This document shows, piece after piece, positions 1 to 37,546 of a stretch of DNA of 37,546 nucleotides (position 1 is the stretch's first letter; every line of letters begins with the position of its first letter). Position numbers and translations under genes: made by a program. This DNA comes from Gammaproteobacteria bacterium. Lineage in GTDB: Bacteria > Pseudomonadota > Gammaproteobacteria > Pseudomonadales > Azotimanducaceae. The stretch spans positions 1 through 37,546 of the forward strand of contig JABJED010000092.1 in the NCBI GenBank assembly GCA_018665025.1, read 5' to 3'. A model generated the notes under the pieces. It did not search any database. It was not told the origin of the DNA and worked only from the letters and a program-made list of their open reading frames with translations.

Positions 1-348
1 GACCCCGAGTTTTTCGACGGCCTCGATTGAAGACATACCGAGAGATTTGTCGATCTCGTGTTCAATCGGAAGGCCGTGACAATCCCATCCAAAGCGTCGC
101 TGTACGTACCGCCCTTTCATGGTGAAATATCGAGGAACGGCATCCTTCAGGATGGAACCGACAAGGTGTCCGTGGTGCGGTAATCCGGTGGCGAACGGAG
201 GGCCATCATAGAAGATGTACGGTGCCCCATTTTCCGTCTGGGCAAGCGATTGCTTGAACACCTCGGATGACTCCCAGAATTTGAGCACAGCGTGCTCTGC
301 ATCAACAAAGCTGAAGCTGTCACTGGTTGGATTGGTTGAATCTGTCAT
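1..348 (-). CDS. ileS: Isoleucyl-tRNA synthetase, N-terminal part (runs off the window), eukaryotic-like type
   Basis: Minus-strand translation MTDSTNPTSDSFSFVDAEHAVLKFWESSEVFKQSLAQTENGAPYIFYDGPPFATGLPHHGHLVGSILKDAVPRYFTMKGRYVQRRFGWDCHGLPIEHEIDKSLG; class I aaRS signature GLPHHGH and IleS-type FYDGPPFATG. AGGAAAAG ribosome-binding site just upstream of ATG. Confidence 0.93.
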   Translation of the reverse strand, partial: MTDSTNPTSDSFSFVDAEHAVLKFWESSEVFKQSLAQTENGAPYIFYDGPPFATGLPHHGHLVGSILKDAVPRYFTMKGRYVQRRFGWDCHGLPIEHEIDKSLGMSSIEAVEKLGV

Positions 349-368
349 AGTCTTTTCCTGAAGCAGCC

Positions 369-397
369 AAAAAAAAACCCGCCGTTGGCGGGTTTTT
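369..397 (-). terminator. Intrinsic terminator in the ileS 5' leader (attenuator terminator)
   Basis: Minus strand AAAAACCCGCC-AAC-GGCGGGTTTTTTTTT: 6-bp GC stem (392-387 with 383-378), 3-nt loop, A/T extension and a 9-T tract, about 20 nt before the ileS ATG. Confidence 0.9.
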
Positions 398-423
398 CAA
401 TGCTGCTCACGCATCAACCCACC
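387..423 (-). promoter_or_regulatory. Putative antiterminator helix competing with the ileS leader terminator
   Basis: 5'-GGUGGGUU (423-416) can pair with AACCCGCC (394-387), 8 bp with one G-U; the second arm is the 5' arm of the terminator, and the first arm overlaps the last codons and stop of the leader ORF. Confidence 0.7.
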
Positions 424-479
424 ATTCGGTGCCGAACAATGATAATTATGCTGATTACCGTGATGCGCAGTGAATTCAT
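414..479 (-). CDS. Putative isoleucine-rich attenuator leader peptide MNSLRITVISIIIIVRHRMVG
   Basis: ATG AAT TCA CTG CGC ATC ACG GTA ATC AGC ATA ATT ATC ATT GTT CGG CAC CGA ATG GTG GGT TGA; 6 Ile in 21 codons including four in a row, directly before the terminator of ileS. Confidence 0.78.
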   Translation of the reverse strand: MNSLRITVISIIIIVRHRMVG

Positions 480-486
480 GGGGCAC

Positions 487-514
487 AGGATAGTTCATCG
501 GCGGCACTTGTCAA
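487..514 (-). promoter_or_regulatory. Putative sigma70 promoter for the ileS leader
   Basis: TTGACA (514-509), 16-nt spacer, TATCCT (492-487); -35 overlaps the prs stop codon. Confidence 0.5.
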
Positions 515-1551
515 GGAGCCTCATTATGTACCCCTGTCACACTGCCCCTTGAGTTGATCTTCTCCAGTACCTGGGCAATCAGCGGCTCAATGTGAAACGT
601 ATGGTACCAGTGGGGGGTGTTTTCGTGGCAAATAACACTGGTACCGACCATATTGAATTCCCAACCCTCATTTTCAGCGCGGGTTCGTATGTCTGTCAGT
701 CGTTGCCATGCCGAGCCATTGAATAGTGGGTGCACGCAGGCCACATTGATGTTTCTGGCGCCCTGCTTTTTTAACTCATCGATCGCTGAAACGACGGACC
801 CTGCGGTATCGATAATATCGTCAACCAAGAGTACGTCGCGGTCTTTGACCTCTCCTATTAGCGTAGAACGGAACACATGGTTTGGCTTGGAGTAATCCCT
901 TTCTTTTGACAGGGCTGCCAGGTCCGCAGACAGTTCTTCCGCATAGGCGCGCGCTCTTTCGAGATAACCGACATCGGGTGAAACGACTACATCGCCTGTT
1001 AACTTCTGGCGGCGCAACCAGGAAACGAGTTGCCTGGTTAGAAAGACATTTTCCAGATGGGCCATCGATGGATTGAACATACCGGCGATGGAATCATTGT
1101 GGATCTCAACGGTCATCACACGATCCGTTCCTGCGCTTTGCATCATTCTGGCGAAGAGCCCCGCGCTGATGCCTTCCCTTGTTCTGCCCTTGCGTTTGTC
1201 TTGCCTGGCGCCAGGGTAATAGGGGACAACGGCGGTGATGTATTGGGCATCTGAAAGCGCAGCCGCTTCTATGGCATGGAGCAGCATCAGGAATCTGTCA
1301 TAGATGCTCCGTTCATCCTGGGGGCCTGCGGTCGACTGAAAGATATAGACATCGTGACCGCGAACATTAGCGCCGATTTCGAATTTCCCCTCACCGCAGG
1401 CAAACCAGGTTTCGTTGGTTGGCAGCAACGTTGTGCCCATTTTTGATGCCACGGATTCCGCGAAGGCACGTCCGGATTCGCAGGTCATCAGGGCAATAGG
1501 TGCTCTTGGATTCTTTTGTCGAGGTGCTTTTCTTTTCATTTTCGTATTCAT
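511..1551 (-). CDS. prs: Ribose-phosphate pyrophosphokinase, divergent Prs family
   Basis: ARQDKRKGRTREGISAGLFARMMQSAGTDRVMTVEIHNDSIAGMF and PRPP-binding VLLVDDIIDTAGS match PRPP synthetase architecture. Confidence 0.85.
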   Translation of the reverse strand: MNTKMKRKAPRQKNPRAPIALMTCESGRAFAESVASKMGTTLLPTNETWFACGEGKFEIGANVRGHDVYIFQSTAGPQDERSIYDRFLMLLHAIEAAALSDAQYITAVVPYYPGARQDKRKGRTREGISAGLFARMMQSAGTDRVMTVEIHNDSIAGMFNPSMAHLENVFLTRQLVSWLRRQKLTGDVVVSPDVGYLERARAYAEELSADLAALSKERDYSKPNHVFRSTLIGEVKDRDVLLVDDIIDTAGSVVSAIDELKKQGARNINVACVHPLFNGSAWQRLTDIRTRAENEGWEFNMVGTSVICHENTPHWYHTFHIEPLIAQVLEKINSRGSVTGVHNEAP

Positions 1552-2135
1552 CGTTTTCCCGCGGCAAATTGTTGGATAACTTCGATCAGTAACTTATGTT
1601 CAATAGGGTGAAGACGCTCTGCAAGGCTGTCAGGGGTATCATCGACCTTTACGGTTATCTTTTCCTGCAAGAGAGCTTTGCCCATGTCGTAATCGTCATT
1701 GACCAGATGAACAGTAGCGCCCGTTTCACTGTCGCCGGACTCAATGACTGCTTTGTGGACTCGCGAACCATAAAAGCCTGGTCCACCGTGACGGGGAAGC
1801 AGAGAAGGATGTACATTGATGATTCGGCCGCTGTAGGCCTTCAAGACGCGGGGGCCGAGTTTTTTCATATAACCGGCAAGCACGACCAGGTCGATATTTT
1901 TATCAGCAAGGTGGTTATGCATTGATTCATCCAGGACGTCAGATGATGAATGAGTTAGTGATGAAAGATGTACGGTTGGAACGCCTGATTTTCGAGCCCT
2001 GACCATGACTGGCGCATCAGAGTTGTTGCAGATAAGCAGGGCGACGTTTGCTTGGACCCTGCCTTGTTGGCAAGCGCTTACAATAGCCTGAAAGTTGGTT
2101 CCTTGATGAGATGCTAGTACACCAATTCGAAGCAT
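1548..2135 (-). CDS. purN: Phosphoribosylglycinamide formyltransferase
   Basis: MLRIGVLASHQGTNFQAIVSACQQG..., INVHPSLLPRHGGPGFYGSRVHKAVIESGDSETGATVHLV; likely start at 2135 inside the 210-aa ORF; stop overlaps the prs start. Confidence 0.93.
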   Translation of the reverse strand: MLRIGVLASHQGTNFQAIVSACQQGRVQANVALLICNNSDAPVMVRARKSGVPTVHLSSLTHSSSDVLDESMHNHLADKNIDLVVLAGYMKKLGPRVLKAYSGRIINVHPSLLPRHGGPGFYGSRVHKAVIESGDSETGATVHLVNDDYDMGKALLQEKITVKVDDTPDSLAERLHPIEHKLLIEVIQQFAAGKR

Positions 2136-2267
2136 TGCGGTGAAGTGATGTTCAGAATCCAGAGTTGGAAATTGTAGCACGGCAAGAGGTGAAAAGGTTC
2201 GTCGCTCGGCATCGTTACAACTTTTCGGTTGGGATATACTGAAAGCTTTGCAGGATGACTTTTTGAA

Positions 2268-2741
2268 ATGCGTGTTTGTGCTGTGCTATTGCTGGTCGCT
2301 CTGCCATTGTGGGCGAAATCGGATGTGGTGGTGCAGGCCTGGTCGAGGGCAACACCTCCGGGGGCATCAAGCGCCGCTATCTATGGCTTGTTCGAAAACA
2401 ATAGCTCTCATGAAATGAGGGTTGCAGAAATCAGATTTGCCGGTGCAAGGCATGCCATGATTCACCGGACAGTAGAAGACGAAGGCATGACAAGAATGGT
2501 TCACGGGGAGATTCTGGTGCCGCCCGGAGAACGCTATGAGTTAAAGCCCGGTGGACTCCATATCATGTTGATGGGTGTTTCTATCCCCCTGTTGAAAGGC
2601 TGTTTATATAAGTTTCAGATCCTCTGGGAGAATGGCGATTCTACGAATCATGAGTTTGTGACAGGAGGCTATGGCCAGATGGTTTTCCCCGCAGATGTCG
2701 AACCTGTGGGCGGCGATGCCGTGACCAGGCATTGTCCCTGA
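2268..2741 (+). CDS. Periplasmic copper chaperone PCu(A)C family
   Basis: Signal peptide, then AWSRATPPGASSAAIYGLFEN, ARHAMIHRT...MTRMVHGE, PGGLHIMLMG: Met/His copper-binding pattern of PCuAC. Confidence 0.88.
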   Translation: MRVCAVLLLVALPLWAKSDVVVQAWSRATPPGASSAAIYGLFENNSSHEMRVAEIRFAGARHAMIHRTVEDEGMTRMVHGEILVPPGERYELKPGGLHIMLMGVSIPLLKGCLYKFQILWENGDSTNHEFVTGGYGQMVFPADVEPVGGDAVTRHCP

Positions 2742-2900
2742 AGGAAAACGATGCTTGAATCAGCGTGCTGAGCTTGTCCGTATCATCGACATAAAGATTG
2801 AGGCTCCGGTTGCTGTTAGTGGCCAGAATTCGATTTTGACCTGATCGGCAATACGGATTAACCATGCTAAGGTGTCGGGTTATTATCAGCAGAGAATATC

Positions 2901-3368
2901 ATGCAAGCAGCACACTGGGCCGTTCTTGAACGAGAAGATGTCGCGTTAGCCGCTTTCGGCCAGGAGCGGCTGGACGGTAAAGTTGCGTACCTTGCAACCC
3001 TTCGCAAGGATGGAAGACCCCGCGCACATCCGGTCACCCCGGTTATTGGCGAGGGGCATGTGTTTATCTTTCTGGAGCCCACTTCACCCCGTACCCGTGA
3101 CCTGGAAGAAAACCCTGATTTTTGCCTGCACTGCGCGATGAACGACAGCTCTGGCAGTAGTGGGGAGTTTCAAACGACAGGGATAGCCGTAAAAGTACAG
3201 GATAAGGAAACAAGAGACCTGGCTGAATCTATCTCTAACTTCAGACCGTCGGTTAGGTCCCTGTTGTTTGAACTGTATATTACGGATGCACTTTCAACCG
3301 CCTATCGAAGCGGTCAGCCTAAACGCCGCCGCTGGCAACTATCCTCAACGATGGCTGAAAACAGTTAG
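2901..3368 (+). CDS. Pyridoxamine 5'-phosphate oxidase-like (PPOX) FMN-binding protein
   Basis: RLDGKVAYLATLRKDGRPRAHPVTPVIGEGHVFIFLEPTSPRTRDLEENPDFCLHCAM is a PPOX-fold N-terminal pattern. Confidence 0.75.
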   Translation: MQAAHWAVLEREDVALAAFGQERLDGKVAYLATLRKDGRPRAHPVTPVIGEGHVFIFLEPTSPRTRDLEENPDFCLHCAMNDSSGSSGEFQTTGIAVKVQDKETRDLAESISNFRPSVRSLLFELYITDALSTAYRSGQPKRRRWQLSSTMAENS

Positions 3369-3378
3369 TGACTACTCG

Positions 3379-4773
3379 GTGAGTCGCGACAGTAACAATG
3401 GACTCAGTGAGATCCTGCCCTTAAGCACCATTGTGAATTACAACATTCCGACGGTTGGTGTCGGGTTCATGTTTTTCATGGTCTCGCTTTACCTCATGAA
3501 ATTTTCCACGGATGTTCTGTTGATTTCTCCTGCAGTGATGGGGCTGATCTTTGGAATTTCAAGAATATGGGATGCGGTGACAGACCCGGTCGCGGGCTAC
3601 CTGAGTGATCGAACGAATCTGAAGGTAGGCCGACGCAGGCCATGGATGCTGATGTCAGTGCCTTTCGTTTGCGGCACTTTTTATATGATGTGGAATCCTT
3701 CTGAGTTGTTGAGCGAATCAATGGTCATCGTCTGGATGGCGGCAGCGGTCATTCTCTTCTACACCTCTATGACAGCATTTAGTGTGCCGCACACATCACT
3801 TGGTGCAGAACTTTCAACGAACTATCACGAGCGGACACGCATATTTGGGCTGCGGCATATGATCTGGAATTCAGGGTCTTTATTGGCGCTGGTTGCGATG
3901 CATCAGCTGATCACTGGTGAGAATCCTAGACAAATTGCCTTTGTAGTCTCTGTGATCGCGGGTGTTGTCACGGCCGCGCTGATTATCTGGATGTTCTTCA
4001 ACACAAAAGAACGACCCGAATACCAGGGCAGGGGTGAATCAAACCCCTTTATCGCATTCGGCGATGTCCTAAAAAACAAATATGCGAGCCTTTTGCTGGT
4101 GGTGTTTTTCATTGAGAACCTTGGTGGGGCGACCATCGGTATCCTGACGCCTTACATCGCTGAATATATTGTGATGAGACCTGAGAAGACGGTGATCTAT
4201 ATCCTGTTGTACCTGATCCCCTCGGTGTTTTCCGTGCCTCTGTGGGTGCCACTTTCGAGGCGAGTGGGTAAGAAGGCAATGTGGATCTTTTCGATGCTCG
4301 TAACCGGTTTTGGATTTGGTGGCATGTTCTTCCTGGAGCCGGGTTCCGACATTCTGATTTCTGTTCTCGCCGTGATCTGTGGACTTGGTGCCGGTAGCGG
4401 GGCGGTTGTCGCGCCTTCGATACAATCAGATGTGATTGATTATGATGAGTACAAATCGGGAAAGCGAAAAGAGGGAACCTACTTCGCGACGTGGAATTTT
4501 GTTTTTAAAAGCGCGACAGGTATTACCCTGATGCTAACGGGTTTTGTACTGAGCAGTTCAGGCTTCGTGCCGAATCAGGAGCAGACAGAGGTGACAAAAC
4601 TCGCTTTGCTTGTCCTCTATGCCATTTTCCCCCTGGTTTGCTACTTGATTGGCGCGCTGATCTTCACCAGGTTTAACCTCAACGAAGCGGAGTACAAAAA
4701 AATCAGGGATATACTGGACCGCAGGGAAAATTTTACATCCAGCGATCAAACTCAGCCGGGCGGTCCGTCATGA
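3379..4773 (+). CDS. MFS transporter, GPH (glycoside-pentoside-hexuronide:cation symporter)/MelB-like
   Basis: RIWDAVTDPVAGYLSDRTNLKVGRRRPWMLMSVP is a GPH-family signature; many TM helices. ORF opens at 3268 but a GTG at 3379, after the PPOX stop, is a plausible start. Confidence 0.82.
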   Translation: MSRDSNNGLSEILPLSTIVNYNIPTVGVGFMFFMVSLYLMKFSTDVLLISPAVMGLIFGISRIWDAVTDPVAGYLSDRTNLKVGRRRPWMLMSVPFVCGTFYMMWNPSELLSESMVIVWMAAAVILFYTSMTAFSVPHTSLGAELSTNYHERTRIFGLRHMIWNSGSLLALVAMHQLITGENPRQIAFVVSVIAGVVTAALIIWMFFNTKERPEYQGRGESNPFIAFGDVLKNKYASLLLVVFFIENLGGATIGILTPYIAEYIVMRPEKTVIYILLYLIPSVFSVPLWVPLSRRVGKKAMWIFSMLVTGFGFGGMFFLEPGSDILISVLAVICGLGAGSGAVVAPSIQSDVIDYDEYKSGKRKEGTYFATWNFVFKSATGITLMLTGFVLSSSGFVPNQEQTEVTKLALLVLYAIFPLVCYLIGALIFTRFNLNEAEYKKIRDILDRRENFTSSDQTQPGGPS

Positions 4774-5441
4774 AAGGGGTGCACGATTTAGGGGGCAAGT
4801 CGGGATATGGCCAGGTCGACCAGTCAGGTGCCGAAACGGTGTTCCATGATCGCTGGGAGGCTAAAGTATTTGCCATGGTTGGTGCTGGGTCTGCGGCGGG
4901 GGCCTGGTCTAACACCGACCGGTTCAGGCATGCGGTTGAACGAATAGATCCTGAAGCATATCTCACCCATGGTTATTATGGTCGTTGGCTGGGCGGGGTT
5001 GAAACGCTTCTGGCAGAGGCCGGAATAGTCAGCCAGGAAGAAATTACGCTTCGCGCCATTGCCCATGGTGCGTCAAGAAGTGATCTGATAGCGGCACAAC
5101 CTTCATCTTCGCCTGACCCCCTCGGTGAACCACCAAGTTCCAGTAGCAGTGATCGACTCATAAGCAGCGCGCCAAAATTCAACGTGGGTGATCAGGTGAG
5201 ATCCCTCGTTAATGCGGTAAGTCATCATACCCGGTTGCCCGAATACGTTATGGGAAAGCGGGGTGAGATCGTTATGCATCACAATGGATGGGTATTTCCC
5301 GATACCAATGCTCATGGCAAGGGAGAGAACCCAAAGCATCTATACACCGTCAGGTTCAGCAGCGAGGTACTTTGGGATAAGCCGGGTTTTGCTGTCTGTG
5401 TTGACCTTTTTGAACCTTATCTGGAGTTTGTCAATGTCTGA
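4770..5441 (+). CDS. Nitrile hydratase beta subunit
   Basis: [19 protein letters not shown]-terminus; C-terminal [50 protein letters not shown]...[11 protein letters not shown] typical of NHase beta. Confidence 0.92.
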
Positions 5442-6036
5442 TGAAAGTCCGCAGGCGATTCGCGCTGAAGCGCTGGAATCTATCCTGATTGAAAAAGGGT
5501 TGATAACAGCCGAAGCTGTGGACGATATTATCACTCGCTACAGCGAACGGGTTGGCCCCATGAATGGCGCGAGGTTAGTGGCCAGGGCATGGGCCGACCC
5601 TCAGTTCAAAAAACAGCTGCTAACGGATGCGACCTCGATCGTCGAAAGCTTTGGCTTTGAAGGCGGCCAGGTTGAAAAACTGGTTGTGGTTGAAAATACG
5701 GAGAAGGTACATAACGCTGTAGTTTGTACGCTCTGCTCCTGCTATCCATGGGCCGTTCTCGGGTTGCCGCCGAAATGGTACAAAGATCCGGCCTATCGAT
5801 CTCGCATTGTAATGGAGCCAAGGCAGCTTTTGGCAGAGATGGGTGTCGGACTCGGGAGTAATGTTGAAATCCAGATCTGGGATTCCAGCGCCGAGATCCG
5901 GTACATGGTACTTCCGATGCGGCCACCCGGGACCCAGAATCTCAAAGAGGAACAGCTTGCTGAACTTGTCACCAGGGACTCGATGATCGGGGTTGAAGTA
6001 CTTGGCGGCGTTGAAGTACCAGGGGAACTATCTTGA
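5434..6036 (+). CDS. Nitrile hydratase alpha subunit, cobalt-type
   Basis: Metal-binding motif [28 protein letters not shown] (CTLCSC = Co type); start at 5434, overlapping the beta stop by 8 nt. Confidence 0.95.
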
Positions 6037-6356
6037 GCGAGATGGAACTCCAGGGGCTGATCGCCCCGCCGATGGCAAATGGAGAGGTAGTGTTTGATGC
6101 GCCATGGCAAAGTCGAGTGTTTGGGATGGCTCGGGCACTTTGCGAGCAGGGGATGTTCACTTGGGACGAGTTTCGCGAACAATTAATACTACAAATTGGA
6201 ACCTGTACGGATGATGGGGATTATCAGTACTTCATTCACTTCTTCGATGCCCTGACGTTTTTGTTAGAGAAAAAGCAATTTTTTTCAAAAGATGAGCTGG
6301 TTGTTCTTTCAGAACAATTTTCTGCGCGCCCGCACGGTCACGATCACTCGCATTAG
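6033..6356 (+). CDS. Nitrile hydratase accessory/activator protein (P14K-like)
   Basis: [34 protein letters not shown] resembles the beta-N-terminal-like NHase activator family; TTG start at 6033 overlaps the alpha stop; His-rich tail HGHDHSH. Confidence 0.88.
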
Positions 6357-6362
6357 CAGCGT

Positions 6363-7598
6363 CTAGAAAATCAGACGTTCCAGTACCTCAAAGGGTATTG
6401 GTCCCTGATCAATGATTTGTTGATTAAAGTCAGCCTGGCAGCTCTTGCCTTCCGCCAAACAGCGACTTTTTAGTTCAGAAAACTTGAGTTTCCCACCCAG
6501 AGCAGAGGCATAGTAACCGGGGTTTTGCTGAATCTGCCCGAGCATCAGTGTGATTCGGTGTGAGGTGTAGGGGGTGTTTTCGGTGATGTACTTCACGGCT
6601 TCGTCAATCGACCATTGGTCGCTGTGCAACTTTAGGTCGGCAAGCGCCATTGATGACTGAAGACGTGCAAAGTACAGGTAGTCCAGCTTGTTGCCCAGGT
6701 CCCTGGTGCCGACCTCATCCAGGATATAACCTGCCCAACCGAGCGTGTAGGCAGGCAGGTTAAGGAAGCTACGCAGTGAATCTTCGGGATGGGGAATGAA
6801 ACTTTGCAATCCGGGGAACCCGTAAAACGCCGCAAGACATTTCAGTTCAAAGGCTGGCAAATCTTTCACCTGGTCCAGGTTGATAACCAGGCCGTCAGCG
6901 CTGTAATGGAACGAGCGAGTTGAGCCTTCCTCACCGAGTATCGAGAGTTCGGAGGGGCTGTAGGTGTTGTACGTGTCATACCAGTTTGCCTGTGCGTTAA
7001 CCATTTCCTGTGATAAGCGATCCAGGTAAGTCTGTCTTCCGTTGAACGTATCTTCAGGATACAGCGTAGTTTTGCGGACCCCGGTCATGTGAACATGATG
7101 GTTGAATGAATCTTTGCTTGTGTTGCTGGCAAGCGCAGCAATCGTTTGGTCAATCCGGTTTAACTCTTCAAGTATTTTTTGTTCGTAAGTGTCAGGTTTC
7201 CAGTCAAGAGAGCTGAGTGCGCCCAGGGTAGAAGCGTAGCTGTCCGAGTGGAGCAGGATGTCTTCGCTGATGAGCAGGTAGTCCAGGAGGTCTTTTTCCA
7301 TCAACATCCTGCTGGACAGGAGATTGTGGTTCACGTCATGGTTAAATTGTTCCGATTTCTGACGGAGAAACTGCACTCTCGCGACACCTTGTAGCCCTGG
7401 AAGTGATTCCTGGACTTCACTCAGGATGAATTTTGCAATCTGGTTCTCGAACCGCTTTTTCGTTGTGGCAGGAATTGTTACGGAAGTTGTTGTTTCCGGA
7501 ATCGTGCTAGCGGGAAGGTCTGCAGAAGTGGAAGCAGCAGGAGGCTGTGAGCTGCAGCTACCGAGCAGGATCAATCCAGCGATCAGCGGTAGCCTCAC
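6363..7598 (-). CDS. DUF885-like lipoprotein, apparently lacking the catalytic HExxPGHH motif
   Basis: Lipobox LLGSCSS; C-terminal GWAGYILDE...WSIDEAVKYITENTPYTSHRITLMLGQIQQNPGYYASALGGKLKFSELKSRC...FNQQIIDQGPIPFEVLERLI matches the DUF885 C-terminal pattern. GTG start. Confidence 0.65.
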   Translation of the reverse strand: MRLPLIAGLILLGSCSSQPPAASTSADLPASTIPETTTSVTIPATTKKRFENQIAKFILSEVQESLPGLQGVARVQFLRQKSEQFNHDVNHNLLSSRMLMEKDLLDYLLISEDILLHSDSYASTLGALSSLDWKPDTYEQKILEELNRIDQTIAALASNTSKDSFNHHVHMTGVRKTTLYPEDTFNGRQTYLDRLSQEMVNAQANWYDTYNTYSPSELSILGEEGSTRSFHYSADGLVINLDQVKDLPAFELKCLAAFYGFPGLQSFIPHPEDSLRSFLNLPAYTLGWAGYILDEVGTRDLGNKLDYLYFARLQSSMALADLKLHSDQWSIDEAVKYITENTPYTSHRITLMLGQIQQNPGYYASALGGKLKFSELKSRCLAEGKSCQADFNQQIIDQGPIPFEVLERLIF

Positions 7599-8170
7599 GA
7601 GAGGCCTGTTCTAATCGTGCTCGCGATAAACTGAAGCCGGTTTGTCGCGCCGGGTACGCTATTGATCGCTGACTCCAGGACTTCCGGGATAGCATCGAAA
7701 TCTTTCATGTTGATCAGGATATTGAGCTCGCTGGATTTCAGCGCTGAATCGAACAGTAGTGAGGCAATAGCAGTGTCGGTGATTAAATTTGGGTTACCCT
7801 GCGCAGAAAGATATTCCAGATCCTCGACGTGTGTCAGGCAAATACCGATGACCTGCGCCGGGATGCCTGCAGCTTGTTCACAAGCGCTCGATCGGTCGCC
7901 TTCACCCTTGAAAGCTTTCATCACGGATTCAAATGCCAGTGCGTCCTGGTCCCCAAGTTCCAGAAGGTTTGCGATGGAAGCATGCGCGCGGCCCGCGATA
8001 TCTTTTGCGGTCTCGTCTTTGCTGAAGTTAGCCACCATGGCGACCAGGGAACAGGCCTCGGCTGCGACCACCGCCGCAACAGCGCCGCCCCCGGGCGTCG
8101 AAGTCTTCGCAGCCAGCGCATCGAGGTAGGCCGCAAGGTTTTGTTCTCTTAGTTTATCCAGGCTACTCAT
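7595..8170 (-). CDS. fchA: Methenyltetrahydrofolate cyclohydrolase / formiminotransferase-cyclodeaminase (FTCD_C) family
   Basis: MSSLDKLREQNLAAYLDALAAKTSTPGGGAVAAVVAAEACSLVAMVANFS: FTCD_C signature; start at 8170 overlaps the upstream gene stop. Confidence 0.87.
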   Translation of the reverse strand: MSSLDKLREQNLAAYLDALAAKTSTPGGGAVAAVVAAEACSLVAMVANFSKDETAKDIAGRAHASIANLLELGDQDALAFESVMKAFKGEGDRSSACEQAAGIPAQVIGICLTHVEDLEYLSAQGNPNLITDTAIASLLFDSALKSSELNILINMKDFDAIPEVLESAINSVPGATNRLQFIASTIRTGLS

Positions 8171-9047
8171 GGTGAAAATGTTCAAACAATCGAATGGTGT
8201 TGCGCATACACATGGCTACGGTCATTGGACCGACACGAGGAATAAAGGCTCGAACATGCGATTTGACGTCCTCGGTAAAATTCTGTTCTGACGAAAAGTT
8301 AATGCATACGGCATCATCAGGAACTTCTTCTGGTTTCACAAGCTCGAAATCTGAACCTGGAACACCGGTAATAATGATGTCTGACTGAGCCAGGGCGCTG
8401 CTGCGGTCCAGACTCGTTTCCTTTGGAGCTCCAGCTTTAAACTCGAGAGGTCCGTGTTCATCGAAAGACAGAACCATAGCGCCATCGTTTGACATCATGA
8501 TCGCTAGCGGACGCCCGATAACCTGGCTTCGGTTGAATATGGTTATCTTTTTTCCTGCAAGGGGAAGATCACCGTCGCCGTACTCACCGATATCATCCAG
8601 TACTTTTACAATAGCGAGGGGCGTACAGGGAATGAGCGCTTTCTTGTTGGTGTCTTTGTCAGTCGCCGAGCGATCATTGGTGTCGAGTTTCCTTGTCCAG
8701 TATAGGCTGCCTGCTTCAATATCTTTGGTGTAGTGGACAAGATTTCGCAGGTAGTCGTCTTCCTGGTTACTGAACACAGGGAAATAGATAAAGATACCGT
8801 GCACATCTTCATCCGCATTGGCTTTGATGATTTCGGCCTCAAGTTCCAGCCGCTTTACGTGGCGGAGGTCATAGTTGAAGCCAGCATCAGTAAACACTCT
8901 GCGAGTAGCATTGGCATAGGAAACCGATGGTCGGTCATCGGAGGCAATGAAGCCGACGATCTGCATATTCCTCTCGAGTCGAGTAACCGATTCCTTGAGC
9001 CGTTGCAGGTATTTTTTGGCGATTTCTGCAGGGTCGACTATCTGCAT
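8163..9047 (-). CDS. NAD-dependent methylenetetrahydrofolate dehydrogenase, yeast MTD1-like FolD family
   Basis: ALIPCTPLAIVKVLDDIGEYGDGDLPLAGKKITIFNRSQVIGRPLAIMMSNDGAMVLSFD, DIIITGVPGSDFELVKPEEVPDDAVCINFSSEQNF...VGPMTVAMCMRNTIRL; MTD1-like rather than canonical FolD. Confidence 0.83.
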   Translation of the reverse strand: MQIVDPAEIAKKYLQRLKESVTRLERNMQIVGFIASDDRPSVSYANATRRVFTDAGFNYDLRHVKRLELEAEIIKANADEDVHGIFIYFPVFSNQEDDYLRNLVHYTKDIEAGSLYWTRKLDTNDRSATDKDTNKKALIPCTPLAIVKVLDDIGEYGDGDLPLAGKKITIFNRSQVIGRPLAIMMSNDGAMVLSFDEHGPLEFKAGAPKETSLDRSSALAQSDIIITGVPGSDFELVKPEEVPDDAVCINFSSEQNFTEDVKSHVRAFIPRVGPMTVAMCMRNTIRLFEHFHHE

Positions 9048-9051
9048 TGGT

Positions 9052-9663
9052 TCAGGACTCGTCGTAAGTCGTTGCGGGCCGTGTGACAGTCCCCAGGTAT
9101 CCCTTGTGATGACGCGCGTGATAGTCGGTGGTTGTGAATTCTTTTAACTCCATCAATGTTAGTGCAAGGGCATCCGAAATTGCCAACATGACCGCAATAG
9201 TAGCGCTGGGCGTGGTGTTAATTGGGCAGGGTTCTTCTATATCAGGCCCCATATCCAGGACAACGTTTGACATGTCGCGCAACGGCGAGTCGATGTGGGA
9301 TGTCACGCCTATTACCGTGTTTACGCCGAGATTATGGCTTGCGTTGGCAAGCATCTCCAGCACTTCATTGGATTTTCCGCTTGTTGAGAAAGCAACAATG
9401 CAGTCATCTTTGGACAGCATGCCCAGGTCTCCATGACCCGCTTCTGCCGGGTGAACAAAAAAAGCAGATGTGCCTGTCGATGACATGGTCGCGGCAAATT
9501 TGTTCGCTATGTATCCTGCTTTGCCCATTCCTGTGGTGATCACTTTGCCGCGGCAATTAAGCAACAGATTCACCGCATCTACAAAAGCGTCCGTTACCTT
9601 AATCCCCTGTATTGCAGCAGCCTCCTTGGCAATGATGTCCTTCATGCGTGCTTTGATATCCAA
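9052..9663 (-). CDS. SIS-domain sugar-phosphate isomerase, KdsD/GutQ-like without CBS domains
   Basis: GKVITTGMGKAGYIANKFAATMSSTGTSAFFVHPAEAGHGDLGMLSKDDCIVAFSTSGKSNEVLEML matches arabinose-5-phosphate isomerase SIS domain; ends at 203 aa. Confidence 0.85.
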   Translation of the reverse strand: MDIKARMKDIIAKEAAAIQGIKVTDAFVDAVNLLLNCRGKVITTGMGKAGYIANKFAATMSSTGTSAFFVHPAEAGHGDLGMLSKDDCIVAFSTSGKSNEVLEMLANASHNLGVNTVIGVTSHIDSPLRDMSNVVLDMGPDIEEPCPINTTPSATIAVMLAISDALALTLMELKEFTTTDYHARHHKGYLGTVTRPATTYDES

Positions 9664-9764
9664 GTGTCACCCTGCTATGAGAATCTGCGCGCTATTATAC
9701 TTGAACTTGACTCTTATGTAGTATGCCCATAAGTAGCTGAAAGCATTACCCTGAGGAGATGTGC

Positions 9765-10718
9765 ATGGTAACCATCGTTGGAAATATAAAGCCGGAAGAC
9801 GACTACACCCACCCACTGGGTCCTGAAGACAATTTCAATGAGTCCGTCTATTTCAATTTCTTTGACAGAGAAAGTAACCGCGGCGGATTTATTCGTATCG
9901 GTAACCGGGCTAACGAGGGATATGCGGAAATGACCGTTATTGTGTTTAACAGTGACGGATCCGTATTTTTTAATTACAAGAAACCTGAGATATCAAATAA
10001 CGACGAGTGGAATGCGGGTGGCGTTCGGGTGCAAGTCCTGGAACCGGGTGAAAGGCTGCGTACGACCTACGATGGGACGGCGCTCCATATGCTTGACCCC
10101 AGGGATATGAAAGATCCTGGCAAGGCCTTTAAGAGTAATCCTTTCAAGAAGATTCAGCTGGAGCTGGTTCACCACGGAGTAGGCCCTTTGTATGGACACG
10201 TTGGTGAACCTGGCGATGGCAATGATTTTGCGAGAGCTCATTCTGAGCAGCACATGCGGGTTGAAGGCACGCTTTCGATTGAGGGCGAAGTGACTATAAA
10301 TATTAACGGTCATGGTATTCGCGATCATTCATGGGGGCCCAGGTTTTGGCAGTCCGTTCCATCTTATCGCTGGATTACCGGTAACTATGGCGATGACCTT
10401 GGAATGGTGCTGTCTGTTGTTGGTGACCGGCGAGGTGGCATGTTCCATAAAGGAACAGAGCTTCTGAAGATCAAGGATATTGAGCTATCGACCGAATATG
10501 AGCAAGGGACCAGTTTTCACAAGAAGTTGATCGCGGACGTGACCCTGGAAAATGGTGATCAGCATCATGTGGAAGGCGTGGTTAAAGGATTCATTCCACT
10601 TCGCAACCGGCGCTCGGAACAGGTCACTTATATTGGTGAAGGGATGACGGAATACACATTGGATGGTGAGCGTAAAGGATACGGCCTGTCTGAGTACCTT
10701 AACCAGCCTGGCGATTAG
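9765..10718 (+). CDS. AttH/hydroxyneurosporene synthase-like (DUF7064-type) protein
   Basis: NGHGIRDHSWGPRFWQSVPSYRWITGNYGDDLGMVLSVVGDR: GxGxRDHSWGxR motif of this lipocalin-like group. Start at 9759 or 9765. Confidence 0.6.
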   Translation: MVTIVGNIKPEDDYTHPLGPEDNFNESVYFNFFDRESNRGGFIRIGNRANEGYAEMTVIVFNSDGSVFFNYKKPEISNNDEWNAGGVRVQVLEPGERLRTTYDGTALHMLDPRDMKDPGKAFKSNPFKKIQLELVHHGVGPLYGHVGEPGDGNDFARAHSEQHMRVEGTLSIEGEVTININGHGIRDHSWGPRFWQSVPSYRWITGNYGDDLGMVLSVVGDRRGGMFHKGTELLKIKDIELSTEYEQGTSFHKKLIADVTLENGDQHHVEGVVKGFIPLRNRRSEQVTYIGEGMTEYTLDGERKGYGLSEYLNQPGD

Positions 10719-10732
10719 GTTTAGACCCCACA

Positions 10733-11155
10733 TCAGGCATTGATAGGTAGCCAGTGATCCAGCGCTGCAACTATCCCGGGATTAAATAAAAACAGCTGAC
10801 GACACCTTGGCCATGCTAGCCATGATGATTGCAAAATGTAGGCTTCATCATAAACCTGGCCCTTTTCTTCAGATGCCAACTCAGCCATATACCAGTGAGT
10901 TGTGCAATCGTAAGTATTGCCATTCCAGCGGAACCTATAGTTGTTGGTAAAGGCATCAGAAGTGAGGGCTACCTGATAGCCGGATTCCTCAAGTGTTTCG
11001 CGTACCGCGCAGTCCTCTGGTGTTTCCGTTTCTTCCACTCCGCCTCCCGGGAAGGACCAGTAACGTTTTGTGGTCATCGGGTCTTCCATTTCTATTGCAA
11101 GTAGCTGATTGCCCCGTAAGCACAGAACGCATGTTCGTTCTCGAGAGATAGTCAT
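10733..11155 (-). CDS. NUDIX hydrolase
   Basis: Nudix box GGGVEETETPEDCAVRETLEESGYQV. Confidence 0.93.
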   Translation of the reverse strand: MTISRERTCVLCLRGNQLLAIEMEDPMTTKRYWSFPGGGVEETETPEDCAVRETLEESGYQVALTSDAFTNNYRFRWNGNTYDCTTHWYMAELASEEKGQVYDEAYILQSSWLAWPRCRQLFLFNPGIVAALDHWLPINA

Positions 11156-11322
11156 AAAGAAGGTTCTCCAGGCACTAAATGACAGGGACTAGCAGGCTGG
11201 TCGTTCGTTGCAATATAACTGAGGCCATACGAGTGATAGTCAATAAGCTCGAAGTCAGCCGTGAGAATACGTTAGGGCAGGGTTAAAGACCATAACCGAT
11301 GAAAATTCAGTGGGTATGACGG

Positions 11323-13278
11323 CTAGGTTTTCTGAATGGGTTCGGAGTCTAGCCAATGCTTTACGTGGTCAGCCAGGTTCTTTTTTTCTTCTATCGAAAT
11401 ACCCTGCGGATCAAAACGCCAACGATTATGGCTAGTCAGCATGGGCAGCAGTTCCGGCCTTTCGATTCTCAGTAGCCATTCGGCCATAAGTTCACCTTTG
11501 CCTCGCCGAAACCCAAGGATGGATAGTTGTTCCTCTATTCTGAAGAAGGGTGAATCTCTGCCGGGGAGAATCCAGTTTGAAGAATCAGTTGTTTGTTCTC
11601 TTTCAATAATCACCTGTTCCGAGGTTGCGATACGCCAGATGAGAATGAGAGCGAGTATGAACCCGATACCGTAGAGCTCGTTTTCATATTCTTCGAGTTT
11701 CTGGTCGTTAAACCAAAGCTCAAAGAGAAACTGATTGTTCCCCAGGAAGTCCCAGAGGGGTTGCAGAACAGAAGACTGGTCTTCTTCCATCGCCAGCCAC
11801 TGCTGCGGTGTTGTATCGATGGGAACCCATCGTCCATTGATATAGGCGCTCGCCCAGGCGTGAGCATGTCGTTCGCGGACGATGTACATTTTCATGTCAT
11901 CGTTCCATTCTGTAATGGCGTAGCCCACGACATATCTTGAGGGTATACCCAATTGCCTGAGTAACAGGGTTGTTGCGCTGGCGAAGTATTCACAGTGCCC
12001 CGCCTTGCTTGTTTGAAGGAAATGCCCGAGGGGATCGTCTGTGATTTCGATATTCTCCTGAAAGAGTGTGTACCTAAAATCAGAGAAGAAGTCCTGAATG
12101 AAAGGAATGGCTTGCGCTGCTGGGATCTGCCCATCGGTAACTTGATGTAGCGCGACCCTGTGTTCCTCAGGTACGAGCAGGTCCATCGGGCTGGGTTCGT
12201 CACCCAGGTGTGGTTCGTTATCATATTTCACGCGGTAATGCGGGGCCGGGATCAGACCGATACCCTGTATGGCCCCGTAGGTCGACATACTGACGTCAGT
12301 TGCGGGCAGCTCACTGAGCTCTACCAGCTGTGACGGAACTGGAATGAGGGATCTATCACGATCAAATTCAAGATATATTTTAGACTCAGGATGGGGATAC
12401 GAAACCGTGTCAGAAAATCCCCAGGTGAAATCATCTTTGTGTTTGACCGTATTAAACCTTGGGTCAAATACTTCCCACTCTGTGCCAGAGGAGGTGTTAT
12501 AAACCGCCTCGACTAATAGTGAGGGAAAATCAGGTTTCCCGGAACTCGGCTTGATCCGAAATGCTATCGAGTCCGAGAGTTTGAGTTGTCCGACTTTTCC
12601 GAGCGCTGTACGTGTTTTGAGCGGGTCGGTATGTTGGGAAATCCAGTTTGCGATCCACAGTTCTGTCTGCTTTTTAATACTCAGGTGCGTGTTTCGGATA
12701 CCGTGGTGAAAAGCGGTCGCGGCCAGGAGGATGGCACATAGACCGATAACAAAGGTTTTCTTTGTAAAACGGGGGGACCGAAGCTGGTACAGCGAGCATG
12801 TAAAAATAATGACGACGACTGGAAAGTAGTAGATGCTTTCTTTGTTAAGGCCCGCGGCTAAAAGGCATGCGCCCAGGTAAACATAGTCCATGTCCCAGGA
12901 TTGTTGAACGGGTTCCCGTTGTCGCCTCAGGCTGTAGAACAGGACATCCAGTGACATTCGGGGTGTGGTGCTGTAGGCCAGAACCGTGACAAGCGGGAAT
13001 AACAGGATAGGGATCCACGCCAGGAGCGTGGTGATGAAATGATATTCCTGACGATTCAGGAAAAGGAAAAGTACCATGGCAACCAGACCAATGGCAGTCA
13101 GGTCAGCAACACGGTAAAAATCTGTTTTTGTCAGGGCCCAGCGTCGGTTCAGGTAATAACGAGCTTCCAGAACGATTGCGATGGGTAGCGCGAACCAGAT
13201 CAGTTCGCATTGCCAACCCCAGAAGAGTGCGGACAACCCACCAAGGTAACGCGGTTTGATTGGGTTGCTGGGACTCAT
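11323..13278 (-). CDS. TgpA-like transglutaminase-domain membrane protein (DUF3488-transglutaminase)
   Basis: N-terminal TM helices; GHCEYFASATTLLLRQLGIPSRYVVGYAI...RERHAHAWASAYINGRWVPIDTTP transglutaminase core. Confidence 0.92.
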   Translation of the reverse strand: MSPSNPIKPRYLGGLSALFWGWQCELIWFALPIAIVLEARYYLNRRWALTKTDFYRVADLTAIGLVAMVLFLFLNRQEYHFITTLLAWIPILLFPLVTVLAYSTTPRMSLDVLFYSLRRQREPVQQSWDMDYVYLGACLLAAGLNKESIYYFPVVVIIFTCSLYQLRSPRFTKKTFVIGLCAILLAATAFHHGIRNTHLSIKKQTELWIANWISQHTDPLKTRTALGKVGQLKLSDSIAFRIKPSSGKPDFPSLLVEAVYNTSSGTEWEVFDPRFNTVKHKDDFTWGFSDTVSYPHPESKIYLEFDRDRSLIPVPSQLVELSELPATDVSMSTYGAIQGIGLIPAPHYRVKYDNEPHLGDEPSPMDLLVPEEHRVALHQVTDGQIPAAQAIPFIQDFFSDFRYTLFQENIEITDDPLGHFLQTSKAGHCEYFASATTLLLRQLGIPSRYVVGYAITEWNDDMKMYIVRERHAHAWASAYINGRWVPIDTTPQQWLAMEEDQSSVLQPLWDFLGNNQFLFELWFNDQKLEEYENELYGIGFILALILIWRIATSEQVIIEREQTTDSSNWILPGRDSPFFRIEEQLSILGFRRGKGELMAEWLLRIERPELLPMLTSHNRWRFDPQGISIEEKKNLADHVKHWLDSEPIQKT

Positions 13279-14600
13279 AGGGCCTTTAGCCCGGCTTCTA
13301 TGTTCCCTGCCTCCAGAACGTAAAAATCTTCACGGTAGGTAGTTTCATCACTTTCCCCCGTAACAATAAATACTGCGGTTTGAACTCCCCTGTTTTCGAT
13401 CGTTGCGAGCAGGGTCTCCTGTTGTTTACTGAAACCGGAGAACACCATCAGGCAGCCGCTCATTCTGCTAGCGTGTTGCGAAAGAAGATCTACGAAGTCA
13501 GAAGATAGTCGGTCTGTTAGCTGAAGGGTGGCCAGAGCTTCCATTTGTTGTGAAGTCTGGGCATAGCCCCGGCCAGCAGTGATTATCTCCGGTCGGGTTG
13601 ACATGAAGTAGAGATCCATCAGTCCATCCAGGTTCTCTATATTCATGAGCAGGCTCGCGGCGACCGAGATGACTTCCTCGAACGCCGCAGGATTATCACC
13701 GAGGGTATCGACGATCAGGGCCTGGCGCACAAAAAACTCATCCTGAAACTCCTTAACGATCGGCTTGTCACGTTTTGCGGAGCTCGCCCAGTGGATTTTC
13801 CGGATTGGGTCTCCATCGCGGTAGTCACGCAGGGAAACAAATTCATCACTTTCGCCAATGGACCAGGTGGAATTAATTCCGCCTGGCTGGAAGTGACGGC
13901 CGCCCTTAAACTCAAACCGCCGTGGGATAGGGTACCGCTTCGGTAGCACCGTCAAGTGTTCGCGGTTATCGAATTCCGTGGCTCCGTAGTTCAGGCCAAA
14001 GGGGTCGGGATGCAGGATGGTGGTGGACTCGAAATATACGTGCCCTCGCCTTAGAGGAGTCGCCTCGACAATGGCCTGGGCATGGGAAAGTAGTTCAACA
14101 TCCGGTACTTCAGCATTCTTAAGACTGATACCGGTATTTAGTTTCTGCAGCCAAATGAAACGGTGAAAGCCAAGCCATCGATCATAGGCATTCCGGGTTT
14201 CCTCCCCTGGTTCCTTCATACGTTCAAACTGGGCTAGATCCGGTGGAATAATTTTTGGGTTATCGAGGATCTTCAGATCTCGTTCGACACGATTCCCATC
14301 ATTGATGACGGTGATAAGATATTCGAACGGAACACCCGCGGTAGCATACTTAGGCAATTGACGTTTGACGCTGACGTCTGGTGAACGGACCTTGATGGTC
14401 AGGCGTGCAAAGATCAGTGTGCAGAGCAGTAAAGCGAACAATTGGTAGACAAATGAAAGGTCTGTGTCTAACCCGACAGCACCACAGATAAACGTACTGG
14501 TTTGCAGTAGCCTTCCTCGGTCTGAGTTGCGCCGCGTGGCACGACGGTTAATAGTGGTTAACCGTGTCCAGGTTGGGAAGGCGCGTTCGCGAAAGGCCAT
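13275..14600 (-). CDS. DUF58 domain-containing protein
   Basis: SIGESDEFVSLRDYRDGDPIRKIHWASSAKRDKPIVKEFQDEF is the DUF58 signature; adjacent to moxR and tgpA. Confidence 0.92.
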   Translation of the reverse strand: MAFRERAFPTWTRLTTINRRATRRNSDRGRLLQTSTFICGAVGLDTDLSFVYQLFALLLCTLIFARLTIKVRSPDVSVKRQLPKYATAGVPFEYLITVINDGNRVERDLKILDNPKIIPPDLAQFERMKEPGEETRNAYDRWLGFHRFIWLQKLNTGISLKNAEVPDVELLSHAQAIVEATPLRRGHVYFESTTILHPDPFGLNYGATEFDNREHLTVLPKRYPIPRRFEFKGGRHFQPGGINSTWSIGESDEFVSLRDYRDGDPIRKIHWASSAKRDKPIVKEFQDEFFVRQALIVDTLGDNPAAFEEVISVAASLLMNIENLDGLMDLYFMSTRPEIITAGRGYAQTSQQMEALATLQLTDRLSSDFVDLLSQHASRMSGCLMVFSGFSKQQETLLATIENRGVQTAVFIVTGESDETTYREDFYVLEAGNIEAGLKAL

Positions 14601-14605
14601 ATCAG

Positions 14606-15568
14606 TTAAGCGGGGACGGGAATGGCCTGAATAATTTCCAGGAGTATCTGTGCGGTCTGTGAGCCAGAGTATTGCGAACCGGAGTCCAGTATCAGCCGGT
14701 GGGCAATGCTTGGTATGGCAAGTTCCTGAATGTGATCCGGCGTGACGAAATCGACGCCTTCCATCAGAGCAAGTGCCTGCGACGCTTTCATCAATGATAT
14801 TCCTGCCCTGGGACTGGCGCCCATGGCGACCCCCGGTGTAGTCCGGGTCTGTACAACAATGTCGACAATGTAGCGTTTCAGTTCGTCAGAGATTCGGATG
14901 TCTGCCGCAGCTTTTCGAATAAGACGAATGTCTTCAATTGATGTGCAGGCCGTAAGGGAGTCCAACGGATGCTTATATCTTTGGGAATCCATGATCACTA
15001 CTTCGTCCTCTTTAGAAACGTACCCGAGTTTAAAACTCATAGCGAAACGATCCATCTGTGCCTCTGGTAGCGGGTAGGTGCCATGAAACTCAATCGGATT
15101 TTGAGTCGCAATTACAAAGAAGAGTTCATCCATAGGATGCCTTTCACCTTCGATGCTTACCTGATTTTCTCCCATTGCTTCAAGCAGTGCAGACTGGGTT
15201 CTTGGTGACGCGCGGTTTATTTCGTCGGCCAGTAGTATCTGGGTAAAAATCGGGCCGGGCCTGAAGCGGAAGTCCTGATTTTGCTGGTCGAAAATAGAAA
15301 CACCCAGGATATCCGAAGGCAATAGATCAGGCGTGAACTGTATTCGTTTGAAAGTAGCATCAATCGAACCCGCCAGTGACTTTGCAAGTGTTGTTTTTCC
15401 GGTTCCTGGAACATCCTCTAGCAGCACATGACCCCCAGAAAAAAATGCGGCTAATAACCATTTGACACTTTGGTTGTTGCTGCGGATGACACTCTCAATA
15501 TTTTCGCGCAGCTTATTAATGAGCGCGAGCTCTCGGCCTGGATAGATATCTGGTATGTCAGAAGACAT
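14606..15568 (-). CDS. MoxR family AAA+ ATPase
   Basis: GGHVLLEDVPGTGKTTLAKSLA Walker A; ILLADEINRASPRTQSALLEAMGENQVSIEG. Confidence 0.95.
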   Translation of the reverse strand: MSSDIPDIYPGRELALINKLRENIESVIRSNNQSVKWLLAAFFSGGHVLLEDVPGTGKTTLAKSLAGSIDATFKRIQFTPDLLPSDILGVSIFDQQNQDFRFRPGPIFTQILLADEINRASPRTQSALLEAMGENQVSIEGERHPMDELFFVIATQNPIEFHGTYPLPEAQMDRFAMSFKLGYVSKEDEVVIMDSQRYKHPLDSLTACTSIEDIRLIRKAAADIRISDELKRYIVDIVVQTRTTPGVAMGASPRAGISLMKASQALALMEGVDFVTPDHIQELAIPSIAHRLILDSGSQYSGSQTAQILLEIIQAIPVPA

Positions 15569-15961
15569 CTTTGGTTCCTTTCGTTTCGAGTATTTTTACA
15601 AGCATCGTTCCATTGGTCAAACTGATCAAAAACAGAAGTATCACGCGGTGTTGCGGTAGGAAATGTCTCGAACAAGTTCGCCGCCCAGTGTCGACGGGGT
15701 GAAGGTTCTCAAGAATCCATCGAGTAGGTGATCAAAGGCAGTGCACCCGGGTTGATGAAAGTGATCTGCTTGCAGCCAGGTGGTGGAGAGATTCTCGAGC
15801 GGGGTGTTGTTCGGAATTTGATCGAATCCAAGTGGGAATGGTCATTGCGGATTGGACAATCAATCGCGTAATCGTGATATAAACGATGAGTTGGGCCTGA
15901 CTGCAATAGGGAATCTTTGTTAATGAATGACGTTCAGGGTCCACGTACGAGAGAGTTAACT

Positions 15962-16744
15962 ATGGACACATTCTATACAGACCATTGGCAAACCATTGAG
16001 CCGGAAAGGCTGGACCGCTATGAGCAGCTGTTCCAGTTTCGACCGGAACAGGAACCCTTTGTTGACGCGCTGGCACTTACTGGCAAAACCAGCGTGCTGG
16101 ATTTTGGTTGTGGCCCTGGCTTTATGGCGGAAGAAATCGCCAGCCGTACGACTGCCCAGGTTTTTGGTGTAGACCTGAATAAAGAGTTTATGTCCCGCGC
16201 AGAGTCCAGAAACACAAAGGAAAACCTTAAATTTTTTCATCTGGAGGGTGATGCCTTGCCTGATGAGATTAATGCTGTTGATCGTGTGTTCATTAAAAAT
16301 GTGCTTGAGTATGTGCCTGATCTCGAGGGAACCGTCGCCAGGTTGCACTCCATTTTAAGCGATGGTGGCCGGATCGTCGTGATCGATAGTGATTGGGGTT
16401 TTGTCCTGGTAGAGCCGTGGGGAAAGGTTCGAGCCGATCGTTTTTTCGAAGCGGCCGCAGCCGCTTTCAGGGAACCACACATTGGGCGTAAGTTGCCCGG
16501 TCTTCTGGCCCGCGCTGGATTTGAAGATATAAAGGTCAAGATGATTGCCGGGGTTGACCTCAAGGGCAGGGGAGTCTCTGTCTTACAGAACATGGTTTCG
16601 TATATTCGAGAGTTTGGGACCATGAGTGAAACCGAGCTGCAGGCGCATATGAGTGAGTTGGAAGCAGCACAGGCGAATGGCAGCTTTATGTTTATTCTGC
16701 CGCAATTTTTGGTCACCGCCACTAAAGGCGACCCCGATGAGTAG
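15962..16744 (+). CDS. Class I SAM-dependent methyltransferase
   Basis: TSVLDFGCGPGFMAEEIASRTTAQVFGVDLN SAM motif; start MDTFYTDHW at 15962. Confidence 0.88.
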   Translation: MDTFYTDHWQTIEPERLDRYEQLFQFRPEQEPFVDALALTGKTSVLDFGCGPGFMAEEIASRTTAQVFGVDLNKEFMSRAESRNTKENLKFFHLEGDALPDEINAVDRVFIKNVLEYVPDLEGTVARLHSILSDGGRIVVIDSDWGFVLVEPWGKVRADRFFEAAAAAFREPHIGRKLPGLLARAGFEDIKVKMIAGVDLKGRGVSVLQNMVSYIREFGTMSETELQAHMSELEAAQANGSFMFILPQFLVTATKGDPDE

Positions 16745-17837
16745 TTTGCCGGCGAAAAGTTTTGCGATGGTGCAAACCGGTGATCGGTCTCTTGAACCCA
16801 GGGATATTCCCATTCCGGATATCGATGAAGACTCTGCTCTACTGGAGCTTGAAGCCTGTGGTATTTGTGGCAGTGACTATGAACAGTTCGAGGGGGTTCT
16901 ACGAACACCAACGCCGGTTATTCCTGGACACGAACCCCTGGGCAGGATCGCAAAGATAGGTGATCGGGCGGCAATCCGATGGGGCGTTGAAGAGGGTGAT
17001 CGGGTAGCGGTAGAGACCATGCTCTCCTGCCGTCACTGCCCGACCTGTTTGGATGGTCGGTATCACCTGTGTGATGATCGAAAGATCTATTCGTACATAC
17101 CGCTCACTGAATCGCCTGGGTTGTGGGGTGGTTATTCGCAATTCATGTTCCTGCATGGCAACAGTATTGTTCATAAAGTTGATCCGGACATTGCCGCGAA
17201 CATTGCTGTCATTTTTAATCCGCTGGGTGCTGGCTTCCGCTGGGCGGTGGAGATGCCTAACGCAAGGCCCGGAGATACGGTTGTAGTGATGGGTCCGGGG
17301 CAGAGAGGTCTTGCCAGTGTTATCGCATTACGCTGCGTGGGGGTGACGAATATTATTGTGACCGGTCTTGCCGCTGATGCTGAAAAGCTGGCGCTGGCCC
17401 GATTCTATGGAGCGGCACACACGATTGATGTGGATAATGAAAATGTCGTTCATCGTGTAAAGGGTCTCACCAATGGGAAGGGGGCGGACATCGTTGTCGA
17501 TGTTTCTTCCTATGCAACCAAGCCGGTTGCCGATGCCCTGCAATTGGTAAAGGTTGGCGGACAGATTGTCCTGGCAGGGGTTAAGGGTTTTAAGGCAGTG
17601 GATAATTTTGTCTCTGACCTTGTGGTCATGAAGGAAGTGACAATCAGAGGTGCCATCGGCGTGACTTCCTCTGGTTATAAACAGGCCATCAAAGTGATTG
17701 AATCAGGGGAAATAGATTTTTCGCCTATGCATACTCATGATTTTGACCTTAAAGATGCAGAACTTGCCATCAAAACACTTGCCAGGGAAGTACAAGGGGA
17801 TGAATCAATTCATAGTTGCCTTATCCCGCCTAAATAA
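16737..17837 (+). CDS. Zinc-dependent alcohol dehydrogenase family protein
   Basis: LEACGICGSDYEQFEG...VIPGHEPLGRI, CRHCPTCLDGRYHLCDD structural Zn site; ATG at 16737 overlaps the methyltransferase stop. Confidence 0.9.
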   Translation: MSSLPAKSFAMVQTGDRSLEPRDIPIPDIDEDSALLELEACGICGSDYEQFEGVLRTPTPVIPGHEPLGRIAKIGDRAAIRWGVEEGDRVAVETMLSCRHCPTCLDGRYHLCDDRKIYSYIPLTESPGLWGGYSQFMFLHGNSIVHKVDPDIAANIAVIFNPLGAGFRWAVEMPNARPGDTVVVMGPGQRGLASVIALRCVGVTNIIVTGLAADAEKLALARFYGAAHTIDVDNENVVHRVKGLTNGKGADIVVDVSSYATKPVADALQLVKVGGQIVLAGVKGFKAVDNFVSDLVVMKEVTIRGAIGVTSSGYKQAIKVIESGEIDFSPMHTHDFDLKDAELAIKTLAREVQGDESIHSCLIPPK

Positions 17838-17846
17838 GGAGAAGAT

Positions 17847-18287
17847 GTGACCAGAACCAAACCAGAGTTTGAATTCAACGAGAAAATTGCTGCAAGCTTT
17901 ATGCGCCCCAAGGCAAGCCTGGGAGGGTTGCATGAGTATCTTGGAATAAAAATTGTTGAGGTGGGGCCGGGGACTATGCACGGCCAACTCGAAGTGAGGG
18001 ACGAGTTTCTTACCTATATTGGCAATATGCATGGTGGTGTGCTGTCCGCCTTCAGTGACCATATGCTGGGCTCTGTTTGCTATCCGGTGATGAAAAAAGG
18101 CCAGTGGGCTGCAACTACTGAATTCAAGATCAACCTGACTGCGCCGGTATCGAAAGGTGTGGTGGATGCGTATGCTGAAATCATCAACCTGTCCCGAACC
18201 ATGGCGGTGGTCCAGATTGAACTTGTCAATGAAGGACGCCTTGCTGCGATAGCCCAGGGAACTGTGACGATAAGGGATCCTCGCTGA
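17847..18287 (+). CDS. PaaI-like hotdog-fold thioesterase
   Basis: NMHGGVLSAFSDHMLGSVCYPVMKKGQWAATTEFKINLTAPVSKG. Confidence 0.85.
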   Translation: MTRTKPEFEFNEKIAASFMRPKASLGGLHEYLGIKIVEVGPGTMHGQLEVRDEFLTYIGNMHGGVLSAFSDHMLGSVCYPVMKKGQWAATTEFKINLTAPVSKGVVDAYAEIINLSRTMAVVQIELVNEGRLAAIAQGTVTIRDPR

Positions 18288-18307
18288 AGGACCCTGGTCT
18301 AAGAGTG

Positions 18308-19285
18308 TCAGAGGTCGTCGAGGTGGCAGCAGACTTGGTGGTCTGCAATGGTGCGCAGTAGCGGGGCCTCTATTTTGCATCGTTCCATCACTCTTGGGCA
18401 TCTTGGGTGAAATCGACATCCTGTGGGTGGATTGATCGGTGAGGGTACGTCCCCGGTAATGATTTCACGTTTCACCCTTAGGTGTGGGTCCGGCACCGGA
18501 ATAGCGGAGATTAGCGACTTGGTATAAGGATGCCGCGGCTCGTGGTAAATGGATTCGCCGGTACTTTCCTCGACGATATTACCCAGGTACATGATCGCGA
18601 TCCGATCAGAGATGTGTTTTACGACCGCGAGATCGTGAGCGATAAACAGGTAGGCAAGGTTGAACTCCTTCTGCAGGTCTACCAGCAGGTTCAGGATCTG
18701 GCTTTGGATGGAAACATCCAGTGCTGATACCGGTTCATCGCAAACTACAAGTTTTGGATTGAGTGCTATCGATCGTGCGATGCCGATGCGTTGTCTTTGA
18801 CCCCCGGAAAATTCGAAGGGGTATCTCGTCACCGAACGAGCTGGCAGGCCCACGATATCCAATAGTTCCCTCACGCGTTTCGCGCGACTGGCCCTGTCGC
18901 CAATTTTTTGAACGATGTAAGGCTCTTCCAGGATATCGCCAACCGTATGGCGAGAGTTCAGTGACTCCATTGGGTCCTGGAAAATCATCTGGATATTTTG
19001 CCGGTAGGGCATCAATGCTTTGCCCTTGAGTTTGGTAATGTCGGTTCCTTCAAACTCGATGGAACCAGAAGTAGGCTCGTACAGTCGGGCGATACATCTG
19101 CCAAGGGTTGATTTTCCGCAGCCGGATTCACCGACCAGACCGAGAGTTTCGCCGGGCTGTATTTCAAAGGAGATACCGTCGACTGCCTTATTGAATTTGT
19201 TGGCGCGAAGAAGGATGCCTTCCTTCACGGGAAAGTGCATTTTCAGGTTGTCGACTTTCAGTATTGGAGGCTGCTTTAGAGACAT
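18308..19285 (-). CDS. Oligopeptide/dipeptide ABC transporter ATP-binding protein (DppF/OppF-like)
   Basis: [64 protein letters not shown]; start MSLKQPP at 19285. Confidence 0.93.
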   Translation of the reverse strand: MSLKQPPILKVDNLKMHFPVKEGILLRANKFNKAVDGISFEIQPGETLGLVGESGCGKSTLGRCIARLYEPTSGSIEFEGTDITKLKGKALMPYRQNIQMIFQDPMESLNSRHTVGDILEEPYIVQKIGDRASRAKRVRELLDIVGLPARSVTRYPFEFSGGQRQRIGIARSIALNPKLVVCDEPVSALDVSIQSQILNLLVDLQKEFNLAYLFIAHDLAVVKHISDRIAIMYLGNIVEESTGESIYHEPRHPYTKSLISAIPVPDPHLRVKREIITGDVPSPINPPTGCRFHPRCPRVMERCKIEAPLLRTIADHQVCCHLDDL

Positions 19286-19287
19286 GT

Positions 19288-20259
19288 TTAAATTTCCTGC
19301 CAGCGCAGGCAGCTGACCTGGTGTTGGTCTTTTACAGCCTGAAGGTCGGGTGCCTTGCTGATGCACTGCTCATGACTGAAGGTGCAACGATTTTCAAAAC
19401 GACAGCCCGCTGGTAAATCCAAAAGTCCTGGCACCATGCCGTCAATAGCACTCAGGGTTGATTTGGGTTCTGTGTTGAGTGTCGGGATCGATTTAAGCAA
19501 GCCGCGAGTGTAGGGGTGTGCTGCACGATCAAAGATATCGAACACGCTGCCTCTCTCCGCGACTTTACCTGCATACATGACCACGACTTCATCGCAGGTT
19601 TCCGCGATCACCCCAAGGTCATGGGTAATCAATATAACCGACATGCCCATGTCAGCCTGAAGTTCCTTGATCAGTTCCAGGATCTGCGCCTGGATAGTAA
19701 CGTCCAGGGCGGTTGTAGGTTCATCCGCGATAAGGAAGTCAGGTTTGCAGGCAAGCGCCATTGCGATAACAACACGCTGCCGCATGCCGCCAGAGAGTTG
19801 GTGTGGGTATTCGGTCATTCTGACGTCAGGGGAGGGTATGCCAACCCGGTCGAGTAGTCCGACGGCCTCTCGGATTGCCGCGTCGGGCGTAATGTCTTTA
19901 TGAATCAGTAGAGCTTCGGTCAGCTGGCGGCCAACCGTATGCACAGGGTTCAATGCGGTCATTGGCTCCTGGAACACCATGCCAATTCTAGCGCCACGGA
20001 TCTTTTCCATTTCGGGAATAGGCATCCGGGTCAGGTCTGCGCCATCGAGTTCAACGCTGCCGGAAACAATCTGCCCCATGGGTTGTGGCAGCAATCGCAT
20101 AATGGAGAGGGCCGTAACACTTTTTCCACAACCGGATTCACCAACGATCCCAAGCGTTTTACCCGCTTGCGCGGTGAATGAGACATCATCGACTGCCCTT
20201 ACCCGACCTTCGTCGGTGTCGAATTCGGTGATGAGGTTGTTGATGGAAAGTACGGCCAT
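19288..20259 (-). CDS. Oligopeptide/dipeptide ABC transporter ATP-binding protein (DppD/OppD-like)
   Basis: [62 protein letters not shown]. Confidence 0.93.
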
Positions 20260-22214
20260 CAGGGCGTTGAGAACTGGTCGTAGAAGTTAATCTCTGGCTG
20301 AAACTGTTGGCCGGACTTCTTCGCAGCCTGGGTTTCTTCTTTGATTTCAGTATCAATCCAGTGAACAAAGAGCTCGTTATAACTCCGTGTGTGTTTGTAA
20401 TTGAACCCTTCCGGGTACCTGATCCATCGCCAGTGTCCGATTCGGTACCCGGGTTGAGTGAAGCCGGGGACGAAAGACGCATGTTCATGATGAATTTCTG
20501 TCATACGATGAGAAAGGTCGATCATTTCCTGCTTATCACCTGAAACTCGGTACTGATCAATCATGCTGTCCATTTCCGGCAGGGCGAGAACCTCCAGGTT
20601 GTTTGTCTGGGTTTTAACCTTTCGTTCCGGGTTGATTGATCCGTCGTCCAGGTAAGGTATATCGTAAGCGTTGTCAGAGTGATAGGTTTCCCAGAAGCGG
20701 GGATACATTTCCAGGGAGACAGAGAACGCCACGAAATGAACGTCGTGCTTTTTCTCCTGTACTTTCTTAAAGCCGGCCGTGGAGTCCAAAACTTCCAGCC
20801 TTAGTTCAAGCCCTGCTTTGAGCGCCTCTTCCTTCAGGATGGTCAGGATATCCTTGTATTGTTCGTACCCGGTGGAGAAAGTGAAAGACAGTCGCTGGCC
20901 CGCTTCATTTTGCAGGATGCCATCAGAGCCACGCTTCACGAAACCGGCTCTGGCGAAGGCTTCCTGCGCTTTGTTGATATCGAACTCTCTTGGCTGAAGG
21001 GTTGGATGGGTAAACTCTCCGTAGCCATCTGAAGATGTCCTCATGCGCGCGTAGTCACCGCGGAAAAATTTCTCCAGCACCAGGTCCCAGTTGGATGCGT
21101 GTTGGACGCCGACCCGAATGTCCCTGTTGCTCAGCAGTTCCTTTGAGGTATTGATCCACATACCAAATGTGGGTCTTGGATGCTGGTTAAAGAACATCGA
21201 TTTTTGAATATAGCCTGCCGCGACATCCTGATCATCGTCGGGAAGTTTTTCGTACCAATACTCGGCGAGACTCAGACTAAACTGGTCAATGTCGCCACGT
21301 TTGAATGCTTCGAAGTGCTTGGAAGTGTCGCGAATAACGGCCAGGTGGATTTTGTCCATGTTGAATCGGTAGCGCCAATGCTTCTTGTCTTTTGCCCACC
21401 AGTCCTTGTCGCGAGTAAAGGTGACCGACCTGCCTTTCTTGAGGTTTTTATCGTCTAACAGGTAAGGGGCGGTGGTTGTCTGGAACCTCCACTGGTAACG
21501 CTCAACATAGTCCTCGCCGAGTTCTTTAAAAAAATGTGCAGCCATGGGGCGAAGTTCCAGCACACGGGAGTCCATGTCGGGTTTGGTTTCGGGTACTGAT
21601 ATAGAGAATGTCAGGTCGTCGTATTTTGTAATGTTGGTGTACTGGGTGCTGTACCAGTTGTTGTACCAGGGCGCGACGATATAGCTGGACTGGTTAATGA
21701 AGAACATGAAGAAGAAGTCATCGCTAGTGATCGGCACGCCATCTGACCATGTAGCCTTCGGGTCAATTTTCACATAAACGGTTTGATTTTCCTTGTCGAC
21801 TGACCATGACTCTGCCAGGCCTGGGAAATACTCGAATTCATTGGGATGTCTGTGAGCAATGGACATCGATACAGCATCCAGAAGGTAGACTCGAAATGAG
21901 CCGTTTGAATCCGGGCCCAGCGTACGCAGGGTTCTGGGAAAATCCTGTAAGCGCACGTATTCCGTGCCGCCTTTTATTGCCGAGGGCGAACCCACTTCCG
22001 GAAGATGGCTACCATTTTCCCAGGTCAGCCCTCCAGGAAGATCTGCCGGAGTTTTAAATGAGAAAAAATCCGGGCGCTCCGCGTAGTAAGCCTTCACCTC
22101 TGCTGTGTTATCAACAACTTCGAAATCAGATTGTTGTGCGTCATCTGAGGATCCGCCACAGGCGGAAAGGACGAGCAGTGCGAGGAGTGTTGAAATAGTT
22201 TGGAAGAGTCTCAT
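20259..22214 (-). CDS. YejA-like extracellular solute-binding protein (SBP_bac_5), lipoprotein
   Basis: Lipobox LVLSACGG; PDFFSFKTPADLPGGLTWENGSHLPEVGSPSAIKGGTEYVRLQDFPRTLRTLGPDSNG... as in peptide/microcin C SBPs. Start MRLFQT at 22214 preferred over the 22313 ORF start. Confidence 0.82.
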   Translation of the reverse strand: MRLFQTISTLLALLVLSACGGSSDDAQQSDFEVVDNTAEVKAYYAERPDFFSFKTPADLPGGLTWENGSHLPEVGSPSAIKGGTEYVRLQDFPRTLRTLGPDSNGSFRVYLLDAVSMSIAHRHPNEFEYFPGLAESWSVDKENQTVYVKIDPKATWSDGVPITSDDFFFMFFINQSSYIVAPWYNNWYSTQYTNITKYDDLTFSISVPETKPDMDSRVLELRPMAAHFFKELGEDYVERYQWRFQTTTAPYLLDDKNLKKGRSVTFTRDKDWWAKDKKHWRYRFNMDKIHLAVIRDTSKHFEAFKRGDIDQFSLSLAEYWYEKLPDDDQDVAAGYIQKSMFFNQHPRPTFGMWINTSKELLSNRDIRVGVQHASNWDLVLEKFFRGDYARMRTSSDGYGEFTHPTLQPREFDINKAQEAFARAGFVKRGSDGILQNEAGQRLSFTFSTGYEQYKDILTILKEEALKAGLELRLEVLDSTAGFKKVQEKKHDVHFVAFSVSLEMYPRFWETYHSDNAYDIPYLDDGSINPERKVKTQTNNLEVLALPEMDSMIDQYRVSGDKQEMIDLSHRMTEIHHEHASFVPGFTQPGYRIGHWRWIRYPEGFNYKHTRSYNELFVHWIDTEIKEETQAAKKSGQQFQPEINFYDQFSTP

Positions 22215-22260
22215 AACAAATCTCATTCTTATATAGTTAGTGCGGCTGTGACCGTAAAAG

Positions 22261-23328
22261 TTAACGATAGATGGTGAACTTTTTCGGGTCGAAAGACTCC
22301 CGAACAGCTTCACCGATGAATGTGACCACGGTCAATAAAATAACCAGGGTTCCAAAAGCGGACATGACGATCCATGGTGCAGTTCTGAGTGTTGCGGTCC
22401 CCTGCTTCAGAAGTTCGCCCAGGCTTGGGGTGGGTGGTGGTAAACCAAATCCAAGGAAATCCAGCGCTGTGATAGCTGTAATCGCTGAAACCACAGTGAA
22501 TGGCATGAATGTCACTAGTGTCGATAGGACGTTTGGCAGGATATGGCGGAAGATAATCCTCGTATTTGAGGCACCTATTACCCGGGCGGCGGCGATGTAG
22601 TCCCTGGACTTCTCTTTGTAGGTTTCGGTTCTCATGTAATACGTCATGCTGGTCCACGAGAAAAGCACCATGACCGTCAGCAGTATCCCGATCCTTGTTG
22701 GTATGGTGAAAGTCTGGGGTATGACGCTGAATACAATGATGATCATGTACAGGAAAGGAATGTTCGACCAGATCTCGATGAATCGTTGGAAAACCAGGTC
22801 GAAGACTCCTCCGAAGTAACCCATGGCGCAGCCGATGGTGATACCTATGGCATAAACCGCGAGCATAAACGCGATTGAAAACCAGAGTGCGATCCGGGTT
22901 CCATAAAAGAGTCGGGCCAGGATGTCTCTGCTGGTGGTGTCGGTCCCGAGAATATGCCTGTCGTTCATAGAGGGTGGCATTGGCTTAAAGACACCGCCCG
23001 GTGCGTGGTTTTCCAGCGGGTTGTAGGGGATAGGAGGCATCAGGACCCAGTTATCGCCGCCTTGCAGGTCAAACCTTTCTTTGAGATCCCGGTAGTTAAC
23101 CTCGTAGTCGTAGTCCATGCCGAAATCTGTTCCCGCATGAAAGCCGGAATAGGTTGGGAAGTAGAGGGTGTCGTCGTAATTCACCATCAGGGCACGACTG
23201 TTTACCAGGAGCTCACCAAATGACACCAGGACAAGCACGCCGACAAGGAAGAGAAAGCTGTAATAGCCGCGCTTAATTTCACGGAAGCGGCGAAGTCTCT
23301 TTAAGGTCTGGGGATTCAGCTTCAACAT
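22261..23328 (-). CDS. ABC transporter permease, YejE-like
   Basis: RREIKRGYYSFLF-type N-terminus with GELLVNSRALMVNYDDTLYFPTYSG; HILGTDTTSRDILARLFYGTRIAL; DppC-type C-terminus. Confidence 0.87.
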   Translation of the reverse strand: MLKLNPQTLKRLRRFREIKRGYYSFLFLVGVLVLVSFGELLVNSRALMVNYDDTLYFPTYSGFHAGTDFGMDYDYEVNYRDLKERFDLQGGDNWVLMPPIPYNPLENHAPGGVFKPMPPSMNDRHILGTDTTSRDILARLFYGTRIALWFSIAFMLAVYAIGITIGCAMGYFGGVFDLVFQRFIEIWSNIPFLYMIIIVFSVIPQTFTIPTRIGILLTVMVLFSWTSMTYYMRTETYKEKSRDYIAAARVIGASNTRIIFRHILPNVLSTLVTFMPFTVVSAITAITALDFLGFGLPPPTPSLGELLKQGTATLRTAPWIVMSAFGTLVILLTVVTFIGEAVRESFDPKKFTIYR

Positions 23329-23331
23329 CGT

Positions 23332-24351
23332 CTATTGGAATCTAATCCTTGGATCGACCAGTGCGACCAGGACGTCTGAAATGATATTGCCAATGAGCAG
23401 GAGAAAACTTGCCAGCAGAACAACGCCCATCACCACGGGATAGTCGCGATCGAGAATGGCAGTCAGGCCGAGCAGACCGAAACCATCGATGTCAAAAATG
23501 GTCTCGATGAGAAAGGACCCTGACACCAGTAAGACAATGTTTTGCCCGAAGGTGGTTGCGATCGGAATCATGGAGTTACGCATTGCGTGCCGGGTTACTG
23601 CTTGCCGGAAAGAGACGCCTTTAGCGATAGCTGTCCGAATGTAGTCTGATGCGAGGTTATCCATCAAGTGGTTTTTCAGTAACAGGGTGACCAGTGCAAA
23701 GCTGCCAATCAGGTAACAGATGAGCGGCAGTACCGAATGGTTGATCAGGTCCATCGTCTTGCCGATGGTATCTTTCTCTTCAAAGGAGAGACTGACGAAG
23801 CCTCCCATGGGAAACCATTCCAGCCTGACGGAAAAATATAGTAGTAACAGTGATCCAAGTGCATAGCCGGGGATTGCGTAGCCAACAAAAATGAGGATCG
23901 ACGTGACGTTATCCACCACTGTTTTGTGCTTGATGGCTTTCAGGACACCGAGCGGAATACAGACAATATAGGTAATCACCAGTGTGACCAGCCCGTAGTA
24001 CAGCGACACCGGGAATCTGTCCCGGATCACATCCCAGACCGGTTCGTTGTATCGGTAGGAGCTTCCCAGGTCTCCCTGGACAACTTTGCCAAGCCAGTCG
24101 ACATAGCTTTCCAGTACGGGTTTATCGAAACCGTAGTACTCCTGGAGTTTTTTTAGTTGTGCTTCAGAAAGCGCCATGTCGGCACCTGCCATCTGCGAAG
24201 TAGCGCCAGAATTATTGAACTGCTGGGATTCCATGATGGCTCGTTCCAGCGGACCACCAGGGACGAGTCGGGTGATGGCGAATACAATGATGGTGACACC
24301 GAGCAATGTCGGCGGAATGAGCAGAAATCGTCTGATGAAATAGTTGCGCAT
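23332..24351 (-). CDS. ABC transporter permease, YejB-like
   Basis: MRNYFIRRFLLIPPTLLGVTIIVFAITRLVPGGPLERAI; typical DppB-type helices. Confidence 0.88.
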   Translation of the reverse strand: MRNYFIRRFLLIPPTLLGVTIIVFAITRLVPGGPLERAIMESQQFNNSGATSQMAGADMALSEAQLKKLQEYYGFDKPVLESYVDWLGKVVQGDLGSSYRYNEPVWDVIRDRFPVSLYYGLVTLVITYIVCIPLGVLKAIKHKTVVDNVTSILIFVGYAIPGYALGSLLLLYFSVRLEWFPMGGFVSLSFEEKDTIGKTMDLINHSVLPLICYLIGSFALVTLLLKNHLMDNLASDYIRTAIAKGVSFRQAVTRHAMRNSMIPIATTFGQNIVLLVSGSFLIETIFDIDGFGLLGLTAILDRDYPVVMGVVLLASFLLLIGNIISDVLVALVDPRIRFQ

Positions 24352-24546
24352 TTATAGAGTATCTGGGTCCAGAGGCTTTTGGCCCCTTCTCCGCAATACA
24401 GCAGGGTAAGCCGTTTGCGGGCCATTAGGCAACTCGGCATCCTGCCACAAACCGGGTCTGCTTGAAAGTTCTAATAGATTTCTGTTCGTGATGATCCTCA
24501 TTAGGTGGTAATCGGGATTGCGCTTGAACAGGGTCATGAGCATCAA
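24352..24546 (-). CDS. Possible small protein (64 aa) of unknown function upstream of yejB-like gene
   Basis: Stop TAA directly abuts the ATG of the yejB-like gene; same strand; no recognised domain, no clear RBS. Confidence 0.28.
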   Translation of the reverse strand: MMLMTLFKRNPDYHLMRIITNRNLLELSSRPGLWQDAELPNGPQTAYPAVLRRRGQKPLDPDTL

Positions 24547-24564
24547 AGTGCAATGCAGTTTTTT

Positions 24565-25692
24565 TTAGTTCGTCAGGCAATCGTAAAAGGTATCGATCAA
24601 TTTTCGGTATCTAACGGTCCCGGAGTGATGTAGTTGGTTGGTCACATAAGCAAAGGCGACGTTGTTGTCCGGGTCCGCAAAGGCGGTTGATCCACCTGTG
24701 CCAGCGTGCCCGAATGCCATTTTGGAGGGTCCGTAGTAACAGGGTTCGCAGTTAAGTATAAAGCCCCTTGACCTTCGAAGGAGTTGATCCAGGCAAAGAT
24801 CAGTTTCACCATTGGTCTCTTCCTTTACAGCAAGTTGCAGGGATTCCCAGGAAAACAGTTTTCCGGCGATTGCTGCCTGATAACAGCGTGCAATGCCCAG
24901 GCTTGAGCCGTGTCCATTGGTTGCGGGAATTTCCGCATTTCTCCAATCTGCTGAACTCACAACGCGGTACGGTGGCAGCGCAGGGTCATTTTTTGGCAAG
25001 GTGTTTACCCCCCGTGCGGGCGTTTTTGTGACAGGTGGCCTTGCGTGATTAGGGCCGATCACTTCTGCACACCGTTCCTGCTCGGGACCGGTTAGGCCGA
25101 TATGGAAATCAGCCTCCAGTTGATTGGTTATCCGACTTCGAAGGTAGTCACCGGTAGTTTTTCCTGTTGTCTGACGAACCAGTTCGCCGGCGATGTATCC
25201 CCAGGTGATTGAGTGGTAACCGAAGGCGGTTCCCGGCTCCCAGGCCGGTGCCTGGCTTGCGACATTAAACGCCGCTTTTTGCCAGTTATAAAGGTCTTCT
25301 GGTTCCATGGCTGGATGGAATGTGTACACGCCTGCCTGGTGTGACAATGCTTGCGCCACTGTAATACCAAATTTTCGCTCGGCCCCAAACTGTCGCCAGT
25401 AGTCTGCAACAGGTTTGTCGTAGTCGAGTTTTCCTTCATCATTGAGGCACGTGAGGGCCAGCGAGACAATGCCCTTGGTAATCGAATATGTGTTGACCAG
25501 GGTGTCTCGTTGCCAGGGGATAGTCCGGTCCCGGTTGGTGTGGCCACCCCAAAGGTCAACCACCAGTTCATCCCCAAGAAAAACGGATAAACCAGCACCA
25601 ACTTCGATCTCGTTCCAAAGCGACGCGAATGCTTCCCTGACAGGCTCGAATCCGGGTTGGATAGTTCCTTCGATGAAGGTTTCTTTAATCAA
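24565..25692 (-). CDS. Serine hydrolase / beta-lactamase-related (class C-like, EstB-type)
   Basis: NTYSITKGIVSLAL SxxK motif; ALSHQAGVYTF; FGYHSITWGYIAGELVRQTTGKT; GHAGTGGSTAFADPDN. Confidence 0.9.
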   Translation of the reverse strand: MIKETFIEGTIQPGFEPVREAFASLWNEIEVGAGLSVFLGDELVVDLWGGHTNRDRTIPWQRDTLVNTYSITKGIVSLALTCLNDEGKLDYDKPVADYWRQFGAERKFGITVAQALSHQAGVYTFHPAMEPEDLYNWQKAAFNVASQAPAWEPGTAFGYHSITWGYIAGELVRQTTGKTTGDYLRSRITNQLEADFHIGLTGPEQERCAEVIGPNHARPPVTKTPARGVNTLPKNDPALPPYRVVSSADWRNAEIPATNGHGSSLGIARCYQAAIAGKLFSWESLQLAVKEETNGETDLCLDQLLRRSRGFILNCEPCYYGPSKMAFGHAGTGGSTAFADPDNNVAFAYVTNQLHHSGTVRYRKLIDTFYDCLTN

Positions 25693-25768
25693 GTATCGGG
25701 GTTCGGTAAAAACAGGAGAGTGATATTATCATCGTTATTCAGAAATCGGATAAATACAGGAAACCACT

Positions 25769-26419
25769 ATGCCAAGATTAAGAGAAGTTAGCCGCGCTGA
25801 CGCGGACCCGTCGGTATTGCCTTTGTATGATGCTCTATTTGGGGCGGACACGGACCCGGTCGAACATCCCGGTACCGCCACTGGTACCCCGGGTAACTGG
25901 TGGACAGTGTTTGCTCTGGTTCCGGATTGTTTTAATCATGCGGTTGCCGGATTCCAGTTCTACCGATCAAAGAACCGGAAAATAGAAACCAAACTGCGGG
26001 AGTTGGGCCAGGCAAGGGCAGGGTTTGCGAGGGGTAGCCAGTTTGTCTTCTCCCAGCATTGTAAGGCCCTTCGGGCAGTCGGGTTCAGTGAAGAGCAGAT
26101 TGAGTCGATACCGGGCTGGGGCAGCAGTTCGTGTTTCGATGAGATTGAAAGAGCGGTTCTTTCTTATACAGATGATCTGGTGCTTGCCGGAGGCAGAGTT
26201 CCCGACAGTACCTTCGATGTGTTGAAAAAACATCTGTCAGATGAAGAGATTCTGGAGCTGACCTATACGACTTGCACATACGAGCTTCACGCGACGATGT
26301 GTCGTGCACTGCGCCTCGAATACGATGACGTCGATGAGCGGATCAAAGAAGTACCCATTCCCAATGATGAAGAGCGAAATATCGACTTCATGGGAGCGGT
26401 TGATCAGAAGAACAAATAG
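25769..26419 (+). CDS. Carboxymuconolactone decarboxylase family protein
   Basis: KLRELGQARAGFARGSQFVFSQHCKALRAVGFSEEQIESIP...LSYTDDLV: CMD/AhpD-like helical domain. Confidence 0.8.
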   Translation: MPRLREVSRADADPSVLPLYDALFGADTDPVEHPGTATGTPGNWWTVFALVPDCFNHAVAGFQFYRSKNRKIETKLRELGQARAGFARGSQFVFSQHCKALRAVGFSEEQIESIPGWGSSSCFDEIERAVLSYTDDLVLAGGRVPDSTFDVLKKHLSDEEILELTYTTCTYELHATMCRALRLEYDDVDERIKEVPIPNDEERNIDFMGAVDQKNK

Positions 26420-27653
26420 TCGGTCCCCTCGTGGGCAGACCGATATCGCGGAAGTTGATCGGATCTGCCTCTCGTGATCTTTTGGCATCTGACCAGGTCT
26501 GTTTGAACCATTCGGAAACGGGTGGCTGGCCGCATTGTTCCGCCAGCAAGTTGTAGTATTCAAACTGCTCGTCGCCCAGGCGGTGATAATGGCGTTTGTT
26601 TATGCCCGTGAGTTGAAAATGCTCAGATCTTTCCCTGACTTTTGCTGCGCGGGTGCGGAGGTCATGCAAGGTGAATTCCGATACCAGTTGTTTGACGAAC
26701 CATTTTGCCTGCATTTCAAACATTGGGAATGGAATGATCTGGTAAGGCAGGCCGATAAAACCAAGCGTGTTGTCTGTCGGCGGAATGATATCCTGGTAAA
26801 GAGGGTTCACCCAGTTATCATCAACGCTAACAATCTCACCACTAATGAACGGGAAGCCGTAGTGATATCCGGTACAGTACATAAAGGTATCGATGTCGAG
26901 TTCTGCGGTACCCACGATCAATTTTCCGGTTTCTGTAAACCCGGAGGGTGAGGGATATGCCGTTCTGGTTGCTCCAAACGACGTGGGTTCGGTAAACGCG
27001 CTACCGCACCAGTAGGTGCGGTCAGCCACCTTATCGATCTCTCCTGACAGGTCAAAACCTGAAGCAGAAGTCCCCCAGAGTGCAACTCGCTTACCGACCA
27101 TGGCGTTCGGGGCGCGATAGTTGTGAGAGTGGAGCAGGTGGCCCTGAAAATGCTCGATACCCGGTAATGTCGGTATGCGTGGTCGGGCGTAGTGACCGTT
27201 GCAGATAGTCACTGCGTCGAATGGTTCATCTAATCCGCCGCTGTGGACTGTCCAGCCTTCGGCGGATTTCTCGATTCTGTGCACTTCCGCGGATAGCCTG
27301 ATATGGGGAGCTAAGGCATAGTGGTCAGAGAAATTTTTAAGGTATTCGAGAACCTTCGTATGGTGTGGGAACCTGGGCCACATATCATTGCCGCCACCTT
27401 TTGAATCAAAGGTGTAATCCAGGAATGCCATCAGGTCCCGAGGGATGTTGGTGCGCAGGGAATCATAGAGAGAGCAACGGATCGCTTGTCCAGGAGATTG
27501 CCCGAGCGGGTCATCTTCCACCCGCTCATCATATACCCAGACTCCGCCAATCTGATCAGCAGCTTCGAACACCACGACTTCGCATCCATGGCGGATAACT
27601 TCACGAGCCGACACCAGTCCGGCTGGACCGGCGCCAATGACGGCGACTTTCAT
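26388..27653 (-). CDS. Flavin-containing monooxygenase
   Basis: MKVAVIGAGPAGLVSAREVIRHGCEVVVFEAADQIGGVWVY; GKRVALWGTSASGFDLSGEI; DIDTFMYCTGYHYGFPF. Confidence 0.9.
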   Translation of the reverse strand: MKVAVIGAGPAGLVSAREVIRHGCEVVVFEAADQIGGVWVYDERVEDDPLGQSPGQAIRCSLYDSLRTNIPRDLMAFLDYTFDSKGGGNDMWPRFPHHTKVLEYLKNFSDHYALAPHIRLSAEVHRIEKSAEGWTVHSGGLDEPFDAVTICNGHYARPRIPTLPGIEHFQGHLLHSHNYRAPNAMVGKRVALWGTSASGFDLSGEIDKVADRTYWCGSAFTEPTSFGATRTAYPSPSGFTETGKLIVGTAELDIDTFMYCTGYHYGFPFISGEIVSVDDNWVNPLYQDIIPPTDNTLGFIGLPYQIIPFPMFEMQAKWFVKQLVSEFTLHDLRTRAAKVRERSEHFQLTGINKRHYHRLGDEQFEYYNLLAEQCGQPPVSEWFKQTWSDAKRSREADPINFRDIGLPTRGPTICSSDQPLP

Positions 27654-27710
27654 TTAGGCCTGCTTGCAAGGAGTAAGGAGCAAGTGTGTAATAATAGCGG
27701 TTCTTCAGCC

Positions 27711-28511
27711 ATGATTGATTTAATGTTTACCGTTCGCCTAGAGCGTGTCCGAACCCTTAGTGAATCGACTAAAGATTTCAGGTTCGTCTGCGCGGCCAAT
27801 ACTTCCCTTGACTATAAACCAGGTCAATTCTACCGGTTTGTTTTCGCCGATGAACATGGAGAATTCGAGCGAAGTTACAGTCTGTGCAATTTTGATGAAC
27901 TCTATGGTCAACACATGGACCTGGTGATATCGGAGGTCGGCAATGGCCGTGCCACGAATCTTCTGTTTAATTGCCAGGAAGGGCTTGAGGCTAACGTCAC
28001 AGGGCCGTTTGGTCGCCTTACGTTGCCAGAAGAAGTGCCGGGTCGATTAGTCATGGTCGCAACCAGTGTTGGGCTTGCTCCCTATATGCCGATCCTGAAA
28101 GAACTGGAGACGGGTGGTTTTCCAGAGGTGGTGCTATTGCTTGGTGTTAGAGATCGATCGGAATTCATCTACGGTGATGTCCTAAAAGATTATGCTGAAC
28201 AGCACGATTATTTTGAGCTGCGGCTCTGCCTGTCTCGGGAAAAGGCAACAGCGGGGTATGAGCATGATGGCTATGTAAACACTCAAATTGAGCGCCTTGG
28301 TGTAAACCCCGACTCGGATCATTTCCTGCTTTGTGGTAATCCAGAGATGATTGATGACGCCTGGGGTTACCTCAAGGAAAGCGGCTTCAAAGCAAAGAAT
28401 GTCGTTAGAGAGAAGTATGTTTTCGCGCGCGAATCTCGATCATCAGCAAAAGCACTGACTGCAGAACAGAAGCAATTGATTGCTGCCAAGTTAAAAAAGT
28501 ACGGAAAGTGA
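27711..28511 (+). CDS. Ferredoxin-NADP reductase-like flavoprotein
   Basis: YKPGQFYRFVF...ERSYSLCN, GRATNLLFNCQEGLEANVTGPFGRLTLPEEVPGRLVMVATSVGLAPYMPIL; terminal VVREKYVF. Start at 27711. Confidence 0.85.
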   Translation: MIDLMFTVRLERVRTLSESTKDFRFVCAANTSLDYKPGQFYRFVFADEHGEFERSYSLCNFDELYGQHMDLVISEVGNGRATNLLFNCQEGLEANVTGPFGRLTLPEEVPGRLVMVATSVGLAPYMPILKELETGGFPEVVLLLGVRDRSEFIYGDVLKDYAEQHDYFELRLCLSREKATAGYEHDGYVNTQIERLGVNPDSDHFLLCGNPEMIDDAWGYLKESGFKAKNVVREKYVFARESRSSAKALTAEQKQLIAAKLKKYGK

Positions 28512-28580
28512 TTGCTGGGCTATTCTGAGCGTGCGCTCGTTCTTTGGATTTCATCCCGGTGCAGCAGGCGATGGTCGAAG

Positions 28581-28645
28581 GTGTACTGGTAGGGGTGTAC
28601 CGGTAGAGGTGTGCTGGTATAGATGTGCTGGTATAGGTGTCGGTC
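28581..28645. repeat. 14-bp imperfect tandem repeats (four units plus partial fifth)
   Basis: GTGTACTGGTAGGG / GTGTACCGGTAGAG / GTGTGCTGGTATAG / ATGTGCTGGTATAG / GTGTCGGTC read consecutively at 28581, 28595, 28609, 28623, 28637. Confidence 0.9.
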
Positions 28646-28662
28646 ATGCTGTCGCTGGATTA

Positions 28663-28681
28663 TTGTGCCGCCCGGGCACAA
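28663..28681. promoter_or_regulatory. Perfect inverted repeat TTGTGCC-GCCCG-GGCACAA upstream of gapdh-arsJ
   Basis: 7-bp arms with 5-nt spacer, 30 nt before the gapdh ATG; candidate operator or RNA hairpin. Confidence 0.5.
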
Positions 28682-28711
28682 GGGTAGTTTAAACACGAAG
28701 GCGGTCTTCAT

Positions 28712-29725
28712 ATGACAATTAAAGTTGGAATAAACGGTTTTGGCCGCATGGGTCGACTCACCCTGCGCGCAGCTTTTGACTGGGACGGGATTGAGTTTAT
28801 CCATGTCAATGATCCTGCGGGGGATGCGGAAACATTTGCCCACCTTCTTACCTTTGATTCAGTTCATGGTCGTTGGCACCACAACGCGGATGCCGAGAGC
28901 GGCGGCGACAGCATCGTCATTGATGGCCGCAAGATTGGCTTTACCAGAAACGAAACCATTAGTGAGACTAACTGGTCTGGTTGCGACATCGTCATTGAAG
29001 CTTCAGGAAAAATGAAAACCAAAGCCGTACTGCAGTCTTATCTGGATCAGGGTGTTCAGCGAGTAGTGGTCACGGCGCCAGTGAAAGAAGAGGGAGTGCT
29101 GAATATTGTTATGGGAGTGAATCAGCAGCTCTATGATCCTTCTATTCACCCTATTGTGACGGCTGCGTCCTGCACCACAAATTGCCTTGGGCCCGTTGTC
29201 AAGGTGCTGCACGAGAACCTCGGCATTGTGCATGGCAGTATGACGACGATTCACAGTGTCACCAATACCCAGACTATTCTGGATGCGGCGCATAAAGACC
29301 TGCGCCGGGCGCGCGCCAGTGGGATGAGCCTGATACCTACCACCACTGGATCAGCCACTGCGATTACTCACCTGTTCCCTGAGCTGGAGGGCAAGTTAAA
29401 CGGTCACGCCATACGCGTTCCTTTAGCCAATGCGTCATTGACTGATTGTGTGTTCGAGGTGAAGCATGCGACAACCGAGCAAGCGGTAAACGAGCTTTAC
29501 AAATTGGCGGCAGACAATGAATTGAAGGGGATTCTTGGTTATGAGGAGCGGCCACTCGTATCCATTGATTACAGGACTGATCCGCGCTCCAGTATTATTG
29601 ATGCATTGTCTACGATGGTGATTAATGCCACGCAGGTAAAATTGTATGTTTGGTATGACAATGAATGGGGTTACGCCAATCGTACCGCTGAGCTGATGCG
29701 GATGGTGGGGCAGTCTGCCTCATGA
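28712..29725 (+). CDS. gapdh: ArsJ-associated glyceraldehyde-3-phosphate dehydrogenase
   Basis: [34 protein letters not shown]; active site [26 protein letters not shown]; immediately followed by arsJ. Confidence 0.94.
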
Positions 29726-29760
29726 AAACAATGTCGTGAAGAATCAATGAGCCTTTTTTT

Positions 29761-30996
29761 ATGAGGGCGGTTTCAGGGTTATCTGCTGATGTCAGGCAGT
29801 ACCTGGTGATCACCGGTAACTACTGGGCATTCACGTTGACCGATGGTGCCCTGCGCATGTTGGTGGTGTTGCACTTCCATACACTAGGCTACTCCCCTCT
29901 TGAGGTTGCCTTGTTGTTTGTGTTTTACGAGCTTTTTGGTGTGGTGACCAGTCTTGTCGGTGGCTGGCTGGGGGCACGAATCGGTCTGAACCGCACCATG
30001 AATATTGGGCTGGGTCTGCAAGTGTTTGCGCTAGGTATGCTGCTAGTGCCGAGCACCATGTTGACCGTTGCTTGGGTGATGGGTGCGCAGGCAATGTCCG
30101 GCATCGCCAAAGACCTTAATAAAATGAGTGCGAAAAGCGCAATCAAGCTGCTGGTTCCGGACAAAGAACAGTTAACGCTCTACCGGTGGGTCGCGTTGCT
30201 GACGGGTTCCAAGAACGCACTGAAGGGAGGTGGTTTCTTCTTAGGGGGTGTTCTACTGACGTGGTTAGGTTTCTATCATGCCGTTCTAGTGATGGCACTC
30301 TTTTTAGCGTTGGTTTGGCTGGCCAGTCTTGTGAGCTTAAGAAAAGAGCTGGGTAAGGCAAAAAGCAAACCGAAATTTTCTGAGATGTTTTCAAAAAGCA
30401 AAGCCATCAATACCCTTTCGTTGGCGCGGTTGTTTTTGTTCGGTGCAAGAGATGTATGGTTCGTGATTGCGCTACCCGTGTACCTGGCTACCAATCTTGG
30501 TTGGGATTATTGGTTCGTTGGTGGTTTTCTGGCTAGCTGGGTGATTGGCTACGGCATAGTGCAAGCGTTTGCTCCGCGCCTAACAGGGATAGTCGAGGGA
30601 AAGCTGCCGGATGGGAAAAGTGCTTTCATTTGGGCCGCTGTGCTTTCTGTTATACCGGCGTTGATTGCATTGTCGATGACAGCGGACATGGTGCCTGCGC
30701 TGGTGCTGCCGATCGGGCTTCTTGTTTTCGGCGCCTTGTTTGCCGTGAATTCGTCCCTGCACAGTTACCTGATTGTGAGTTATGCAGACAAAGATGGGGT
30801 GTCGATGGATGTGGGTTTCTATTATATGGCGAACGCCATGGGTAGACTGATTGGTACCGTTTTATCCGGCGGGGTATTCCAGGTTTATGGAATGGTCGCC
30901 TGTTTATGGGTGTCGGCGCTGTTCGTCACTCTGGCAGCCTTGCTCTCACTGGCTTTGCCGGCACAGGCTGCTCCAACACAAGCTTTTCTAAAATAG
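29761..30996 (+). CDS. arsJ: Organoarsenical efflux MFS transporter ArsJ
   Basis: MFS protein RQYLVITGNYWAFTLTDGALRMLVVLHFHTLGYSPLEVALLFVFYELFGVVTSLVGGWLGARIGLNRTMNIGLGLQ, next to gapdh. Confidence 0.88.
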   Translation: MRAVSGLSADVRQYLVITGNYWAFTLTDGALRMLVVLHFHTLGYSPLEVALLFVFYELFGVVTSLVGGWLGARIGLNRTMNIGLGLQVFALGMLLVPSTMLTVAWVMGAQAMSGIAKDLNKMSAKSAIKLLVPDKEQLTLYRWVALLTGSKNALKGGGFFLGGVLLTWLGFYHAVLVMALFLALVWLASLVSLRKELGKAKSKPKFSEMFSKSKAINTLSLARLFLFGARDVWFVIALPVYLATNLGWDYWFVGGFLASWVIGYGIVQAFAPRLTGIVEGKLPDGKSAFIWAAVLSVIPALIALSMTADMVPALVLPIGLLVFGALFAVNSSLHSYLIVSYADKDGVSMDVGFYYMANAMGRLIGTVLSGGVFQVYGMVACLWVSALFVTLAALLSLALPAQAAPTQAFLK

Positions 30997-31052
30997 GGGT
31001 TATCGGCACATAGATCACACCAAGTGCAGGTTCACCAATTCCACAGGCTACC

Positions 31053-31334
31053 GTGTTGTGCTTAGGTATTTTGTCAGAAACACGGGTGGTGACCTGGCCG
31101 ATATTCCTGATTGTGCTTCAGGGTCTAACGATGGGTCGCATTGGATTCATTGACGATCACTTTAGCCAAATCGCATCGCGTCTGGTATTTTTAATCTGCT
31201 TGCCGATACTACTATTTACCGCTACTAGCCAGATCAACCTGGCCATGACGACTACGTTGGTCTGTGTTTTATTCTGCAAAATTGTCTGCATTCGGCCGAA
31301 AGTCGCCCGAGGGTTCAACCGAGTAATTACTTAG
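31053..31334 (+). pseudogene. Probable remnant of an AEC (auxin efflux carrier) family transporter, N-terminal part
   Basis: IFLIVLQGLTMGRIGFIDDHFSQIASRLVFLICLPILLFTATSQINL resembles the first AEC helices; only 93 aa, overlaps the 3' end of the opposite-strand peptidase. Confidence 0.45.
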
Positions 31335-31852
31335 TCGCCGGGAGAAAAACACCAATGCCAGGGTTCATAGTCAATGCCCAGCGGATTGTCTTTAGGATAG
31401 CTGAGGTGGAAGTTGAACTCAGCGGCATTATCGCAGAGCCAGGCAAATGCCGGGTGGTTCTCAAACGCTGACTCAAGCGGCTTGCCGTCACCAGCATGAA
31501 GGTCCAGCGCGCGACCGGTGTGGTGCTCGCTGTAACCGGGGATGGCGTTTACCAGGAGTATGTCGGCAATTAACCTGCCTTCTTCCAGTTTCCGGTGAAT
31601 AAGCCCGCACTGGTATTCGATGGAGCGGTGCGCAGACACGAGATTTAGCTCCAAGCCATTAGATTTTGCGGCAGTTTTCATCTCACACCAGGCCTCAAAG
31701 GTTCGCAGCGTCATTTGTTGTGGCCGATCAAATAGATCCAGGCCGGCGTCAACGAGATCCGTACATTCCTCGCAGGGGGGCATCTGAGATGCTTCAATGA
31801 ATTCTTCGGTGATGCCGAGTTCCTTTAGGACTTGGGCCAGATTAAAGCTCAT
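31331..31852 (-). CDS. VanY-like D-alanyl-D-alanine carboxypeptidase (peptidase M15)
   Basis: LVSAHRSIEYQCGLIHRKL...AIPGYSEHHTGRALDLHAGDGKPLESAF...PKDNPLGIDYEPWHWCF; SEHHTGRALD and EPWHW metal-binding motifs. Start MSFNLAQ at 31852. Confidence 0.88.
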   Translation of the reverse strand: MSFNLAQVLKELGITEEFIEASQMPPCEECTDLVDAGLDLFDRPQQMTLRTFEAWCEMKTAAKSNGLELNLVSAHRSIEYQCGLIHRKLEEGRLIADILLVNAIPGYSEHHTGRALDLHAGDGKPLESAFENHPAFAWLCDNAAEFNFHLSYPKDNPLGIDYEPWHWCFSPGD

Positions 31853-32121
31853 TGGGTGACTACATCGACACTGAACGTTACATCCAGGCCGAGTGTTGCA
31901 AGGATGATGTACACCTGTACAAGGAAGAGAAACTTGAAGGCGGTAGTGCCATGAGATTGGCGGAGGGTAGCGCAGAAGGGGGCGTGGATTGGGGTTGCGT
32001 AATTGGAGCAAAACGCGACATTGGCCGATAATAGCAGTTCACTATCTGCTAATTGCTCCAATTCAACTGAGGCAACTGTTTCGGTTGGAACGGTTTCCTC
32101 AATTAGTTCTTCGTCTGTCAT
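31849..32121 (-). CDS. Small hypothetical protein overlapping the VanY-like gene start
   Basis: 90-aa ORF MTDEELIEETVPTETVASVELEQLADSELL...TAFKFLFLVQVYIILATLGLDVTFSVDVVTQ; stop overlaps next ATG (ATGA). Confidence 0.4.
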   Translation of the reverse strand: MTDEELIEETVPTETVASVELEQLADSELLLSANVAFCSNYATPIHAPFCATLRQSHGTTAFKFLFLVQVYIILATLGLDVTFSVDVVTQ

Positions 32122-32213
32122 AGGGGAATTCTAGCACTCACCGCGTAAATGTATTGTTGCCCGTCAGCCGCATCATACCCGCGATAGGATTAAGGGCAGG
32201 AAAGTTTCATTTT

Positions 32214-32981
32214 TTAGTCACGAACGACGATACAGCCAGTCTTGTTGCGGGGGTTGGCCTTGTACCGGGAACAAAAGTCGCTCGCGGAAGACGCTGAACT
32301 GAAACTACCTGCCTGTACCCTCCACACGGCCTCGGGCCCGGATGTCCCTTCCCGGTAGACAGGATCCAACCCTTCGAGTAACAAATGACCGCTGGCGAAA
32401 GCCTGGTGCCAGAGCTGCTCGGCACCACTAATGCTGCTCATGGCGCCGAGTTGTATACGGTAGGTTTTGCCGTGGTTTACCTCATCGTTTGAAGATTGGA
32501 ATCGAATGTCGTTGGGCAATCGAAAATTCCAGCTTCGTGACCATGCTATGGGTTCTGCAACCTTTGCTATTTCTGCCTCTCCGGTTAGCGTCGAGAGCTT
32601 ATCTCTGGCGCCCGGGTGTCCTGAATTGACTGCCCTAGATAACCATTCTTTTGCGGCTTCCGTATCTTTGGTAACACCCACACCATCAATCAGCATAGTG
32701 CCAACGTTGTACTGGGACGACGGATGCCCTTGCAAAGCGGCCTCCAGGTACCAGTGGAAGGATTGCTCAAGGTCGACGGCAGTACTTTCACCGTACTTGT
32801 ACATCATGGCTAGGATAGCCTGGGATCTGGCATCACCATTTCTGGCTAACTCAGTGAAAGCCTCGAAAGCTGTGCCGTAGTCTTTGTTACGATAGGCTTG
32901 AGATGCTGCTTCTATGTCGGCAATCGCGCGGAATGAGGAGGCAAGCAGGAGGATAATGGTCAAAATTCGCATGTTAGTCAT
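32214..32981 (-). CDS. Sel1-repeat and SPOR-domain protein, secreted
   Basis: Signal peptide MRILTIILLLASSFRAIA; Sel1-like repeats (AILAMMYKYGESTAVDLEQSFHWYLEAALQGHPSSQYNVGTMLIDGVGV); C-terminal YRIQLGAM...WRVQAGSFSSASSASDFCSRYK SPOR. Confidence 0.8.
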   Translation of the reverse strand: MTNMRILTIILLLASSFRAIADIEAASQAYRNKDYGTAFEAFTELARNGDARSQAILAMMYKYGESTAVDLEQSFHWYLEAALQGHPSSQYNVGTMLIDGVGVTKDTEAAKEWLSRAVNSGHPGARDKLSTLTGEAEIAKVAEPIAWSRSWNFRLPNDIRFQSSNDEVNHGKTYRIQLGAMSSISGAEQLWHQAFASGHLLLEGLDPVYREGTSGPEAVWRVQAGSFSSASSASDFCSRYKANPRNKTGCIVVRD

Positions 32982-33098
32982 CTTAACATGCTGACTTTTA
33001 GCCGTGTTAACGCCAGATCGAGGATCAATATTGTGAAGTTGAACCATTTTGGCGCATTATCGGACACATTCATCATAACGGGCTGTAAATAGGCAAAT

Positions 33099-33764
33099 AT
33101 GTCAATTGATGATCTCGAGACAAAGCGAGGCGGCGACGACGCTGAGCATTTGGAGCTGTTGAAACGGATAGCGGTGAAGGACAGGGTTGCCTTCGAGAAA
33201 CTCTATAACCGAATGCACCCTCAGCTTACGAGGTATCTGAGTCGGATGTTGCGCAGGCCAGAACTGGTGGAAGAAGTCGTCTCTGACACTCTGTTCGTCG
33301 TCTGGGAGAAGGCCTCAGGGTTTGAGGGGCGGTCGAAAGTTTCCACATGGATTACCGGCATCGCTTACCTCAAGGGGATTAAAGCCCTCGATAAACTGAA
33401 GAAGATGCCGGAGCAAAATGCCGAGGAAATACATGAATACGATAATCTTGCAGACAGCCAGAATCTCATTAGCAAGATTGGATTGGACGAGTGGTTGGGC
33501 AACGGCCTGGACCGGATATCGGCTGACCAGCGCAGCGTTGTTGAGTTGACTTATTTTTCGGGGCATTCCTATCTGGAAATAGCTGAGATAATGAACTGCC
33601 CCGTAAATACCGTAAAGACGAGGATGTTTCACGCTCGCCGACGGTTAGCGAAATTGCTGCCGGTGCTTGAACATCATTCTGACAGCAACAAAGTGGATGA
33701 AATCATTCGAGAGAAAAGTACTGATCAAAAGATATTGCCTGAAAACGGTACAGGAAGAGAGTAG
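33099..33764 (+). CDS. ECF-type RNA polymerase sigma factor
   Basis: AFEKLYNRMHPQLTRYLSRMLRRPELVEEVVSDTLFVVWEKASGFEGRSKVSTWITGIAY; sigma4 RSVVELTYFSGHSYLEIAEIMNCPVNTVKTRMFHARRRLAKLL. Confidence 0.95.
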   Translation: MSIDDLETKRGGDDAEHLELLKRIAVKDRVAFEKLYNRMHPQLTRYLSRMLRRPELVEEVVSDTLFVVWEKASGFEGRSKVSTWITGIAYLKGIKALDKLKKMPEQNAEEIHEYDNLADSQNLISKIGLDEWLGNGLDRISADQRSVVELTYFSGHSYLEIAEIMNCPVNTVKTRMFHARRRLAKLLPVLEHHSDSNKVDEIIREKSTDQKILPENGTGRE

Positions 33765-33768
33765 AGAA

Positions 33769-34428
33769 TTGATCAAGCGTAAAGAACACGAACAGACAAT
33801 GTTGTTTTTGCCCTGGTATGTTAACAATACATTAAGGGGGCGGGATGCTGACCTCGTACTGCGTCATCTGGCTCATTGTGAGGACTGCCAGGAAGAGCGT
33901 GATCGACTGTATGAGCTTCAGCAGATTGTCTGCGAACCCGATCTAATAACGCAGGATCGTAATAACTCTTTTCGAAAAGTCCTCGCTCGTATAGACGTGT
34001 CGGAAAGGAATAAAGTTAGTGTGCGAGAGGTCCCGGTTCGCTCCCACCGAATCCTGGGTTTTTCTGTCGGTTTGACGACGGCTGCACTCGCGGCCTCAGT
34101 ACTGGCGCTAGTCATTGGCGGGACGCAGTTTCTGAGCCCGGGCCGGGTAGGTGACGAGTTTCAGACATTGAGTATTGAACCGCCGGTGCCCGTGAATTAC
34201 GAGTCCGGTAAAGTTGAGCGTCTGGAGTTAGGGTTCAAAACACCGATTCCTGCGATGACGCTAAGGCAGGCGCTCATCGAAACAGGCTCAAACATCGTCA
34301 GTGGCCCTGATGAAAACGGTAGCTACATCGTGGAATTGGTGGTGCCTAACGAGACCAGTTCAGATGCTTTTCTGAATCAGCTTCAGCAAATAGATGGTGT
34401 TGAGTATGCAGATTTCACGAACCGGTAG
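33769..34428 (+). CDS. Membrane anti-sigma factor with zinc-finger (ZAS-like) domain
   Basis: ADLVLRHLAHCEDCQEERDRLYELQ HxxxCxxC; single TM GFSVGLTTAALAASVLALVIGG. A TTG at 33769 with AGGAAGAGAG upstream is a plausible start; the ORF is open from 33667. Confidence 0.82.
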   Translation: MIKRKEHEQTMLFLPWYVNNTLRGRDADLVLRHLAHCEDCQEERDRLYELQQIVCEPDLITQDRNNSFRKVLARIDVSERNKVSVREVPVRSHRILGFSVGLTTAALAASVLALVIGGTQFLSPGRVGDEFQTLSIEPPVPVNYESGKVERLELGFKTPIPAMTLRQALIETGSNIVSGPDENGSYIVELVVPNETSSDAFLNQLQQIDGVEYADFTNR

Positions 34429-35680
34429 TGCCGTATTTCTGCTTTTTATCATTGCGGGTTGTGCGTCAACGCCGCCATTGGACATCTACGCCAGTAATGT
34501 TGTGTTCACTGTTCCTTATGCACAATCAGGCAATCAACTTACCAGCGGCTTCACCCAAGACGCTTCAGTGGACGAACCGGCTGCTCAAAACCTTATCCAG
34601 GCGGTGCTCCGGTTTCATGGTCTAACAAAGGTCTCGCAGTTCACGATTCAGGCACTCAAAGTAGAAGCTGTGGTTGCGGAGTTTGGCCCCAGTCGAAACC
34701 TTGATGACGTGGTGTCTGCCCTGTCGGCAGACAACAGGGTCCAATCAGTACAATCCGTAAAACCCTATACGCTAATGTCCTACAACGATCCGTACTTTGT
34801 GCTGCAAAGTACGGTTAATGGGGATCAAATAGATAGTATCCACCAGATTTCTACAGGTAAGAACGTCGTGGTTGGGATTGTCGATACCGGCGTCGATCGA
34901 TGGCACCCGGAGTTAATCGATAACATTGTGTACACCAAAAATCTGGTTGATTACGATCAGGATTCTTTCGACAGCGACGAGCATGGTACAGCGGTTGCCG
35001 GAGTGATTGCATCGGCTGCGAATAATGACCTGGGTATCGTTGGTGTTGCCCCTGACGTTCAACTGATGGTCTTCAAGGCTTGTCATCAGGAAAAGGCATC
35101 CCGGCGAACCTCATGCGATTCCTTGTCAATCATCAAGGCGCTGGCTGATGTGCTGGTCCAACAACCGGACATTCTGAACCTTAGCCTGTCGGGCCCGAGA
35201 GATGTCATCATTGCGCGGTTGCTTCGGGAGGTTTACCGGAATGGTATTGTCGTGTTAGGTGCTGTTGATGAATCCAGAGGGCTGGCAGAGTCGTTCCCGG
35301 CAAACATGGAGGAGGTCATCGCGGTTGGTACCGCTATCAATCTTGGAGGGGGATTCACTAATGTGTTGCTTGCACCGGGGACCGACATGTTAACAACGGC
35401 GCCAGGTGCTACTTACGGGTTTAAATCAGGTAGTTCGATGGCGACAGCGTACGTGTCGGGGATAGTAGCGTTGATGAAAGAGCGTAATCCTGCGCTATCC
35501 AATGCTGAGGTTTATGGAGACCTGCGTGCTTCAACCCGGTTTGATGAGAACGATCTGCCAGTCGTCGATATGTGCCTGGCAGTAAACACGACAATAGAAT
35601 CTGCTCACGAATGTGAGCGGATTCCAAGCATGGCTGTGAGTGGTCAGGGTGTTACAAATAGCTTCCAGCCAGCGAACTAA
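34406..35680 (+). CDS. Subtilisin-like (S8) serine protease lipoprotein
   Basis: Lipobox FIIAGC; catalytic triad GIVDTGVDRWHPEL, DEHGTAVAGVIA, GSSMATAYVSGIVALM; start at 34406 overlaps the anti-sigma gene. Confidence 0.9.
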   Translation: MQISRTGSAVFLLFIIAGCASTPPLDIYASNVVFTVPYAQSGNQLTSGFTQDASVDEPAAQNLIQAVLRFHGLTKVSQFTIQALKVEAVVAEFGPSRNLDDVVSALSADNRVQSVQSVKPYTLMSYNDPYFVLQSTVNGDQIDSIHQISTGKNVVVGIVDTGVDRWHPELIDNIVYTKNLVDYDQDSFDSDEHGTAVAGVIASAANNDLGIVGVAPDVQLMVFKACHQEKASRRTSCDSLSIIKALADVLVQQPDILNLSLSGPRDVIIARLLREVYRNGIVVLGAVDESRGLAESFPANMEEVIAVGTAINLGGGFTNVLLAPGTDMLTTAPGATYGFKSGSSMATAYVSGIVALMKERNPALSNAEVYGDLRASTRFDENDLPVVDMCLAVNTTIESAHECERIPSMAVSGQGVTNSFQPAN

Positions 35681-36587
35681 TAGTTTCGAAAAATTCCGCC
35701 TGGGTTTCTGCCAGTATTTCAGCAACCGGTTTTACCGACTCAATGCGACCTGCGACCTGACCCGACAATGGAATCGCTGCCTCCATGTCCCCACCGAAGT
35801 AAAGATCCAGTGCACTACCGAATTCAGACATGGCATTGGTCTCCGGGTCCCGCTCAAGTCTTGAAGTTCGCTCGGTTCGAAGCGCTCGAAGTGCCGGAGA
35901 GTGGAATTTGTTGAGAAACACCGTGCCGGTTTCTTTGGCATCGACTATCGCATTTTTCCAGTTATCGTGGACCGGGGACTCGGCTGCAGACACCATTCGG
36001 GTGCCCATCTGGATGCCTTCTGCACCGAGGGAAAATGCGGCTGCCATGGTTTTGCCGTCGATAAATCCACCTGCTGCGATAATGGGCACGTCTACTTTGG
36101 ATCGAACCAGTGGCAAGAGAACCATGGAGGCTACGTCATTGGGGTTCTTGAATCCGCCGCCTTCGCCGCCTTCCACAATCAGGCCATCAACGCCTGCCGC
36201 CACAGCTTTTAGCGCGGCGGCCAGGGTTGGCACGACATGAAATACCATGAGGCCACCGGCTTTCAGGTCCGCTGTATACTTCATCGGGGATCCCGCGGAA
36301 GTTGTGACGAATTTGATTCCCTGGTCAATGACGAACTGAACGATATTGGGATCCCTGACAAACGCCTGGGCGATATTGACGCCAAACGGTTTGTCGGTCA
36401 GATCCCGCATTTTTTTGATCTCAACCTTGATCGCATCCAGTTCACCGGAAGAAGTCTCGATGATTCCCATGCCACCCGCATTGCTGACCGCGGAGGCAAG
36501 TTGCGAGCGTGCAATCCAGCCCATGGGAGCCTGAACGATGGGTAGTTCGACTCCTAGCATTTCTGTGACGCGATTTTTAAATTTCAT
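35652..36587 (-). CDS. Nitronate monooxygenase (2-nitropropane dioxygenase-like)
   Basis: VELPIVQAPMGWIARSQLASAVSNAGGMGIIETSSG; VDGLIVEGGEGGGF; PIIAAGGFIDGKTMAAAFSLGAEGIQMGTRM. Confidence 0.92.
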   Translation of the reverse strand: MKFKNRVTEMLGVELPIVQAPMGWIARSQLASAVSNAGGMGIIETSSGELDAIKVEIKKMRDLTDKPFGVNIAQAFVRDPNIVQFVIDQGIKFVTTSAGSPMKYTADLKAGGLMVFHVVPTLAAALKAVAAGVDGLIVEGGEGGGFKNPNDVASMVLLPLVRSKVDVPIIAAGGFIDGKTMAAAFSLGAEGIQMGTRMVSAAESPVHDNWKNAIVDAKETGTVFLNKFHSPALRALRTERTSRLERDPETNAMSEFGSALDLYFGGDMEAAIPLSGQVAGRIESVKPVAEILAETQAEFFETISSLAGSYL

Positions 36588-36595
36588 AGTGTCTC

Positions 36596-37069
36596 TCAGG
36601 TACGTTCAAAGTGGCGGTAAGTATAGTTAATGTTCGAGGTGAAGGTTTTTTCCTCGACGAGGTTGAAATTATCCGGTACATCCGGGAACAGGACGTCGCC
36701 GTCGACCTTGGTATGAATAGTCGTTAGGTGGATTTCGTCGGCGATAACGAGGGCCTGTCGGTATAGTTCACCGCCACCGGCAATAAAGATAGGCTTATTG
36801 ATTTCTGCGGCTCTAGCAATCGCCAGTTCCAGGCTGGTACTGGTTTCACATCCTGTTATGGCCAGGTCTGGATCTCGGCTTACCACAATAGTGGTTCTTC
36901 CTGGCAGTGGGCGGCCGATACTCTGGAAGGTTTTCCGACCCATAATCAATGTACCATTTATGGTGATCCGCTTGAAAAGCGCCTGCTCACCCTTAACTTT
37001 CCATGGGATCTCCAGGCCACGACCAATAACCTGGTTCTCTGCCTGTGCGGCGACTATTGCAACCTTCAC
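36596..37069 (-). CDS. folA: Dihydrofolate reductase
   Basis: AAQAENQVIGRGLEIPWKVKGEQALFKRITINGTLIMGRKTFQSIGRPLPGRTTIVVSRD; GTG start overlapping the argS stop. Confidence 0.95.
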   Translation of the reverse strand: MKVAIVAAQAENQVIGRGLEIPWKVKGEQALFKRITINGTLIMGRKTFQSIGRPLPGRTTIVVSRDPDLAITGCETSTSLELAIARAAEINKPIFIAGGGELYRQALVIADEIHLTTIHTKVDGDVLFPDVPDNFNLVEEKTFTSNINYTYRHFERT

Positions 37070-37546
37070 ATGTGTTCCACTGTCTGAATGCCCAGGAGAC
37101 CGAGACCATGCTTCAGGGTCTTTGCGCTGAGATCACATAATCTCAACCTGGAATCTCGCATCTCATCATCAGCTTTCAGGACCGGGCAAGATTCATAAAA
37201 TGTCATAAAGTGTTGGGACAGGTCGAACAGATAATTACACAGTACATTCGCCTGGTAGTCTTCAACAACACTTTCCACTGCCTCAGGGTACTGCAGTAAC
37301 CGTGTGGCGAGCGCTATTTCCGCGGGTTCGGTGAGGTTGAATGGACCGGTAAGGTCGGCACTATTCAATCCGGCGCGGCGAAAAATGCTCATGATTCTGG
37401 TGTAAGCGTATTGAAGGTAAGGCGCGGTGTTCCCTTCGAATGACAACATGGTGTCCCAGTCAAAAATATAGTCGGTCGTTCTGTTTTTAGACAGCTCTGC
37501 ATACTTAAGAGCGCCAATGCCTACGACCTTGGCGATATGATTACGC
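37066..37546 (-). CDS. argS: Arginyl-tRNA synthetase, C-terminal part (runs off the window)
   Basis: MLSFEGNTAPYLQYAYTRIMSIFRRAG and DALR-domain C-terminus ANVLCNYLFDLSQHFMTFYESCPVL...RLRLCDLSAKTLKHGLGLLGI. Confidence 0.93.
   Translation of the reverse strand, partial: RNHIAKVVGIGALKYAELSKNRTTDYIFDWDTMLSFEGNTAPYLQYAYTRIMSIFRRAGLNSADLTGPFNLTEPAEIALATRLLQYPEAVESVVEDYQANVLCNYLFDLSQHFMTFYESCPVLKADDEMRDSRLRLCDLSAKTLKHGLGLLGIQTVEHM

Follow-up and report, generated by a model that had tools for sequence, protein, structure and literature searches.

The ileS gene at one end of the window, a 37,546-nucleotide gammaproteobacterial contig that was analysed over its whole length, is preceded by a short Ile-rich open reading frame and a hairpin, which raises the question of whether these make up a regulatory switch or are only accidental neighbours. 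The first-pass annotation had read them as an Ile-codon transcription attenuator, and every element that it had placed on the minus strand (leader ORF, Ile run, both helix arms, T-run, and ileS ATG) was found in its place (Table 1). The locus contains an in-frame run of Ile codons, a terminator between the leader ORF and ileS, and an antiterminator that excludes the terminator, the features by which leader-peptide attenuators are recognized. On the comparative evidence, the leader is very probably an attenuator of transcription that works through the ribosome and ties the expression of ileS to tRNA-Ile charging. The parts of this putative switch, their order and spacing, their conservation, and the alternative pairing follow directly from the sequence and its comparison with relatives.

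Table 1. Features of the ileS leader region, in coordinates of the window
Feature	Coordinates	Strand	Basis or remark
ileS, first 116 codons	1..348	minus	TIGR00392; ATG at 348; coding sequence runs off the contig end
Shine-Dalgarno-like AGGA of ileS	356..359	minus	sequence inspection
Terminator 3' arm GGCGGG and U-tract	369..383	minus	GGCGGGTT into T-run ending at 369
Terminator 5' arm GAAAAACCCGCC	387..398	minus	common to the antiterminator; includes AACCCGCC at 394-387
Nested hairpin GAUGC-GUGAGCA-GCAUU	399..415	minus	in the antiterminator loop; RNA folding
Leader ORF MNSLRITVISIIIIVRHRMVG*	414..479	minus	ATG 479, TGA 416-414; 6 Ile in 21 codons
Antiterminator strand GGUGGGUU (DNA GGTGGGTT)	416..423	minus	overlaps the leader stop codon
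Ile control-codon run ATA-ATT-ATC-ATT	438..449	minus	inside the leader ORF
Sigma-70-like promoter TTGACA-16-TATCCT	487..514	minus	near-consensus; equivalent in most of 34 homologous leaders
prs-like upstream gene, ribose-phosphate diphosphokinase	511..1551	minus	TIGR01251, 256 bits, over cut-off; stop codon inside the -35 box

The contribution of chance was estimated by a scan of the window, a pattern search of the host genome, and a reading-frame control. The scan covered both strands and picked out stop codons that had four or more Ile codons among the 16 codons before them and an intrinsic terminator no more than 110 nt away. Its sole match in the whole window was the ileS leader, and the same scan of 10 shuffled windows gave no match. 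The pattern GGTGGGTTRA-N10-40-AACCCGCC likewise occurred once in the host genome, at the ileS leader. For the comparison with relatives, the sequences upstream of ileS homologs were gathered, and 34 leaders were anchored on the stop codon for codon counts; they carried 174 Ile codons in frame vs 18 and 35 in the remaining two frames, counts that include close relatives and do not represent independent events.

Folding of the window leader produced the terminator hairpin. A simple terminator scanner passed it over, probably because its stem extends into the T-tract. The antiterminator arises from an 8-bp pairing with one G-U between positions 423-416 and 394-387, and in a fold of the truncated transcript it formed with all 8 bp at -16.5 kcal/mol, the nested hairpin included. 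An antiterminator of at least 5 bp was also the predicted fold of 33 of 36 leaders deprived of the 3' arm, often with a nested hairpin present. The antiterminator was just 4 bp long in three leaders (L021, L022, and L120). The nested hairpin of the relatives had a similar position and a different sequence (mean z -1.2, 36 leaders). The mean energy of the terminator was -16.4 kcal/mol and that of the antiterminator somewhat weaker, -14.6 kcal/mol, which implies that antitermination must depend on kinetics and blocking. The third position of the antiterminator was U where the terminator has C in all 34 leaders, and as this U-G wobble was always present, a search for an exact repeat, i.e., an antiterminator identical to the terminator 3' arm, found none. 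Pairing of GGUGGG with upstream RNA, as in a 1:2 protector hairpin, was observed at 0.88 vs 0.80 in shuffles, so that a conserved 1:2 hairpin was not significant against the shuffles; it was clear in single cases only, e.g., Marinomonas. Upstream of the type-2 ileS of Marinomonas spartinae (L054), a perfect 13-bp inverted repeat, ACTCAACAACGAA...TTCGTTGTTGAGT, flanks the Ile run as a textbook 1:2 hairpin.

The same layout, an Ile-run mini-ORF, GGTGGGTT at its stop codon, a terminator of the form AACCCGCC-loop-GGCGGGTTTTTT, and a type-2 ileS, was present in 10 of the 24 sampled genera of the window's family and in other families, including a second family of Pseudomonadales, as well as in M. 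spartinae and Veronia nyctiphanis. The recurrence, in front of ileS, of an Ile run followed by a stop-codon antiterminator and a terminator speaks for the attenuator. Homologous leaders without conserved Ile codons or without the competing helix had been named beforehand as what would count against it, and examination of the homologs left the reading standing. In the 34 leaders, Ile codons clustered between codons -7 and -16, with none among the last five, and in 26 leaders the distance from the start of the last Ile codon to the antiterminator was exactly 14 nt. All three Ile codons were used (ATT 85, ATC 42, and ATA 30), indicating that the amino acid, not the bases, is conserved. The motifs GGTGGG, CCCGCC, and GGCGGG were nearly invariant, with GGUGGG conserved in at least 32 of the 34 rows at each column and GGCGGGTT in all of them, while the remaining leader sequence diverged. 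An alignment of relatives had been expected to reveal both a conserved Ile run and covariation of the two helices; the former was borne out, and both helix arms proved invariant, with a single peripheral pair covarying, so that the reading draws no support from covariation.

This pattern of conservation bears on whether the mini-ORF could encode a small peptide with a function of its own, or whether the leader RNA, once terminated, could act in trans, as does the leaderless leader RNA of Sinorhizobium meliloti trpL, which starts with ATG (PMC7298713). We regard such a role as improbable, because the N-terminus of the peptide differs between genera, and only the Ile codons and a C-terminal (M)VG are conserved, the codons of the latter being the antiterminator at the RNA level; it would in any case be compatible with attenuation. 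Two leaders departed from the common form: L136 has lost most of its Ile codons, and L043 is a natural variant whose early stop (..IISIIHN*), shortly upstream of the conserved MVG* stop, would end translation before the antiterminator.

A sigma-70-like promoter, absent from the first-pass description, precedes the leader (Table 1). It overlaps the prs stop codon, and its -10 box is only 7 nt from the leader ATG, so the start of the leader transcript is expected at about 479-481. In most of the 34 homologous leaders, 6-8 nt separate the start codon from the end of a near-consensus promoter (TTGACA, 16 nt, TATCCT or similar), and many related leaders in front of genes other than ileS show the same spacing. 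With usual promoter spacing, the transcript would start at the ATG or within two bases of it, and the leader ORF is thus probably leaderless. The promoter also bears on the idea that the hairpin is merely the terminator of the upstream prs and the Ile-rich ORF a chance frame. The hairpin does come after prs in the host genome, AACCCGCC/GGCGGGTT hairpins are common as terminators, and most weak matches of our covariance model (see below) were terminator-only, but the promoter sits between prs and the hairpin, and the leaders of ileS have kept the Ile codons with their frame and spacing as well as the antiterminator. Moreover, the sequence upstream of the leader differs in some relatives, one of which (L009) has another terminator just before the leader promoter, and no similar site was found elsewhere in the window or in shuffles. 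A chance frame beside a prs terminator is thus very unlikely.

If the leader is a ribosome-mediated attenuator, it would work as follows. RNA polymerase would begin at the leader ATG or about two bases away at most, and the 5'-terminal AUG would be where a ribosome loads. When charged tRNA-Ile is scarce, the ribosome would stall on the Ile codons with its leading edge just short of GGUGGGUU, leaving this strand free to pair with the emerging AACCCGCC, so that the terminator would be blocked and ileS transcribed. When charged tRNA-Ile is plentiful, the ribosome would reach the stop codon within the antiterminator strand and cover the strand, and the terminator would form. The IleRS produced would restore charging, closing the loop. 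The edge of the ribosome footprint lies about 12-13 nt past the A site, and the positions of the Ile codons and of the antiterminator fit this edge. From this arrangement we infer the actual transcription start, the translation of the leader, and the direction and size of the response.

The gene under this putative control was traced in a draft genome of 4.8 Mb (544 contigs, 87% complete, 7% contaminated), to which the closest named records are those of marine Pseudomonadales and of further gammaproteobacterial metagenome genomes, OM182 among them. The window is a contig end, and a C-terminal part of ileS was located on a second contig (C154:5-1372). For the first 116 residues, the part compared, the NCBIfam models that ranked next to the general ileS model were NF000258 (MupB) and NF000257 (MupA), by which sequence criterion the window IleRS is a type-2 (eukaryote-like), MupA/MupB-like enzyme. 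One strong ileS per genome was found in the 20 family genomes checked; other matches of the ileS model there were far below the cut-off and resembled ValS, LeuS, and MetG by size and coverage, the exception being ileS itself where it is split over contigs (G000 and G150). With a single strong IleRS in the lineage, the switch would control the sole, essential IleRS. The notion that the host ileS is a second IleRS, i.e., a resistance gene, was considered and rejected, as the host has one IleRS. Type-2 enzymes are known for their low sensitivity to mupirocin. A second IleRS was found only in Marinomonas, Veronia, Vibrio sp. MEBiC08052, and P. luteoviolacea; M. spartinae and V. nyctiphanis possess a type-1 IleRS besides the leader-bearing type-2 enzyme. 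The second, type-2 ileS of Vibrio sp. MEBiC08052 (L069) has an unrelated terminator, CCCGATAG...CTATCGGG, after the ORF MDILLHQLQQIFLIITYT, which is possibly an independently evolved Ile attenuator.

The leader is absent in many relatives, including 6 of 14 of the same genus: the small genomes of that genus, genus g23, and many other genera are without it. On a tree of the IleRS N-terminus (35 rows, support weak in places), leader presence was clustered and required several changes, a pattern that does not demonstrate a single origin. Two relatives (L027 and L031) have kept the promoter and hairpin upstream of ileS and lost the Ile ORF, and four (L121, L122, L129, and L145) have kept the promoter and lost both the Ile ORF and the hairpin. 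These six appear to represent decay, in g1 mostly in small genomes.

The leader is also found away from ileS. A covariance model built from the 34 ileS leaders was run on other genomes; in the class-wide search at E 0.01, most matches below about 37 bits were terminator-only and were disregarded. The model revealed full-length Ile-rich leaders in other families before ilvA, citramalate/isopropylmalate-synthase-like, P-loop kinase-like, SnoaL-like, and GNAT genes. The first two of these belong to the Ile pathway, which speaks for the attenuator reading. In other Pseudomonadales, the core precedes ilvA (L245, L249, and L260) and a LeuA/CimA-like (citramalate/isopropylmalate-synthase-like) gene (L270), and the element is therefore not limited to ileS. 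This bears on the alternative that IleRS binds and represses its own leader, like thrS in E. coli, with the leader ORF being secondary. Autogenous control of aminoacyl-tRNA synthetase genes is known (thrS, mentioned in PMC2965389) and may form a second layer here, but it leaves unexplained the Ile-codon run, its fixed distance from the antiterminator, and the occurrence of the same leader before genes that do not encode IleRS; as the main mechanism, we consider it highly improbable.

Several groups of these leaders had features of their own. Nine leaders from several families (L247, L250, L252, L256, L259, and L261-L264) end in ...RIIIIP*, have the same antiterminator and terminator, and are followed by a small gene of P-loop kinase-like type (AAA_18, weak match). 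Ile-rich leaders with the same core stand before SnoaL-like genes (L215, L217, L218, L253, L254, and L255) and before a GNAT gene followed by one for a pentapeptide-repeat-like protein (L216), and some peptides of this group end in WWVF or WWVC. One genome (G545) has two copies of the Ile-rich leader element, and G545:C55:7644-7771 grouped with the SnoaL-like/GNAT leaders.

Attenuation of aminoacyl-tRNA synthetase genes is reportedly treated by Lopatovskaya et al. (2010). The type of mechanism proposed here is classical ribosome-mediated attenuation, and ileS as its target appears to be undescribed in searchable papers: no paper on an ileS leader-peptide attenuator was found in the searchable open-access literature, and our claim of novelty is limited to that scope. 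The first-pass annotation had been reserved on the novelty, and its reservation stands, as the searched literature gave pheST, trpS, leuS, and hisS as leader-peptide targets and reported ileS with T-boxes (PMC1262725; for hisS and hisZ of bacilli, with His leader peptides, PMC2965389). The E. coli pheM-pheST region (NC_000913.3), our positive control, has its parts in the order seen in the ileS leader: control codons, stop, GGAGGCT, AGCCTCC, GGAGGCTTTTTTT. It resembles the ileS leader in belonging to an aminoacyl-tRNA synthetase operon, in a leader peptide rich in the cognate residue, in a strand 2 that adjoins the stop codon, in a strand 3 that is the terminator 5' arm, and in a strand 4 followed by a U-tract. 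However, the residue is Phe instead of Ile, the sequences are unrelated, pheM strand 2 comes after the stop codon instead of overlapping it, and the pheM ATG has an upstream Shine-Dalgarno-like stretch, whereas the ileS leaders are probably leaderless. E. coli ilvGMEDA senses Ile, Val, and Leu together, whereas the ileS leader would sense essentially Ile only. Proteobacterial attenuators of the ilv type, such as those of Shewanella ilvG, ilvI, and leuA (PMC2659441), share the leader peptide enriched in branched-chain residues and the intrinsic terminator, but serve biosynthesis operons, not a synthetase gene. Streptomyces trpS and leuS and bacillar hisS and hisZ have leader-peptide attenuators before synthetase or synthetase-related genes, but for other amino acids and in other phyla. 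The transcript of S. meliloti trpL is reported to begin at the leader-ORF ATG (PMC7298713), as the ileS leader transcript would; trpL differs in serving Trp biosynthesis in an alphaproteobacterium. A Caulobacter crescentus "ileS leader CDS" (CCNA_03934), also a small CDS upstream of ileS, is named as a negative control in a text without its mechanism or sequence (PMC4117421), and its likeness to the window leader is one of name and position. The least probable alternative, a T-box or other RNA sensing tRNA or a ligand directly, has in its favour that T-boxes control ileS in Firmicutes and Actinobacteria (PMC1262725), the same gene responding to the same signal, tRNA-Ile charging, but T-boxes bind tRNA directly with no leader translation, whereas the roughly 110 nt from promoter to terminator are mostly leader ORF with frame-specific Ile conservation. 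No Rfam family matched the window at gathering score, so that a T-box, as defined by Stem I, a specifier codon, and an antiterminator bulge pairing with the tRNA acceptor, was not found.

If the attenuator reading is true, ileS would join the short list of aminoacyl-tRNA synthetase genes under translated-leader control, and the gram-negative counterpart of the ileS T-box would be supplied. The switch would be a compact one, the leader ORF being fused with the antiterminator, the stop codon, and probably also the start of transcription. More tentatively, and as a reading that is less likely than not, we propose that in two-IleRS bacteria (M. spartinae and V. nyctiphanis) the attenuator may keep the type-2 enzyme shut down until Ile runs short or the type-1 enzyme meets an inhibitor, acting as a built-in sensor of IleRS inhibitors, and that leaderless Ile attenuators in Pseudomonadales and relatives may form a class with one RNA core that has spread to a regulon (ileS, ilvA, and the citramalate/isopropylmalate-synthase-like, kinase-like, SnoaL-like, and GNAT genes). 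That ilvA and other genes share the core points to an Ile-attenuator regulon, one that a single covariance model could map, and in the two-IleRS cases inhibitor-inducible expression of the second synthetase would become directly testable.
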